Assembly (NCBI RefSeq): GCF_000316665.1
Contig: NC_019678.1
Coordinates: 7,225,001-7,289,000 of the forward strand
Direction: 5' to 3'
Length of the DNA stretch: 64,000 nucleotides
From: Rivularia sp. PCC 7116
Lineage (GTDB): Bacteria > Cyanobacteriota > Cyanobacteriia > Cyanobacteriales > Nostocaceae
The position numbers and the translations under genes are program-made. This document shows, piece after piece, positions 1 to 64,000 of this stretch. Each line of letters begins with the position of its first letter. The first letter of the stretch is position 1. The notes beneath the pieces were generated by a model. It did not search any database. It was not told the DNA's origin and worked only from the letters and a program-made list of their open reading frames with translations.

Positions 1-345
1 TGGAAGCCGCTTCTTGAAGTGTACCTATAAAAACATAGTCTACGTGTGTTCTGTAGATTTATCCTTAATCTAGAAGACTAGTACTTGAGCCCATAGGCTT
101 TGAGGAGTTTGCAGTAAACATAAAAAATATTCTTCCCCACGCCATTTGCTACAACCGTCGTGTTCCTCGGCAACGCAATGGCTCCTCTCCCCCCTCCCTA
201 TATTTACCCGTAAAATTAATATAGTGGAGTATTAACAGCGATTCTTTCTATAAAAAATCCAAAAACAAATTAGTAGCATAAACTACGTTTATTAGAAACA
301 ATTATTAATTGATTGTTTCTAGAAAACTGTAGCTTTCAGAAATTA
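1..345. other. Left-edge intergenic stretch, no gene recognised
   Basis: I see no convincing reading frame and no RNA gene here. There is a C-rich tract near 190-205 followed by AT-rich sequence leading into the phosphoesterase gene. It may hold the end of an upstream transcription unit outside the window, but nothing supports a specific call. Confidence 0.5.
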
Positions 346-2097
346 ATGATGTTTATTAAGCGCTTCCGCAATCGTCCCGTATCATTAATAACTATATTTA
401 TATGTGTTTTATGTGTAACTTTAGTATATGGGTGTTTACCGAATTCAGAACCTGCTGCTAAAACTTCATCGCTGCTAACAGAGCCTTTTCTACAATTACC
501 AAGAAAAAATTCAGTCCGAGTTGTTTGGTTTACTGAGTTTCCCGGAAATCAAAATACTGTTGCTTACGGTAAAAATCTTAACCAAACTGTTGCAGCTAAA
601 ACTATTAAATTAAGCCATACTCGGGAAGATCAAAAATCCAGAGTCGGGGAACAAACTGAAGACAAACAAGTTTACCAAAAACCAGTTCAGCGCGATATTT
701 GGCGACATGAAGCTGAAGTTACTGACTTAGAGCCTGGTGAAGAAGTTGATTATCAAGTCATTAGTAAACTTAAAAATGGTGGTGAAGCCAAAAGTCAAGT
801 TTATAATCTTTCACCCGCACCTCAAGCTGGTAAACCATTAAAAATTCTTCTTACTTCCGATCATCAGCTTAAACCAATGACGGCTGCAAATCTACAGAAA
901 GCCAAAGAAACAGTCGATGATATTGATGCAGTGTTTATGGCTGGCGACTTAATCAATATACCAGACCGCGCCAGTGAATGGTTTGATGATAATCGCGGCG
1001 GTGCATTTTTTCCGGCTTTGCAAGGTAGAGCTAATTATGAGATAGATAAAAACGGGGTAAAAACAACTTATACTGGTGGTGAAATACTTCAAGAGGCTCC
1101 TATTTTTACCGCTCTTGGCAATCATGAAGTCATGGGAAGAAGAGGTAAAAGTAATAATTTGAACGGCGAATATGGTGATGCAATCCCCCGCGCAGTTGCG
1201 AAGAATTTGTATGATGAATCATCTATAAGAGCCAATTCTTTTAATACCGGCACCTACGAAGAAATTTTTAGTTTACCTGAGAGTAAGTCGGGAGGAGAAA
1301 AGTATTATGCAACAACTTTTGGTGATGTACGCTTAGTAGTACTTTATGCCACAAATATCTGGCGAGTTCCCAGTTTAGAACCAAATGCTAAAGGTAAATA
1401 TCGGGAAAAAGAAGCAGATTTTGATAAACCGGAAGAATGGGGTTACGGACAGCATATTTTTGAACCAATTGATAAAGGTAGTGTTCAGTACAAGTGGTTG
1501 GTTGAAGAACTTAATAGCGCTGAATTTAAAGAAGCAAAATACAAAGTTGTTATGCTGCATCATCCAGTTCATTCCTTGGGTGATAATATTGTTCCGGCTT
1601 ATACCAATCCCGTACAAACAATTGAAAAGGATGATAGCGGAAAAATTATAAACATACGCTACGAATATCCTTTAGAAGAAGATTATTTGATTCGAGATAT
1701 TGTACCTTTATTAGAAGAGAATAACGTCCAACTAGTTTTTTACGGGCATTCTCATTTATGGAATCGTTTTCAAAATGAATCGGGAGTTCATTTTCTGGAA
1801 TCATCTAATGTTGGTAATAGTTACGGTGCTTATTTAGGTGAAAAGAAACGTAACGTACCCAAAGGATATCAAGAGCAATATATTGAAGTTGGAGATCCAA
1901 ATGGTTTAGAACCAATAATGCCATCAATTAAACCATTGATAGGGGAAGATGGTAAACCTTTACCCTATATTGCAAGTAAGGAAATTACCGCATTTAGTAT
2001 TTTGGATACTGGGAAAGGAACGGTTAGCAGCTATTATTTTGATACGACTAAAGCAGACAGTAAAGTAGTCAAATTCGATGAATTTAAATTGGAATAA
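346..2097 (+). CDS. Metallophosphoesterase lipoprotein (purple acid phosphatase-like)
   Basis: Predicted envelope-anchored calcineurin-like phosphoesterase. The N-terminus is basic, then hydrophobic, and ends in a lipobox (LVYG-C, Cys about residue 30), which suggests a lipoprotein. An FN3-like region follows, similar to the N-terminal domain of purple acid phosphatases (WFTEFPG; HEAEVTDLEPG). The metal-binding core then reads in order SDHQ, AGDLIN, LGNHE, MLHHPVH and YGHSH. The second motif has Asn rather than Asp at its last position, so the family's metal site is slightly altered. A TTG at 313 would extend the protein, but the ATG pair at 346/349 gives a more typical signal peptide. It probably releases phosphate from organic esters outside the cytoplasm; the substrate is unknown. 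It stands alone, ending just before a palindrome. Confidence 0.8.
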   Translation: MMFIKRFRNRPVSLITIFICVLCVTLVYGCLPNSEPAAKTSSLLTEPFLQLPRKNSVRVVWFTEFPGNQNTVAYGKNLNQTVAAKTIKLSHTREDQKSRVGEQTEDKQVYQKPVQRDIWRHEAEVTDLEPGEEVDYQVISKLKNGGEAKSQVYNLSPAPQAGKPLKILLTSDHQLKPMTAANLQKAKETVDDIDAVFMAGDLINIPDRASEWFDDNRGGAFFPALQGRANYEIDKNGVKTTYTGGEILQEAPIFTALGNHEVMGRRGKSNNLNGEYGDAIPRAVAKNLYDESSIRANSFNTGTYEEIFSLPESKSGGEKYYATTFGDVRLVVLYATNIWRVPSLEPNAKGKYREKEADFDKPEEWGYGQHIFEPIDKGSVQYKWLVEELNSAEFKEAKYKVVMLHHPVHSLGDNIVPAYTNPVQTIEKDDSGKIINIRYEYPLEEDYLIRDIVPLLEENNVQLVFYGHSHLWNRFQNESGVHFLESSNVGNSYGAYLGEKKRNVPKGYQEQYIEVGDPNGLEPIMPSIKPLIGEDGKPLPYIASKEITAFSILDTGKGTVSSYYFDTTKADSKVVKFDEFKLE

Positions 2098-2108
2098 TTA
2101 ATAATGTA

Positions 2109-2133
2109 CAGACGTAGCACAGTGCTACGTCTG
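2109..2133. repeat. Palindromic repeat, copy 1 (GACGTAGCAC core)
   Basis: Two 12-base arms (CAGACGTAGCAC and GTGCTACGTCTG) are perfectly complementary around a single central A. It lies 11 bases after the phosphoesterase stop and just before the truncated adhesin frame. A nearly identical palindrome sits at 3376-3398, at the other end of the adhesin remnant. It could act as a weak terminator hairpin, but no T-run follows. Confidence 0.8.
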
Positions 2134-2149
2134 CTGATATTGTCCGGTT

Positions 2150-3331
2150 ATGAAACGATGGGGAAGTGTTACAGTTAATTCTCAATCTATTAGGCTCTCA
2201 GGCTTTAATCCTAATAGTTTTGTGCCTAGCATCTTAGGTGGTGCAAATGTCGGAATTGGAGATGCAGGTAATTTAACTATCAACACTCGAAGTTTACAAA
2301 TAGAGGATGGTGCTAGGGTTGATTCTTCTACGGTAAACTCGGGTAACGCAGGAAGTTTAACTATCAATGCTCAAGATTTTATCGAAGTTAGCGGTACTGT
2401 ACCAGGTTCGATTAATCCTAGTTTAATTATCTCTAGTGCAAATATTTTAGATGAGTCTTTACAACAGTTTTTAGGAGTACCAGCCATTCCTAGTGGAGAT
2501 TCGGGAAACGTAACTATAAATACTCCCGTTTTAAAAGTTTCCGATGGTGGTGAAATAACGGTAAGAAATGATGGAACTGGTAAAGGTGGGATTTTAAATA
2601 TTAATGCAAATTCTATACTTCTCAATAGCAAAGGAGAAATTACAGCTTCAACTCAATCTGGTGCAGGAGGTAACATTGATTTGCAACTAAAAGATGGTTT
2701 AATTTTAAGAAATCAAAGTTTTATTTCTGCTGAATCTGGCGGTACAGGTAATGGTGGAAATATTAATATTAATTCACCAGTAATTGCAGGCTTGGAAAAT
2801 AGCGATATTATTGCCAATGCTGTTGAAGGTGATGGTGGAAATATCAATATTAATACGCAAGGTTTATTTGGCTTGCAATTTCAAGATAAGTTAACTATAC
2901 AAAGCGATATTACAGCTAGTTCTGAATTTGGTGTTAACGGTACTGTAGAAATTAATAACCCAGCAATCGATCCTAGTTCGAGTTTGACGCAATTACCGTC
3001 TGATGTAGTTGATAGCAGTCAAAAAGTTGCTAGTGGATGCAGTGTTAATCAAAGTAATAGTTTTACGGTTGTCGGTAAAGGTGGTTTAGCCGTAAATCCT
3101 CAAGAAGCTGTTGCAGAAGTAAATGCTTGGAACGATTTGCGCGATTTGAATATTACTAATAGGAATCAACAAAGAAATATTCAAGTTGAAAATGATTCTC
3201 CGAAACTTATTATTGAAGCTACTGGTTGGGTTGTTAATAAAGAGGGAAATATTGAATTTATTGCTCAATCTGATAATAGGGATAGTTGGCAAAAGGTGAG
3301 TAATTGTAAGGGTGAAGTTGAGAAGATTTAA
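2150..3331 (+). CDS. Filamentous-haemagglutinin-type adhesin, N-terminally truncated
   Basis: The product is a run of beta-helix repeats (GNLTINTRSLQIEDGARV, GNVTINTPVLKVSDGGEI, GGNININ). It closes with a tail typical of cyanobacterial two-partner-secretion adhesins: NPAIDPSSSLTQLP, then VASGC, then a GLAVNPQEA segment and ATGWV. Such proteins usually run to 700-1500 residues with a signal peptide and a secretion domain at the front. Here there is neither: the frame is closed by a TGA at 2135, immediately after a palindrome. Without the secretion domain the product should not be exported, so this is probably a decaying 3' fragment of a surface adhesin. The ATG at 2150 is only the first Met in the open frame, with no clear ribosome site. 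Confidence 0.7.
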   Translation: MKRWGSVTVNSQSIRLSGFNPNSFVPSILGGANVGIGDAGNLTINTRSLQIEDGARVDSSTVNSGNAGSLTINAQDFIEVSGTVPGSINPSLIISSANILDESLQQFLGVPAIPSGDSGNVTINTPVLKVSDGGEITVRNDGTGKGGILNINANSILLNSKGEITASTQSGAGGNIDLQLKDGLILRNQSFISAESGGTGNGGNININSPVIAGLENSDIIANAVEGDGGNININTQGLFGLQFQDKLTIQSDITASSEFGVNGTVEINNPAIDPSSSLTQLPSDVVDSSQKVASGCSVNQSNSFTVVGKGGLAVNPQEAVAEVNAWNDLRDLNITNRNQQRNIQVENDSPKLIIEATGWVVNKEGNIEFIAQSDNRDSWQKVSNCKGEVEKI

Positions 3332-3375
3332 ATTATTATTTGCTGATAATTTCGCATTTTAAGCTCATTTTTTGG

Positions 3376-3398
3376 AAGACGTAGCACTGCTACGTCTT
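3376..3398. repeat. Palindromic repeat, copy 2; possible terminator hairpin
   Basis: Perfect 11-base arms (AAGACGTAGCA / TGCTACGTCTT) around one C. It is the same palindrome as at 2109-2133 with a shorter centre. It lies between the convergent adhesin remnant and dapF, so it may act as a shared hairpin, but the T-run is weak on both strands. Confidence 0.75.
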
Positions 3399-3418
3399 TA
3401 CATTTATGATAGTTTTAT

Positions 3419-4258
3419 CTAAAATTTTCCAGTGAAGACTTTTTCAGCTGGTCCAGTCATATAAATTCTTTGGTCAATTTCCGACCATTCTATTAACAAA
3501 GGTCCTCCAGGGAGTTCTATAGTGGCTTTTCTATCGCATTTTCCAGTTAATACTCCAGCTACCAAAGAAGCACAGGCTCCAGTACCGCAGGCTAAGGTTA
3601 TACCAGCACCGCGCTCCCATACTCGCATTTTTAGGTAATCTGAACTAACAACTTGAATAAATTCGGTGTTGATTCGTTCGGGGAAAACTGAGTGATTCTC
3701 AAACTGGGGACCAATTTTTTCTAACTCTATGGCTGCAACGTCTTCTACAAAAGTAATGCAGTGCGGATTGCCCATATTTACACAGGTGACATCCCAAGAT
3801 TTACCCGCAACTTCCATAGTTTGGTTAACTACCTTCTCACTTTCACCAGCAAGAGTAGTGGGAATTTCACCCGCAGTCAATCTTGGAGTGCCCATATCCA
3901 CTTTAACTTGACCGTCAGACATTAATTGAGGTGTAATCGTACCACCCAAAGTATGAATGCTGTACTTGTCGCTTGTTTTGGCATCTCCTTCCAATTCAGC
4001 TAGAAAAGCAGCCATGCAGCGAATGCCGTTACCGCACATTTCTGGTTCCGAACCATCCGAGTTAAAAATCCGCATAGTATAGTCAGTACCATTTTCTCCA
4101 GGTAAAGCAAAAATGACACCATCCGCACCGATACCAAAATGGCGATCGCACAACTTGATTGCATCCTGTGGAGTCACTGCCGGTTCAGGTTTTGAGCGAT
4201 TATCAATCAAAATAAAATCGTTACCTAAACCCTGATACTTAGTAAAATCAATTGCCAT
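3419..4258 (-). CDS. dapF: Diaminopimelate epimerase
   Basis: Converts LL-diaminopimelate to meso-diaminopimelate, the precursor of lysine and of the peptidoglycan cross-link. The 279-residue length is normal for the family. The two catalytic cysteines sit in their usual contexts: Cys75 in MCGNGIRC and Cys224 in ACGTGACAS. The N-terminal YQGLGNDF and the [10 protein letters not shown] segments are also family-typical. It is a cofactor-independent two-base epimerase acting in the cytoplasm. It is divergent from hfq with a repeat-filled gap between them. The preceding enzyme of the pathway, LL-diaminopimelate aminotransferase, is encoded at 39439-40674. Confidence 0.95.
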
Positions 4259-4290
4259 TTGTCTATGAGATGAATTATTACAGATATTAG

Positions 4291-4370
4291 TTGTTGGTTG
4301 TTAGTTGTTAGTTGTTAGTTGTTAAAGCCACTAGTCACTATCCACTAACCACTATCAACTATCCACTATC
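4291..4370. repeat. Heptamer tandem repeats (TTGTTAG and CCACTAT types)
   Basis: About five units of TTGTTAG/TTGTTGG run from 4291 to 4325, followed by units of CCACTAT/TCCACTA/ACCACTA to 4370. These are STRR-type repeats common in Nostocales. They fill almost the whole divergent promoter gap between dapF and hfq. Confidence 0.8.
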
Positions 4371-4378
4371 TAACATTC

Positions 4379-4603
4379 ATGTACAAAATGTTGACAGAAT
4401 TCGATACCTCACTACCAAGCATCAAGCAAGTTCAAAAGTTAATTCAAGAAAACACCCAAATTGAATTAAAGCTCATAACCGGTGATGTAATTGCAGGAAA
4501 AGTATTATGGCAAGACTTACAGTGTTTCTGCATCATGTCAGAAGATAATCAAAAAACTACCGTTTGGAAGCAGGCGATCGCCTTCTTAAAGGTTGGGGAA
4601 TAA
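4379..4603 (+). CDS. hfq: Hfq-like RNA-binding protein (cyanobacterial type)
   Basis: A 74-residue Sm-like protein. The Sm1 part reads IELKLITGDVIAGKVLWQD and the Sm2 part CIMSEDNQKTTVWKQAIAFL. The lead-in LTEFDTSLPSIKQVQ is characteristic of cyanobacterial Hfq, which diverges from enterobacterial Hfq and lacks its classic RNA-contact residues. In other cyanobacteria this protein is linked to type IV pilus function. Two in-frame ATGs compete: 4379, and 4388, which would start the protein MLTEFD as in several relatives. Neither has a clear ribosome site because the heptamer repeats run right up to the gene. It is head-to-head with dapF. Confidence 0.85.
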   Translation: MYKMLTEFDTSLPSIKQVQKLIQENTQIELKLITGDVIAGKVLWQDLQCFCIMSEDNQKTTVWKQAIAFLKVGE

Positions 4604-4611
4604 ATAATCGG

Positions 4612-4746
4612 CATTGGGCATTGGGCATTGGTAATTGGTAATTGTTAATTGGTAATAATTATTCATTCTTCTTCCTATCCCCCCATCTCCTTATCTCCTT
4701 GTCTCCCCATCTCCCTATGCCCCATGCCCCATTCCCCATTCCCCAT
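4612..4746. repeat. Heptamer repeats (GCATTGG, TAATTGG, CCCATCT, CCCCATT types)
   Basis: A run of GGGCATT units, then TAATTGG units, then pyrimidine-rich CCCATCTCC and CCCCATT units fills the gap between the convergent hfq and antiporter genes. The last units touch the antiporter stop codon. Confidence 0.75.
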
Positions 4747-4749
4747 TCT

Positions 4750-7089
4750 TCATTCCCTCAACTCATCGAGCGGTAAATAATCGCGTAAAGCTTCTAATTC
4801 TGCGGCTTTGACTACTGGGATTGATAATACTGCCCGATCGGTTTTAGGTGAAAATAATTCTTCTAGTTGATTTAAAGCGGTTAATCTACCGCACAATAAT
4901 AATTGATCGCGGTTTTGCAGTTTGGTTTTGCTGTTGGGATAGCGAATAAATTTTCTGTCTCTTCTAATTGCTTGTATTTCTACGCCATATTCTTGACGGA
5001 TGTCCAATTCACCCAAAGTTTTTCCTAAAATTAGCGATTTTGTGTTGAGTTTAACCCATTGACAGGCGCTGTTTTCTCCGGGAACTGTTGCTTTCCCCGA
5101 TGCGAATTCGTCTAGGGCTGCTATTTCTTCGGATGAACCAACTACTAAAAGCTTATCTCCTTCTTCTAAAGTGCTTTTTGCGTCGGGGTAATCTATTTCT
5201 AACCCGTTGGTGCGCTTAATTGCCATTAGACTGACTCCTGTTAAGTAGCGCATATCAGCTTGTTCTAAAGTCATTCCTACCAAAGGCGAGTTCATCGGTA
5301 GGGAATACCAGCGTTTGTTTAAATCGGCTGTGGCTCGTCGCAAATCGCGGGCTACTTCGGAGGCTGATTGTTCGGGACGAAAATCTAAATAGTGACGTTG
5401 GCGGATTTCCTGGATTTCTCGCTGTACTGTTGCTGGTGAGAAGCCAACATCTGTTAGTAGAAACGAAACCATTTCTAAACTAGCTTCAAATTCTGGCTGT
5501 ACAACTTCTCGCGCTCCTAGTTGGTATAGTGCTTCAATATTTTTATTGTTTGTAGCGCGCACTACTATATTTAATTCTGGATATAATTCTAAACTGCGCC
5601 GCAGTGATAGACGAGTACTCATAGGATCGGGGAGAGCGATCGCTATTGCTTTAGCTTGGGTAACTCCTGCTGTTTCTAAGACGTGAAAACTCACGCAGTT
5701 GCCGTATACATAAGGAATTTTAGCTTCCCGTAATTGTTGAATTATCCTTTCGGATTGGTCTATAACTACAACTGGGAGTTTGTGAAAAAGCAGCAGTTTT
5801 ACTAAGTTTTTACCGACTCTACCGTAACCGCAAACTATAACATGGTCTTTTATCGGTAAGTCTTCAGCAACGTCGAGGGGTTTGCCTTCACCATTAAGAT
5901 AAGGCTTTAGCCAAGGCATTGATTCAGCCCAATCGAATATAATCGGCACCAATCGCAATAGGAAGGGCGTTAAGATTAATGTGACTGCTGTAGTTCCAAG
6001 AATAAGTAAATATACAGAGCGAGACACTAATCCTAGCTGTTGCCCTTCGCTAGCCAGAACAAAGGAAAATTCACCAATTTGAGCAAGTCCTAAGCCTGCA
6101 ATCAAAGCAGTTTTTAACGGATAGCGGAATATTTTGACTAAAGGAGTAATGATTAAAAATTTACCAATAAATACCAAGGTAACTAATCCTAAAATTAATT
6201 CCAGATTGTTCCATAAAAATACTGGATCGATTAACATTCCGATTGCAGCAAAGAACAAACTAGCGCAAATGTCTCGCAATGGCTCAACATAAGTTAAAGT
6301 TTGGTCGGCGTATTCCACTTCGGAAATCATCAAACCGGCGACAAATGCGCCCATTTCAATGGAAAGTCCTAGTTCTTCTGTTAATAAAGCAATTCCCAAA
6401 CATAAAGCTACTACACCCAACAAAAACAACTCCCGGCTTTCAGTTTGTGCCAGCAATCGCAATAAAGGCGGAATCAACCATATACCTGTAGCAACAGCAC
6501 CTGCTGCAAACAAGCCAATCTTTAACAGAGCCATCAGTACCGCAACACCAAGAGTTTCCACGGGTTGATCGAGAGCAGGTAATACTGCTAGCATTAATCC
6601 CAATGCTAAATCCTGTACCACCAAAATTCCCAACATTACCTGTCCGTGGGGAGCTTCTGTTTCATTGCGCTCCATCAAGCATTTTAGAACTACCGCAGTA
6701 GATGACAAAGATAAAATCGCCCCCAGAAATACACCTTGAACCGGCGAACTTACCCAGCCAACTCCCACCGACACCAGAGCAGTAACTCCGATAGTTAAAA
6801 TAATTTGTAAACCACCACCACCCAAACTTATTTTCTTAACTTTGTTGAGTTCGGCAAAAGAAAACTCTACCCCCAGGGCAAACAACAAAAAAGCAACACC
6901 GAACTGCGCTAAAGTCTCAATTTGAATAAACTCTTTGATTAAACCGAAACCGGCTGGCCCAACCATCATGCCGCCTACGAGATACCCTAGTAAAACGGGT
7001 AAACCTAAAAGCGAAGCAAACAGTCCCCCACCCGCAGCCACAGCGAGAACCGAAACTAAATCAACTATTAATCTAAAATCTTCCTGCAC
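4750..7089 (-). CDS. Cation:proton antiporter of the KefB/CPA2 type with RCK domains
   Basis: An inner-membrane monovalent cation/proton antiporter. The first 400 residues are a string of hydrophobic helices with the CPA2 signature LVVQDLALGL and conserved G-rich segments (GYLVGGMMVGP; GLGLAQIGEFSFVLA). A TrkA-N (RCK) Rossmann domain follows from about residue 415, with the nucleotide-binding motif CGYGRVGKNL. Two TrkA-C repeats end the protein (SPLVGMTLEQADMRYLTGV..., and LILGKTLGELDIRQEYGVE...). The 779-residue length fits two TrkA-C domains. NAD(H) or another ligand on the RCK part probably gates transport. K+ and Na+ are both possible substrates, and the sequence does not tell which. It appears monocistronic. 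Confidence 0.88.
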   Translation of the reverse strand: MQEDFRLIVDLVSVLAVAAGGGLFASLLGLPVLLGYLVGGMMVGPAGFGLIKEFIQIETLAQFGVAFLLFALGVEFSFAELNKVKKISLGGGGLQIILTIGVTALVSVGVGWVSSPVQGVFLGAILSLSSTAVVLKCLMERNETEAPHGQVMLGILVVQDLALGLMLAVLPALDQPVETLGVAVLMALLKIGLFAAGAVATGIWLIPPLLRLLAQTESRELFLLGVVALCLGIALLTEELGLSIEMGAFVAGLMISEVEYADQTLTYVEPLRDICASLFFAAIGMLIDPVFLWNNLELILGLVTLVFIGKFLIITPLVKIFRYPLKTALIAGLGLAQIGEFSFVLASEGQQLGLVSRSVYLLILGTTAVTLILTPFLLRLVPIIFDWAESMPWLKPYLNGEGKPLDVAEDLPIKDHVIVCGYGRVGKNLVKLLLFHKLPVVVIDQSERIIQQLREAKIPYVYGNCVSFHVLETAGVTQAKAIAIALPDPMSTRLSLRRSLELYPELNIVVRATNNKNIEALYQLGAREVVQPEFEASLEMVSFLLTDVGFSPATVQREIQEIRQRHYLDFRPEQSASEVARDLRRATADLNKRWYSLPMNSPLVGMTLEQADMRYLTGVSLMAIKRTNGLEIDYPDAKSTLEEGDKLLVVGSSEEIAALDEFASGKATVPGENSACQWVKLNTKSLILGKTLGELDIRQEYGVEIQAIRRDRKFIRYPNSKTKLQNRDQLLLCGRLTALNQLEELFSPKTDRAVLSIPVVKAAELEALRDYLPLDELRE

Positions 7090-7164
7090 AGGCTTATAAA
7101 AAAATATATTTATTCCTTGTATCCAGCATACAAAGTTTTGTGAAGACTGTCTCAGGAATCGGCG

Positions 7165-7206
7165 AGCAGTGAGCAGTGAACAGTAAGCAGTGAACAGTGA
7201 ACAGTT
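7165..7206. repeat. Heptamer repeats (CAGTGAA/CAGTGAG type)
   Basis: About six units of the CAGTGAA family lie between the five-PAS kinase 3' end and the antiporter gene. The same unit recurs at 16810-16880, 17259-17300 and 21601-21637. Confidence 0.8.
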
Positions 7207-7245
7207 ATTTATTTTCTTCCACCTCTTCCCCCTCTCCCAATCACT

Positions 7246-10230
7246 TCATCTCCCCGATACGGGAATTTCAATTACGAATTCTGCACCTTTGCCAATTTTA
7301 GAATTGCAATAAAGTTTACCACCGTGTTTTTCGACAATAATTTGGTAGCTAATAGATAGCCCTAGCCCGGTTCCTTGTCCGACATCTTTAGTGGTAAAAA
7401 ATGGGTCAAACAATTTGGAAATAAAAGCTTGGGGAATTCCTAATCCATTGTCAGCAATACGAATCGCTATCCATTGCTCGGATAATTGTTCAGATATAAG
7501 TTCTGTACTAATTTTTATTTGACTGGGCTTGTTATTAATCGATTCTATGCTGCGTTTTTGATTGTATTCGTCCAAAGCATCAATAGAATTAACTAAAATA
7601 TTCATTACGACTTGATTTAACTGTCCGGGATAGCATTTAACTAAGGGAAGAAGTGCATATTTTTTAATAACTTCTATTTCCGGAGAATTAGGTTTTTCCT
7701 TAAGACGATTTTGTAAAATCATTAAAGTCGAATCAATTCCCGAATGAATGTTAACTTCCTTGTATTCTGACTCGTCTAAACGTGAAAAATTGCGTAAAGA
7801 TAAAATAATTTCCCTAATTCTTCTCGTCCCTTCTTGCATAGATTCGAGTAGCTTAATGACATCTTCTTGAATAAAATATAATTCTATGTCTTCAATAAAG
7901 GCTGCAATTTCTTCTGGGGGGTGAGGATAGCAGTTTTGATATAATCCGAGTAATTTTAATAAATCTTCGACATATTGAATTGCAGGACTAATATTGCCGT
8001 GAATAAAGTTTGTTGGATTATTAATTTCATGAGCAACTCCTGCAACCATCTGTCCAATAGAAGACATTTTTTCGCTTTGCACTAATTGAGCTTGAGTACG
8101 TTTTAAGGTACCCAAAGCCTTTTTTAATTCTTGGGTTTGTTTTTGGAGTTTAATTTCGTTGCGTTTTCTTTCGCTAATATCTCTAACTACGGTTAACCCG
8201 TGAAGTTTACCGTTATAAGTGCAGCTTGTTCCTTTTATTTCAACATCCAATTTTGAACCATCTTTACGTACATCAACTGCTTGAGCATAAAACTTCTTTC
8301 CTTGTTGAATCTCTTGAGAGAACTGTTGAAATAAATAATGATAATCGGAATCGATAAAAACTGTCGGATGTAAGCCGATAAATTCTGATGGCGAATAACC
8401 ATGCATATCACAAGCAACAGGGTTAGCTTTGACTAATAAACCCGTTTCCAAATCATTAATCAATAACCCGTCGCTAACATTTTCAAAGATATGCCGATAT
8501 TGTTCTTCTTTTTGACTTAACTCTAGTTCTATCTGCTTGCGTTGGGTAATATCTGTAGTAGTAACAATTAACTTATAAATTCTATTTTGTATGTCTCGCA
8601 TGGGAGTAACAGCTATTAGCCACCATGTTTGAATATCATTTAATTCAAAAGTTTCTTCAAAATACTGAGTTTTACCTTTAGTTACACAATCACGATAGCG
8701 TTGATTGTAAATCGCAGCCATTTCTACAGGTAGCGCTTCTGTTACTGTTTTTCCCAGCATTGAAGCCATAGCCATAGGAGCATTTTTAGCCATTGCGGGA
8801 TTAAAATCTACAAAGCGAAACTCTTTACCAGCTTCTAACACTTCAAGAACAAAGATACCGTAATCAACACCTTCCCAAATACTTTGTAAAAACAGTTGTT
8901 GTTGCTCTACTTGCTCCTGAGATATTTTTTCTTTTGTAATATCAATAACGCAACCACACCAGATAATAGAGTTATCTTCTTCCATTCTTGGTTCGGAAAT
9001 ACCTTTCAACCACTTTGCTTTACCAGAGTCAGTAATAATTCGCCATTCACATTCCCATTTTTGAAGAGTTTGAGCAGAATCGACGATTTTTTGATTTACT
9101 AAAGCTATATCTTGGGGATGAATTAGCTCAAACAACATATCCGAATTTTCTAATGCTTGTTGCGGTTCAATTTCCCAAAGTAGCTTACACCCATCGGAAA
9201 CATAGTTAAAGGATTTATTACCGTCAGCTTGCAGGCAAAATTCATAAATCATCCCCGGTACGTTATCAGTCAATCGAGTTAATCTTAATTCTGTATCAAC
9301 TAATTGTTGAGTACGTTTTCTGACTCTCAGTTCTAATTCTTGATTTAACTCTTTTAGTTTAAATTCTGCTTGTTTATATTCGCTGATATCGCGTATATTG
9401 GCTAAAATTAAATCTCGCCCATTTAAATTTATCCGACGTAAGAATATTTCAACATCAAATATTTTTCCACTAGTATAATGTTTAGCTTTCCATTCAAAAA
9501 GTTTACTTTTCCCTGCAATTACTGTTCGCCAAATTTCTGGTAATTCTTCAAAAGGATTATCTGGGCTAGAGTAATCTGTTGCGATAGATAAGTTAATAGC
9601 TTCCTGATAATTTACTCCATACATTTGCAGCATTTTTTGATTGACATCAATAATGTTGCCATCTAAATCGTGGATAAAAATGGCATCATACACGCTATCA
9701 AATATAGTGCGTAAATTAGCTTCAGTTACCTTTCTTTGGGTTATATCAACTATACAGCCATACCAAACAATATAACCATCTGTATTTTTTTCTGGTTTAG
9801 AAAAGCTCTGCAACCACTTTTGTTTACCTGAAGGAGTCGTAATTCTAAATTCACATTCCCATGTTTGAAAATTTTGGGCAGATTCGATAAATATCTTTTG
9901 TAAAATTGCTGCATCATCCGGATAAATCATGTCAAATAAAATATCGGGATTTTGTTGCACCACTTCTGGAGAAACTTCCCAAATTGATTGACATCCACTG
10001 GAAACGTAAGGAAAAGAGATATTACCGTTTGGCTGAATCTGAAAGTTGTAAATTATCCCCGGAACATTATCGGCAAAATTATGTGATAAGTTGCAAGTCT
10101 GACATTTTACGTCTTGTGCTTCAGTTTTCTGGTAGGCATCTTCTAATTTTTTAACTCGATCGCGCAGTGAAATAAGTTCTGCCTGCATTTGTTCGTATAC
10201 ATGTTTATCAACGGTAATAGTTTCTTTCAT
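7246..10230 (-). CDS. Multi-PAS sensor histidine kinase (five PAS domains)
   Basis: A soluble sensor kinase of 994 residues with no membrane segment. After a short coiled coil, five PAS domains occupy roughly residues 50-690, several closing with the PAC-type ending GCIVDITQRK. The first and third are clearly duplicates of each other (DNVPGIIYNF / DNVPGMIYEF; WECEFRI / WECEWRI). The dimerisation domain has its phospho-acceptor His near residue 730 in GVAHEINNPTNF, the H-E-I-N-N type. The ATPase domain runs from about 865 to 990 (NILVNSIDAL, DNGLGIP, GTGLGLSIS). There is no receiver domain and no adjacent response regulator, so its partner is unknown. Heme, flavin or a small ligand could bind the PAS domains; this cannot be told here. 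Confidence 0.88.
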   Translation of the reverse strand: MKETITVDKHVYEQMQAELISLRDRVKKLEDAYQKTEAQDVKCQTCNLSHNFADNVPGIIYNFQIQPNGNISFPYVSSGCQSIWEVSPEVVQQNPDILFDMIYPDDAAILQKIFIESAQNFQTWECEFRITTPSGKQKWLQSFSKPEKNTDGYIVWYGCIVDITQRKVTEANLRTIFDSVYDAIFIHDLDGNIIDVNQKMLQMYGVNYQEAINLSIATDYSSPDNPFEELPEIWRTVIAGKSKLFEWKAKHYTSGKIFDVEIFLRRINLNGRDLILANIRDISEYKQAEFKLKELNQELELRVRKRTQQLVDTELRLTRLTDNVPGMIYEFCLQADGNKSFNYVSDGCKLLWEIEPQQALENSDMLFELIHPQDIALVNQKIVDSAQTLQKWECEWRIITDSGKAKWLKGISEPRMEEDNSIIWCGCVIDITKEKISQEQVEQQQLFLQSIWEGVDYGIFVLEVLEAGKEFRFVDFNPAMAKNAPMAMASMLGKTVTEALPVEMAAIYNQRYRDCVTKGKTQYFEETFELNDIQTWWLIAVTPMRDIQNRIYKLIVTTTDITQRKQIELELSQKEEQYRHIFENVSDGLLINDLETGLLVKANPVACDMHGYSPSEFIGLHPTVFIDSDYHYLFQQFSQEIQQGKKFYAQAVDVRKDGSKLDVEIKGTSCTYNGKLHGLTVVRDISERKRNEIKLQKQTQELKKALGTLKRTQAQLVQSEKMSSIGQMVAGVAHEINNPTNFIHGNISPAIQYVEDLLKLLGLYQNCYPHPPEEIAAFIEDIELYFIQEDVIKLLESMQEGTRRIREIILSLRNFSRLDESEYKEVNIHSGIDSTLMILQNRLKEKPNSPEIEVIKKYALLPLVKCYPGQLNQVVMNILVNSIDALDEYNQKRSIESINNKPSQIKISTELISEQLSEQWIAIRIADNGLGIPQAFISKLFDPFFTTKDVGQGTGLGLSISYQIIVEKHGGKLYCNSKIGKGAEFVIEIPVSGR

Positions 10231-10636
10231 CGCTGCGATTTCTTACCTCTGTAAGCGTTATATAAAGACTCGTAGTTATAAAAATTTTGCTGCTATGTTC
10301 TGCTTTTGTAGTATTAACCGACCCTACAAAGATGACATTATCTGGCACAATAATCATAGGTAGCCATCGGCAGTCAAGAGTTATGACAAAATCAAAGGTA
10401 AATAACTTATTGAATGTTTTCGCAAAAAAAAATTAAAATCAGAATAAAATTATAAATAAACTCATATTTGAACGAATACCGTAAGAATACCCAATTATTA
10501 CTTATTCATTATTTATGTTTTTTTCTATCTGTTAATAAGATTTTTTTTGATTTATTTATAATAAATTGATAATAAACACATTCATGCTTAATCAATTCTT
10601 GGCACACCACTTTTGACTCTTAATTGTTAACTCATT
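10231..10636. other. AT-rich divergent promoter region
   Basis: 406 bases between the divergent five-PAS kinase and photolyase genes. It is strongly AT-rich, especially 10420-10580, with no repeat array, terminator or reading frame that I can support. It presumably holds both promoters. Confidence 0.5.
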
Positions 10637-12196
10637 ATGAACATACTTTGGTTTCGTAGAGATTTACGTTTGAGTGATAATGAAAGCGTCTTTAAAGCAG
10701 TTGCTAATAACGCTGAAGTATTGCCATGCTTTATTATCGATCCTTGGTTTTTTGAATGGAAGGATGTTGGTAAAGCGCGAGTTAGATTTTTGTTTGAATG
10801 TTTAGAAAATTTAGATGTTAACCTGCAAGAAATAGGAAGTAAGCTATTTATATTTGAAGGTAACTCGGTAGATGTTATACAAAATATTACCAAAGAACTC
10901 ATACAGAAATCCTATCAGCCAAAACTGTATTTTAACCGCGACGTGCAAGTTGAATATGGAGTTACAAGAGATAAATTAATTATCGATTTTTATCAACAAC
11001 AAAATTTAGAATGCTATATCGGTTTAAGTAACTTTATTCAACCGCAGGAATGTCGCGAAGAATGGTTTAACGAATACTATACTTATCAACGGAATTCCTT
11101 GTATCCAGCCCCAACTGATATTAATACACCAAAAATATCTTTCAAGTCTCCCCAACTAACAGTCAAAGAATTAAAACAGAAGTATAGCGTTTTTTGGGAA
11201 ACAGATAAAATATATTTTCCTGGTGGAGAAACAGAAGCAACAGCAGTATTAAACTCATTTCTCTCTAGCAGGTTTAAAGGATATCATTGGAAAGTTTCTC
11301 GCCCTTGGATGGCGCAAAAAAGAGCTACATCACACCTTTCTCCTCATCTTGCTTTCGGCACTGTTTCTACAAGGATGGTGTATCAAAAAACAAAAAAACG
11401 TGCCGAGGAACTAGAAAAACAGCCCAAAGCGGGATTTTCTTTAAAAGCGTTTCGCGATAGATTGCGATGGCATGATAGTTTTACGCAACGCCTGTACTCG
11501 CATCCAGAAATTGCTTATACTAATCGTTTTCCGGAATTTGACGAATATTATCAGCCAGATGAATTAACACCCGAAAAGCAAGAACTTTTTGAGGCTTGGT
11601 GTGAAGGCATGACAGGCTTCCCAATGGTAGATGCAAGTATGCGTCAATTAAAAAGAATGGGTTGGATGAACTTCCGAATGCGGGCAATGTGTGCGACTTT
11701 TTTAACAATCAATTGCGGTATTTCTTGGCATCATGGAGCCAAGCATTTTATGAATTGCTTGGTAGATGGAGATTTAGCTATTAATAATTGGCAGTGGCAA
11801 ATGCAAGCTGGAATTACCAATCCTCTGAGCGATACTTTTCGTATTTATAATCCTACTAAGAATTTACAAGATAAAGACCCAGAATTAAACTTTATCTACC
11901 ATTGGATTGAAGAATTAAGAGGTTATAGCTTACCAGAAATCATCGCTGGAGAATATATTAATTACAGCTACTATCCGCAACCAATAGTTGATTGGTCGCA
12001 AACACGTAAAGTTAATGGTAAAATTGTTTCCAATTTACGTAAGAAAGTCAAAGCAAGATTAATTTCTGAAAAAGGGGAAGAATACTACAATGCAACAGCG
12101 ACAAAGCGAACAGTAGAAAAGTATCGTGAATCCAAAGATAGACAATATCGCGAAGCTCAAGATAAACAAGCAAAAATTTTAAATGAAAACGGTTAA
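10637..12196 (+). CDS. Photolyase/cryptochrome family flavoprotein
   Basis: Predicted light-dependent DNA repair enzyme or blue-light receptor. The N-terminal alpha/beta photolyase domain begins with ILWFRRDLRLSDNES, the family hallmark. The FAD-binding helical domain contains RDRLRWHDSFTQRL, GMTGFPMVDASMRQLKRMGWMNFRMRAM, the DGDLAINNWQWQMQAG segment with the inner electron-transfer Trp, and FRIYNPT. The 519-residue length is somewhat long because of a charged C-terminal tail (KARLISEKGEEYYNATATKRTVEKYRESKDR). This lineage is common in cyanobacteria. Whether it repairs CPDs, repairs another lesion or only signals cannot be decided from motifs. The ATG follows a long AT-rich leader; it is divergent from the kinase upstream. 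Confidence 0.85.
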   Translation: MNILWFRRDLRLSDNESVFKAVANNAEVLPCFIIDPWFFEWKDVGKARVRFLFECLENLDVNLQEIGSKLFIFEGNSVDVIQNITKELIQKSYQPKLYFNRDVQVEYGVTRDKLIIDFYQQQNLECYIGLSNFIQPQECREEWFNEYYTYQRNSLYPAPTDINTPKISFKSPQLTVKELKQKYSVFWETDKIYFPGGETEATAVLNSFLSSRFKGYHWKVSRPWMAQKRATSHLSPHLAFGTVSTRMVYQKTKKRAEELEKQPKAGFSLKAFRDRLRWHDSFTQRLYSHPEIAYTNRFPEFDEYYQPDELTPEKQELFEAWCEGMTGFPMVDASMRQLKRMGWMNFRMRAMCATFLTINCGISWHHGAKHFMNCLVDGDLAINNWQWQMQAGITNPLSDTFRIYNPTKNLQDKDPELNFIYHWIEELRGYSLPEIIAGEYINYSYYPQPIVDWSQTRKVNGKIVSNLRKKVKARLISEKGEEYYNATATKRTVEKYRESKDRQYREAQDKQAKILNENG

Positions 12197-12353
12197 TAAT
12201 CCCCTACATTCATTTCAAATCAAATTTTTTGCCAGTATCATAACCTCGGTTTATTTCTAATTTCACAATCAAATAATGATGATTTGACGACTAGAAATCG
12301 GGGTTATTCGGACTTATTAAAAGTAGTGCAAGATACTAGTTTAAAAAAGTCTG

Positions 12354-12545
12354 TCATTCGTTTAACTCACCAACTTCAAAAGTTTGATTTTCTATTGTTA
12401 TTTTATCACCAGTAACTAACTTTCTTCCACGACGAGTTTCTAGAATACCGTTGACTTTGACAGCACCATCGACAATTAAATGCTTTGCTTGTCCGCCGGT
12501 TTGTACGATACCTAATAATTTTAAAAATTGGTCGAGTTTTATCAT
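12354..12545 (-). CDS. S4-domain RNA-binding protein (YbcJ-like)
   Basis: A 63-residue protein made almost entirely of one S4 RNA-binding fold: LDQFLKLLGIVQTGGQAKHLIVDGAVKVNG, then RRGRKLVTGDKITI. Length and order match the YbcJ/RlbA family of stand-alone S4 proteins, thought to bind structured RNA in the cytoplasm; the physiological role is not settled. It lies 49 bases downstream of the hybrid kinase gene start-to-end direction, on the same strand but after that gene's end on the map's left, and converges with the photolyase gene. It may be read through from the kinase, but no promoter is evident. Confidence 0.85.
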   Translation of the reverse strand: MIKLDQFLKLLGIVQTGGQAKHLIVDGAVKVNGILETRRGRKLVTGDKITIENQTFEVGELNE

Positions 12546-12594
12546 AATATTTTAATAGTTTTAACTACCAATTATTAATATCATACTTTCAAGG

Positions 12595-15447
12595 CTATGT
12601 GAAATATTGCATTAAAATTGATTCTAATTTGACAATACCAATTGGTTTACTTACAAAATCATTTGCCCCAGCTTGAATAAATTTATTTCTTGAATTATCA
12701 TCCTTGCTAGGTGTCATAACTATCACAATCGTACCTTCTAAAGCCGGAAGTTTTCGCAAAGCTGCAAGCAAATCCAAGCCATTGAAATTTCCTAATTGAA
12801 TATCTAGTAAAATCAAATGCGGTTGAAAAATACGAACTTTTTCTAAAAAACTTTTCCCATCTAATATCCACTCAACTTGATAACCTATTGTTTGTAAATA
12901 ATCTTGCAGCAGTCTACCAGTATGTTCGTCATCTTCTACTAAGACAATACGTTTATTATTTAGATTATTTCTATCACCTATATCATTATCAAGATAATGA
13001 ACTTTTGCTTCCCATTTGTTCATCTCCTTTTCTTCATCAAATTCACTATCGGGAATAAACAATGTAAATCTACTGCCTTTTTCAGGAGTTGATTCAACTG
13101 TTACATCTCCACCGTGCAAGCGAGCCAATTTGCGAGTTAAAGCTAAACCTAAACCAGTGCCCTCATACTGACGATTTAATCGAGAATCAAGTTGTTTGAA
13201 AGGTTCAAATAAATATTCAAAATGATGCGATTTGATACCGATACCAGTATCCGAGACTCGAAATGCAATCCCTTCAGGTAGCTTTATCACTTGTAAAGAT
13301 ACTTTACCTTCAGAAGTAAACTTAATTGCATTTGTAAGTAAATTCAATAACATTTGTTTGATTCTACGTTCATCCGCAACACAGGAATCTGCTCTTTTAT
13401 CGATGGCATAGGTTAACTCCAACCCTTTATTTTCAGCAAGTTCTCGTACCGTTGAGATAACGTATTTACATAAATCTTCTACTTGCAAAGGAAACAAGGA
13501 TAAATTTTCTTTTCCTGCTTCGACTTTTGACAAATCCAGAATATCATTGATTAATGATAATAAATGCACTCCACTGCTATAAATACAATCGATATACTCT
13601 CTTTGTTTATCATTCATTGAGCCAACTATTTCTTGTTGTAGCAACTGCGATAAACCCATAATTGCATTCAGAGGAGTTCTTAATTCATGACTCATAGTTG
13701 CCAAAAATTCGCTTTTAGCTCTACTGCCAACTTCTGCCGCTTCTTTACTTTCACGTAATTGTAATTCCGTTTCTTTACGCTCGCTAATGTCTTCGACAAT
13801 TGCAAGAAAAAATTTTGGCTTTCCGTTAGGGCGTGCAATCAAGGAAATGCTTAAATGAGTCCAAATTTTCTTATTCTTTTTGTGTAAAAGCTGTCTTTCA
13901 ATTTCCAAACCCTCAATGTTGCCCAGCATCAATTGCTTGTAATTTTCTACGTCATTGTTTTCAAAACAGAGATAGTTTGCAAAACTTTCGCCATGAAGCT
14001 CGTTAAAATTATATTCGAGCATTCTACAGAGCGCTGGATTTACATTGACAATTCTTCCTCTTATATCTACTAAGCAGATGCCCATAGAAGAGCGTTCAAA
14101 AATTGCCTTAAATTGTGCTTCGCTCTGCTGCAAAATTTTTTGTTCGGCTTTTGTTTTGCTCGCTTCTATTGCGAATGTAACAAAATCTGCGATAGAACTA
14201 GCAAAACTTTTCTCTTCTGATTTGCACTGATGCCAAGTATTGAGATTGTCATGACTGTATATAAAACATACTATACCCGCTATATTACCTCTAAGCCAAA
14301 CTGGTACATTTAAGACAGATGTGGTACCAAATGTGGCAATATAAAATTTAAATAGCTCTTGAGCTACATTTGTTTCTGCAATATTATCTAAATAATTTAT
14401 ACCTAAATCTAAAGCTGCAAAATAATTCGGGTAGTCTGGTTTTCTTAAAGTAATCGATTTTAAATGGCTGTTATCTTCATAACTATATAAATCTATATTT
14501 TTTAATTCAGAAAGTTCTTGATTGTACAACCAAACGCCAACTTGTTTAACATCTAAATTTAACCCAGCAGTTTGTATTATTTCCCGTACAGATTCACTTA
14601 TATCTCCTTGAGCAAAAGTTCTGCTGCTAGCTAGTTTTATCAGAATTTTGCTTTGATTTTTTAAGAGATTTTCTTTTTTTTGTAAAGCTGTTTCTACCCG
14701 ATTGCGTTCTGTAATATCTCTAACTGCTGCTACACGTATATTCTGAGAAAGATTGGAAATTGTTTTGCCTTGGATTTCTGCTAGGAATGTAGAGCCATCT
14801 TTTCTTTTAGCGGTAACTTGATACGGGCTTTCATTGCCACTCAAAATATTTTGACTAATTAATGCTTGCGATTCTGATGTAACTAATTCATACCCGTTTT
14901 TACCAATTAACTCTTCAACTTCGTAACCCGTCATCTGAGCTAAAGTATGATTTACATCTAAGATAATTCCTCTATCGTGTAGTATTATGCCTTCAAAAGT
15001 AGCTTCCGACAAAAAACGCCATTTCGCGTTTTCACTCTCTTGTATCTTGCCATCATCAAACTTTTTCCGTCTCTCGATTGCAGATATTATTGCCCGTCTC
15101 ACATGACTATTGCTGCGATCATTTATTACCGTTACTTCATCTGCTCCAAACCTAATAGCTTTTTGTAAAGCTGCTTCGTCTTCATTTTCACTCAACACCA
15201 CAATTGCAGTATTACTTAGCTGCGAACGAACTAAGGAAATACTGTCAAAATCTTGAATACTCCTCAAAGGTAAATCTAAAATAGCCGCGTCAATGGAATT
15301 AAACTTCAATACCGACTGAATATCAGACAAATCCTTTACTACACTCAATTGATGAGGCATAAGTCTTCTTTGCAGCCAATTGCTACTATTTTGTTTATTT
15401 TTTAACAGTAGAATACAATATTTATTTGATATCATGCTCGTCACCAA
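12595..15447 (-). CDS. Hybrid histidine kinase (receiver-like, PAS, GAF, PAS, kinase, REC)
   Basis: A soluble 950-residue hybrid kinase. It opens with a receiver-like domain (about 8-125) that keeps the Asp of AAILDLPL but lacks the usual acidic pair near its start, so phosphorylation there is doubtful. Then come a PAS domain (about 145-255), a GAF domain (265-420), a second PAS (440-560), a HisKA domain with phospho-acceptor His near 586 ([13 protein letters not shown]), an HATPase domain (680-795; [14 protein letters not shown]) and a C-terminal receiver (826-949; [16 protein letters not shown]). The last receiver looks functional. It probably feeds a phosphorelay, but no Hpt protein or output regulator is nearby. 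The ATG near 15447 is followed directly by the receiver fold, which supports this start. Confidence 0.88.
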
Positions 15448-15750
15448 TAGAGCAATTATGTGTTAATGAGGCAATTAAAGCATTATTTAGTGTCTCATGA
15501 TAAGCCACAATTATCTGAGAATATCAAAATAGCATTCATTTTTGCTACATTGAATCATTAAAAGCTTAGAGTCAAGCATGATAAGCATTGCTATCGCTAA
15601 TTTGTTTGATTCTTGCTGCATACTTTTACTAAATTTTAGCTGCCAATATTACTGTAAACTGCTTATATATTCAATAAATTAATACTATATTGCTGATATT
15701 TTAATCTTTAGATAGATTAATTTCATTATTGAAGCTGTTCTAAATTAGTA
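15448..15750. other. AT-rich divergent intergenic region
   Basis: About 300 bases between the hybrid kinase start and the small repeat element upstream of the B12-binding-like gene. No reading frame or RNA motif is supported. I looked for a cobalamin riboswitch because of the downstream gene and did not find its conserved box. Confidence 0.45.
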
Positions 15751-15866
15751 ATACCAATTCTGTATGAGGCTGCGCTTAATCGCCCTCAGCCTGGAAGGCT
15801 GGGGCTACTGAAACTAAGCCCGCCTACGCGGGCTAAATTAGGCGCATCTTTATAAAGAAATGGTAT
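15751..15866. mobile_element. MITE-like element, family A copy 1
   Basis: A 116-base non-coding element with imperfect terminal inverted repeats: left ATACCAATTCTGTAT, right the complement of ATACCATTTCTTTAT. Inside are two hairpins, CAGCC/GGCTG near 15787-15801 and AGCCCGC-CTAC-GCGGGCT at 15817-15834. A decayed second copy with the same order of blocks is at 43031-43154. It ends 27 bases before the start of the downstream gene, so it may supply part of its leader. Confidence 0.65.
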
Positions 15867-15893
15867 AAGTAGTTAATGTCTTCGAGTTGAGTC

Positions 15894-16832
15894 ATGACGA
15901 AAGACAGCACCAGAATAATTTCCTTGATTCCGAGCGGAACTGAAATATTAGCCGCCTTAGGTTTGACAAAAGCAATAGTCGGACGTTCCCATGAATGCGA
16001 TTTTCCTCCTGAGATTCTAAACCTTCCCGTTTGCACTCAAGCTAGATTAAATAGTAATGCCGATAGCGGCGAAATTCACAATCAAGTTAACGATTTATTA
16101 CAATCTGCTTTGAGTATTTATCAAATTAAAACAGATATTTTTGAGCAATTACAACCTACTCATATTATTACTCAAGACCAATGCGATGTTTGTGCTGTCA
16201 GTTTTGGAGAGGTGGAAAACGCTCTCAAAAGTCTGACTAATTCTTCTCCACAAGTCATTTCTCTACAGCCAGATGTTCTCAAAGATGTTTGGAACGATAT
16301 TAAGCGAGTTGCTCAAACTTTTAATGTGGATTCCGAGCCGCTATTAGAAAACTTACAGCATCGAATTCAAATAATTGACGATAAAACTCAGTCACTTTCT
16401 ACCGTCAATATTCCTACAGTCGGCTGTATTGAATGGACTCAACCTTTAATGAGTGCATCAAATTGGATTCCTGAATTGGTTAATTATGCCGGAGGAAAAG
16501 CTTTATTTAGTTCTATAGGTAAACCTTCCCAGCAATTTGGATGGGAAACTTTTGTAGAAGGCAATCCAGATATCATTATATTTATGCCTTGCGGTTTTGA
16601 TTTGAATCGCACTCGCACCGATGCCCAGCTATTGACTCAAAAACCTGAATGGATGCAGCTGCGGGCAGTAAAAAATGATCGAGTTTATATTACAGACGGT
16701 AATTCTTACTTTAACCGTCCCGGACCGCGTTTAGTAGATTCCTTAGAAATTTTAGCAGAAATTATTCATACGGAAATCTTTGAATACGGTTATCAAGGTA
16801 AAGCTTGGGAACAGTTAACAGTGAACAGTTAA
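15894..16832 (+). CDS. Cobalamin-binding (BtuF-like) periplasmic-binding-fold protein
   Basis: A helical-backbone substrate-binding protein of the family that binds vitamin B12 or metal chelates. The start (RIISLIPSGTEILAALGL), the central HECDFPPEI and QDQCDVCAVSFGEVE segments, and EGNPDIIIFMPCGF are typical of the cyanobacterial cobalamin-binding set. Unlike classical BtuF there is no signal peptide, and no BtuC or BtuD genes lie nearby, so a cytoplasmic role or a non-transport role is possible. The 3' end is unusual: the last residues (LTVNS) and the TAA stop are formed by CAGTTAA/CAGTGAA repeats. The start ATG at 15894 lies just after a MITE-like element. Confidence 0.75.
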   Translation: MTKDSTRIISLIPSGTEILAALGLTKAIVGRSHECDFPPEILNLPVCTQARLNSNADSGEIHNQVNDLLQSALSIYQIKTDIFEQLQPTHIITQDQCDVCAVSFGEVENALKSLTNSSPQVISLQPDVLKDVWNDIKRVAQTFNVDSEPLLENLQHRIQIIDDKTQSLSTVNIPTVGCIEWTQPLMSASNWIPELVNYAGGKALFSSIGKPSQQFGWETFVEGNPDIIIFMPCGFDLNRTRTDAQLLTQKPEWMQLRAVKNDRVYITDGNSYFNRPGPRLVDSLEILAEIIHTEIFEYGYQGKAWEQLTVNS

Positions 16833-16880
16833 CAGTGAACAGTTAACATTGAACAGTGAGCAGTTAACAGTGAACAGTGA
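16810..16880. repeat. Heptamer repeats forming the 3' end of the preceding gene
   Basis: About ten units of CAGTGAA/CAGTTAA. The first three lie inside the reading frame of the B12-binding-like gene, and one supplies its TAA stop at 16830-16832. The array seems to have expanded into the gene end. Confidence 0.85.
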
Positions 16881-16897
16881 AATATAATACCTTTAAT

Positions 16898-17191
16898 CTA
16901 TCCCCCATTACTATTTATCCATTTAATTAAAGGCTGTAAATTTTCTGGTATTGCGCTTTCTGTTACTGTCACGGTATGTTGCCTACAATCATCTTTCACT
17001 GTCAAAGTATATTGAAAGCGATCGCGCTGTTTGGAATCGGCGGCTATATATGCAGGTAAATCAAAGAAATTGGCTGAATCTATCAATATCTGAACTTGTT
17101 GGGCTTGCTCCTGCCGCAATTTAGCTGTATCAACCTCGATAGCTTTACTTATGCCAGCAAAACCACCGCTACGCTCTAAGGATATTAACAT
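16898..17191 (-). CDS. Emfourin-type inhibitor of the neighbouring M4 protease
   Basis: A 97-residue cytoplasmic-type protein (no signal peptide) resembling emfourin, the inhibitor encoded next to protealysin in Serratia. It begins MLISLERSGGFAGI, a start seen across this family, followed by a helical stretch and the block RFQYTLTVKDDCRQHTVTVTE, then a short C-terminal helix (LQPLIKWINSN). It follows the M4 protease gene on the same strand, in the same order as in Serratia, which strongly supports the pairing. The gap of about 100 bases is partly a heptamer repeat array. I infer that it binds and blocks the protease inside the cell; the fine inhibitory residues cannot be checked here. Confidence 0.8.
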   Translation of the reverse strand: MLISLERSGGFAGISKAIEVDTAKLRQEQAQQVQILIDSANFFDLPAYIAADSKQRDRFQYTLTVKDDCRQHTVTVTESAIPENLQPLIKWINSNGG

Positions 17192-17258
17192 TTTGATCGA
17201 ACATCAAACAGAGGAAGAGTAGAAGGAGTGGGAGTGGGAAAGGAATAATTTTACATAT

Positions 17259-17300
17259 TAACAGTTAACTGCTCACTGCTCACTGCTCACTGTTCACTGT
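17259..17300. repeat. Heptamer repeats at the M4 protease stop codon
   Basis: Units of CAGTGAG/CAGTGAA read on the minus strand. The protease frame ends GTTTTACAGTGA, so the TGA stop is part of the first repeat unit. The array fills half of the protease-emfourin gap. Confidence 0.85.
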
Positions 17301-18379
17301 AAAACCCCAACTTCTTTCCAGGCATTATTTACAGCTTGTTGCTCGCTACTTGATTCACCATAAAGTTCTCCTGCAACTGCAATTGTTGTTTCTGCGGCTT
17401 GTTTAATATTGGCTTTGGAATCCAGTTTTTCGCATAAGGTAACGTACCAAATTTTTCCCGCTTTGTCCCAAGCGTAACCACCTATTTCTGTTGCTGCTAG
17501 ATAAAAAGCCCGGTTGGGTATGCCCGAATTTATATGCACTCCACCATTATCTTTTGTACCTGTATAAATATCTTTCATGTGTGCCGGTTGTGGATCTTTT
17601 CCAAGTACGGGATCGTCATAAGCTGTACCTGGGGATTTCATCGAGCGAATTGCTTCGCCTTGGACTTTTTCTGTAAATAATTCCACTCCAATCAACCAAT
17701 CTGCTTCATTTGCAGTTTGATTTTTAATTCGCTGCTTTACCAAGGAACCAAATACATCAGAAAATGACTCATTGAGTGCCCCTGCTTCACCAAAATAGAT
17801 TAAATCTGCTTCATATTGCGTCACTCCGTGGGTTAATTCATGCCCGATGACATCAGCCGACTTGGTAAAACGGTTGAAAAGTTCGCCATCACCATCACCG
17901 TAAACCATTTGACTGCCGTTCCAAAATGCGTTTTCATAATCTTTGCCGTAATGTACGGTTGAATCTAAACGCAAACCTTTATCATCAATAGAGTTGCGAT
18001 CGCAAACTTCTTTGAAAAAGTCGTAAGTAGCGCCAGCAGCATCATATGCTTCGTTTACAGCTTCATCTTCGCTAGGTGCATCCCCTTCGCTACGTACTAT
18101 TTGTCCAGGAAGTTCTTGAAGATTTTTGGCATCATATATATTACGGTTTTTTCCACTGGTTTGCGGCGTAACTTGCATGTTACCCAAATTAAACCGCCTA
18201 CCTCGAATCTGTGCTGAAAGGTTTAAAGTTTCAAAAGCCCATTCACGCTGTCTTGGAGAGCCATTAACTGCCATCTTTTCTAACATGTAAGGCGGGACTA
18301 TACAACAGATAGGACATCTGTTATTAAGTAAATGTTTGAACCCAAAACTATGCGATTTTGTCCGCTTTTTTCGAGCCAT
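17294..18379 (-). CDS. M4 family metalloprotease, protealysin-like
   Basis: Thermolysin-family zinc protease of 361 residues. It has the short protealysin-like propeptide with the conserved CPICCIVPPYML motif (residues 22-33) rather than the long thermolysin propeptide, and no signal peptide. The zinc site is H180-E-L-T-H184, with the third ligand Glu204 in ALNESFSDVF. The acid-base His lies in DNGGVHINSGIPNRAFY. Protealysin-like enzymes are made as cytoplasmic precursors and mature by cutting off the propeptide; how they leave the cell is debated. The next gene encodes an emfourin-type inhibitor, so activity is probably kept in check inside the cell. The stop codon lies in a heptamer repeat. 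Confidence 0.92.
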   Translation of the reverse strand: MARKKRTKSHSFGFKHLLNNRCPICCIVPPYMLEKMAVNGSPRQREWAFETLNLSAQIRGRRFNLGNMQVTPQTSGKNRNIYDAKNLQELPGQIVRSEGDAPSEDEAVNEAYDAAGATYDFFKEVCDRNSIDDKGLRLDSTVHYGKDYENAFWNGSQMVYGDGDGELFNRFTKSADVIGHELTHGVTQYEADLIYFGEAGALNESFSDVFGSLVKQRIKNQTANEADWLIGVELFTEKVQGEAIRSMKSPGTAYDDPVLGKDPQPAHMKDIYTGTKDNGGVHINSGIPNRAFYLAATEIGGYAWDKAGKIWYVTLCEKLDSKANIKQAAETTIAVAGELYGESSSEQQAVNNAWKEVGVLQ

Positions 18380-18664
18380 TTAAATATGTTCTCCCTTTTT
18401 AATGTAGATATTCAAATTCAGAATGAACAGTTGAAAGTTGTATGTTACGAACATTCTTAGCAATGGATTTTCATCGAATAGCAACCTTATTTAATTGCAT
18501 TCGATGTTTTACTTAACGAGTTTAAATCATAAAACGAGCGTGAATGTTGGCTATGTTACTTATTGCTGTTTTGTTAAGGCAATAGAGATAATATTTTTTA
18601 TTGCTATTTGATATTTGTTTATATTTATATTTATATTTATTACTAAATATTTATTTTTTTTCAT

Positions 18665-18688
18665 TAAAAAAACGGGCAAGATGCCCGT
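18665..18688 (-). terminator. Rho-independent terminator of the methyltransferase gene
   Basis: Read on the minus strand: ACGGGC, loop ATCTT, GCCCGT, then seven T. It lies about 40 bases after the stop of the methyltransferase gene. A very similar hairpin sequence is a common dispersed repeat in cyanobacteria, so it may be a repeat that serves as a terminator. Confidence 0.8.
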
Positions 18689-18728
18689 ACCACAAGAATA
18701 TAAATGAATATTCCAAAATCCAAAACTT

Positions 18729-19463
18729 CTAAATAAATCCCCCAAATACCGCCAATTTATAATATTTCCAAGGTACCGCCACTGACTTAAACCCAGCTTT
18801 CGCTAGCATTTGCAACTGTGTATCTAAAGTTGCTAATTGGTCTTGACTGGAGTAACCGTAACTAGCAGCATAATCTACAGCATCGCTATTACTCGCTAAG
18901 CGAGAACGAACTTTTTCTATAGTGCTTCCTTGTTTTTCTGTCCACTCTTTTCCTGCAGTTTTGTATATTTCTTCTAATATTGGCGATTCTGATAAAACTG
19001 GATCTGCATTCCAAAAAGAACCACCCTTCCTAAGACTTTTAGCAATGCGTTGAAATAACTTTGCTTTCATTTCGTCGCTGAGATGATGAATCGCTAATGA
19101 CGATACACAAGCGTCAAATTCTGTACCGATATCAAATTTTTCGGGATTATTAGCCCATTCACCGAAATCTGCTTCTAAACCACTCCATTGCTGATAACCT
19201 GCTTCAACCATCTTCTTTTGAGCAAATTCAATCATTCTCGGTGAATAATCAAGAGCGATAATTTGAGCATCCCGACAGCGATTGAGTATTTTTTTGCTAA
19301 GTTCACCCGTGCCGCAGCCTAATTCCAAAATACGACGAGATGTTGAAGGAACGCAGCGAGCAACTGCTTCGAGCATTTCATCATACCCTGGCATTAGTTG
19401 CCGCATACCAGCATCAAAATCACTAGTTTGAGCAAATACTTCACCCGGAAATACTTGTGGCAT
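18729..19463 (-). CDS. Class I SAM-dependent methyltransferase
   Basis: A 244-residue Rossmann-fold methyltransferase. Motif I is ILELGCGTGELSKKIL, motif II IIALDYSPRMIEFAQKK, and the later motif around FDACVSSLAIHHLSDEMKAKLF marks the ubiE/CobQ-like small-molecule group. The substrate is not evident. The protein has no membrane segment and no added domain. The gene is monocistronic, followed by a good terminator, and is divergent from the MscS channel gene across a long gap. Its specific role should be left open. Confidence 0.85.
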   Translation of the reverse strand: MPQVFPGEVFAQTSDFDAGMRQLMPGYDEMLEAVARCVPSTSRRILELGCGTGELSKKILNRCRDAQIIALDYSPRMIEFAQKKMVEAGYQQWSGLEADFGEWANNPEKFDIGTEFDACVSSLAIHHLSDEMKAKLFQRIAKSLRKGGSFWNADPVLSESPILEEIYKTAGKEWTEKQGSTIEKVRSRLASNSDAVDYAASYGYSSQDQLATLDTQLQMLAKAGFKSVAVPWKYYKLAVFGGFI

Positions 19464-20174
19464 GGAATTTTTTTACCCTGAGAAAGCACTATCAATACAA
19501 TCATGCATTAATTTCTGTTTTCTATGTCATATTTTTTCTGGAAATATTAATTCAAGATAATTCTGTTGTAATTATCCCCATTTAAAGACTTGAATTGATT
19601 TTTACTATTGTCATCGAGGAGACTAACCGCAAAATAAATCTGAACTTAGATAACTAAAGCACCATCTAAGTATACAAAAATAACTAATTTTCTTTAACAT
19701 AGTAATAGACCTCACTAGTTTTGTGTGGTTGTGTGTTGTAAAACTTAGTTGTAATTTGTCAGGGGTTAAGCCCTGACATTTTTTTTGGCTGCTTTATGCA
19801 ATAGTTGTTTACCGGTATTGCATTACCTTGAACGAATAATTGGTAATTGTTAGTGAAGAGCAAAAAACAAGATAACTGTAGAAAAATAATCAGGTTGATT
19901 GAAAGAACATAAATCAGTCTTTAGTTAGGTTTAGAGTTCAGCCTTTAGATAGATACTATCTTAACTACTATTTTATCAGTTGATAGATTGCCAAAACGTC
20001 AAAGCTTAAATTAGAATCTTGATACTTAATACAATTTTTATTTTATAAATTTGTGAAATCAAATACTGATTGTTTTTGGTTCAAAAGTATTAAATGATAT
20101 TGATGAAGTGAAAATTGATTTTAGATAATCGATAAAAATTCTATTCTTTTGCTTAATTTGGTAGTGGATAATTT
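19464..20174. other. 711-base divergent intergenic region, possible small RNA locus
   Basis: No protein-coding frame is supported. It contains a strong plus-strand terminator at 19757-19787 that belongs to no visible plus-strand gene, since the nearest upstream gene is on the minus strand. The rest is AT-rich and presumably holds promoters for the methyltransferase and the MscS gene, plus a possible small RNA. Confidence 0.5.
19757..19787 (+). terminator. Orphan rho-independent terminator
   Basis: TGTCAGGG, loop GTTAAG, CCCTGACA, then a run of nine T. The eight-base perfect stem with a T-run is the best terminator signature in the window. The gene to the left runs the other way and the MscS gene starts about 390 bases later, so whatever it terminates is unannotated. 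Confidence 0.75.
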
Positions 20175-21083
20175 ATGGCATTTATCGAAACAATTAAAAA
20201 TAGCGTTCAAGAATTGATTGGTAGTGCGGTTAAAATTTTACCTGCAATATTGACGGCAGCAATTGTTCTGTTCTTGACTAGATTTGCGGCTCAATTTACT
20301 CATACACTTGCTCAAAATATAGCAAAAAGGACAGTCAGCAGCAGATCGCTGCAATTTTTGATGGCGAAAATTGCCTCAACAGTAACTTGGATTTTTGGCA
20401 TTCTTCTTGCTTGTGTAATTGCTTTTCCCGGTTTAAGATTGGGAGATATAATTGCAACTCTTGGGCTTAGTTCTGTTGCAATCGGTTTTGCTTTTCAAGA
20501 TATTTTCAAAAACTTTCTTGCAGGTATATTAATACTTTTACAGCAACCTTTTCGTATTGGCGACCAAATAATTGTTAGCGATTATGAAGGTACTGTCGAT
20601 CAAATTGATATTCGTACTACGGAAATTATTACTTACGGTGGAGAAAGAGTTGTAATTCCCAATTCAACAGTATTTACCAGTGTAGTTCAGGTTAGGACGG
20701 CATTCGATCACAGACGTACCGATTTAGCTGTAGGGGTAGACTATAATACTTCTTTATCTGAAGCGTCAGATATTTTAGAACAAACAATTTCCCAAGTAGA
20801 AGGTGTTTTAGATAAACCAGCACCAGAAATTGATTTAGTTTCTTTCGGTGATAGCTCCATTGATTTTATCATTCGCTACTGGACTCTACCCCAACAAAAA
20901 CAAGTCCGCCGCACTCAAACTAGAGCAATTTTGAGTATAAAGCAAGCTTTTGACAGAGCCGATATCAACATTCCTTACCCGATTCGTACTCTATATTTCT
21001 ACAATCAAGAAAAATATAACGATTATATGTCCGCTCCAAACGATGGAAAAGCACCGAGGAACACAGATTTCAGCAACCATTAA
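20175..21083 (+). CDS. Small-conductance mechanosensitive channel, MscS family
   Basis: Inner-membrane tension-gated channel that releases solutes on osmotic downshock. Three hydrophobic helices lie in the first 120 residues; the third is the pore-lining helix (DIIATLGLSSVAIGFAFQD followed by FKNFLAGILIL). The beta domain follows (QPFRIGDQIIV, YEGTVDQIDIRTTEI, VVIPNS), then the alpha/beta vestibule domain, and the protein ends in a short charged tail. The 302-residue length fits a minimal MscS. The gene stands alone with its own terminator hairpin about 70 bases downstream. Confidence 0.92.
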   Translation: MAFIETIKNSVQELIGSAVKILPAILTAAIVLFLTRFAAQFTHTLAQNIAKRTVSSRSLQFLMAKIASTVTWIFGILLACVIAFPGLRLGDIIATLGLSSVAIGFAFQDIFKNFLAGILILLQQPFRIGDQIIVSDYEGTVDQIDIRTTEIITYGGERVVIPNSTVFTSVVQVRTAFDHRRTDLAVGVDYNTSLSEASDILEQTISQVEGVLDKPAPEIDLVSFGDSSIDFIIRYWTLPQQKQVRRTQTRAILSIKQAFDRADINIPYPIRTLYFYNQEKYNDYMSAPNDGKAPRNTDFSNH

Positions 21084-21153
21084 AGTTAAAGACTTATAAC
21101 GAGTAATAAACTCGCTCCTAAATAATCTAACGAAAAGTACAATTAAAAGCCTA

Positions 21154-21180
21154 AAGCCTGGTAAAAGGTTTACCAGGCTT
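21154..21180 (+). terminator. Hairpin terminator after the MscS gene
   Basis: Perfect 12-base arms AAGCCTGGTAAA / TTTACCAGGCTT around loop AGG, about 70 bases after the channel stop. The following T-run is interrupted, so efficiency is uncertain. Confidence 0.65.
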
Positions 21181-21518
21181 CTTGATTAAGATTTATTAAG
21201 GTCAAATCTTTACTTTTGGTCAATGATTAGGAGAGTTTAGAATTTTAACAACTAAAGTTTACTTAACTCATAGCAAACAACGCATTTTTACATTTTCCTA
21301 TTTAGGATATTGGCTTACCTCAATTTGGTAGATGCCACTTTTTTAATGCTGAAATTTACCTGGGCTTTGACCGGAGACACATTGTCATTTACCCAACTGA
21401 GCCTATGAATGCCTTGCTTGTGCCTTACTTATTAAGTTATCACCTATGAGAAAAAATGAAATCCCCTATTAACCTAACTTTACTACTCTTCAAATTCTGT
21501 AATAATTAAGTCTATTTT
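21181..21518. other. Intergenic region between the MscS and aldo-keto reductase genes
   Basis: About 340 bases between convergent genes. I see no gene, hairpin with a T-run or array here; heptamer repeats begin at 21519. Confidence 0.45.
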
Positions 21519-21637
21519 GGTAATTGGGGATTGGTAATTGGTAATTGGGCATTGGGCATTGGGCATCGGAAGAGCGATTAACTCCCTACTTATTTAAAAC
21601 TGCTCACTGCTCACTTTTCACTGTTCACTGTTCACTG
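21519..21637. repeat. Two heptamer repeat arrays (TAATTGG/GCATTGG and CAGTGAA types)
   Basis: TAATTGG and GCATTGG units run from 21519 to about 21568, and CAGTGAA units (minus-strand reading) from 21601 to 21637. The second array abuts the stop codon of the aldo-keto reductase. Confidence 0.8.
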
Positions 21638-21638
21638 A

Positions 21639-22607
21639 CTACCAAGTCCACATCACGGGGCTATCATCTTGATGACTGGTGACGATTCTTCCGATAGTGT
21701 CTATTTCTTTTAGTTCTTCTTGGGAAAGTTTCACTTCGGCTGCTTGAGCATTGGATATTACGTGTTCGGCAATACGCGCTCCGGCTATAGCATTAGCTTG
21801 AGGTTGAGCAATTAACCATGCTAGGGATAGCTGCGCGAGGCTGCACTTATGGCTTTCGGCTATGGGGCGAAGTTTATCTAAAGCTTGTTGAGCGCGTTTC
21901 ATACTTTCACCTTGAAATAGCTGGTTATCAGCACGATTATCGCCCTCTTGGAATTTATGGGAAGCATCAAATTTTCCGGTGAGCAATCCTTGAGCTAAAG
22001 GGGAATAAGCCAGAATCGAAATATTATTTTCAATACAGTAAGGCATGGCATCGTTTTCTACTTTTCGCCAAAACAAAGAATAAGGTGGTTGCAAACTGTC
22101 GATTCTGCCGTATTGTGCAGCTTCTTCTAATTGAGCGCGTGAAAAATTAGATACGCCTATAGCTCGGATTTTACCTTGCTCTTTGAGGTGATTAAGAGCA
22201 TTCATTGTCTCTTCTATGGGAACAATTTCGGTATTAAAGGCACCACTCGGCCAATGAATCTGGTATAAATCAATGTAGTCAGTTTTGAGGTGCTTCAAAG
22301 AACCCTCGCAAGCTTCGATAACTTCTTGATATTTAAGATGGCTGGCGAAAACCTTAGTTGCATATTCAACTTTATCCCTTACATCTGATAATGCTTGGGC
22401 AACAATTTTTTCTGAATGCCCTGTACCATAGACTTCAGCAGTATCAATAGTAGTGATACCATTTTCAAAAGCCGCTCGTATGGCTTTAACTGAATCATCA
22501 TCCTTGATTCCTACCCACCACTTTTTGCCAGCTTGCCATGTTCCCATGAGAATAGGCGTAATTTTGACTTCAGATGTACCCAAGTTGCGTTTTTCCATGA
22601 TTTTCAA
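21639..22607 (-). CDS. Aldo/keto reductase
   Basis: NADPH-dependent oxidoreductase with an (alpha/beta)8 barrel. The catalytic tetrad is visible: Asp and Tyr in TTIDTAEVYG, Lys in EYATKVF, and His in IDLYQIHWPS. The ending region with SLAWLIAQPQANAIAGAR fits the family's NADPH-binding C-terminal part. Length 322 is normal. Substrate is not predictable; related proteins are often broad-range aldehyde reductases. The first codons read MKIMEKRNLG, so the Met three codons in is an alternative start. The stop codon touches a CAGTGAA repeat array. Confidence 0.92.
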   Translation of the reverse strand: MKIMEKRNLGTSEVKITPILMGTWQAGKKWWVGIKDDDSVKAIRAAFENGITTIDTAEVYGTGHSEKIVAQALSDVRDKVEYATKVFASHLKYQEVIEACEGSLKHLKTDYIDLYQIHWPSGAFNTEIVPIEETMNALNHLKEQGKIRAIGVSNFSRAQLEEAAQYGRIDSLQPPYSLFWRKVENDAMPYCIENNISILAYSPLAQGLLTGKFDASHKFQEGDNRADNQLFQGESMKRAQQALDKLRPIAESHKCSLAQLSLAWLIAQPQANAIAGARIAEHVISNAQAAEVKLSQEELKEIDTIGRIVTSHQDDSPVMWTW

Positions 22608-22784
22608 GTTACCCTTGATGCATATTTACAATTCGACTAGAAACCCAGTTTCTTGCCAATTCAACCCGAGTGCTATATTCCGGGCTACTTGTCTGGATTC
22701 TAAAATAATAGTTTGACCGATTAAAAGCAGAATAGAAAATACGAGCTTCAAAATATCTATTTTTATCAAAACCTAAAATCACAA

Positions 22785-23378
22785 ATGGAATTAACTACAA
22801 ATCACGCACTTAAAGAATGGGCGATCGCTATTAATGCTTTAGAAACAGGAAAAACTATAATGCTGCTGCGTAAAGGCGGCATTCATGAAAAGGGTGGAAG
22901 CTTTCGGGTTGCTTACAACAGAGTTTTGCTATACCCTACCTACGAACATCAAAAAACTTCGATGCTCAAACCAGATTATGCCAATCAAGTTGTTCAAGTA
23001 GCACCCGATTGGCGACCTAAAAGCATTAATATCGCTAGTTATGCTGAGATTAGCCATATTTTACCCATTATTAACGATGCAATCATTAATGCTTTATTTC
23101 CATTCCATATCTGGAATCAAGAATTTGTTAGCGATCGCCAAAAATGGAAACCCCAAAAACCCTTATTCGTGCTGCTATTGCGGGCATACAAACTAGCAAT
23201 TCCTCAAGTGATTGAATATAACCCGCGATATGGTGGATGTAAATCTTGGATTGAATTAAATAAATCTATTTCCCTCGAAGCTGCCAAACCGGTGTTATCA
23301 GAAAATGCTTACTCAGAATTAGCAACTCAAATCTGCGAAATTATTGGCGATTCTTCGGATGTTTCTGGTTTAAATTAG
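22785..23378 (+). CDS. DUF1802 family protein
   Basis: A 197-residue protein whose opening, HALKEWAIAINALETGKTIMLLRKGGI, is the recognisable DUF1802 signature. It continues with FRVAYNRVLLYPTYEHQ and ends in a helical segment containing NPRYGGCKSWIEL. The family is widespread in cyanobacteria and has no established function. A nuclease-like fold has been suggested in general terms for related families, but nothing here shows it. It is divergent from the aldo-keto reductase with a 177-base gap. Confidence 0.85.
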   Translation: MELTTNHALKEWAIAINALETGKTIMLLRKGGIHEKGGSFRVAYNRVLLYPTYEHQKTSMLKPDYANQVVQVAPDWRPKSINIASYAEISHILPIINDAIINALFPFHIWNQEFVSDRQKWKPQKPLFVLLLRAYKLAIPQVIEYNPRYGGCKSWIELNKSISLEAAKPVLSENAYSELATQICEIIGDSSDVSGLN

Positions 23379-23569
23379 AAAAAATATAAATGTTCAATCA
23401 GTTCTAACAACCTGCTGTTAAGCCTTTGCAAGATACTGAATTTTTAAATACTAAATTATACAGCATAAAAGTAATTAAAGCTACACACGCTTAGTATATT
23501 TACATATAAAATTAGACAAACGCGGATGTTTGCAATTGGTATTCTATTCTCTCGATTCCACGGAATATT

Positions 23570-24040
23570 TTGTCTGTGGCTAGTATTTACTTAGAGAAGA
23601 AATATCAACTTTCATTCCTAAATAGAGTATCAACAAGTACTAACACATACTGCCTACAAAATGAAGAATGCAATAATCGTTATTTATATCTTATAGCTCA
23701 TTCTTCAAAATATCCGGAAAGGGCAAGACAGTACTTGACAGATATCTGTAATTATGTTTTCAATGCGAAATCCAAAGGAGCTTGTATGAAAAGAATGTGC
23801 TGGTTATCCACTTCTGGTCAAAACAAAGAGAAAATTTTGCACTTGCAGACAGCACCGAATGAACCTTGGCGACCATACACCGCTTTTCGACAAATTGCAG
23901 TACCAGATTATAAAATACCTGGGGGTTCCAAAGGATGGGCAACGTATCAAAAATTATTAAAAGCTGGTTGGACATTAGTACCCAGCGCCCGTGCCAAAGA
24001 ATTTTCACCATCAAACATTAATAACGCTTCACACAAATAG
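23570..24040 (+). CDS. Hypothetical protein, start uncertain
   Basis: Not recognised. The frame is open from a GTG at 23570 (156 residues) to 24040. The C-terminal half has the feel of a conserved soluble protein: MCWLSTSGQNKEKILHL, EPWRPYTAFRQIAVPDYKIPGG, SKGWATYQKLLKAGW. An ATG at 23786 is preceded by AAAGGAG at good spacing, which would give a compact 85-residue protein. The stretch before it may therefore be either real coding sequence or leader. The N-terminal part is less ordered and rich in Ser, Asn and Tyr. The 3' end runs straight into a heptamer repeat array. Confidence 0.5.
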   Translation: MSVASIYLEKKYQLSFLNRVSTSTNTYCLQNEECNNRYLYLIAHSSKYPERARQYLTDICNYVFNAKSKGACMKRMCWLSTSGQNKEKILHLQTAPNEPWRPYTAFRQIAVPDYKIPGGSKGWATYQKLLKAGWTLVPSARAKEFSPSNINNASHK

Positions 24041-24158
24041 GGCATTGGGCATTGGGAATTAGGTAATTGGTAATTGGTAATTGGTAATTGGTAATTGGAA
24101 TAATTATTTATTCTCCTCTGTCCCCCTCTTCCCATGCCCCATGCCCTATGCCCAATTC
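24041..24158. repeat. Heptamer repeats (GCATTGG, TAATTGG; then CCATGCC/CCAATTC types)
   Basis: A GGCATTG and TAATTGG array from 24041 to about 24097 faces a pyrimidine-rich array of related complementary units at 24118-24158. Together they fill the gap between two convergent genes and could pair into a long hairpin. Confidence 0.8.
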
Positions 24159-24162
24159 CCAA

Positions 24163-25932
24163 TTAAATTCCCCTAGCCTCACCTTCACCTCTGGAATCGG
24201 CAGCGCCTTCAAGGGTACCGTCTGGTTTGACAATAATCAGGTTTGAATTGCCCCAAGGTTTGGTTTGTCTAATTTTGTGTCCTCGTCGCTTTAATTCTTG
24301 CAAAGTAACTGCATCCAATCCCCAAGGTTCGACGCGCAATGTATCGGGGAACCATTGGTGATGTACGCGGGATGCGGAAACTGCTGCGGCTGCATCCATT
24401 TCGTATTCTAAAACGTTAAGGATAATTTGCAGAACTTGAGTGATGATAGTGCTACCTCCAGGGGTGCCCAATGCCATCCGCAATCTTCCATTTTCGGTGA
24501 CAATTGTAGGAGTCATGCTTGATAGAGGAGTTTTCAAAGGTGCAATGGAATTAGCTTCGTTGCCCAGTAAGCCGAAAGCATTGGGGACTCCTGGGGCTGC
24601 GGCAAAATCATCCATTTCATTATTCAGAACTATTCCCGTTCCTGGTGTGACTACACCGGCACCAAAACCCAAGTTGATGGTAAAAGTCAAACTGACAGCG
24701 TTTCCTTGTTCGTCGATAACTGTCAGATGACTTGTTTCTGTAGATTCTCGGTATTTTTTATTGTTTGATTTTGGATTGGGAATTGCAGGAATTAATCTTG
24801 ATGGTTGAGTTTGACTAAATTTCTGTAACGTCTCTTTGCTAACTGGCTTTATTTGAGTTGAAGGGTTTGCACGCTGCATATTAATTTGTCGGCGGCGCAG
24901 TTTTGCATAATCCGGATTGATTAGCTGCTGTTGGGGAACTTTAACAAAATCGGGATCGCCTAAATATTCCGAACGGTCAGCATAAGCAATTCGCATAGCT
25001 TCTACTATTAAATGTATCGCGTCGGGGTGGTGCCATCCCAAAGATTTTAAGTCTGTATCGCCGATAATATTTAACATCTGCAATAAATGAATGCCCCCCG
25101 ATGATGGTGGTGGCATTGAACAAACCCTAGCTTTACGAAAATTACCGCAAACTGGATCGCGCCAAATTGGTTTATAGGATTTTAAGTCTTCTAAGGTAAT
25201 CAAACCGCCATTTTTCGCCATATCGTCGGCAATAGCACGAGCGATTCTTCCCGTATAGAAACTTTGAGGATTTGCAGCGATATCTTCTAAAGTATTTCCT
25301 AAGTCTTTCTGTACGAGCCTTTCTCCTGGTTGATAATAATTTCCGTCACGAGTAAAAATAGTTCTTGCCGCTTGATTGCTAGCAATCATTCTCTTGCGTC
25401 TTTTAACAGCACCCACAAACCTATTTTTGACAATAAAACCATTTTTCGCCAATCTAATTGAAGGCGAAACAACTGTTTTCCAAGGTAATTTGCCATAACG
25501 TTGATGAACTTCATACATACCCGCTACAGTGCCTGGTGTACCCACGGCTAAATAACCGTTAATGCTTGCATTGCGACGTACCTTACCGGCATCATCCAAA
25601 TACATCTTTTTTGTTGCTTTTAAAGGAGCGCGTTCGCGAAAGTCTAAAGCCTTGATTCTACGTTTCTTGGAGTCGTGTAATAACAAAAAACCACCACCAC
25701 CGATTCCAGCAGAAAAAGGTTCCACCACCGAAATTGCAAAAGTAGTCGCTACGGCAGCATCTACAGCATTACCGCCTTTTCGTAGCATTTCTAACCCTGC
25801 TTCGCTTGCTAAAGGATGGGCTGAAACGACCATTGCTTTTTTACCGCGCAAAGGTTGTTTAAAAGCAGCACTAGCAATTTGAGCGTAAAAAATAACGCTT
25901 AATAAAATGATTGACCGAGATAAAACACGCAT
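24163..25932 (-). CDS. ggt: Gamma-glutamyltransferase
   Basis: Periplasmic or secreted N-terminal-nucleophile hydrolase that cleaves the gamma-glutamyl bond of glutathione. A signal peptide is visible (residues 1-22, ending IASAAF). The proenzyme cleaves itself before Thr400 in ETSHLTVID, which becomes the nucleophile of the small subunit. Other family marks are GGNAVDAAVAT, EPFSAGIGGGGFLLL, MPPPSSGGIHLLQML and GTPGGSTIITQVLQ. The 589 residues match the family. It probably recycles glutathione or detoxifies conjugates in the periplasm. The TAA stop lies at the edge of a heptamer array. Confidence 0.93.
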   Translation of the reverse strand: MRVLSRSIILLSVIFYAQIASAAFKQPLRGKKAMVVSAHPLASEAGLEMLRKGGNAVDAAVATTFAISVVEPFSAGIGGGGFLLLHDSKKRRIKALDFRERAPLKATKKMYLDDAGKVRRNASINGYLAVGTPGTVAGMYEVHQRYGKLPWKTVVSPSIRLAKNGFIVKNRFVGAVKRRKRMIASNQAARTIFTRDGNYYQPGERLVQKDLGNTLEDIAANPQSFYTGRIARAIADDMAKNGGLITLEDLKSYKPIWRDPVCGNFRKARVCSMPPPSSGGIHLLQMLNIIGDTDLKSLGWHHPDAIHLIVEAMRIAYADRSEYLGDPDFVKVPQQQLINPDYAKLRRRQINMQRANPSTQIKPVSKETLQKFSQTQPSRLIPAIPNPKSNNKKYRESTETSHLTVIDEQGNAVSLTFTINLGFGAGVVTPGTGIVLNNEMDDFAAAPGVPNAFGLLGNEANSIAPLKTPLSSMTPTIVTENGRLRMALGTPGGSTIITQVLQIILNVLEYEMDAAAAVSASRVHHQWFPDTLRVEPWGLDAVTLQELKRRGHKIRQTKPWGNSNLIIVKPDGTLEGAADSRGEGEARGI

Positions 25933-26057
25933 ATAATTTTCTTATAAAAGAAGTAAGAAAATTTATATCATGAAGCAAGGGCGTTTGTATTTTAAGATTT
26001 ATGGTTAAGTTTGAAGGTTAAATAAATTTAGATTGCTATATATTTTTGCATAAATCC

Positions 26058-26183
26058 AGGAATGGCCGCAATTGTCATAAGGCTTGGGTTGGTGCGTGAC
26101 AGGAAAACCTTATTATTGCCTTATAAATCAAGCGAACTGTCACAGCAGCCTACAAGCAAAATGTGCCAGTTGCGGCCATTCCT
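26058..26183. mobile_element. MITE-like element, family B copy 1
   Basis: A 126-base non-coding element with perfect 14-base terminal inverted repeats: AGGAATGGCCGCAA and TTGCGGCCATTCCT. Its interior holds GGTTGGTGCGTGACA and, further on, CTGTCACAGCA, both shared with the element at 28480-28618. No reading frame fits inside. It lies between the gamma-glutamyltransferase start and the HD hydrolase gene, about 70 bases before the latter. Confidence 0.75.
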
Positions 26184-26253
26184 AAAATCTTTATAATTAA
26201 GAGACTTGCACTAACAGATTAAATCGTTAATTAATAATTATTAGTTGATTTAC

Positions 26254-26847
26254 ATGGAAACAAAAGGCGATTTACCCCTTAGTTTTTTAAAAGATAAAAA
26301 TACATTACCAATCATTGAAGCATATTTTGAATTTGTTCAACTTAAACAGCTTTATCGTCAAGGTTGGCTGAATCAAGGTATATCACCTCAAAACTGTGAA
26401 AGCGTTGCAGAACATTCTTTTTGTGTAGCTTTGTTAGCTTTATTTTTAGCAGACCAATATTCAATCAAAGTAGATAGCGCCAGAGTAATTAAAATGGCAT
26501 TAATTCACGATTTAGGAGAAGTATATGCCGGAGACTTTACCCCCACAGATAATATTGATAAAAATCAGAAGTATCAATTAGAGAAACAATCTGTCGTCAA
26601 AGTTTTAGGAAAACTTCGCAATGGGCATGAGTGGATTGCGTTATGGGAAGAATACGAACAAGGTGAATCAGCAGAATCGCAATTTGTTAGACAGCTTGAT
26701 AAATTAGAAATGGCTTTACAGGCTAGTGTTTACGAGCATCAAAACAATCTAAATTTATCTGTGTTTTTTGCTTCAGCTAATCGCAGTTTATCTTCAGTCG
26801 AATTAAAGTTTATATTTAGTAATTTAGAATTATTGAGAGTTTCATAA
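26254..26847 (+). CDS. HD-domain hydrolase (YfbR-like 5'-nucleotidase)
   Basis: A metal-dependent phosphohydrolase of the HD superfamily. The metal ligands are visible as H in VAEHSFCVALLALFLA, the HD pair in MALIHDLGEVYAGDFTP, and the distal Asp in FVRQLDKLEMALQ. The arrangement resembles YfbR, which acts on deoxynucleoside 5'-monophosphates, and related HD proteins near 200 residues. The ATG at 26254 is a better start than the TTG three codons earlier. It converges with patX; a hairpin terminator lies in the 144-base gap. Confidence 0.85.
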   Translation: METKGDLPLSFLKDKNTLPIIEAYFEFVQLKQLYRQGWLNQGISPQNCESVAEHSFCVALLALFLADQYSIKVDSARVIKMALIHDLGEVYAGDFTPTDNIDKNQKYQLEKQSVVKVLGKLRNGHEWIALWEEYEQGESAESQFVRQLDKLEMALQASVYEHQNNLNLSVFFASANRSLSSVELKFIFSNLELLRVS

Positions 26848-26960
26848 ATATAAATCAGTCACTGAAAATATTCTTCAACAGATTCGCTTGATATTAAATT
26901 AGGATTTAATTTGCTTATTATAAATACTTGGTAGAGATATTTTGATAATTACTTACCAAA

Positions 26961-26982
26961 CCCCAATTAATTTGGGGCTTTT
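26961..26982 (+). terminator. Rho-independent terminator of the HD hydrolase gene
   Basis: CCCCAA, loop TTAAT, TTGGGG, then CTTTTT. It works on the plus strand; the minus-strand T-run is short, so it is a poorer terminator for patX. Confidence 0.75.
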
Positions 26983-26991
26983 TATATATTG

Positions 26992-27183
26992 CTAAGAATC
27001 AATCCTTGTATTGATGTATAAACGACCGCTACCACGATGATTTTTTCGTGGTTTTGGCGATCTAGTTTTTGCTTCTTGACGAATATTTAGTTGATTTTTA
27101 GGAGTTTGAAATATAGAATTTTGGATAAACGAAGGTGACGCTACTAAAATTAATAGCGATAAAACAGTGTATATAATTTTCAT
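26992..27183 (-). CDS. patX: PatX-like heterocyst-inhibition peptide precursor
   Basis: A 63-residue protein with a hydrophobic secretion-type N-terminus (MKIIYTVLSLLILVASPSF) and a basic tail containing HRGSGR close to the C-terminus (KPRKNHRGSGRLYINTR). This is the layout of PatX, the widespread cyanobacterial precursor of an RGSGR signal that binds HetR and blocks heterocyst formation in neighbouring cells. PatS, the other RGSGR protein, is much shorter and lacks such a clear secretion segment. The ATG at 27183 is preferred over an upstream Met at 27270, because the longer version would put a second hydrophobic segment in front and overlap the predicted promoter. An NtcA-type promoter lies directly upstream. 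Confidence 0.8.
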   Translation of the reverse strand: MKIIYTVLSLLILVASPSFIQNSIFQTPKNQLNIRQEAKTRSPKPRKNHRGSGRLYINTRIDS

Positions 27184-27224
27184 AGTCTTCGAGCCTATAT
27201 AAGAAAACTTAGGATTAATACAAA

Positions 27225-27268
27225 AACCTACATCCGTTATCACACTGATTACAAGTAAAATAGAATAC
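27225..27268 (-). promoter_or_regulatory. NtcA-type activated promoter of patX
   Basis: On the minus strand the sequence reads GTA-N8-TAC (27268-27255), then exactly 24 bases, then TAGGTT (27230-27225). This is the canonical GTAN8TAC-N20-24-TAN3T layout of nitrogen-control promoters in cyanobacteria. The -10 box is about 42 bases before the patX ATG, leaving a short leader. I infer activation by NtcA under nitrogen limitation; binding is not shown. Confidence 0.65.
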
Positions 27269-27270
27269 AA

Positions 27271-27611
27271 TATTTTTTTAATTACTGGGAATAAATTACT
27301 TTTTAATAGATCTTCTATTGTCGATAAGAATTAATGATATCCACGCACGATAAAAATATAGAGATACAAGCTTATTGCTTCTCTATATTGTTTTGAGTAT
27401 CAGTAAATTAAAGAAAAATTTAATAGACTATTGGTATGCTGGTAGTCTATTAGAGGCAAAGGTCGTAATAAAATAACTTCTGACTCGAAAATTTTAACTT
27501 CTAACAAAAGTAAATAAGCAAGAGCAAATTAGGTTTAAAACAGATAAAATAATTTATAAGTTATAATCTCAAATTTCCAATTTCAAACTCTGAACTCCTA
27601 ACTTTTTTAAG
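27271..27611. other. Intergenic region between patX and the short-chain dehydrogenase
   Basis: 340 AT-rich bases in a divergent gap. Apart from the patX promoter at its left edge I see no frame, hairpin with T-run or repeat array. Confidence 0.45.
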
Positions 27612-28463
27612 ATGCAAAGTGTTGTTGTGACTGGTGTTTCTACAGGCATCGGTTGGGGTGCGTTGAAAGTACTAAGCAGTAAAGGTATTCATATATTTGG
27701 TAGCGTTCGGAAGTCGGAAGATGCAGAACGTTTATCTACTGAATTTGGCGACAGTTTTACACCTTTAAGACTTGATGTTACTGACGAAAAATCTGTAGGT
27801 GAAGCTGCGGAACAAGTTCGCGAGCAAATTAATGGTAATAACTTGCTTGGTTTGGTTAATAATGCTGGAATTGCCATCGGTGGTCCATTAATGCATCAAT
27901 CTATTGCCGATTTTAGAAAACAAATCGAGGTCAATTTAACTGGACAACTAATTGTGACTCAGGCTTTTTTACCTTTATTGGGGACTGATTCTACTTTCCA
28001 AGGAAAACCGGGAAGAATTATTAATATCAGTTCTGTTAGTGGAAAAATTACGCCACCATTTCTTGGCGCTTATAGCGCATCTAAGTGTGGATTAGAAGCA
28101 ATTTCTGAAGCGTTACGTCGCGAACTAAATATTTATGGGATAGATGTAATTATAATTGGACCGGGTTCCATAGCCACACCAATTTGGGATAAGGCGGAAA
28201 AGATGGATTTTTCTCAATATGAAAATACTATATTTGCAGCTTCAATTCAAAAGTTTCTCGATTTCGCATTGAAAAAAGGACGTTCCGGTTATCCTGTAGA
28301 AGCCGTAGGAGAATTAATTTGGAAGACTTTGACTGTTGCAAAACCTCGGGTTCGCTATCCTATTGTTCCCAATCATTTCTTGAATTGGACGATTGCAAGA
28401 TTGCTTCCCAAACGAGTTGTAGATAATATCATTGCCAAGCAACTTGGTTTAAACCGCGATTAA
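27612..28463 (+). CDS. Short-chain dehydrogenase/reductase
   Basis: NAD(P)-dependent oxidoreductase of 283 residues. The cofactor motif is VTGVSTGIGWGALK, then NNAGIA, the active-site Ser in INISSVSGK, and the catalytic YSASK. The C-terminal extension (VGELIWKTLTVAKPRVRYPIVPN, LPKRVVDNIIAKQLG) is typical of the hydroxysteroid/retinol dehydrogenase-like subgroup. The true substrate is unknown. It stands alone, followed by a MITE-like repeat. Confidence 0.9.
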   Translation: MQSVVVTGVSTGIGWGALKVLSSKGIHIFGSVRKSEDAERLSTEFGDSFTPLRLDVTDEKSVGEAAEQVREQINGNNLLGLVNNAGIAIGGPLMHQSIADFRKQIEVNLTGQLIVTQAFLPLLGTDSTFQGKPGRIINISSVSGKITPPFLGAYSASKCGLEAISEALRRELNIYGIDVIIIGPGSIATPIWDKAEKMDFSQYENTIFAASIQKFLDFALKKGRSGYPVEAVGELIWKTLTVAKPRVRYPIVPNHFLNWTIARLLPKRVVDNIIAKQLGLNRD

Positions 28464-28479
28464 TCGCTATTGACAGTCC

Positions 28480-28618
28480 GGTTGGTGCGTGACACTAAAA
28501 ACATTATTAATACGTTCCTTCATTAATCAAAGTGTCACAGCAACGGCAATAAAGCGGGAAGAGAATCTACACCGCTTTTTGCCTCCCCTACAAAAAATGT
28601 ACCGGTTGCATAAGTCCT
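28480..28618. mobile_element. MITE-like element, family B copy 2
   Basis: About 139 non-coding bases sharing GGTTGGTGCGTGACA, the AT-rich centre, GTGTCACAGCA and the ending (TGT-CC-GTTGC) with the element at 26058-26183. Its right end TTGCATAAGTCCT matches the terminal repeat of the 50801-50894 element with one change. The left terminal repeat is lost, so this looks like a decayed copy. Confidence 0.65.
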
Positions 28619-28845
28619 AATAATCTGCAAATTTACCGAAAATATTGACGAAAAAACAAAGTTTTTGCTCACATATATTAGAGGATGTTTATAAAGTTAA
28701 TAACTATACTTTATTTGGCAGTTGAAACCGCACCTATATAGCCGAAACTCTTGATGATAACTAGTTGATTTTATTTGCCTGCTTACTTTTAAAACATCCT
28801 CTTGTATCGCAATCTTAATGTCTCACAAATGATTCAAGATTGTTA
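28619..28845. other. Intergenic region, nothing recognised
   Basis: About 230 AT-rich bases between the repeat element and the 3' end of the Arg/Tyr-rich gene. No terminator with a clear T-run is visible on the minus strand. Confidence 0.4.
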
Positions 28846-29190
28846 TTAATACCGACGGTAAGTACGATAACGACATACTCTACGGTTGCGTTTGTAATAG
28901 CAGGTGCGACGACGGTAAATCCGGAAGGGGCGACGGTAGCGACGGCGGTAAATCTTACGAACTCGATAGCGACGACGAGGGCGACGGCGGCGATAAACCC
29001 GACCACGGCGGTAAACTCGGCGAGTTCGATAACGTCCAGCCACTAACTCTTCTTTAGGTGTTTCTGATTGAATTTCTACTACAGATTTTTCGGCATTTCT
29101 TGAAATTGCTGCATTAACTGGAGGTGCTACTGATAATACAGTCGAAGTTGCAACTAATCCTAAAGCGGCAAATTTAATTAATTTTAACAT
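28846..29190 (-). CDS. Secreted Arg/Tyr-rich small protein
   Basis: A 114-residue protein of unknown function. It has a clear signal peptide (MLKLIKFAALGLVATSTVLS, cleavage after VNA about residue 27), then an acidic linker (EKSVVEIQSETPKEE), then about 62 residues in which roughly half are Arg and about a fifth Tyr, in R-Y and V-Y-R-R units (RVYRRGRVYRRRRPRRRYR). Two Cys near the end (RRTCYYKRNRRVCRY) could form a disulfide. The polycationic, aromatic tail suggests binding to an acidic polymer such as sheath polysaccharide or teichoic-like material, or an antimicrobial action; neither is shown. The opposite-strand frame here is only a shadow of the low-complexity repeats. The gene is alone, with no partner in sight. 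Confidence 0.7.
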   Translation of the reverse strand: MLKLIKFAALGLVATSTVLSVAPPVNAAISRNAEKSVVEIQSETPKEELVAGRYRTRRVYRRGRVYRRRRPRRRYRVRKIYRRRYRRPFRIYRRRTCYYKRNRRVCRYRTYRRY

Positions 29191-29677
29191 TAGATTTAAA
29201 ACCTCTGAATGCTTATATTTACATCAAATGATACATAAGCAGGTTTACAGTTTCTTAATAAGTTCTTGATTTGTGAGCTTTATTTGCAAAACTTATCTAG
29301 AAAGAGTCGATTATGTATTGCATCTTAACTGTAAAAACAACTAGACAAACGATTATTCCTTAATCGCTTAATAAAGTTTTTGTAAAGATTAGGAAAACAT
29401 ACTGATATATATAAAACAGTGAAAGTTGGGAGGTGGATAATTATTAGTTGAAAATGAGTTGCTGTTGAGCAAGTAGCAAGTTAGGGGCGTTGCTATGAAG
29501 TATGAATTAGATTTAATAGGCAGCCGAAACCCTTGTAGAGAGCGCTTGTATAATGCAACGTCTCAAACAACGTCAAATAAAAACTTCATATTTTGATTCA
29601 GTAACGGCAGAGTTTGAGAGTTTTGAATAATTTTCAACCCCCTATCCCTTATCACCACGTAAAATTAGGAAAATGCC
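29191..29677. other. Divergent intergenic region, 487 bases
   Basis: Holds the promoters of the Arg/Tyr-rich gene and of ttcA. A short frame at 29495-29596 (33 codons) lacks support. An 8-base inverted repeat TATGAAGT/ACTTCATA spans 29494-29591. Nothing else is evident. Confidence 0.4.
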
Positions 29678-30445
29678 ATGCAAACAACGCAAATTGACTC
29701 AAGAAAGCTAGAACAGAAACTGCGTGCAAAAGTTGGACAAGCAATCGGCGATTACAACATGATTGAAAATGGCGATCGCGTCATGGTTTGTCTTTCTGGT
29801 GGCAAGGATTCCTACACGATGCTCGATATTTTATTAACTCTGCAACGTAAAGCACCAATAGATTTTGAGATTCTAGCTGTCAATCTCGACCAAAAACAAC
29901 CCGGTTTCCCCGAACATATCTTGCCGGAATATTTGCAATCTTTGGGGGTTCCCTACCGCATCGTGGAAGAAGATACTTACAGTAGGGTAAAAAGAATTAT
30001 TCCTGAAGGTAAGACAATGTGTAGCTTGTGTTCGCGGTTGCGACGAGGTATCTTATATCGAGTTGCGAGGGAAGAAAGTGCCACTAAAGTTGCTTTGGGA
30101 CATCATCGCGATGATATTGTAGAAACTTTGTTTCTAAACATGTTTCATTCCCGAAGTCTTAAAGCCATGCCACCAAAACTCAAAAGTGACGATGGGGAAA
30201 ATACAGTAATTCGCCCTTTGGCATATTGTTCGGAAGAGGAAATTCAATCTTATGCATGTATGAAAAAATTTCCGATTATTCCCTGCAATCTTTGTGGCTC
30301 CCAAGAAAATCTACAGCGAGTCAAAATCAAGCAAATGTTACAAAGTTGGGAAAAAGAAAATCCCGGTAGAATTGATAGTTTATTTGGCAGCCTGCAAAAT
30401 GTTGTTCCTTCTCACCTTGCCGATACTAAATTATTTGAGTTTTGA
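29678..30445 (+). CDS. ttcA: tRNA 2-thiocytidine biosynthesis protein TtcA
   Basis: Thiolates cytidine 32 of certain tRNAs, using ATP activation and an iron-sulfur cluster. The PP-loop is SGGKDS at residues 40-45. Two CxxC motifs, CSLC (after GKTM) and CNLC (in [17 protein letters not shown]), bind the cluster. [16 protein letters not shown] is the conserved central helix. Length 255 fits. It acts in the cytoplasm on tRNA. The gene appears monocistronic and converges with the MazG-like gene with only 29 bases between. Confidence 0.93.
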
Positions 30446-30474
30446 AAATTGAGAGAAACTCTTAGTTATTAATA

Positions 30475-30804
30475 TTATCGATTGTCACCACTACCTTTCA
30501 AAGTTCCTTTTGCTCTGCGATTTTCCAGCTTTTGGATATTCGCTTCTAAAACATCGTTAAAACTCAATCCTAATTCCTTAGCTAAAACAGCGACATACCA
30601 AGCGACATCGCCTAATTCTAGCTTTAGTTTTTCACGAGATTCTTCATCAAGAATAGAATTGCGATCGCGAATAACTCGCTTGATTAATTCCGAAACTTCT
30701 CCCGTTTCACCCGCTAACCCTATGCATGGATATACCCAGTTGTTTCCTTTATTGGGATATATGCCAAATTCAAAAACCCGTTCCTGGTATTTGTCAGCAT
30801 CCAT
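30475..30804 (-). CDS. MazG-like nucleotide pyrophosphohydrolase
   Basis: A compact all-helical MazG-type protein. The metal-binding signature is split as GLAGETGEVSELIKRVIRD (EExxE-like E-T-G-E-V-S-E) and LKLELGDVAWYVAVLAKEL (ExxxD). This family hydrolyses nucleoside triphosphates to monophosphate and pyrophosphate, often for housecleaning or to control alarmones. Start: the ATG at 30804 (MDADKYQERV) has AAGGCG nine bases upstream. The upstream Met at 30834 would add ten residues with little conservation value. The C-terminus (RRAKGTLKGSGD) is typical of the family. Confidence 0.85.
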   Translation of the reverse strand: MDADKYQERVFEFGIYPNKGNNWVYPCIGLAGETGEVSELIKRVIRDRNSILDEESREKLKLELGDVAWYVAVLAKELGLSFNDVLEANIQKLENRRAKGTLKGSGDNR

Positions 30805-30887
30805 AATAGAATCGCCTTGGTTTTTCTTGCACAACTTTGAATTATAGAATAAATTTTAACTACCCACTATTCAATTTTGTTCGCTGC

Positions 30888-33224
30888 TCAACAAGCAGCT
30901 TTCAAAATGGGAAAAGCAGTAGAATCAATTAAACTTGGTTTACCAAAGAAATAACCCTGAGCGTAATCAATTTTTAATTCTTGTAAAATATTGACAATCT
31001 CTTGGTTTTCTGCAAATTCTGCGATTGTTTTAACTCCAATTGCATCGGCTAAATAATTGATAGCCTGCACCATTGCTTTGGTAACTGGTTCTGTATGAAT
31101 TTCTCTAATAAATGAGCCGTCAATTTTTAAATAGTCTACAGGAAGATTTTTCAAATATGTTAGCGAGGACATTCCTTTACCAAAGTCATCCAGAGCGAAG
31201 CTACATCCTAAAGACTTAAGAGACTTGATAAACTTAGAAGCTTGAGACAAATTATTAATCGCGATAGTTTCTGTAATTTCAAAACAGAATATATGCGGAG
31301 GAAAGCTAGATTCCAAGAACTTTTGATACAAGTATTTCAGAAACTGGTTGTCATTCAGAGATGCACCAGAAATATTGATAGAGAAACAGATATTATCCCA
31401 ATTTGAAAACTTAGCATTGCTCAAATAATTGAATAAATTATCAATTACCCACAAATCAATTCTAGGCATCATTGAATAAAGGTTCGCGACTTCCAAAAAT
31501 TCTTCTGGAAACAGAACCTTACCGTTATCATCTATTAGTCGAATCAACACTTCATAGTGTATTTTATCGTTGTCTTTGTTTAAAGGAACAATGGGCTGAG
31601 TGTATAAACAAAATTTATTTTCGTCTAATGCTTTACGTAATTTTTTCACCCATAATAGCTGGGAATTCTTTCTCGATTTTTCTCTGGCTATATCATGAAT
31701 ATATATTTGTTCCCTATTACGCCCTTGTGCTTTCGCTAAATATAAAGCATGATCGGCAGCTTCTACTAATAACACGGGATTATCATCGCTATTAGGAATA
31801 GAACCAGCAATCCCCATACTGACTGTCACTGCTGAAGATACAGAAGAACTTGTATGAGGAATGTTTAATTCTTTTATTTTATTTCTTATCGCTTCTGCAA
31901 CTTTTAAAGCACCTCTAGCTGGAGTATAAGGCAAAATAATTACGAATGCCCCGCCACCATATCTGGCAACGCAATCAGCCGGACGTTTTGCGGTATTTGC
32001 AATCGCATCCGCAATCATTCGCAAACATTTGTCTCCTGCATGGTGCCCATAAGTATCGTTATAAGACTTAAAACAGTCAACGTCGCACATAATTATAGAT
32101 AACGGTGAAGGAATGCGACGTAAACGATTCCACTCTTGAATTAGCTTTTCATCGAAGAAGCGACGGTTGTAAACTTTAGTCAGGGAATCACACAAAGCCA
32201 GCTGTTTTAATTCTTTATTGGCTGTACTAAGCTGATTGCATAACCTTCCTTGTTGAATTCCAATTGCTAATTGATTTACCAAACGTTGGATAAATTGAAT
32301 TTCTTCTGATTTCCATTGTCTGGTTGTGCTGCATTGATGTACTGTGAGAAATCCCCATAAGAAAAAAGTTCGAGGCGCTAATACTCCGTCAGTTTCATCA
32401 CTTTTGAAAAGTATGGGTATCGTTAAAGCAGCTTTCACTTGAAAGTGCTGTAAATTATTCAAAGATAAACTATCTAAATTTGATGCCTCAATATCATCTA
32501 TTGCTTTAATTTCACCCCGGAGAAATAGAGCCTTTTCTTCTCTATCTTTAATAAAATATTTATGAGCAATGTTATCTTGCGGTATTTCTGATATTCCAGG
32601 CTGAACAACTTGTTGCTCTATATAACTATAAAGATTATCCAAACGACTGATAAGAACGCGATCGCATTTTAAATATTGCAAAATTTCTTTGGCAGCAGTT
32701 TTAATAACAAAATTAACGTCTAAGGAATCACGAATGCGCTCGGAAAGTTGAGACAAGAGTTTTTCTTGCTCTGCTTGCTGCTGTAACATAGCGTTTTGCT
32801 TAACCAAACTGTTACGCAATTTCTCCATATTGATATGGGTTTGAATCCGAGCAATCAATTCTTCTTTCTGAATTGGTTTGGTTACGTAGTCAACTGCTCC
32901 CAATTCAAATCCACGCACTTTATTAATACTATCTGACAAGCCAGTCATAAATATTACGGGAATATCTTTAGTGACGGAATTACTTTTTAACTGTCGGCAG
33001 ATTTCAAAACCATCTATACCAGACATCAAAATATCCAGCAAAATTAAATCTGGTTTACTATATTCTGCACTTTTAAGAGCATTTTTTCCGGTTTGAGCTA
33101 CTAATACTTTAAATCCAGCCGCACGCAAATAACTAAATAAAACGTTTAAATTATTAGGAGTGTCATCAACGACTAAAATAACTCCCTTATATTCATCCAC
33201 TAGATCATCTGGCTTATCGAGCAT
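30888..33224 (-). CDS. REC-GAF-GGDEF-EAL regulator of cyclic di-GMP
   Basis: A soluble 778-residue signalling protein. A receiver domain (about 14-130; VVDDTPNN, LILLDILM) with an intact phospho-acceptor site leads into a short helix, a GAF domain (160-330), a diguanylate cyclase-like domain (345-505) and an EAL domain (520-775). The cyclase signature is GGGAF (near residue 423) instead of GG(D/E)EF, so it is probably inactive or only binds GTP. The EAL site reads EVL near 555, and the other expected residues (ETET-type EITET, LDDFGKG, YLKIDGSFI) are present. I therefore expect c-di-GMP phosphodiesterase activity, controlled by phosphorylation and a GAF ligand. Its kinase is likely the hybrid encoded upstream, though no proof exists. 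Confidence 0.88.
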   Translation of the reverse strand: MLDKPDDLVDEYKGVILVVDDTPNNLNVLFSYLRAAGFKVLVAQTGKNALKSAEYSKPDLILLDILMSGIDGFEICRQLKSNSVTKDIPVIFMTGLSDSINKVRGFELGAVDYVTKPIQKEELIARIQTHINMEKLRNSLVKQNAMLQQQAEQEKLLSQLSERIRDSLDVNFVIKTAAKEILQYLKCDRVLISRLDNLYSYIEQQVVQPGISEIPQDNIAHKYFIKDREEKALFLRGEIKAIDDIEASNLDSLSLNNLQHFQVKAALTIPILFKSDETDGVLAPRTFFLWGFLTVHQCSTTRQWKSEEIQFIQRLVNQLAIGIQQGRLCNQLSTANKELKQLALCDSLTKVYNRRFFDEKLIQEWNRLRRIPSPLSIIMCDVDCFKSYNDTYGHHAGDKCLRMIADAIANTAKRPADCVARYGGGAFVIILPYTPARGALKVAEAIRNKIKELNIPHTSSSVSSAVTVSMGIAGSIPNSDDNPVLLVEAADHALYLAKAQGRNREQIYIHDIAREKSRKNSQLLWVKKLRKALDENKFCLYTQPIVPLNKDNDKIHYEVLIRLIDDNGKVLFPEEFLEVANLYSMMPRIDLWVIDNLFNYLSNAKFSNWDNICFSINISGASLNDNQFLKYLYQKFLESSFPPHIFCFEITETIAINNLSQASKFIKSLKSLGCSFALDDFGKGMSSLTYLKNLPVDYLKIDGSFIREIHTEPVTKAMVQAINYLADAIGVKTIAEFAENQEIVNILQELKIDYAQGYFFGKPSLIDSTAFPILKAAC

Positions 33225-33838
33225 AATACTTTAGATAGATATACATTACTAATTAGCAGTTAATTCTGAATAAGCTGAATTAAGAATTAACTGCTAAACA
33301 TGTAAATGCTTACATTAGGCAAAAAAATAAATGAGCTAGAGTAATTGCTTAATATTACGTAAAAATTTTTGTTTAGCTTTAATACAAAACGCTAAAGCTA
33401 AGCAATAATTCTATACGGGATTGGTACATTACAGGTCAGTTTATAACTTACATCAATATCAATAACTAGCTTGGAATAAATTTTTGGAGCAGTAGTACAA
33501 GTCTTCTAATAATGACACTAGAAGTCAGTTAAATTAGATTGATATCAATACTACTTGGTTATATATGCAGCAACATTTTTGTTTTGAACAGTTAGTTTAT
33601 CTCGCTTGAGCAGCTTCTATAGATAAAAGTAACTAGATAAAAGTTAGTGAATAAATTGTTGCTGGCACTGCTGTACCGAATCAAGAAATGCTATGGTTCC
33701 ATGCTCCTAATTTCAAAACATATATTTACAGGGTAAAATGTTTACATGTACAAAATGTAAGGTATATTACATTTTCATGTTCACAGTAATTTTACAGATA
33801 TTCAATAGTGAAAATACTGAATTACACCTAAGCGGATA
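33225..33838. other. 614-base intergenic region upstream of the c-di-GMP regulator
   Basis: AT-rich and without a supported frame. It carries a perfect 9-base inverted repeat, AAAATGTAA / TTACATTTT at 33752-33775 with a 6-base spacer, preceded by TTTACATGTACAAA. This could be a binding site for a dimeric regulator, but it is over 500 bases from the start of the downstream gene. Confidence 0.45.
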
Positions 33839-36800
33839 TTATTTCAGGAAATCTTCCAAAAATTTTTGTAATTTGTGCTGCTGAAAGCTTTGAGCAAGTT
33901 CGCAAACTTTCTTAATAAATGGCAAATACTTAGTATCTAGATTTTCTAGATACTCTACTTTCTGAATAATCGCTTCAATGTCTCCAATTTGAGTTAAGTG
34001 TATGAGTCCCTTTACCTGCTCCTTTGGTGGAGGTATTAAGGCTTCATTCTCACCAACATCTTGGCTAGAAGTTATTTGCTGTGGTTGATTTTTGTCAGTT
34101 AATAACAGTGATTTAGGCAACTCGGGATAAACCCACTCGATGTCGATAAATTGAGCTATGGATTTTATGAGTATCTTTAAATCTACAGGTTTTGATAGAA
34201 AAGCATTACATCCGATGCGATAGCTAGAAAGTTGGGCATCAAACATTGCGTTAGCAGAAATAGCGATAATTGGTAAATCTTTAAACTGAGGATTACTTTT
34301 CAAAGCTTTAGTTGTTTCAAAACCATCCATAATTGGCATGACTAAATCTAGTAAAACTAAATCAGGTTTGAGATTTTTAACTGTCTCTAAAGCTTGTTTT
34401 CCGTTGTTAGCCTCGCTAATTTCAAACCCTAATTGTTGTAAGTAGCTGACAACTACAGCACGATTAATTTTATTATCATCTACAACTAGAATTTTTGGCT
34501 GTTTACCTTTGATACCTATGGGATGTAATTCTAAGTTAAAATCTTTAAAATGTTGAATGTCTTCTATTTCTGAAAAATGCAGGTCAAAATAGAAGGTGCT
34601 TCCTTTTTGAGTGGTGCTTTCTACTTGAATTTTTCCACCCATCAAATTTACTATTTTTTGACTAATACTCAATCCCAATCCACTACCTTCGTTTAAAGAA
34701 TCATCATTCTTTAATTGATGAAATGGTAAAAATATTTCCTTCGTTTTATTTTGAGGGATACCAATTCCTGTATCTTCAATTTTGAATTGAATTAAACAAC
34801 CACTATTATCTTTTACTTCGTTATTTTCCAGTTTACTAACGTAAAAGTTAACTTCACCATCGTGAGTAAATTTTACGGCATTACCCAGTAAATTTAGCAA
34901 AACTTGCCTTAAACGAGTTTCATCTGCTCTAATTACAGCCGGTAATCGAGATGATGGTCGATAATTGAAAGTGATATTTTTTTGCTGAGCGCGAACATTA
35001 ATAATAGAAATTATTTTTTCTAAAAATAAAGGAAAAGATATATCTTTCAGTTCTAATTCTAATTGTTCTGCTTCAATTTTTGATAAATTTAAAATATCAT
35101 TGAGTAAGGTGAGTAAATGCTCCCCGGATTGATGAATGATATCTATTTTATTCTGTTGTTCCCTATTCAAAGTATCATCAGCTTGAAGGATTTGAGCGAA
35201 ACCTAAAATACCATTTAGAGGAGTTCTTAATTCATGACTCATATGCGCGATAAAAGAACTTTTTGCCTGGTTGGTGGTTTCTGCTGCTTCTTTAGCACGA
35301 GATAACTGTATGGTATTTTTTTCTAACTGATAGTTAGCTCGATACAGCTGTTCTTTAGCGTTTCTAATTTCGGTAATATCAATGCAAGAACCAATATAGC
35401 CAATTATTTCGCCTTGCTGACTAAAGCGAGGAACTTCTTTGCCTAACATCCAATAATATTGTCCGTCACTTCCTCGAATGCGGAACTGTATTTCAATTGG
35501 TTGACTTTGTTTGTTAAGATTAGATAAATTTTTATACCATGAATCTTGCTGTAAGTCTTCTTCGTGGATACTTTCAAGCCAAGCATCACCGAGCTGCTGC
35601 TCTAAACTAATTCCAGTCAATTCTAACCAAGCTTTGTTGAGAAATATTGCTTTGCCCTTAGCATCACTCATCCATATAAGTACGGGAGCGCTATCAGCCA
35701 TGTTTTTAAACCGAGCTTCGCTTTCCCGTAAAGCGGCTTCGGCTTTTTTGCGCTCGGTAATATCAATCATTACCGCTAAAGTACGTATTATCTCTCCCGC
35801 TTCATTTTTATCGGCAACTGCGCTTAAAAGCGTCTCAATCACCTCTCCATTTTTGGGCAAAAATTGATAATTAATATCCCAACAGCTACCATTGCGGAAA
35901 AATTCAGGTAAAATACCTCGTGCCTCATTACGCGATTCTAAGGTAAGGAATTGGATAAATCTTTTACCGATAACTTCCTCGCGTTGATAACCTAATTTAT
36001 CAAGCCAGTAATTACTTACATCGAGTATTCTACCATCTTTATCAATAGAATGTAGCATCACCGGTGTTCTTAAATATAAGCTGCGAAATCTTTCTTCGCT
36101 ATCGCGTAAATCAGCTTCAGCTTGTTTCCGATAACTGATATCTCTAATCAATTTTAAGAAGCCAAAAATATTACCTTGCTTGTCTCTTACGGGTGTTTTG
36201 AAAGTTTCGCTGACAAAAACATCTTGATTGCTGCGGCGGAAGTTAATCTCTAATGGTGTTATTTTATCAGATGTGGTTTGACTATCAGGTGTTATTTGAT
36301 CGGATGTGGTTTGACTATCAATTGTTTCAGTATCTATGTATATTTTGTGGTCATGATAATCTTCTAAATTAGCGTATAAACTCTCAGGACTTTTTCCTAT
36401 CAACTCTTCTGCTTGATAACCAAATAAATTTGTAAATCCAGGATTGAGCATTCTGATGTTACGAGCTTTGTCTGTGAAGATTAGGGCATCGGGTAAAGAG
36501 CTAAAAATTGCTTCAAATTCAGCTTGTTTTTGATTTAATTTATTGTTGACATATTGTAGAGTGTTTAAAGTTTCCTGTAGCTGATTTTGAGCAGTTTTTA
36601 TTTCGTTAATATCGATAAAAGTAAGTACTATACCATCTAAGGTACCGTTATCTTTTATATAAGGATTTATTCGCATCAACAAGTATCTATCAAAATCTGC
36701 AAGCTTTACTTCTAAATCAAATGACTCCTCATTTTGAGTAGCTTCCTGAATAATTTCAATAAAATTAACACAATCAAGATTATGACTGAGGTGTCTTAAT

Positions 36801-39157
36801 GGGCGATTAATATCAGTTTCTATAAGATTTACCGCAATAGTGGCAGCAGGAGTAAATTTCCGGATTCTTAGCTGTTTATCTAAAAATACTACTCCGATAT
36901 TTGTGCTTCGGAGTAAATTATTCATATCTTCGTTCAGTTCAATTAATTCGTGTATCTTTAACTGGTATTCGGAATTAACTGTATATAGTTCTTGGTTTAC
37001 TGAATGTAGTTCTTCATTAGTACTTTGTAACTCTTCATTAGAAGCAGTTAACTCTTCGTTTGCAGCTTGATGTTCTTCGTCAATAGATTCTAATTCTTCA
37101 ACCAAAGTTTGGAAACTTTCTTCAGCCTGCTTTAATTGGTATTCTAGATGGTTAATTCGCTCAGAAGCTTGAGAATCTGGTTGAAAATCTTCTTCTGGTG
37201 TAAAGTTAACTGATGTATCTTGCTCTTGAAAATTTACCATCAATAAATCATCGGCAACTTTACTATCTTCATACAAATCTACTTTTAATTGTATCGTGCG
37301 AACATTATTCTCTTCAGCGAGCTTTATACCTTTATAAACAACGCTTTCTTTCTCTTTACGTATTCTGTATAAAGCTGTATTTAAAGGTAATTTCAACGAA
37401 GGCAATACAAGTTGAGTTATATCGCTACTTAATTTTCCTATAGGTATTCTTAAAACCCCTGCTAAATCCTCAAATATTTCTACTACCTGATTATTTTTAT
37501 CTACAATTAAACAAGTAGCTTTTTTATCATTCAAAAAGGCTTTTAATACCTTTTCTAGCATGAATTCTCTTTTTGTGGGTTTGTTTTTATATGATATATT
37601 GGAACTAGGATACTTAGTATATTTATCTGGCTTCTCTACCGAAAATATCGGCATATTTAAAGTTACGTCTCTTCGCTTATAATATATTTTATGCTTCCTG
37701 ATTATCGGCACAAATTCATCTTCTAAATCGCCTAAATGTTCGGAATCTCCCAGAAATAAAATCCCTTTATTTTTAAGCGAAAAATGTATATTTTGCAGCA
37801 CTCTACGCTGTAATTCTGACTGCAAATAAATTAACATATTGCGACAAGTAACTAAATTTATCCTCGTAAAACCTACATCTTTAGTTAAATCATGAGCGGC
37901 GAAAATCAACATGTCTCGCAGTTTTCGCTTTACTTGATATGAATCTTGCCTGGGAATAAAGTATTTCTCTAACCTTTGAGGACTAATACTACCTACAATA
38001 TCTTTAGAATAAATACCAATTGCAGCTTTTTCTAAAGCTTCTTCATTAATATCTGTAGTAAATATTTTTACTCTCAACTGCTTTTGCGATTTTTCTAAAG
38101 CTTCATCAACTACAATAGCTAAAGAATATGCTTCTTCCCCTGTAGCACATGCGCTTACCCAAAATCTTAATTCTTCATCCGGCTGAGTTTTTTCAATTAA
38201 ATCGGGGATAACTTTCTGCGACAAATATTCCCAAGCACCTTTATCTCGAAAAAAGCTGGTAACAGTAATAGATAAATCTTGAAACAAAGCCTGCTTTTCT
38301 TTATCAGACTTTTGCAAAATTGTGATATATTCTTCAATCTTATTACAGTATTGAGCGGAACTACGGCGATGGATACGTCTCGATAAAGTACTGCGTTTAT
38401 AGAACGAGAAATCAACTTGTTGGTATTGAGATAATATATCAGTAATTTGACTGAGTTTTTTATCATCTAAACCCAAATAAGAATTGATATATTCCTGCTT
38501 GATTGATACAGGTGAAATCAGGTAGGTATGAATTAATTCTGCTAATTCAGCAGGGGAAGCAACTTGATTGATTCCATTTAAGTTTCTTTGAGGCAAATGT
38601 TGCAAATTCAATATTGCGATCGCGCTTAAGGGCATACCATCAAATTCAGCAGTAGAAGGTTCTTGAACTAAAACAATACCCTTAGCTTCATTGATTGCTT
38701 GTAAACCAATTGAACCATCACTTCCCGTACCCGACAAAACCACCCCAATTGCATGTTCCCCATAATTTTGTGCTAAAGACTTAAAAAATAAATCAATGGG
38801 AAAATTAGGTTTTACATGCTTTTGATCTTCTCGCTTGACTAAATGTAAGCTTCCATCTTCTAAAATCAAATTTTTATCTGCTGGAATTAAATAAATAGAA
38901 TTAGGAGCTAACTCCATACCATCTGTAACTCTATAAATTTCCATCCGGGTATGTCGCTGCAATATCTCCTTCATCAAACTCTTGAAATTAGGAGAAAGAT
39001 GCTGCACGATTACGAACGCAGCGCCACTATCATTAGGCATATTTTGAAAGAATTCTTCAATTGCCTGTAAACCACCAGCAGATGCACCAATTCCTACAAC
39101 AAACAATTTAACATTCTCCTCGTTAGACAAGTATCTAAATATTCGGCTTTCCAGCAA
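33839..39157 (-). CDS. CheB-CheR-PAS hybrid histidine kinase
   Basis: A 1772-residue fusion of chemotaxis-type enzymes and a hybrid kinase. CheB methylesterase (about 14-205) has Ser in GIGASAGG, His in VIVQHLSPNF and Asp in GTGSDGSIG. CheR methyltransferase (about 225-490) has TSFFRD and the SAM site VSACATGEEAYS. A Glu-rich coiled coil (670-735; ANEELTASNEELQSTNEEL) follows, then a PAS10-type domain and three more PAS domains (to about 1285). HisKA has His near 1306 ([13 protein letters not shown]), then come HATPase and a C-terminal receiver (1555-1675; VVDDNKIN, LVLLDLVMP). No chemoreceptor is encoded nearby, so the substrate of the CheB/CheR part is unknown. A 33-base in-frame duplication lies in one PAS domain. 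Confidence 0.92.
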   Translation of the reverse strand: MLESRIFRYLSNEENVKLFVVGIGASAGGLQAIEEFFQNMPNDSGAAFVIVQHLSPNFKSLMKEILQRHTRMEIYRVTDGMELAPNSIYLIPADKNLILEDGSLHLVKREDQKHVKPNFPIDLFFKSLAQNYGEHAIGVVLSGTGSDGSIGLQAINEAKGIVLVQEPSTAEFDGMPLSAIAILNLQHLPQRNLNGINQVASPAELAELIHTYLISPVSIKQEYINSYLGLDDKKLSQITDILSQYQQVDFSFYKRSTLSRRIHRRSSAQYCNKIEEYITILQKSDKEKQALFQDLSITVTSFFRDKGAWEYLSQKVIPDLIEKTQPDEELRFWVSACATGEEAYSLAIVVDEALEKSQKQLRVKIFTTDINEEALEKAAIGIYSKDIVGSISPQRLEKYFIPRQDSYQVKRKLRDMLIFAAHDLTKDVGFTRINLVTCRNMLIYLQSELQRRVLQNIHFSLKNKGILFLGDSEHLGDLEDEFVPIIRKHKIYYKRRDVTLNMPIFSVEKPDKYTKYPSSNISYKNKPTKREFMLEKVLKAFLNDKKATCLIVDKNNQVVEIFEDLAGVLRIPIGKLSSDITQLVLPSLKLPLNTALYRIRKEKESVVYKGIKLAEENNVRTIQLKVDLYEDSKVADDLLMVNFQEQDTSVNFTPEEDFQPDSQASERINHLEYQLKQAEESFQTLVEELESIDEEHQAANEELTASNEELQSTNEELHSVNQELYTVNSEYQLKIHELIELNEDMNNLLRSTNIGVVFLDKQLRIRKFTPAATIAVNLIETDINRPLRHLSHNLDCVNFIEIIQEATQNEESFDLEVKLADFDRYLLMRINPYIKDNGTLDGIVLTFIDINEIKTAQNQLQETLNTLQYVNNKLNQKQAEFEAIFSSLPDALIFTDKARNIRMLNPGFTNLFGYQAEELIGKSPESLYANLEDYHDHKIYIDTETIDSQTTSDQITPDSQTTSDKITPLEINFRRSNQDVFVSETFKTPVRDKQGNIFGFLKLIRDISYRKQAEADLRDSEERFRSLYLRTPVMLHSIDKDGRILDVSNYWLDKLGYQREEVIGKRFIQFLTLESRNEARGILPEFFRNGSCWDINYQFLPKNGEVIETLLSAVADKNEAGEIIRTLAVMIDITERKKAEAALRESEARFKNMADSAPVLIWMSDAKGKAIFLNKAWLELTGISLEQQLGDAWLESIHEEDLQQDSWYKNLSNLNKQSQPIEIQFRIRGSDGQYYWMLGKEVPRFSQQGEIIGYIGSCIDITEIRNAKEQLYRANYQLEKNTIQLSRAKEAAETTNQAKSSFIAHMSHELRTPLNGILGFAQILQADDTLNREQQNKIDIIHQSGEHLLTLLNDILNLSKIEAEQLELELKDISFPLFLEKIISIINVRAQQKNITFNYRPSSRLPAVIRADETRLRQVLLNLLGNAVKFTHDGEVNFYVSKLENNEVKDNSGCLIQFKIEDTGIGIPQNKTKEIFLPFHQLKNDDSLNEGSGLGLSISQKIVNLMGGKIQVESTTQKGSTFYFDLHFSEIEDIQHFKDFNLELHPIGIKGKQPKILVVDDNKINRAVVVSYLQQLGFEISEANNGKQALETVKNLKPDLVLLDLVMPIMDGFETTKALKSNPQFKDLPIIAISANAMFDAQLSSYRIGCNAFLSKPVDLKILIKSIAQFIDIEWVYPELPKSLLLTDKNQPQQITSSQDVGENEALIPPPKEQVKGLIHLTQIGDIEAIIQKVEYLENLDTKYLPFIKKVCELAQSFQQHKLQKFLEDFLK
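36255..36320. repeat. 33-base in-frame tandem duplication
   Basis: Two 33-base units in tandem with two differences encode DSQTTSDQITP and DSQTTSDKITP, residues about 946-967 of the CheB-CheR kinase, inside a PAS domain loop. The repeat preserves the reading frame. Confidence 0.85.
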
Positions 39158-39438
39158 AATATACTTATAAAACAGTATGTAATTTCTATAATATTAAATT
39201 TTGTAAGTAATTATACATATCTTAAGGAGTAAAAAAGATAATTGAGCGTTGTTTATTAGCAATAGTTATGAGTTATTAGGAATTTAAATCATTTCAGATT
39301 TTGGCTGAAAGTAAGTAGCGGATGGAACAAAAATCTACAACACTTTTCCAATTGTTAACTGCTAACTGGCTACTCTTGACTCTCCTCATCCCATCCACTT
39401 TGCAGTAAGCTGATAAACTATGCACTCATCTAACTCAT

Positions 39439-40674
39439 ATGGCAACTATTAACGACAATTATTTGAAACTGAAAGCAGGTTATCTGTTTCCTGAAATTGC
39501 TCGCAGAGTAAATGCTTTTGCCCAAGCGAACCCCGATGCTAAAATCATTAAGCTAGGAATTGGTGATGTTACCGAACCATTGCCGCAAGCTTGCCGCACC
39601 GCGATTATCAAAGCAACCGAAGAAATGGGCAACCGCGAAACCTTTAAAGGTTATGGCCCCGAACAAGGTTATGCTTGGTTGCGTGAAAAGATTGCACAGC
39701 ATGACTTCCAGTCGCGAGGATGTGAAATTGATGCTTCAGAAATCTTTATTTCTGACGGCTCTAAATGCGATACGGGTAATATCCTCGATATTTTTGGCAA
39801 AAATAATACTATCGCTGTAACAGACCCTGTTTACCCTGTTTATGTTGATACTAACGTGATGGCAGGTCATACGGGAGATGCAAAGAAAACTGGTGAGTAT
39901 GAAGGTTTAGTATATTTACCTGTAACTGCTGACAACAATTTTACCGCTCAAATTCCCGACCAAAAAGTTGATTTAATCTACCTTTGTTTCCCCAACAATC
40001 CCACCGGAGCCACAGCGACTAAAGAAGATTTAAAAGCTTGGGTAGATTACGCCAGAGCAAATAACTCAATCATCTTCTTTGACTCAGCTTACGAAGCCTA
40101 TATCACCGATTCCTCCCTTCCTCACTCTATCTATGAAATAGAAGGTGCCAGAGATTGCGCGATTGAATTCCGCTCCTTTTCTAAAAATGCAGGCTTTACC
40201 GGAACCCGTTGCGCTTGGACAGTAGTGCCCAAAACGCTTACGGCAAAAGCCTCCGACGGTTCCGATGTCGAATTGTGGAAACTCTGGAATCGTCGTCAAT
40301 CTACCAAATTTAACGGCGTATCTTACATAGTACAGCGCGGTGCTGAAGCAGTTTATTCCAAACAAGGGCAGGAACAAATCAAGCAACTCGTTAGCTTCTA
40401 TTTAGAAAACGCTAAAATTATCCGCGAAAAACTTGCAGCTGCAGGATTGCAAGTTTACGGAGGAGTCAACGCACCTTACGTCTGGGTTAAAACACCAAGC
40501 GGACTTACCAGTTGGGATTTCTTTGATAAATTAGTTAATAGTTGCAACGTCGTAGGTACACCAGGTTCCGGATTTGGCGCTGCCGGTGAAGGATATTTCC
40601 GTATTTCTGCATTTAATAGTAGAGAAAATGTAGAAGAAGCAATGAAGCGGATTACCGAGAAATTTAAAGTGTAG
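39439..40674 (+). CDS. dapL: LL-diaminopimelate aminotransferase
   Basis: PLP enzyme converting tetrahydrodipicolinate directly to LL-diaminopimelate, the shortcut lysine route of plants and cyanobacteria. The start ([20 protein letters not shown]) and [14 protein letters not shown] are diagnostic. The PLP lysine is Lys249 in [15 protein letters not shown], and [12 protein letters not shown] is the conserved pyridoxal-site loop. The 411-residue length is exact for the family. The product is used by DapF encoded at 3419-4258. The gene stands alone and is divergent from the large fusion kinase. Confidence 0.96.
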
Positions 40675-40684
40675 AAATTTATTA

Positions 40685-40705
40685 AGTCAGGCATTGTGCC
40701 TGACT
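40685..40705 (+). terminator. Hairpin after dapL
   Basis: Arms AGTCAGGCA / TGCCTGACT around loop TTG, 10 bases after the stop. The T-run after it is poor, so it may act as a weak terminator or stabilise the mRNA end. Confidence 0.55.
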
Positions 40706-40780
40706 ATGATTTGATTATAGTGAATTTCAGTTGAAGGGAAAAAATATAAACTATAGCTGTTCAAGATTTAACAGCATAAC

Positions 40781-40821
40781 CAATGCCCAATCCCCAATTT
40801 CCCATGCCCATTCCCCATATG
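40781..40821. repeat. Short heptamer repeat array (CCCAATG/CCCATTC types)
   Basis: A few degenerate units of the pyrimidine-rich STRR family seen elsewhere in the window, between dapL and the DUF6888 gene. Confidence 0.6.
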
Positions 40822-40896
40822 TAAGCACCGCTCCTTGAAACTTAATCGTCATAATCTGTAGGATAATCCCAGTAACGGGAGGATTGAACTGAAAAA

Positions 40897-41073
40897 ATGC
40901 CTACGGAAGAACAATTAAAATGCCTGTACACGATAACTTGTCAGTTAACTTTCGTGATGCTTCAACCAATTCACCTTGTTTACTTAGACCAACGCACGTT
41001 AAATTTATACATCTTAGCTGGCGAACAGGAAGATATTGAATTTGAAGTAACTATTGATGGAGAGGTATTTTAA
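40897..41073 (+). CDS. DUF6888-like small protein
   Basis: A 58-residue protein: MPTEEQLKCLYTITCQLTFV, then MLQPIHLVYLDQRTLNLYILAG, then an acidic end (EQEDIEFEVTIDGEVF). The pattern of a helical start, PI-LV-D-RT-N-YILAG core and a short beta end matches the small cyanobacterial family DUF6888. Its stop TAA overlaps the ATG of the next gene (TAATG), a sign of translational coupling. It is too short to be caught by common length cut-offs. Function is not established. Together with the next two genes it forms a compact unit that looks toxin-antitoxin-like by architecture only. Confidence 0.75.
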   Translation: MPTEEQLKCLYTITCQLTFVMLQPIHLVYLDQRTLNLYILAGEQEDIEFEVTIDGEVF

Positions 41074-41276
41074 TGAATCCTGCAAACTATACTCAAATGT
41101 CCGACAAGCAGTTAAAAAAGTATTTAGCGAACAATCGCAATGACAACGCAGCACTTCAAGTATATTTAAACCGCCGCCATCAAAATTCCAATCCAATCAT
41201 TGCAACTCTCAATGATTCCGATTTTGATCGCAAAATTCTCGCTGCAATTCGCGATCGCATGAGTAAGAATGCCTAA
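41073..41276 (+). CDS. DUF6887-like small protein
   Basis: A 67-residue, mostly helical protein: NYTQMSDKQLKKYLANNRND, then ALQVYLNRRHQ, then a linker and a final helix (FDRKILAAIRDRMSKN). The M-x-x-x-E/Q-L-K-x-Y start is typical of the cyanobacterial DUF6887 family, normally found next to DUF6888 as here. Its start codon overlaps the stop of the DUF6888 gene, and its 3' end overlaps the start of the nucleotidyltransferase gene by 8 bases. It probably acts with its neighbours; no function is known. The basic helices could bind nucleic acid. Confidence 0.75.
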   Translation: MNPANYTQMSDKQLKKYLANNRNDNAALQVYLNRRHQNSNPIIATLNDSDFDRKILAAIRDRMSKNA

Positions 41277-41739
41277 TTCTCAAGTTTTAGAAAATGATTT
41301 AATTGAAGCAATTTTAGAAAAAGTCGCAAATTGGGCAGAAGCACGCTCGGAAATTTTAGCATTAGCTTTGGTGGGTTCTTATGCACGAGGTGAAGCAAAA
41401 CCAGAATCCGATATTGATTTAATGTTCGTTACTTCTGATACAGAATTTTTTCGCCAAGATAATCGTTGGATACATGAAATCAGTTGGGAAGATATTAGTC
41501 ATCAAATTCTCAAGTGGAATGACGCTCAATATGGTGTAGTCTGTTCTAGGCATATATATTTAGCTAACTTAACCAAAGAGTCAAACAACGAAGTCAAAAT
41601 AGAATTTAGTTTTGGTTTGCCCTCATGGGCATCAGTTAATCCTATTGATTCGGGTACATTCGAGGTCGTTAGTCCCGGCTGTAAAATTATATACGACCCA
41701 CACAGACTTTTAGCTAAATTAATATCTAAACTAAAATAG
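41269..41739 (+). CDS. MNT-type nucleotidyltransferase
   Basis: A minimal nucleotidyltransferase of 156 residues. The catalytic signature GSYARGEAKPESDID occupies residues 36-50, with Asp48 and Asp50 as metal ligands and a third acid expected near VKIEFSF. Proteins of this fold include the antitoxin MntA, which adds AMP to a HEPN toxin. No HEPN-type gene is adjacent, but the two small upstream proteins overlap or abut this gene, so they may be its partners or targets. The substrate is unknown. The ATG sits inside the end of the DUF6887 gene. Confidence 0.82.
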   Translation: MPNSQVLENDLIEAILEKVANWAEARSEILALALVGSYARGEAKPESDIDLMFVTSDTEFFRQDNRWIHEISWEDISHQILKWNDAQYGVVCSRHIYLANLTKESNNEVKIEFSFGLPSWASVNPIDSGTFEVVSPGCKIIYDPHRLLAKLISKLK

Positions 41740-41764
41740 ATTCACATTCCAAATCCAAAATCTA

Positions 41765-42259
41765 ATGACGCTTCCGAAGCCAGACATAGCCTATATACCC
41801 TGTCAGCAAGAGATTGTAGAAGCCGTACTAGAATTAGCTCAAATCAACTCTGAAGATATTTTCTACGACTTGGGTAGTGGAGACGGGCGCATCTTGATAA
41901 CTGCTGCAAAAAAGTATGGAACTCGCGGTATAGGTATCGATATTGACCCTAAAAGAATTGAACAGGCTAAACAAAAAGCTCTGAAAACCTCTGTTGGAGG
42001 AAAATTAGAGTTTTATCAGCAAGATTTATTTAGCAGTAATTACGCTGATGCAACAGTAATATTTATTTACTTATTGCCTCATTTAAACTTAAGATTGCGT
42101 CCCCAATTATGGCAGCAGTTAAAACCAGGTACGCGAATCGTATCTCGTGACTTCGATATGGGAAACTGGAAACCATTAAAGCAAGTAACTCTTACGGTGA
42201 AAGAAGAGGCAGAAGAAGAACAAGTCACTTTATACTATTGGGAAATTGGGAATCATTAA
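41765..42259 (+). CDS. SAM-dependent methyltransferase
   Basis: A 164-residue Rossmann methyltransferase. Motif I is FYDLGSGDGRILITAAKKYG, motif II GIGIDIDPKRIEQAK, and VIFIYLLPHLNLRL is the post-motif region that contacts the substrate. The opening YIPCQQEIVEAVLELAQI is typical of a family of small cyanobacterial methyltransferases of unknown substrate. It starts 25 bases after the nucleotidyltransferase gene on the same strand and may be co-transcribed with it, but that does not make it part of the same system. Confidence 0.85.
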   Translation: MTLPKPDIAYIPCQQEIVEAVLELAQINSEDIFYDLGSGDGRILITAAKKYGTRGIGIDIDPKRIEQAKQKALKTSVGGKLEFYQQDLFSSNYADATVIFIYLLPHLNLRLRPQLWQQLKPGTRIVSRDFDMGNWKPLKQVTLTVKEEAEEEQVTLYYWEIGNH

Positions 42260-42356
42260 TGTGTTATTCATTTTTATTGATGAACGGCAAGCTTTAAGCG
42301 ATAATTATTCATTGACGATCCAAACCTTCCTGGTGAAAATTGATAATTGGTAAATA

Positions 42357-42605
42357 ATGTCTATTTCAAAAACTGAAGCAAAACAACTTTTAGAACGAAT
42401 GATTTTTGAAGAAACTCATCCTAAAGACTGGGTAGAAGATGTTTGGGGATTAAGCCCATTTTTAGGAGATAGTGCTGCTAAGTTATTTGAAGTTTTTGAG
42501 GCATTGATTGAATGTTGTCCCGAAGCACAATTAGAAAATTTATTACAAAGCTATTATCAAGAAAAATTAATGATGAATGAAACTCTTTCTAACGAAGATA
42601 ATTGA
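42357..42605 (+). CDS. Small acidic hypothetical protein
   Basis: An 82-residue acidic soluble protein that I do not recognise. It is mostly helical (TEAKQLLERMIFEE; AKLFEVFEALIECCPEAQLENLLQSYYQEKL), with a WVEDVWGLSPFLGD segment in the middle, and reads like a conserved cyanobacterial hypothetical. The gene lies 98 bases after the methyltransferase gene and 44 before the tautomerase gene, all on one strand. Nothing suggests a specific function. Confidence 0.65.
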   Translation: MSISKTEAKQLLERMIFEETHPKDWVEDVWGLSPFLGDSAAKLFEVFEALIECCPEAQLENLLQSYYQEKLMMNETLSNEDN

Positions 42606-42649
42606 ACTATAGCTGCATTTAACATTAATGCTAATCAATAACTTAAACT

Positions 42650-43018
42650 ATGCCCCAAACTAAAATTTTCGGTATTCAAGAATATTTAAATCCGATTAAA
42701 AATCAACTGAGTGTAGTGATTCACAGTTGTTTTGTGGATGCGCTGCAATATCCTCCTGATAAACGTTTTCATCGTTTTTTCGCAATGGATAAATCCGATT
42801 TTATCTTTCCACCGGATAAAAGCCAAAGCTATCTAATGATTGAGATTAGCATGTTTGAAGGACGTTCGGTTGAAGTCAAAAAAAACTTAATCCGCTTACT
42901 TATTAAGCGTATTAACGAAAAGTTTCGCATTTCTTCCAACGATATTGAAATTACTATTTTTGAAACACCAAGACATAACTGGGGCTTAAAAGGTGTTCCC
43001 GGTGATGAGTTGGATTGA
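42650..43018 (+). CDS. Tautomerase family protein
   Basis: A 122-residue protein with the tautomerase-type Pro directly after the start Met (MPQTKIFG), which becomes the N-terminal catalytic base once Met is removed. Later marks are KSQSYLMIEISMFEGRSVEVKKNLIRLL, similar to the second half of 4-oxalocrotonate tautomerase-like proteins, and the ending EITIFETPRHNWGLKGVPGDEL, typical of the longer cyanobacterial subgroup. The physiological substrate is unknown. The downstream gap holds a decayed MITE-like element. Confidence 0.85.
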   Translation: MPQTKIFGIQEYLNPIKNQLSVVIHSCFVDALQYPPDKRFHRFFAMDKSDFIFPPDKSQSYLMIEISMFEGRSVEVKKNLIRLLIKRINEKFRISSNDIEITIFETPRHNWGLKGVPGDELD

Positions 43019-43030
43019 AGTTATAAAGTA

Positions 43031-43154
43031 GATATTTGATTCTATATGAGATAGCGTTTAATAGCTTGTAAAGACGACTCTATTGAATCTAACGAAAAAT
43101 TAACCCGTTTGTACGGGCTAAATTAATTTTGCACTAGTACTAAAAAAATGGTAT
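43031..43154. mobile_element. MITE-like element, family A copy 2
   Basis: A decayed relative of 15751-15866. Shared blocks in the same order are ATTCT-TATGAG (near 43039), GCG-TTTAAT, a CCCG-loop-CGGGCTAAATTA hairpin (43114-43135), and the end ATGGTAT. It lacks the good inverted repeats of copy 1. It lies right after the tautomerase gene. Confidence 0.55.
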
Positions 43155-43386
43155 AGGGGACTTGCTACGATCTAAACTGAATTCTCTCGCTAACTGATAT
43201 CGGGTGCAGTGAATTACTTACGATACAATCTAGAGCTATCATGATTTTTTATTACCCATAACCGCATTACAACATTTGGCTACTTCGTTAATAAACAGAA
43301 AAATTCTGCCATTAAAGTAAACAGTCAATGTTGAAAATGAGTTATTTGTAGCTGCAATCGAAGAAGATATTAAAAACTCACTTTTA
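43155..43386. other. Intergenic region between convergent genes
   Basis: About 230 AT-rich bases between the decayed repeat element and the 3' end of the coiled-coil gene. I see no gene, array or convincing terminator. Confidence 0.4.
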
Positions 43387-44244
43387 CTAGACTAAAACAT
43401 TCATAATATAGTCAATGAGATAGTCTAAATAACCCTTCAATTCTTCAACTGCTTTAGCTGAAACAACACCATCTTTTTGCAAATTGTTGACATATTTGCT
43501 TTTAATTAGCTCGAATGCTCTCAAATATATTTCTACTGGTGGCTCGTAATGGTTTACTACTCCTTTATAAAGTAAGCGAGGTTCGATTTCGTTTTCCATG
43601 CAGCTACCGATTAATTTGAGATATTTGCTGATAACACGACGAAATTCTTCTATATGGGGATGCTCTTGAGTTAATAATTCCCGTGCTACTGTCTGCGCTA
43701 ATTGAATTCTATTGGCTAATAACCATCTTCCTGCTTCTATACATCCAGCTCTTTGCGATTCTAATTCTGGCAGCGATGCTGTTAATTCTCGCTCAATACA
43801 TTCTAATGAGTAACGTAACTTGTTTTGACGTTCTTGAATATCTTTGAGACTTATAACTCCACCGTTATGCAGTTTTTTGTCTTCTAACTCCTCTAATAAA
43901 ATTTCTACTGTTGGTTTGATAATTTGAGTAAGAATATCTATCTGTTTTTGAATTGTCTCCGAAACTTCATGACGTACCTCATGGTTAGCAATTTTCTCTA
44001 AACGATTGCTTGTACTTTCTTCTAACAAGTCAAGCTGTCGTTGCAAAGAAGATACCATTTTCTCTTGAGATGATGCAGTTTGAGATGAAGTTTTATATAA
44101 CTTGTTTTCTAAATCTTCTACTCTTCTTTGCATTTTTCTAAAAAGAGATGCATTTATCCAAGGGCTGAAGATAAAACCTGTAAAATCATGCAAAGCTTTT
44201 CCCATTTTTTCTATAACTCCGGCGTTATTAATTTTCTCTGCCAT
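43387..44244 (-). CDS. Coiled-coil hypothetical protein
   Basis: A 285-residue protein I do not recognise. A short N-terminal hydrophobic-aromatic stretch (LHDFTGFIFSPWINASLF) might bind membrane. Then comes a long coiled coil from about residue 38 to 160 (RRVEDLENKLYK, SLQRQLDLLEES, ILLEELEDKK) and a helical C-terminal half (LARELLTQEHPHIEEFRRVISKYL; AVEELKGYLDYLIDYIMN). No enzymatic motif is visible. A partly similar layout occurs in some cyanobacterial hypothetical proteins, but no function can be assigned. It is alone in a large gap region. Confidence 0.6.
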   Translation of the reverse strand: MAEKINNAGVIEKMGKALHDFTGFIFSPWINASLFRKMQRRVEDLENKLYKTSSQTASSQEKMVSSLQRQLDLLEESTSNRLEKIANHEVRHEVSETIQKQIDILTQIIKPTVEILLEELEDKKLHNGGVISLKDIQERQNKLRYSLECIERELTASLPELESQRAGCIEAGRWLLANRIQLAQTVARELLTQEHPHIEEFRRVISKYLKLIGSCMENEIEPRLLYKGVVNHYEPPVEIYLRAFELIKSKYVNNLQKDGVVSAKAVEELKGYLDYLIDYIMNVLV

Positions 44245-45058
44245 GCTATTTATCCTTAAAATTTCATTTTTATAAGAGTCTTGAATTAGATTAGATAGAT
44301 TTTTTGTCTGGCTTGGAGAGACTTAACCAAGGGTTTTAGCAGCAATTGCCTTTCATAAGTAAAAAACTGTTACTTTGCTTTTCCAATAGAAAGGTGTATC
44401 GAGGAATCAGTTTGTTTTGGACTTGCTGAAAAACTGTATGTATTTAAAAATATATTCACCTTTTCTATTTTGATAGCCAATAGTTACTGCAAGCAATAAC
44501 CCGCTTAACGCCAGTGAAGCTATCTTCAACCTGCTTCTTAGCATGGTTAATCGAGTAAATTATGCTGTATCTATGTCAAATTAGCCAATAATTTTTATAA
44601 AGTGCAACCATACGGTTACTAGATGAATATTTTTTATGTTTATAATGTTTATTCTAGCAATTTAATTGTCTAAAAATATTTAAAGATACGTAATTTTATT
44701 AGTAGGCTTCACTATCAAATTATATTTTTGTATTTTCCAAAATCTGAATTCACTAAAATCCGATAAAAGTTTTCTAAATTTTCCCGAGAAGTAATTACAG
44801 ATAATACTATAGATAGATGCTAAAAGCTATTATTAATGGTAAGAAATAAAGATTCTATAATCTAAACTTTCAATTCATCAAGATTATTTAAATTCACTCA
44901 GATTCGATTGGGGTATTAGTAGGTAAAACCGTACTGGAGTATTAGCGTTTTCTACACAAAAATCATAGTCCCGGTAGATACAATCAATATATAGCTTAAG
45001 TAATGCTGTTAATAGTTCACAAATGCAATTAGGATGCAGCATACTTTAGGAGAAAAAT
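44245..45058. other. 814-base divergent intergenic region, nothing recognised
   Basis: Strongly AT-rich between the divergent coiled-coil and HtpX-like genes. I see no supported frame, hairpin with T-run, repeat array or tRNA. It must contain two promoters, but I cannot pin them down. Confidence 0.4.
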
Positions 45059-45925
45059 ATGAACAATCAGTTAAAAACAGCTGCTTTGCTAGCTGCCTTG
45101 AGCGCTCTTTTAATAGCTATTAGTTATTGGGTGATTGGCGGTAGCGCAGGTTTAATAATAGGTGTCGGCATTGCAGCAGCTACCAATCTTATATCTTGGT
45201 ATCAATCGGATAAAATCGCTTTAGCGGCTTATCAAGCGCAGCCAGTTTCGCCGAGTGATGCACCAGGGCTTTATCGCATGGTAGAAAAACTATCAGCGAA
45301 GGCAAATATCCCTACACCAAGACTGTATATAGTTCCTGGCTCTAATGCCAATGCTTTCGCAACTGGGAGAGATCCCGAAAATGCAGCCGTAGCGGTCACT
45401 GAAGGAATTTTAAACATCCTCCCAGAGGAAGAACTTGAAGCAGTAATCGCTCATGAATTGACTCATATAATCAATCGCGATACTTTAACTCAAGCTGTTA
45501 GTGCCACCGTGGCAGGTGCAATTTCCTTCTTGGCACAAATGGTAAGTTACAGTTTATGGTTTGGTGGCAATTCGCGAGATGGTAACAGGAATGCAAATCC
45601 TTTGGGAATGTTACTAACAGTTACTCTGGCTCCTTTAGCAGCAAGCGTGATTCAGTTAGCAATTTCCCGCACCCGAGAATTTTCTGCCGATGCTGGTGCT
45701 GCGAAACTAACTGGCAATCCCCGCGCTTTAGCTCAAGCCTTGCAAAGGTTAGATGTCACAGCCAGACAAATGCCCATGCAAGCAAATCCGGCTTTTGAGC
45801 CTTTGTTAATTATCAATCCCTTGAGCGGTAAATTTCTAGGTAATTTATTTAGAACTCATCCCAGCACTGAAGATAGAATTGAAGCCTTGTTAAAGATAGA
45901 ACAACAGTTGCTGACATCAGTTTAA
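45059..45925 (+). CDS. htpX: HtpX-like membrane zinc protease (M48)
   Basis: An inner-membrane metalloprotease for quality control of membrane proteins. Two N-terminal hydrophobic helices (AALLAALSALLIAISYWVI; GLIIGVGIAAATNLISW) precede the catalytic HELTH near residue 134 in VIAHELTHIINRD. The third zinc ligand, Glu, is in SRTREFSADAGAAKLTG. A pair of further hydrophobic helices lies between. The end RTHPSTEDRIEALLKIE is the M48B signature. Length 288 is exact. AGGAGAAAA stands directly before the ATG. Regulation is not obvious. Confidence 0.92.
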   Translation: MNNQLKTAALLAALSALLIAISYWVIGGSAGLIIGVGIAAATNLISWYQSDKIALAAYQAQPVSPSDAPGLYRMVEKLSAKANIPTPRLYIVPGSNANAFATGRDPENAAVAVTEGILNILPEEELEAVIAHELTHIINRDTLTQAVSATVAGAISFLAQMVSYSLWFGGNSRDGNRNANPLGMLLTVTLAPLAASVIQLAISRTREFSADAGAAKLTGNPRALAQALQRLDVTARQMPMQANPAFEPLLIINPLSGKFLGNLFRTHPSTEDRIEALLKIEQQLLTSV

Positions 45926-46112
45926 ATGCGGAAAATGGAGAAGGAACGAGAATAGTTAGTCACAGGCTTAAATATGATGAATTGCGAACCAATAAATTGT
46001 CATTTAGTTGTAATTCATGTATCCTGAGCCATTGGAAACCGTTCTCATTTCAATCTTCACCTCTGGAAATTCATAATTAATAATTCATTAATCCTTAACC
46101 ATATCTAGAATC

Positions 46113-46511
46113 ATGACAGATAAAAACGTACAACCCGAAGTAACAGTAGAAATTAGTCCTCAAACCAGCGAAATGGTGGAAAGCCAAATGCCTGGTGAAA
46201 CTAAAGAAGTTAAAGACGAAACCGCAGCTTTGATTGAAGCTATCAAAAGACGCGCTCAAGTCGAAGCACAGTCTGCCGGTACCCTTACCCGCGAAACCTA
46301 CTTAAATGCAGTCCGTCAAGCGCGAGAAACAATCGAACAAAATCAGCTAATCGAACGCGCTCGGATTGAAAATGCTTTCGAGATGGTGCAAAATGAAGCA
46401 ACAAAAAACTTTGAATCGATTGTTACAGAAGTTCAAGAACTAGGTGATAGATTGCAAGCCGCAGCACAAGCAGCTTGGGATGTACTAACAGCACCTCGTC
46501 CTAAACCTTAG
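46113..46511 (+). CDS. Conserved cyanobacterial hypothetical protein
   Basis: A 132-residue charged, helical protein. An acidic disordered head (QPEVTVEISPQTSEMVES) leads to a long helix (ETAALIEAIKRRAQVEAQSAG; YLNAVRQARETIEQNQLIERARIENAF) and an Ala-rich end (LGDRLQAAAQAAWDVLTAPRPKP). The look is of a small helical adaptor conserved in cyanobacteria, but I know no function. It lies upstream of aspS with its own terminator in between, so it is not part of that transcription unit. Confidence 0.65.
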   Translation: MTDKNVQPEVTVEISPQTSEMVESQMPGETKEVKDETAALIEAIKRRAQVEAQSAGTLTRETYLNAVRQARETIEQNQLIERARIENAFEMVQNEATKNFESIVTEVQELGDRLQAAAQAAWDVLTAPRPKP

Positions 46512-46535
46512 TATTACAATAAACTGATTCTTTTC

Positions 46536-46570
46536 AGACGTTGCATTCTTTGCAGCGTCTTTATTATTTT
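46536..46570 (+). terminator. Rho-independent terminator
   Basis: Arms AGACGTTGCA / TGCAGCGTCT (one G-U pair) around TTCTT, followed by TTATTATTTT. It ends the transcript of the 132-residue hypothetical gene. Confidence 0.75.
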
Positions 46571-46618
46571 AGGATAACGACAGCAGGGGAATGCAAGGAG
46601 ATAAGTAAAGAAAAATTG

Positions 46619-46676
46619 CCCAATGCCCAATTACCAATTATCAATGCCTAATACCCAATACCCAATAACTAGCCGC
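46619..46676. repeat. Heptamer repeats (CCCAATG/CCCAATA types)
   Basis: About seven degenerate units of the pyrimidine-rich STRR family in the leader region of aspS. Confidence 0.65.
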
Positions 46677-46746
46677 TAACTCATATAATATTAAAGTTTT
46701 CAAAAAAATTTGAAAATCCCTGCTCGAATACTAAGAAGTAATACTT

Positions 46747-48534
46747 ATGCGAACTTACTATTGCGGCGAAATCCGTTCGTCTAATATCGGAGAAACTGTC
46801 ACATTATATGGATGGGTAGATCGTCGCCGCGATCACGGGGGTGTGATATTTTTAGACTTACGCGATCGCACTGGCATTGTACAAATCGTTAGCGATCCAC
46901 AACGGACTCCAGATTCTTACGAGCAAGCAAATGCCCTACGTAATGAATATGTTGTCAAAGTTACTGGTAGAGTATCGCAACGTCCGGATGACTCCCTTAA
47001 TCCCCGGCTACCTACTGGGGAAGTTGAAATTTACATCGATAATATTGAACTTTTGAATGCGGTGCGATCGCAATTACCCTTCCAAGTTTCAACTGCCGAT
47101 ACAGAACCAGTGCGGGAAGATTTACGGTTAAAATATCGGTATTTAGATTTGCGTCGGGAACGCATGGCGCGTAATCTACATTTACGCCATCAAGTTGTTA
47201 AAGCTATCCGCCGCTACCTTGAAGATCGAGAAAACTTTATCGAAATTGAAACTCCTATACTGACTCGTTCAACTCCTGAAGGAGCGAGGGATTTTCTTTT
47301 ACCAAGTCGCGTAAATGCTGGTAATTGGTTCGCCTTGCCTCAGTCGCCGCAACTATTTAAACAAATTCTCATGGTATCGGGCACGGATCGATATTACCAA
47401 ATTGCCCGTTGTTTCCGCGATGAAGATTTGCGTGCTGACAGACAACCAGAATTTACTCAATTGGATATGGAAATGAGTTTCATGTCCGTTGAGGAGATTA
47501 TTGCGCTTAATGAAAAGTTGGTTTGTCATATCTTCAAAACTGTTAAAAACATTGATTTACCATCGCCTTTCCCGCGTCTTACCTATAACGACGCAATGGA
47601 ACGATATGGCAGCGATAAACCAGATACACGCTACGACTTAGAATTAGTTAATGTCTCCGATTTACTCCAAGACTGCGGTTTTAAAGTATTTCGCGATGCT
47701 GTCGCCAAAGGTGGTATTATCAAGATTCTTCCCATACCGGGTGGCGATGTCATTTCTAATGTTCGTATCAAGCCAGGTGGTGACATCTTTAAGGAAGCTA
47801 GCGAAGCAGGTGCCAAAGGTTTAGCTTATATCCGCGTCAAAGAAAACGGAGAAATTGATACTATAGGTGCAATCAAAGACAACCTGAGTGACGAACAAAA
47901 ACAGGAAATTTTGCAGCGTACCGACGCGAAACCCGGACATTTATTGCTTTTTGCTGCTGCTGATTCCAATACAGTGAATAAAACTTTAGATAGACTGCGC
48001 CAATTTGTAGCTAAAGAATTCAAACTGATTGAACCAGATAAAATTAATTTACTTTGGATTACAGATTTCCCAATGTTTGAATGGAATGCAGATCAAAAAC
48101 GTCTTGAAGCATTGCATCATCCATTCACCGCTCCCCATCCCGACGATTTAGAAGATTTAAAAACCGCGCGTGCCCAAGCTTACGACTTGGTATTTAACGG
48201 CTTTGAAATTGGCGGTGGCAGTTTGCGAATTTATCAGCGAGAAGTTCAAGAACAAGTATTTGAAACAATCGGCTTATCACCCGATGAAGCATACAACAAG
48301 TTCGGCTTCCTGTTAGAAGCTTTTGAATATGGTACTCCTCCCCACGGTGGCATCGCCTACGGTTTGGATAGATTAGTTATGCTATTAGCAGGGGAAGAAT
48401 CGATTCGAGATGTAATTGCTTTTCCTAAAACTCAACAAGCAAGTTGCTTGCTAACAGACGCACCTTCTAGTGTAGATGCTATTCAACTAAAAGAATTGCA
48501 TGTTGCTTCAACCTACAAGCCTAAATCAAAATAA
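46747..48534 (+). CDS. aspS: Aspartyl-tRNA synthetase
   Basis: Class II aminoacyl-tRNA synthetase, charging tRNA-Asp (possibly also tRNA-Asn if non-discriminating). The OB-fold anticodon domain comes first ([31 protein letters not shown]). Then follow motif 2 ([24 protein letters not shown]), the bacterial insertion domain in the middle, and motif 3 ([15 protein letters not shown]). The 595 residues match bacterial AspRS. The ending [19 protein letters not shown] is typical. The start is supported by the match to MRTYYCGEI of relatives. A double hairpin lies after the gene. Confidence 0.97.
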
Positions 48535-48592
48535 TGCTCGATAATTGTGAATTTTATAGTCTTTTATTATATTGACTTTAAAATTTATTTGC

Positions 48593-48634
48593 GAGGATTA
48601 ATCCTCTCTTGGGGGAACTACAACCCCCTCTTTT
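48593..48634 (+). terminator. Double-hairpin terminator after aspS
   Basis: First GAGGAT-TA-ATCCTC, then GGGGG-AACTACAA-CCCCC followed by TCTTTTCTT. The second hairpin with its T-rich tail is a fair rho-independent terminator, 60-100 bases after the aspS stop. Confidence 0.7.
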
Positions 48635-51014
48635 CTTATTAGTCTTTTAACTATAGCTAGCAGATGCAAGCCGGGAACGATATTAAACAGCTATATTGCC
48701 AATTACCAAGCAGTACAAATAATTTCGCTTCAGATGCAGTAATTATGAATGTAAGACCTCTAACAATAGCTTGATATTTGCTTTAGGTTTAGCTGTTACA
48801 TCTGCCTATTGATAAGATTACCTATAATATAGTATCTAGTTAATAATTTCTGTATCCCAAATATCAAATTTTAAAATTATCATTGTTATTTAGATTTTGA
48901 ATAAGAAACTCTTTTGTTTTGGAGATTATCATCCGTAACATAAAATTTATTTTCATAAACTATGCTTGCAGCTTATCAAGACTATATATGATGCTCGAAA
49001 ACTTGTTTACTTGAAACTAAATTCCCTTAATTATAAGGTAATATAAATCAGAAAAGTAGGATAAATAACCACGAAATTCAGATATCAATAGGAAAACACC
49101 CAATACTTAGTTTCACAACCTGACTATTATTACTTCGTGCCTATATAAAACCGTCAGTAGTTTTATTGTATATTTTTCTTCATTCTATTGCTGATTCAAA
49201 AATCAACACTAAATAAATCTATTTGAAATAAAATATCAAGATACTGTATAATTACTGATAAGGATATAAATAGTTTTCTCAATATTACGAACAACATGCA
49301 TTGCGGTCTTCTTCAAGGCTTAGTTTTATGTTGGGAAAAGTATCTGTAAAGCTAATATCAAGATATTATAAAGATAATGTCAAGATATTGTGAAGTATGA
49401 AGCTAAGGTATTGTTAGCAGTAGCAAGCATTGTTAGCATTTCAAAATGTTAAAAAAAATACAAAGGAGATTATACGTTTTTATCGCTATTAACGTCCTGG
49501 ATTGCTGCTTTTAATCTTCTGTTAACTTATGACAGGAAAGGTTAGTTTTTGTTTCCGTTAAATCCTTGAAAGTTTTGTAGCGTCAATATCTATAGAGAAT
49601 TTCTGGTTTGAGTAGAGATGATGCATTTAAGATGGCTGTGTCATTTATGCGATCGCAGTAATTACGCATTGACTACTTGTCTACGTGATTATTCGCCGTG
49701 GGGAGTATATACCCTATCTCCTTCGGAAACGCTTTGCTAAAAGCTTGAAATTTTCAATATTTGCTTGCTAATCGGAAAAATTGATAGCTAAGGTATAAAG
49801 CTTGCATATTTTTGACATCGTTAATTATATTTCGTCACAATTCATGTAAGTATCCATTACTGAGTTGGGCTTCGATGGTCTATTCGATCTCAGTCCCTCT
49901 GAAACTGCCTTGTATTGTTGCTGTAGGTAAACTATTTACAGTAGTAGGGAAGGTATATTATTTCATGGATAATATGGACTTGAGCTTAAATATCGTTGAG
50001 TCTAAGCAGGAGAAAGTAAAAGGAATCGCTATTTTAACCTTATCTTTGTGGGATGCTAACATCTTGCATAATTCTCAATAAGTCCGAAGCAACCCGGTTC
50101 TTAATTATAAAAGCATAATTATCTTATTGTGAAATTAGACAGAAACCGAGTTCGCGGAAACTGGTGCAAAATTTAAGTATATATAAAATTGAAACGCAAC
50201 CCCTGTTAAGGGTTTGAATCAAACGATTGGGATGAATGCAAAATATGTTTCATGTTGGGATTATTTATTTAATAAATAGTCTTTTTTTTGAAAAAAAAGT
50301 CATCTCAATAGTGGTTCTAATATAGCTATCTCTAATTATTTCCTTGCAAATAAATATAGGATTACTGTATGATTACGTTCATGAGTTTAGTATAGATTGA
50401 GACTGGTAGATATAAGAATTAGGAAGTGAAAGTCATGCCAGAATAGCTATTTAGGGAACCAAGATATTTTGGATATAACATGAATTGCATCTATCTGTAG
50501 GTAAGTAGATGCATGATGCTCGATCGAGTTTGTATGCGAACACAATAAGTATTTGACTTTAATAAGTGTATGAACAGCAGGTAGTATCAAGAAATCTGTT
50601 ACCGCTGCGTTTGGGATAGCCAAATGTATAAATTGCAATAGTTGCGTTGATTTTGAGCGACAGCAAGGCTTCGATAGTCTAGCTGATCTTAATCATTCGG
50701 ATTGGCTTAGCTGTGTTTTTTCTGACATAAAAGGTTGAATAATATCCTCTATGTAGAGTATAAATTATAAAATTGCGTGCATCTAATTTCCATCTTAGTC
50801 AGAACTTACGCAACTGCAACGAGACAATTTAAGTATCCTAAACCTTAAGATGCCTTCCCCAATGTCTTTTGAGATTGGGCTTTGCGTAAGTCCTGTAAAT
50901 GAAAAGTCCAGTTTGATAAATTCTTAACCCAAGTACCATCGGTACTAATTGTTAAAGGTTCTTCAGACAGTGGTTTTATTTCTAAGGCTCTATAGTTATC
51001 GGAAGTGTACGTAT
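48635..51014. other. 2.4 kb AT-rich non-coding region before the polysaccharide cluster
   Basis: The longest gene-poor stretch of the window. I see no supported gene, tRNA or array. Noted items: clustered CAAGATATT/CAAGATACT motifs around 49240-49400; a HIP1 site near 49650; a short repeated segment GGCTTCGAT-GTCTA at about 49868 and 50668; a CCCGGTTCTT/AGAAACCGAG inverted repeat near 50113-50153; and a MITE-like element at 50801-50894. Large upstream regions like this often carry the promoters and small RNAs of surface-polysaccharide operons, but none is demonstrable. Confidence 0.5.
50801..50894. mobile_element. MITE-like element, family B-related terminal repeats
   Basis: A 94-base element bounded by AGAACTTACGCAA and TTGCGTAAGTCCT, matching at 12 of 13 positions as inverted repeats. 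The right end resembles that of the 28480-28618 element (TTGCATAAGTCCT). The interior is unrelated and non-coding. It lies about 120 bases before the first gene of the polysaccharide cluster. Confidence 0.7.
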
Positions 51015-51467
51015 ATGAAAAATTTGAAATTACTCAAAAGATGCGATCGCAATCGCAAACGTTCCAAGAGAAGGGCTATTTACTGTCCGATACATGGATG
51101 TTATTTACATAGCGTCAGCCAAAAATACAAACTATTTGCTTCCCATCCGGGACAACTTCAACAAAAAGGAATCGGACGACAGAATGCCAAAATACTGATA
51201 GCAAGCCAAACAGCAGTGCTTTTAGAGAATGAATGGTTAGAAGCATTTTGGTGTGACGAATGCCAGCAAACCAAATGGTACCATGTCGAACAACTTGGTA
51301 AAAGTACCGACCAAAATATCGGACGTGTTTCATATTCGATATCTTTAGCACCTAGTCATTTATGGGAACAAGCTGTGGGAGTAGATGAAGCTAGAGGCAA
51401 TCCGAGTGTCAGCGAATTTACTCGCAGACATGCACGAATGGCTAAATATAAAAACTTTTCGATCTGA
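51015..51467 (+). CDS. Zinc-ribbon-like conserved hypothetical protein
   Basis: Not recognised by function. From the ATG at 51015 (GGAAG about ten bases upstream) the protein has about 150 residues, starting with a very basic stretch (KLLKRCDRNRKRSKRRA). It then has CPIHGC and, about 70 residues later, WCDECQQTKWYHV. The spaced Cys pairs suggest a zinc ribbon. The middle is soluble and mixed. The frame is also open upstream to 50949, but that part looks random. It is the first gene of the polysaccharide cluster, and similar genes sit near such clusters in cyanobacteria, so it could be a regulator; this is inference. Confidence 0.6.
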   Translation: MKNLKLLKRCDRNRKRSKRRAIYCPIHGCYLHSVSQKYKLFASHPGQLQQKGIGRQNAKILIASQTAVLLENEWLEAFWCDECQQTKWYHVEQLGKSTDQNIGRVSYSISLAPSHLWEQAVGVDEARGNPSVSEFTRRHARMAKYKNFSI

Positions 51468-51659
51468 GGGGATTGCAGCAGCACCCTTAGAAGTTAAAAA
51501 CGTCAATTAAGCCAAAGTAAACAAATACGATCGTCAGGGTTTAACTCAGTAGCTAAATTGATATATGCTAGCTTCATTAAACTTCTCAAGTTTTAGAATA
51601 TTCAGATTGTTTTCATTTGAATTTAGATAAATAGGGTATAAAGCATAAGAGGTGTTACT

Positions 51660-53171
51660 TTGAACAGGAATCCGTTTGTAAAGCTAAAAAACGGCAAAAT
51701 AGTAAGCGTTGAACATTCAGCAAAAGCTTATGCAGATGAAACCCCAGTAAATACCACCAAAACAACAGTAGCGCCCAAAGCAATCGGTGTATTTTATATA
51801 TTGCTTCTGTTATTGGTAAATGCCGGTATTTGGAGTGGAGCTTTTATGTATTTAGCTACAGCCAAATCCAGATATGTTAGCGAATGGGCAATAAATATTC
51901 CTGGTAGCGGTTCAACTTCTAACATTAATCTTCCCGATATCGGGCAAGCCACCTCTCAAAACTATTCAGCTTATGCCGGAGCTAATTTCGATCCCAGAGA
52001 AAACTACAAGGCGATCGCTGCTAGCGAACAAGTATTAAATACAGCTGCCAGAATCGTCAACATGGCACCTAAAAAATTTGGCAAGCCCCGAATTCGGATA
52101 GTTGACAATACATCTTTGATGAAATTTGAGTTCAAAGGCTCTACTCCCCAACAAGCTCGAAGAAAATCTATAGCTTTACAGAGTGCATTTGAAGCAAAAT
52201 TAGACCAGTTAAGAAATGCAGAAATCGCGCAGCAAAAAGCACGTTTAGAGAATGGTATGGAAGCCTCGCGTCGTAAGTTGAAGGGGACTCAAAAACGGCT
52301 TAGTAGATTTAAAGCTAATTCTGGCTTGAACTCTGAAGAACAACTGAAAAATTTGGCCGTAAATATAGAGGAGCTGCGGCGACAGCGTAGCGAACTAACA
52401 GCCCAGCAAGAACAGTCCCAAGCTCGACTTTCAGAATTAGCAGGCAACCTCAACTTGTCTTCCAATCAAGCTTCCGATGCTTTTGTTTTACAAGCAGATA
52501 CGCTTTTTCAGAATTATTTAAATACCTATAGCGAAGCCAACAGCGAACTACTTAAAGCTAGTGCAAAATTAACCAAGGCTCATCCCACAGTTATCAATCT
52601 TAGAACAGAACAACAGGCAGCCCGAAATGCTCTTTTAAATAGAGCCAAAGCTCTGTTGAATCGTCCTGTCAGTATGCCTTTAATCAATCGACTCAACTTT
52701 AGTAATAAAGAATCATCTGGTTCCAAACGCGCCATATTATCAGAACAATTGGTAACAACCAGCGTTGAAAAGCAAGGAATAAAAGCCCAAGTAAATGCTT
52801 TAAACTCAGAGATTCCGAAATTAGAAGAAAGGTTGAAAAAATTATCCCAACAGCAGTCGGTAATGGAAGACTTGAAACGAGACGTGCAGGTTGCCGAAGC
52901 CGTATTTTCATCTACCATTGCCAAGTTGGATTTAGCCAAAAGTAGCGTATCTTCCTCTTATCCACAAATTCAGCCCCTAGCGACACCGAGTCTACCAACA
53001 GAGGAAGCTGGGGTTCAAAAACCTTTGGTGTTGCTGGGTGCAGCATTAGGTTCTTTGCTATTTAGTAGTGGAATTATTGGATTATGGAAAGCTAAGTTGC
53101 AGCAGCAAAAACAACAACGACATCTTCAAGAATATATAGAATATCCAGAATTTGTAGAAGACTACTACTAA
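51660..53171 (+). CDS. Polysaccharide chain-length determinant (Wzz/PCP family, no kinase domain)
   Basis: A 503-residue inner-membrane protein that sets chain length or couples synthesis and export in Wzy-type pathways. TM1 is at about 42-64 (IGVFYILLLLLVNAGIWSG), a large coiled-coil periplasmic part follows (160-430), and TM2 is near 458-480 (VLLGAALGSLLFSSGIIGLW). Wzc-type proteins add a tyrosine kinase domain here; this one ends in a short tail with clustered Tyr (EYIEYPEFVEDYY). A TTG start is chosen because AGAGGTG precedes it at good spacing and no ATG fits as well. The polymerase gene begins 12 bases after its stop. Confidence 0.85.
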   Translation: MNRNPFVKLKNGKIVSVEHSAKAYADETPVNTTKTTVAPKAIGVFYILLLLLVNAGIWSGAFMYLATAKSRYVSEWAINIPGSGSTSNINLPDIGQATSQNYSAYAGANFDPRENYKAIAASEQVLNTAARIVNMAPKKFGKPRIRIVDNTSLMKFEFKGSTPQQARRKSIALQSAFEAKLDQLRNAEIAQQKARLENGMEASRRKLKGTQKRLSRFKANSGLNSEEQLKNLAVNIEELRRQRSELTAQQEQSQARLSELAGNLNLSSNQASDAFVLQADTLFQNYLNTYSEANSELLKASAKLTKAHPTVINLRTEQQAARNALLNRAKALLNRPVSMPLINRLNFSNKESSGSKRAILSEQLVTTSVEKQGIKAQVNALNSEIPKLEERLKKLSQQQSVMEDLKRDVQVAEAVFSSTIAKLDLAKSSVSSSYPQIQPLATPSLPTEEAGVQKPLVLLGAALGSLLFSSGIIGLWKAKLQQQKQQRHLQEYIEYPEFVEDYY

Positions 53172-53183
53172 AGTATCTAAACT

Positions 53184-54449
53184 ATGAAACCCCAAAACTT
53201 TGAAGAAAGTTTAATTTGGTACGTAATTATCGGCACCTATGTTATTTACGCATTGGGGCTGGTGTTTCCCGTTTATTCTTCATTAGCTTGGATATTAAGC
53301 GGATATTTAGTTTTTAAGCTTTTGCTGCAAACCAAGACAACTCCAGTAGAAGAAAAAATTACTGTTCCCTGGCTAACTTGGCTCTGGGGAATTTGCTCGT
53401 TAATTACCTTAGTTGCCACCTACGTAGGTATCACAGATTTTAACTTAGGAACAAACGCTCTTTTGAGGTCTATCTTAGGTTGGTTGACGAGTACGGCAAT
53501 CATCCCATTATTTTTATTAAGTGGATGTTTAAATATTAGACCGCAATTGATTTATCGAGCCGTATGTATACTGTGTTTGCAAAGTTTAGTCGCAATTCCT
53601 ATTGCCTATGCAGCTTATGCAGCCAACTTACCGGATATTCTTTATACCTCCCCTATTGAAAGATTGATTCAAAATGGTCCTATTTTTCACAACGTAGGCT
53701 TTTACACTTCCGATTATGGAGCCGATAACGTTCGCTTATTTCTATTTACTCCCTGGTGTCCGGCTTTAGGTCTTGTTAGCAACGTATACTTTTTTATGGC
53801 GCTTCAAGAGTCGAATAAAAAGTGGAAATACATTGGCATAATTGGAGCGATCGCGATGAATATTGTCTCACTTTCCCGAGCGGCTTTGATTTCTTTACCG
53901 TTAGTGTTAATAGTTCTTTGGGGCTTAAGAAACTTTACTCGTCCTCTGGTGCAAATTGCAGCCGGACTAATTTGTTTTACTGCTGGAATTTTTAGTAGCC
54001 CTTTAAGCAATGCTGCTACAGAATTTATCGATTCATTTCACAAGTCTAGAGCCGATTCTTCAAGAGTTCGTGCTGCTTTACAAAGGGTAGGAATCGAGGC
54101 TTGGAAAGAAGCTCCGATTTGGGGGCACGGAGTTCAAAAACCAGGACCACCAGTTTTAGCAAATTTACCCATCGGCTCTCATCATACCTGGATCGGGCTG
54201 TTATATACAAAAGGATTAGTTGGTTTTATGGCTTTATTTGTCCCCGTACTGCTTAGTTTATTAGACTTATTTATTAAGGCAGAACATAGTAAAATTGCCG
54301 AAACATCTTTTAGCATTTTACTGATATTGATTTTGTTTTCATTTGGAGAGCAAATAGATATTTTGGGCTATATTATTTGGCCGGGTTTGATAATTATGGG
54401 GATTGCTTTTAAACAAAAAATTAGAAAGCCAGTTTTTGTATTCTCTTGA
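53184..54449 (+). CDS. O-antigen ligase/Wzy-like polysaccharide polymerase
   Basis: A 421-residue membrane protein with ten or more hydrophobic helices and the layout of the Wzy/WaaL family: a large central periplasmic loop (about 150-210 and 290-330) with RADSSRVRAALQRVG and APIWGHGVQKPG, then SHHTWIGLLYTKGLVG, the conserved ligase/polymerase segment with a key His. It joins repeat units or attaches the polymer to a carrier at the periplasmic side. It sits 12 bases after the chain-length gene, which supports a shared operon. Polymerase and ligase cannot be told apart by sequence alone. Confidence 0.82.
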   Translation: MKPQNFEESLIWYVIIGTYVIYALGLVFPVYSSLAWILSGYLVFKLLLQTKTTPVEEKITVPWLTWLWGICSLITLVATYVGITDFNLGTNALLRSILGWLTSTAIIPLFLLSGCLNIRPQLIYRAVCILCLQSLVAIPIAYAAYAANLPDILYTSPIERLIQNGPIFHNVGFYTSDYGADNVRLFLFTPWCPALGLVSNVYFFMALQESNKKWKYIGIIGAIAMNIVSLSRAALISLPLVLIVLWGLRNFTRPLVQIAAGLICFTAGIFSSPLSNAATEFIDSFHKSRADSSRVRAALQRVGIEAWKEAPIWGHGVQKPGPPVLANLPIGSHHTWIGLLYTKGLVGFMALFVPVLLSLLDLFIKAEHSKIAETSFSILLILILFSFGEQIDILGYIIWPGLIIMGIAFKQKIRKPVFVFS

Positions 54450-54803
54450 AATATTATTGTACGTAAAGTTCAAGTAATTCAAATCTAATTTTAATATCTA
54501 TTTCAGTAGTGGTTAATCAATTATCTAGGAATTATATTGAAATATTAAAACCATTTAAGTAGTTTCTGATTGTTTGCAACCGCAGTTGCGTAGGCATGTG
54601 AAAGCAATTAACGATTTCTTCCCTGAAGATATGCTTTTCCTAAAATAATTAACCTTACTTTCAATCGTTATAAATATACAAGTATATTATTTTAAAAAAC
54701 TATCCACTCAAATCTCAGATATTTCTCATTAAAAGAATAAATTATAGTGTTATTATTTTTTTCTAATCAATTAAATAAAGATATAGGAAGTATCTACAGA
54801 TAA
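54450..54803. other. Intergenic gap in the polysaccharide cluster
   Basis: 354 AT-rich bases, nothing recognised. It splits the cluster into at least two transcription units; a promoter for the flippase gene is likely here. No T-run terminator is evident. Confidence 0.45.
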
Positions 54804-56102
54804 ATGATAATTGAAAAGATTAAACAACAGTTATCAAACCAGTTCATTCGTAATATAGGGTGGCTTGGAGGTGCAGAACTAGTAAATCGTGTATTTCGTT
54901 TAGGCGCAACAGTAATATTAGCTCGTGCCTTAACTCCCCAAGATTATGGACTAGCAGCAATTGTTTTAACCATCAATGAATTTACAACGGTTTTTACCCT
55001 CAGAGCCGGGATTGGAGGTAAAATTGTCCAAGCTGATGAAGAAGACGTAGAAGTATTTTGCAATACAGCCTACTGGCTAAACTGGATACTATGCATTTCC
55101 CTATTTGTAATTCAATGTATTGCTGCTTTTCCTATAGCTTGGTGGTATAACGAAGAGAAGCTAATATTACCACTGTGCGTGTATAGTTTAGTCTATTTAA
55201 TGCTACCATTTTTTGCCGTTCATAATGCATTAATTGATAGAGCCAATAGACTCAAAATAACGGCAATCAGCACGGCAATTCAATCAATGCTGAATAACAT
55301 TCTGATTCCAGTATTTGCGCTTTCTGGTATGGGAATGTGGGCTTTAGTATTGCCGGGACTTTTTACTACTCCAGTGTGGATTGTAGTCACTCATCTTAAC
55401 GAGCCTTGGCGACCAAAAATGCATTTAACTTTCAAAAAGTGGAAAGAAATTGTAAATTTTGGTAAAGATGTACTCGGCTACGAACTGTTAGAAAAGCTGC
55501 GAGCAAATATAGATTATTTAATAGTAGGGAGATTATTAGGAGTAGAGGCGTTAGGAATTTACTTTTTTGCTTTCAATGCAGGCTTGGGCATCAGTTTAAA
55601 TGTAATCAATATAATGGTATGGCCTCTTTATCCTCATTTATGTGCTGCCAGACAAAATTTTGCTGAATTCAAGCAAAAATATTTTCACAGCTTGAAAACT
55701 ATTAGCTTGGTTATAGTGCCTTTAGTTCTTCTGCAATCAAGTTTAGCTCCATTTTACGTACCGATTGTGTTTGGTGAGAAGTGGAAAATGGCAGTACCTA
55801 TATTAGTACTAATTTGCCTTTCCGCTATACCCCGCCCCTTCGGTACCGCAGCAGCTTTACTATTACAGTCTTTAGACAAGGCTTGGATAAATTTACGCTG
55901 GAGTGTAATTTTTACTGGGATATTTATCGCTTCAATATTTATTGGTATGCAGTGGGGAATTCTTGGGGTAGCAGTATCTGTATTAATTTCTCATACCTTA
56001 GCAATGCCAATATTTACAGTATGGGCAACAAAATTAGTTTTTGCAAAAAACTCAACAGAATTTACAGAAATAAAACCAAAAATAAAGTCTTCTAAACATT
56101 AG
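54804..56102 (+). CDS. Wzx-type oligosaccharide flippase
   Basis: A 432-residue polytopic membrane protein of the MOP superfamily. It begins IGWLGGAELVNRVFRLGATVILARALTPQDYG, the signature opening of polysaccharide flippases, and has about 12 hydrophobic helices. It moves lipid-linked repeat units across the inner membrane for polymerisation by a Wzy-like enzyme, such as the one encoded upstream. The charge-rich loop VNFGKDVLGYELLEKLRANIDYLIVGRLLG is also typical of the family. Confidence 0.88.
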   Translation: MIIEKIKQQLSNQFIRNIGWLGGAELVNRVFRLGATVILARALTPQDYGLAAIVLTINEFTTVFTLRAGIGGKIVQADEEDVEVFCNTAYWLNWILCISLFVIQCIAAFPIAWWYNEEKLILPLCVYSLVYLMLPFFAVHNALIDRANRLKITAISTAIQSMLNNILIPVFALSGMGMWALVLPGLFTTPVWIVVTHLNEPWRPKMHLTFKKWKEIVNFGKDVLGYELLEKLRANIDYLIVGRLLGVEALGIYFFAFNAGLGISLNVINIMVWPLYPHLCAARQNFAEFKQKYFHSLKTISLVIVPLVLLQSSLAPFYVPIVFGEKWKMAVPILVLICLSAIPRPFGTAAALLLQSLDKAWINLRWSVIFTGIFIASIFIGMQWGILGVAVSVLISHTLAMPIFTVWATKLVFAKNSTEFTEIKPKIKSSKH

Positions 56103-56155
56103 AATCTGGCAAATCTTAAAGTCTCGTTCAAATTTATTAAATTTATCAAATTATC

Positions 56156-57097
56156 ATGAGTGCTGCATTTACAGTTGTTATGCCAGCTTATAACGCTGCT
56201 GCATACCTACCACAAACAATTGAATCGGTTCTAAATCAAAGTTTTACTGACTTTGAATTAATCATTATCGATGATGGCTCTACCGACAATACCCCAGTAA
56301 TCGCCTATCACTACAAGAGAAAAGATCCAAGAATTAAACTTTTATTTCAAGCCAATCAAGGAGTCTCTGCAACTCGTAATCAAGGCATAAATCACTCCAA
56401 TTCCAAGTACATTGCTTTTATAGACGCTGACGATAGATGGTTACCCAATCATCTGAAGCTACATTTTGAGCATTTGGAACAAAATGACAGTTTAGGAGTT
56501 AGCTATGCAAAAGTAGAGTTCTTACATCCTGATGGTAAGCATACCGGAAAAATTGCTAGAGGACGTTTAACTAAGCTACAGCCCCAACATTTTTTATATG
56601 AAAACCCGACGATGACTGTATCAAATGTTGTGGTACGCAACCAAGTATTTGAAGATGTTGGCTGCTTCGACTGTGACATGAACTACTCAGAAGATATGGA
56701 TTTACTGTTTCGAGTAGCCTGTAGCCAATGGCAAATTGAAGGTATCGACCGTGTCTTAATAGAGTATAGAACGACACAGGGAGGACTGTCTTCACAGCTT
56801 TACAAAATGGAAGAGGGTTGGGAAACTTTAATGGCTAAAGCTAAATTAAGGGCACCCAAACTAATCGAGCAACATTATTCCAAAGCCAGAAGCAACCATT
56901 TACGCTATCTCGCTCGTAGAGCTTTTCGCTTAAACCTCTCCCCTCAGGTTGCAGTCGATTTTTTAAATCGAGCATTGAACTCAGATTGGCAATTAGTAAT
57001 GAGGGAACCAGGTACAACTTTAGTTACAATCCTCGCAGTCTACGGCTCTTTAGCCCTAAAGTATGTAAACTTACGTAAATTTGCTCAATCTTCATGA
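56156..57097 (+). CDS. Family 2 glycosyltransferase
   Basis: A 313-residue GT-A fold enzyme. It starts FTVVMPAYNAAAYLPQTIESVLNQSFTDFELIIIDDGSTDNTP, the GT2 nucleotide-sugar site, with the metal-binding DAD-like motif in AFIDADDRWLP and a later catalytic region around NYSEDMDLLFR. It adds one sugar to a lipid-linked repeat unit on the cytoplasmic side; the sugar is unknown. It lies 53 bases after the flippase gene, probably in the same unit, and is the first of three GT2 enzymes in the cluster. Confidence 0.9.
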   Translation: MSAAFTVVMPAYNAAAYLPQTIESVLNQSFTDFELIIIDDGSTDNTPVIAYHYKRKDPRIKLLFQANQGVSATRNQGINHSNSKYIAFIDADDRWLPNHLKLHFEHLEQNDSLGVSYAKVEFLHPDGKHTGKIARGRLTKLQPQHFLYENPTMTVSNVVVRNQVFEDVGCFDCDMNYSEDMDLLFRVACSQWQIEGIDRVLIEYRTTQGGLSSQLYKMEEGWETLMAKAKLRAPKLIEQHYSKARSNHLRYLARRAFRLNLSPQVAVDFLNRALNSDWQLVMREPGTTLVTILAVYGSLALKYVNLRKFAQSS

Positions 57098-57200
57098 AAA
57101 TTAGATTAAAACTTTACCTTTTTTACATATGTTCGCTGCAATACATCTTTTTTTCTTGTATTATTTGTAACAGTATGATTTATAAATAAAACTAACTGAT

Positions 57201-58199
57201 ATGAAAGTATGCTATTTAATTCAAACTTATAAAAATCCGGAACAGATTTATAGACTTGTTAAATTGATTAAAAGCACTACCTCAAATTCATTTGTAATCA
57301 TTAGCCATAATTTCAAAAGTTGTAGTTTAAACACTAGCTTATTTAAGAGGCTAAAGAATGTAGAGGTTATTCCCAATAATGGGGTCATGATGGGAAGTTT
57401 TGCTATTATTCAAGGTTTTTTTGATGCAATTAGTTGGCTATTAAATCATCAAATCAAATTTGACTGGTTGATTAATTTAACAGGTCAAGATTATCCAACA
57501 CAGCCTCTTTCTAAAATTGAAAATTTTTTATCAAAGACTAATTACGATGGTTTTGTAGAATATTTTGATGTTTATTCCAAGCAAAGTCCTTGGAGTAAAA
57601 AAGTTGTGAATACCAGATACTTATATAGTTATAAGCATTTCCAGGACTACTTATCTTATCGGCAGAAGTATGTATTAAAACCAATTAAGTACATAGTTAA
57701 TAGTTGTCAGCCATTTGTGAGATTAGATTATTCCTATGGATTAATCATTGGAGTGAAAAACTTTTATAATTTATTTGATAAAAATTTCACTTGTTATGGA
57801 GGTTCTTTTTTTGTCACAATTTCTGACAAGTGTGCTATATATTTGAATAATTTTATTCGCGAACAACCTCAAATTTTAAGCTATTACAAAAAGACTTTTA
57901 TTCCAGAAGAGTCTCTAATACAAACTATTTTAGTAAATAGTAGAAAATTCAATTTATGCAATAGAAACTATCGTTATGCAGATTTTTCAGGTAGTCGTCA
58001 CGGACACCCGCGTATACTAACCAGTAAAGATTTTCACGCTTTAAGCAATGATAATATTCATTTTGCTCGTAAATTTGACCCCAAAATTGATAGCGAAATT
58101 CTCAATAAACTAGACCGTAGAATACTCACCAACAAAGACATCCATGTAAATATAAAATTCAATGAAATTATGCCTGCTACTAAATACATAAAAGTGTAA
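57201..58199 (+). CDS. GT14-type beta-N-acetylglucosaminyltransferase-like protein
   Basis: A 332-residue protein of the core-2/I-branching (GT14) type: KVCYLIQTYKNPEQIYRLVKLI, the LINLTGQDYPTQPLSKIENFL segment that marks the family, YDGFVEYFDV, and a C-terminal PEESLIQTILVNS region with the conserved Glu. It probably adds an N-acetylglucosamine or a xylose branch to the repeat unit. Compared with its neighbours the coding sequence is noticeably AT-rich and Asn/Lys/Tyr-rich, which could reflect transfer, but this is a weak sign. Confidence 0.82.
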   Translation: MKVCYLIQTYKNPEQIYRLVKLIKSTTSNSFVIISHNFKSCSLNTSLFKRLKNVEVIPNNGVMMGSFAIIQGFFDAISWLLNHQIKFDWLINLTGQDYPTQPLSKIENFLSKTNYDGFVEYFDVYSKQSPWSKKVVNTRYLYSYKHFQDYLSYRQKYVLKPIKYIVNSCQPFVRLDYSYGLIIGVKNFYNLFDKNFTCYGGSFFVTISDKCAIYLNNFIREQPQILSYYKKTFIPEESLIQTILVNSRKFNLCNRNYRYADFSGSRHGHPRILTSKDFHALSNDNIHFARKFDPKIDSEILNKLDRRILTNKDIHVNIKFNEIMPATKYIKV

Positions 58200-58419
58200 A
58201 ATTATTATGTGCAGTATATTAAAATATCAGATTATCGCGAATAAGCCACCGTAGATTTTAACTTTCTATTAAACCATTTTTAATCAAGCAATGGCAGTTG
58301 CGAGTGGAGCGTTTAGGAAAGAAAACGATTCGCTCGCAATTAACTTTTTATGGCTAACGCATTGTATAATCATTAATGAAAAAAAATTCCATACAAGTAT
58401 TTTATACCGGTAAATTATA

Positions 58420-59394
58420 ATGCCTATAATTTCAGTTGTTGTACCGGCTTATAATTCTCAAAGTACAATTCTAGAAACAATTGATTCAGTTTTAGGGCAA
58501 ACTTTTTCTGATTTTGAGCTCATAGTTATTAATGATGGTTCGACTGATAATACCCTAGAGATTTTGACATCTGTAAAAGATACAAGATTAAAGGTTTATT
58601 CCTATCCAAATGGAGGTTTACCAGCAGCTAGAAATCGAGGTATTGCTAGAGCCTCAGGAGAATTTATATCTTTTATCGATGCAGATGATTTGTGGACTCC
58701 CGATAAATTAGAACTGCAAATTCAAGCTTTACAAAAAAATCCCTCGGCGGGAGTAGCTTATAGTTGGACAATTTGTATGGGTAATAATGGCGAGTCATTC
58801 CACCCTGGCGTATCTGAAAGTTATCAAGGTAATGTTTATGCAAATTTATTAGTAGGCAACTTCATTGCCAGCGGTTCAAACGTACTTCTTCGTAAAGAAA
58901 CCATTGAATCCGCAGGCTATTTTGACGAAAGCCTGAAATCATCAGAAGACTGGGATTATTGGTTGCGATTAGCGCCAAAGTGGGATTTCGTAGTTGTCCC
59001 CAAACCGCAAATTATTTACCGACTATCTTCTGGGGCTATGTCTAGCAATCTTGATGTGATGGAAAAATATCAAACTCTGGTGTTAAAAAGAGCTTTTGAA
59101 TTGGCACCTGCACAGCTACATCATTTAAAGAATCGGGGTTTTGCTTACATCTATTTATTTATGACACGACTTTATTTGAGTCGAGCTAATAATGCCAAAG
59201 TTCTAAAACAAGCTACTCAAAAATTATGGAAGGCAATTCGTTTATCTCCAAACATATTAATGAGTAAAGAAGCTTTGTTGTTGATAATCAAGGTGACTCT
59301 ATTGCGAATTATATCTCCAAAAATTGCTGCTAATATTTTAAGCAAAACTATTAGAGTTCGTAAAGCTGCCGACCCCAGATTGCAGGCTAATTAA
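58420..59394 (+). CDS. Family 2 glycosyltransferase
   Basis: A 324-residue GT2 enzyme: ISVVVPAYNSQSTILETIDSVLGQTFSDFELIVINDGSTDNT, then FISFIDADDLWTPDKLELQ, and the later KSSEDWDYWLRLAPKW region (ED-W catalytic segment). It is closely related in layout to the GT2 at 56156-57097. It probably adds another sugar to the same lipid-linked unit. The 220-base gap upstream contains an imperfect TTGCGAG/CTCGCAA hairpin without T-run. Confidence 0.9.
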   Translation: MPIISVVVPAYNSQSTILETIDSVLGQTFSDFELIVINDGSTDNTLEILTSVKDTRLKVYSYPNGGLPAARNRGIARASGEFISFIDADDLWTPDKLELQIQALQKNPSAGVAYSWTICMGNNGESFHPGVSESYQGNVYANLLVGNFIASGSNVLLRKETIESAGYFDESLKSSEDWDYWLRLAPKWDFVVVPKPQIIYRLSSGAMSSNLDVMEKYQTLVLKRAFELAPAQLHHLKNRGFAYIYLFMTRLYLSRANNAKVLKQATQKLWKAIRLSPNILMSKEALLLIIKVTLLRIISPKIAANILSKTIRVRKAADPRLQAN

Positions 59395-59568
59395 ACCAGG
59401 AGCTATTAATTGCGAGTTTGAAGTCAATTCCTTGAATTAAATATATTATCCGATTGGGTAATTAGCTAGCTATATATAAGTGAAAATCAAAAATAATTAG
59501 AACCGATATTGTTAGCTTCTGCTAGTATTTGCCGTTACATCTACCAATTAGTTATGAATCAGGAAACC

Positions 59569-60603
59569 ATGAGTAAAAAAGCATCTGTCATTATTCCGCT
59601 ATACAATGCAGAAAAGTATATTAAAACAACTTTACAGTCTATTTTAGACCAAACATACAAAAATCTAGAAGTAATCATTGTTGATGATGAATCTCCCGAT
59701 AATAGCGTTGCAGTTTGTCAGCAATTTACTGATTCTAGAGTCAAAATTGTTCATCAAAAGAATCGAGGTTTAGCTGGTTCTAGAAATACAGGCATCCGTC
59801 ATGTTGAAGGAGAATATATCGCTTTTATGGATGCCGATGATATTTGGCTACCAGAAAAGCTAGAAAAGCATATAAATCATTTAGAAAGAAATCCGGAAAT
59901 AGGAGTTAGCTTTAGTCGTTCTGCTTTTATAGATGAACAAGATAAACCTTTAGGTATATACCAAATCACCAAACTTCAAGATATAACTCCCCTAGATATT
60001 CTTTGTCGGAGTCCTATTGGTAATGGTTCGGCAGCTGTTTTCAAGAAAGCTGTTTTTGAAGATATTAAATTTCACGATAATCTTTATGGATATGTTGAAG
60101 ATTATTATTTCGACGATACATTTGCACTTTCTGAAGATATAGAATGTTGGTTAAGAATAGCCCTTACCACTAACTGGAAATTTGCCGGTTTAGCTCAACC
60201 ATTAACTCTTTATCGAGTCCATTCACAAGGATTATCAACCAATCTCAAAGTGATGCTAGATACTAGGGAAAAACTATTTGAAAAAACTAGCTCTTATGCC
60301 CCAGAAGGAATGGCAAGTTGGATCAAACCAGCTAGAGCTTATCATCAAAGATATGTAGCTAGAAGAGCAGTTACGATAAATAAAGGATTTTTAGCTTTAA
60401 AATTGATGTGTCGCTCTATTTGGAATTACTGGCGCATCATAATTGAAGATTTTCAGCGTACTTTTGAAACTATTGCTGCTGCAATTTTACTTTGTATCGT
60501 ACCGCAGCCTTTGTACGATAAAGTCAAATCGGTAGCCTTGAAAATAGTTGGAAGCTTTCAACAGAAAAGTATAGATAAAGACAAGTTGAGAGAAGCATCG
60601 TAA
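59569..60603 (+). CDS. Family 2 glycosyltransferase
   Basis: A third GT2 enzyme of about 345 residues: KASVIIPLYNAEKYIKTTLQSILDQTYKNLEVIIVDDESPDNS, YIAFMDADDIWLPEKLEKH, and the ED-IECWLRIALTTNW catalytic segment, then a helical C-terminal part with a hydrophobic stretch (FETIAAAILLCIVPQPL) that may hold it to the membrane. The start at 59569 is preferred because CAGGAAA precedes it; the frame is open upstream to a TTG at 59509, and an ATG at 59554 is a further option. Followed by the STAS gene. Confidence 0.88.
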   Translation: MSKKASVIIPLYNAEKYIKTTLQSILDQTYKNLEVIIVDDESPDNSVAVCQQFTDSRVKIVHQKNRGLAGSRNTGIRHVEGEYIAFMDADDIWLPEKLEKHINHLERNPEIGVSFSRSAFIDEQDKPLGIYQITKLQDITPLDILCRSPIGNGSAAVFKKAVFEDIKFHDNLYGYVEDYYFDDTFALSEDIECWLRIALTTNWKFAGLAQPLTLYRVHSQGLSTNLKVMLDTREKLFEKTSSYAPEGMASWIKPARAYHQRYVARRAVTINKGFLALKLMCRSIWNYWRIIIEDFQRTFETIAAAILLCIVPQPLYDKVKSVALKIVGSFQQKSIDKDKLREAS

Positions 60604-60712
60604 AAAACTAACTAAAAGCTTAATTATCTTTCTTAGTGTAGATATACCAGGTTACTAAATATTGTTTACTAGTAATCATCTATTGCCAATCAATAATTAC
60701 CACTAACCTAAT

Positions 60713-61045
60713 ATGCAAACTATACTTGAAAGTCAAAAGTTCACAATTGTAAAACTCCAAAATTCAATTACAGCAGCTAATGCTTACCAGATTGAAAGAA
60801 AAATCACTACTGTATTAAGAGAAAACTCGCATCTGAATATATTAGTTGATTTGCGCCAAGTCGAATTTATGGATAGTTCTGGATTGATGGCATTGATGTC
60901 AAGCTGCAAGTTAGCTCAAAGCTTACAAAAACGCTTTAGTCTTTGCTCGGTTTCCAATTCTTTGAAAATAATTATTGAACTAACTCAACTTGATAATGTG
61001 TTTGAAATATTTGAATCTGAAGCCAAATATAGAGAGACGCTGTAA
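60713..61045 (+). CDS. STAS-domain anti-sigma-factor-antagonist-like protein
   Basis: A 110-residue single STAS domain: ILVDLRQVEFMDSSGLMALMSSCKLAQ is the family core, with the phosphorylatable Ser at 55 or 56 in MDSSGL. The rest (FTIVKLQNSITAANAY; LCSVSNSLKIIIELTQLDNVFEIFES) fits the fold. Such proteins work in partner-switching circuits with a Ser kinase/anti-sigma factor and a PP2C phosphatase, neither of which is encoded in the window. In filamentous cyanobacteria related circuits control motility and polysaccharide secretion, so a regulatory role in this cluster is plausible. It lies between a glycosyltransferase and the Asp-box protein gene on the same strand. Confidence 0.88.
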   Translation: MQTILESQKFTIVKLQNSITAANAYQIERKITTVLRENSHLNILVDLRQVEFMDSSGLMALMSSCKLAQSLQKRFSLCSVSNSLKIIIELTQLDNVFEIFESEAKYRETL

Positions 61046-61073
61046 TCAAGAGATCTAATTTTTGATTAAAACA

Positions 61074-63236
61074 ATGCGTTTCTGCAATTTATTTAATGCT
61101 CGTCAGGGTAAAATATTTGGCATAGCCTTTCTCGCTTTCCTAACTGCATTTTCCTTTCAATTTTTCTTTAATTCCGATCGAGTTGTTCGTAGCTTATCCC
61201 ATCAAGCTACTATCGCTAAAAGTCTTTACCGGCATTACCCTTCTTTAGGTAATAGCAATGTTGCCATAGGTGGGGGAGGTTATGTCACCGGGATATATAT
61301 TCATCCGAAACAGCGCAATTTGGTTTATATTAAAACCGATATTGGCGGCTTTTATCGCTGGAATGCTGTTAACTCAAGTTGGATACCGCTTAACGAACAA
61401 CTGTCTTTGGCTAATAGCAATTATTACGGGGGCGAGGCTTTAGCACTTGACCCGAAAGACCCTAATATTATATACATTGCTGTAGGCAAATATACCGCCG
61501 ATTGGTGGCAACATCAAGGAACAATTCTCAAATCTTTAGATAAGGGGAGAACTTGGATTAAGCTCAATATTGACCTAAAAATGGGCGGCAACGAATCGCA
61601 AAGATGGACGGGTGAAAGATTAGCGGTTAATCCTTTCAACTCCCAAAATCTGTTTTTTGGTTCGCGTCAAGATGGATTATGGAAATCTTATAATGCTGGC
61701 AAGACTTGGGTAAAAGTCAAGTCATTCCCTAATCTCAAAGATGATATCGGCATTAACGCCATTGCTTTCGATAAATACAACAAAGGCACTATTTATGCCC
61801 TTGCTCACAAACATGGAGTGTATAAATCTACAGATACGGGCAATAGCTGGGTAAAAATGGCTGATAGTCCCGCTCAAGTCAACCGTATTGCCATCGCTAG
61901 TAAGGGTTCTTTGTACCTAACTCATGCTGGTGGTGTAAGTAAGTTTGTCAAAGGAAACTGGCAAGATATTACGCCTCTTGGGAACCAAATAGCTTTCAAT
62001 GCTGTTACCGTTAACCCCAATAATCAGAGTGATGTCATAGTCGCTACCTATACTGATGCCTATACAGAGATTTTCCGTTCTGTAAATGGTGGGAGTAAAT
62101 GGACTCAAGTTAAACGTCAGGCGAACAATACGGTATCTTGGTGGTCTGACTATATGAACTCAAAACCTTCTATAGCAAGTATCGAATTTGACCCTTGGAC
62201 TAAAAATAGAGTTTGGTTAACGGATTGGTATGGAATATGGCGAACAGATAATATCAATCGCAATCGGGTTGTATGGACAAATTATCAGAAAGGACATGAA
62301 GAAGTTGTCACCTTTACCTTGGTTTCAACACCTTCGGGAGCATTAATCAGCGGCTTGGCAGATGTTGAAGGGTTTTATCATGACAGGGGACTACTGAAAT
62401 ATCCTTCCAAAATGTTAAGCACTAAACCTCATGATTTTCAGGATACTTACAGCATTGCTTATAGCCAAAAAAATCCTTTGATAATGGTGCGTGTCGGGGG
62501 TAGCCGTCATAACAACACCTATAGCGGCGCGACTTCAAGCGATGGTGGAAAAACCTGGAAGAAATTTCCTAGCTTTCCGGCGAATCAAATGGCAACGCGA
62601 GTTGCGATGTCTGCAAGCAATCCAAATCTATTCGTTGTCACCCTTAGTGGCAATCAACCTCTGCGAACTGTAAACGCTGGTGTTTCTTGGCTTCCGGTTA
62701 CTGGCTTACCGAATGGCTTCAAGGGTAATTGGAATTGGACGCAACCCTTAGTTGCAGACAAAGTTGATGGCAACTTATTCTACTACTACGCCAATGGCAA
62801 AGTTTATCGCAGCGACAACGGTGGTAAATCTTTTACGGCTGTTTCGACATCACTGCCTTCTTCTGATTGGCATTCTCTTAAAACAGGCTCCGGAGTCAAA
62901 GGGGAATTGTGGCTGAGCTTAGACAAACAAGGGCTTTACCATTCAATCGATGCAGGCGATCGCTTTACTCAAATTTCAGGAGTAAAGAGAGCATATTTGA
63001 TTGCATTAGGCAAACCCAAAATCGGAAGTAAGGGTAACGCAATTTATTTATACGGAGAAATCATTGACAAAGGCAAAGGCATATTTCGCTCTTTAGATAA
63101 TGGTAAAACTTGGCAAAGAATAGGCAATAAAAATAAACCTATCGGTAACGATCCAAATGTTATGGAAGCTAGCTCTACAGAGTTTGGTTTAGTTTTTATT
63201 GGTACTAACGGTAGAGGAATTTACTACGGTAAATAA
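61074..63236 (+). CDS. Asp-box (BNR) repeat surface or periplasmic protein, possible glycosidase
   Basis: A 720-residue protein with an N-terminal hydrophobic segment (IFGIAFLAFLTAFSFQFFF) acting as signal or anchor. The rest is a beta-propeller-like array with nine Asp-box motifs of the form S-x-D-x-G-x-T-W: SLDKGRTW, SYNAGKTW, STDTGNSW, SVNGGSKW, SSDGGKTW, TVNAGVSW, SDNGGKSF, SIDAGDRF and SLDNGKTW. This is the layout of GH74-type xyloglucanases and sortilin-like proteins. In this cluster it could trim or bind the polysaccharide outside the cytoplasm; catalytic acids cannot be identified reliably. Start: ATG 61074 preferred over TTG 61062, four codons earlier. Confidence 0.8.
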   Translation: MRFCNLFNARQGKIFGIAFLAFLTAFSFQFFFNSDRVVRSLSHQATIAKSLYRHYPSLGNSNVAIGGGGYVTGIYIHPKQRNLVYIKTDIGGFYRWNAVNSSWIPLNEQLSLANSNYYGGEALALDPKDPNIIYIAVGKYTADWWQHQGTILKSLDKGRTWIKLNIDLKMGGNESQRWTGERLAVNPFNSQNLFFGSRQDGLWKSYNAGKTWVKVKSFPNLKDDIGINAIAFDKYNKGTIYALAHKHGVYKSTDTGNSWVKMADSPAQVNRIAIASKGSLYLTHAGGVSKFVKGNWQDITPLGNQIAFNAVTVNPNNQSDVIVATYTDAYTEIFRSVNGGSKWTQVKRQANNTVSWWSDYMNSKPSIASIEFDPWTKNRVWLTDWYGIWRTDNINRNRVVWTNYQKGHEEVVTFTLVSTPSGALISGLADVEGFYHDRGLLKYPSKMLSTKPHDFQDTYSIAYSQKNPLIMVRVGGSRHNNTYSGATSSDGGKTWKKFPSFPANQMATRVAMSASNPNLFVVTLSGNQPLRTVNAGVSWLPVTGLPNGFKGNWNWTQPLVADKVDGNLFYYYANGKVYRSDNGGKSFTAVSTSLPSSDWHSLKTGSGVKGELWLSLDKQGLYHSIDAGDRFTQISGVKRAYLIALGKPKIGSKGNAIYLYGEIIDKGKGIFRSLDNGKTWQRIGNKNKPIGNDPNVMEASSTEFGLVFIGTNGRGIYYGK

Positions 63237-63256
63237 TTCAAATTTAATACAACAAA

Positions 63257-64000
63257 ATGGCTACAAACAAAACCTGCATCAACCACTTCGATGAAATAGA
63301 ATTACTCGGAACTAAATTTCATAAAGTTAAAGTTCAAGAATTAATTAATTTCATAGTTAAATCCGCAAGTATAGATAAAAAGACGCTAGTCGGAAATGTT
63401 AATGTGAGGGCAATGAATTTTGCCTGCGAAATGCCTTGGTATAAAGATTTTATTAATAGGTCTGACCTGGTATTTTGTGATGGTTATGGAGTATTATTAG
63501 GAGCAAAAATGTGCGGTTGCGGTATCAGTTCAGAACACCGCATGACTTGTCCCGACTATATAGAAGAATTAGCTTTAACCTGCGAAAGAGATAATGTTTC
63601 GCTGTATTTACTAGCAGGGAAACCAGGTGTAGTTGATAAAGCAATAGATAAATTGAAATTTATTGCTCCCGATTTGAAAGTAAAAGGGCATCATGGTTAC
63701 TTTCACAAAACTGGCACTGAAAACGAATATGTGGTTAATGAAATCAATCAATTCCAGCCAGATATACTTTATGTAGGCTTCGGAATGCCAGTTCAAGAAC
63801 GTTGGATTATCGATAATTTTGACCAAATAAATGCAAAAGTTTTCCTACCTTTGGGTGCTTGCTTGGATTTCTATACGGGTGCAGTATATCGAGGTCCCCG
63901 GTGGATGACTAATAGCGGGCTGGAATGGTTATCGCGAATGTTTACCGAACCAAAAAGATTATGGCAACGTTATATTGTTGGTAACCCTTTATTTTTCTAT
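63257..64000 (+). CDS. WecG/TagA/CpsF family glycosyltransferase, cut by the window end
   Basis: The frame is open from the ATG at 63257 to the last base (248 codons, no stop). Visible marks are LVGNVNVRAMNFA, DLVFCDGYGVLLGAKM and YLLAGKPGVVDKAIDKL, then ILYVGFGMPVQERWI and LPLGACLDFYTGAV with the conserved C-terminal RGPRWMTNSGLEWLSRMFTEPKRLWQRY. This GT26 family transfers N-acetylmannosamine or a related uronic sugar to a lipid-linked intermediate. Most of the protein is in the window, and only a short tail appears to be missing. It continues the same one-directional cluster. Confidence 0.9.
   Translation, partial: MATNKTCINHFDEIELLGTKFHKVKVQELINFIVKSASIDKKTLVGNVNVRAMNFACEMPWYKDFINRSDLVFCDGYGVLLGAKMCGCGISSEHRMTCPDYIEELALTCERDNVSLYLLAGKPGVVDKAIDKLKFIAPDLKVKGHHGYFHKTGTENEYVVNEINQFQPDILYVGFGMPVQERWIIDNFDQINAKVFLPLGACLDFYTGAVYRGPRWMTNSGLEWLSRMFTEPKRLWQRYIVGNPLFFY

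Follow-up and report, generated by a model that had tools for sequence, protein, structure and literature searches.

Does a cyanobacterium that holds a canonical PatX keep a second precursor of a HetR-inhibiting hexapeptide, and what would control its expression? The question is raised by a 63-residue frame in the window, by which we mean the whole stretch of 64,000 nucleotides analysed from Rivularia sp. PCC 7116 (contig NC_019678.1, positions 7,225,001 to 7,289,000). In the standard model of heterocyst patterning, a differentiating cell makes diffusible HetR inhibitors of early patterning from HetR/HetZ-dependent DIF1 promoters, and this production results in local activation with lateral inhibition. 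Rivularia and its relatives are tapering cyanobacteria that carry their heterocysts at the filament base, and the heterocyst pattern of the genus differs from that of Anabaena.

Reading frame and relation to PatX

The frame occupies positions 26992-27183 of the minus strand (27183 to 26992), a strand left unstated by the first-pass annotation, which had described a 63-residue frame with a hydrophobic N-terminus and HRGSGR near its C-terminus; these features are present, and frame 1 of the plus strand of the same interval contains several stops. The translation (MKIIYTVLSLLILVASPSFIQNSIFQTPKNQLNIRQEAKTRSPKPRKNHRGSGRLYINTRIDS, 63 residues followed by a stop) begins with a hydrophobic secretion-type N-terminus (codons 1-18, 27130..27183, minus strand) that is kept across the orthologue alignments and would be a candidate Sec-type signal, and residue 18, which is S or G in seven of seven orthologues, is a possible cleavage point. 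HRGSGR, the presumed HetR-inhibiting hexapeptide, covers residues 49-54 (27022..27039, minus strand) and is followed by the nine-residue tail LYINTRIDS (26995..27021, minus strand). This tail had been thought longer than expected for PatX, a view contradicted by canonical PatX tails of 0 to 43 residues across 30 genomes (10-14 residues in 22 of the 30); the six orthologues with RGSGR have tails of 9-12 residues. The preference for a PatX over a PatS layout was sound, since the frame combines a hydrophobic N-terminus, a basic/proline spacer, HRGSGR and a short tail within 63 residues and is not a very short peptide ending in RGSGR. The ATG at 27183 is kept in seven of seven orthologues and the frame upstream of it, open for 49 codons in the window genome, is closed by a stop within 3 to 15 codons in the remaining six, so that a 92-residue frame started at a TTG was discarded as the gene. 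The 63-residue ORF has no Pfam match.

A complete scan of the window genome (8.73 Mb, three contigs) for the hexapeptide returned exactly two sites coding for HRG(S/T)GR, namely canonical PatX and the window ORF; both are short ORFs that begin with a hydrophobic segment and carry the motif close to the C-terminal end. The same pattern read backward, as a control, occurred at five sites, and therefore conservation, not the site count, is the signal. A chance origin of HRGSGR was ruled out by its conservation among orthologues and by the codon model presented below.

The NCBIfam PatX model (NF047413) gives the window ORF 13.7 bits (E 0.082), below the curated cut-off of 30, and a six-frame genome scan at E <= 10 gives it 12.3 bits (E 2.35); this threshold is also passed by matches in 12 of the 14 control genomes. 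The canonical PatX of the genome scores 54.4 bits and is encoded 3.18 Mb away, at C1:4072104-4072289 (MRKAISLLATSIVFGSLAVNFQ...KPRTPHRGSGRREFMGYSNHA), which excludes the window ORF from that role. Across 60 relatives the model matched 46 genomes at E <= 0.01, 43 of them over the cut-off and with all eight genomes of the genus among these, and no control genome matched in that scan; four of the 60 (G036, G044, G046, and G055) had two or three matches that reached or approached the cut-off. The best reading is that the window ORF is a second, non-canonical PatX-type precursor beside canonical PatX, and a conserved precursor of HRGSGR like this one can escape PatX surveys that go by the family score only.

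Profile-profile comparison of six orthologues with 16 canonical PatX sequences gave E 7.9e-8, carried by the C-terminal block, which alone gave E 2.7e-9; one alignment mode returned a block of 17 C-terminal columns and another 53 columns at 26% identity. No likeness to PatX was detectable before the motif, where the score was 11.8 and the 95th percentile of shuffled columns was 12.2. Because the similarity is confined to the C-terminal block, common descent with PatX is not demonstrated, and what the window ORF appears to have in common with PatX is its predicted architecture and ligand.

Orthologues, wider distribution and genomic surroundings

Orthologues were found in seven of the eight genomes of the genus, the window genome counted, and canonical PatX in all eight; the named relatives are Rivularia sp. 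MS3, Calothrix parasitica NIES-267, Plectonema cf. radiosum LEGE 06105, and Rivularia sp. T60_A2020_040. No copy was found in G003, a genome of the genus that is 84% complete. With the window ORF as query, 11 of 60 genomes matched at E <= 0.1; the seven genus orthologues were strong matches (E <= 5e-9) and the other nine rows were weak (E 0.009-0.08), several of them with internal stops. HRGSGR is unchanged in six of the seven orthologues although its codons vary synonymously, and it is the longest invariant run of the alignment (six residues; permutation p 0.027); the orthologue of G004 (L012/L056), which lies in a different genomic place, carries the natural variant HRGGSR. In a codon model (our own one-ratio implementation, with hand-set topologies), omega was 0.375 for six sequences and 0.456 for seven, with omega = 1 rejected in both cases (p = 5e-5 and p = 3e-4, respectively), and canonical PatX of seven genus genomes gave 0.314. 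Pairwise NG86 ratios among orthologues ranged from 0.22 to 0.97, and the excess of third-position variation among them was not significant (p = 0.16). These omega values (0.38-0.46) indicate purifying selection on the frame, and neither the absence of RGSGR from the orthologues, six of seven having it, nor the missing codon-level conservation that the first-pass annotation had regarded as evidence against its reading was observed.

Beyond the genus, a profile (A1) searched against 217 family genomes matched 25 genomes at E <= 0.01 in 28 rows, comprising the seven orthologues, the C-terminal parts of 15 canonical-type PatX, two short stretches without the motif, and four loci outside the genus, with NRGSGRR in G083 and G026 and YRGGGR in G035 and G089; canonical PatX was confirmed in G026 and G035. 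A second profile (A2), run against 388 genomes of the order drawn evenly from a larger group, matched five genomes at E <= 0.003, two of the genus, G035, and two with DIF1-type PatX genes (G230 and G232), and added nothing. The loci in G083 and G026, both of genus g20, are small ORFs ending in NRGSGRR plus a tail, with an NtcA-type box, TAN3T at 23 nt, and other neighbours. Among the genomes searched, the second precursor is confined to the genus and possible counterparts in g20. The loci in G035 and G089 (L100 and L102, genus g29) are small secreted-type ORFs (MKILALAVPLLIAVAAPSFAQ...PYRGGGRR) in which RGGGR replaces RGSGR, and they lie near a transaldolase-like gene, identified by eye. Over the 3.1 kb examined, these g29 genes have no promoter box and no neighbours in common with the window gene, and therefore kinship with it is not claimed.

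A search with an RG(S/T)GR pattern yielded 108 sites. Among the 100 matches listed, 26 fit RG(S/T)G, two of which are PatX genes, and RG(S/T)GR is in frame in 18 of the other 24; frames ending at the motif numbered three among the same matches (L132, L144, and L145), with L144 alone PatS-like. This ORF (G000:C1:7353900-7354900, minus strand), about 0.1 Mb from the window gene, ends in CCDERGSGR followed by a stop. Other precursors repeat the motif: a PatX-type precursor of 201 residues (L165, G043:C156:25500-26700, plus strand) has 11 RG(S/T/G)GR units after a single hydrophobic N-terminus, and L161 (G055:C7) has three such units, so that many copies of the signal could be released from one precursor such as L165. 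Besides, two PatX-type ORFs have variant motifs, PPRGTSRR in L158 (G046:C13) and NRGNGRR in L163 (G056:C84), which join HRGGSR and YRGGGR as natural variants of the presumed HetR ligand.

The immediate surroundings of the window gene hold genes for a gamma-glutamyltransferase (ggt, 24163-25932, minus strand), an HD-domain protein (26245-26847, plus strand), and a short-chain dehydrogenase (SDR, 27612-28463, plus strand), which do not form a heterocyst gene cluster. The ggt neighbour is common to six of the seven loci (window and L051-L055), and the SDR gene lies on the other side in five of the seven (window and L052-L055). With a gap of 491 nt before the next ORF, L051 cannot accommodate the SDR gene, which is missing from this position, and at E <= 1e-60 no SDR match was obtained in G004 or G003. 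An intact HD-domain gene occurs in the window and in L052 and a fragmented one in L051, and in L054 the place of this gene between ggt and the PatX-like gene is taken by a pair resembling XisH/XisI by eye (6359-7101). A HetN-like role for the neighbouring SDR was rejected, its translation containing no RGSGR. The HD-domain gene is convergent with the PatX-like gene, and a hairpin between them (26961..26977, reported on the plus strand with no strand assigned; one found by the terminator scan, 0.2 expected) may be a terminator shared by both. Also in the window, an ORF of 114 residues (28846-29190, minus strand) combines a secretion-type start with a body rich in Arg and Tyr; searches of Pfam and NCBIfam at E <= 1 returned nothing for it.

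An NtcA-type promoter without DIF1

Upstream of the window gene there is an NtcA-type box, GTATTCTATTTTAC (GTA-N8-TAC; 27255..27268, minus strand), at -85 to -72 from the ATG, followed after 24 nt by TAGGTT, a TAN3T box of the -10 type (27225..27230, minus strand). GTA-N9-AC is found at -84 to -86 in seven of seven orthologues, with TAN3T 24 nt further on in each, and also in the two g20 genes, so that all nine sequences have GTN10AC with TAN3T at 23-24 nt. The four GT...AC positions are invariant across the seven genomes, and column shuffling gave p = 0.002 for an invariant GTN10AC in the seven orthologues, an optimistic value because the box was noticed before testing. Canonical NtcA-activated promoters have been reported to carry GTAN8TAC centred near -41.5 together with a TAN3T -10 box (PMC3898017), a geometry that would fit here with a transcription start some 36 nt upstream of the ATG.

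DIF1 (TCCGGA) was found upstream of none of the seven genes, window gene and orthologues. In the seven canonical patX genes of the genus that were scanned, it is present at -63 in every case, and GTN10AC at -91 in every case; because canonical patX also carries GTN10AC, this box is not in itself a distinguishing feature of the window gene. In a set of 30 canonical patX genes that takes in these seven, 28 have DIF1 and 27 have GTN10AC 20-36 nt upstream of it; the two exceptions for DIF1 are a gene from another family (L043) and one that reads TCCGGG (L049), and five further patX genes of the family (L168-L172) all have it. Of 12 parsed PatX-type ORFs from other families, a set to which L158 and L163 (RGTSR and RGNGR) do not belong, nine have no TCCGGA within 300 nt. 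Second PatX copies and PatX genes without DIF1 thus occur in other families and multiplicity is not new; what is of interest is that, next to a conserved canonical gene, DIF1 is consistently missing and the promoter is of the NtcA type.

Because canonical and window-type promoters both have GTN10AC and some similar letters, GGATG(C/T)AG, the window promoter might descend directly from that of canonical patX; of seven comparisons between the two types, six were well within the shuffled range and the remaining one stood at 22 of 500 shuffles. Between the genus and g20, the best four of 14 promoter pairs lay at 5 to 10 of 1000 shuffles. Control by a HetR site was ruled out, as GGGN5CCC is absent within 450 nt upstream in six of the seven orthologues, with two overlapping matches in G006 only.

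Possible role, competing explanations and known systems

The HetR of the window genome is encoded at C1:4600367 and has R223, E253, E254, D256, D270, and D278 all present. Contacts of PatS6 with E253, E254, D256, D270, and D278 have been reported, along with an effect of R223 on binding (PMC4649674), and the PatX of Nostoc is described as exported and cleaved by PatP, yielding HRGTGR, which inhibits HetR (PMC12756182). In Anabaena, loss of PatX is reported to matter mainly without PatS or with nitrogen present (PMC7761841). Since PatX yields an inhibitory HRGTGR and the six HetR contact residues are present, the window ORF plausibly yields an HRGSGR that inhibits HetR. In this view the hydrophobic N-terminus would direct export of the precursor, extracytoplasmic processing would release HRGSGR or a similar peptide, and this peptide, by binding to the hood domain of HetR in receiving cells, would keep HetR from switching on heterocyst genes there. 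Because the promoter is without DIF1 and looks class II NtcA-activated, transcription should follow nitrogen status (2-oxoglutarate/NtcA), and this putative NtcA control would be more direct than the HetR/HetZ-dependent DIF1 loop of canonical patX. Judging from these sequence features, we give a probability of about 0.6 to an additional secreted HRGSGR precursor that inhibits HetR under the control of NtcA and nitrogen status instead of the DIF1 loop.

A further source of the hexapeptide under an NtcA-type promoter would place one inhibitor beyond the DIF1 loop, so that a textbook patterning circuit of bacteria would be wired differently in this genus. More tentatively, and less probably than not, Rivularia and its relatives may have a dedicated nitrogen-gated HetR inhibitor, uncoupled from HetR/HetZ feedback and driven by NtcA in nitrogen-starved cells, whether heterocyst-bound or not. 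If so, cells throughout the filament would face a higher threshold for differentiation, which could contribute to confining heterocysts to the base of the filament in these tapering organisms. No second PatX of Rivularia is described in the parts of the literature that we consulted (PMC12756182, PMC7761841, PMC7377430, PMC7476756, PMC11298460, PMC3898017, and PMC4649674), and the study that defined PatX (Elhai and Khudyakov, 2018; 10.1111/mmi.14003) may list the gene.

Three other explanations were weighed. The gene could be an ordinary PatX, duplicated and diverged, that is kept as a redundant HetR inhibitor and whose promoter difference has no regulatory meaning. The several PatX copies per genome elsewhere in the order and the PatX-type ORFs of other families without TCCGGA would agree with such redundancy, which we nevertheless consider unlikely: DIF1 at about -63 is near-universal in the canonical patX of the heterocyst-forming family, and its absence, together with a different conserved spacing between box and TAN3T in seven of seven orthologues, argues for changed control. 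In Anabaena, loss of PatX is reported to matter mainly without PatS or with nitrogen present (PMC7761841).

Decay seems more improbable still. A copy losing its function, with the motif persisting only through the short divergence time, would account for an omega above that of canonical PatX (0.38-0.46 against 0.31), for HRGGSR in G004, and for the missing copy in G003, but it is at odds with the rejection of omega = 1, with a motif that is the longest invariant run despite synonymous codon changes, and with the invariant GT...AC promoter positions. It is very improbable, moreover, that the gene encodes a secreted peptide that acts on something other than HetR, or serves another function, and came to HRGSGR by convergence. 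The lack of detectable PatX homology outside the C-terminal block and the YRGGGR of the similar-looking g29 ORFs point in that direction, as does the PatX of Leptolyngbya BL0902, reported to act largely independently of HetR (PMC11298460); against it, the hexapeptide is the same as in the canonical PatX of the genus and the HetR of the genome keeps the contact residues. The preferred reading therefore remains a second, NtcA-controlled HRGSGR precursor that would act on HetR, and the initial proposal of a PatX-like precursor was right in kind, as to layout, conservation, purifying selection, HetR contacts, and a promoter that looks nitrogen-regulated, and wrong in identity, because the canonical patX of the genome lies elsewhere and this ORF falls below the model cut-off and has no DIF1; it is partly supported.

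Compared with known systems, the window ORF is most readily set beside PatX (asl2332 of Anabaena/Nostoc PCC 7120), with which it shares the small ORF, the hydrophobic N-terminus, the basic/proline-rich spacer, H-RG(S/T)GR, the short tail, co-occurrence with HetR in the window genome, and an upstream GTN10AC; it differs in its low model score, in lacking likeness outside the C-terminal block and DIF1, and in being a separate locus in a genome that already holds canonical PatX. PatS, described as a peptide of 13-17 residues ending in RGSGR (PMC7476756), has the same presumed HetR ligand, whereas the window ORF has 63 residues, a secretion-type start, and a nine-residue tail, and the genome has the separate patS-like ORF ending in CCDERGSGR. 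HetN likewise carries RGSGR within a longer precursor but is dehydrogenase-like, whereas the window ORF matches no Pfam family. Regarding its promoter, although the exact GTAN8TAC occurs in only three of the nine sequences, the gene resembles class II NtcA-activated promoters of the glnA and nirA type in having GTN10AC and a TAN3T -10 box at about the right spacing, with the centre near -41.5 for a start site about 36 nt upstream of the ATG.
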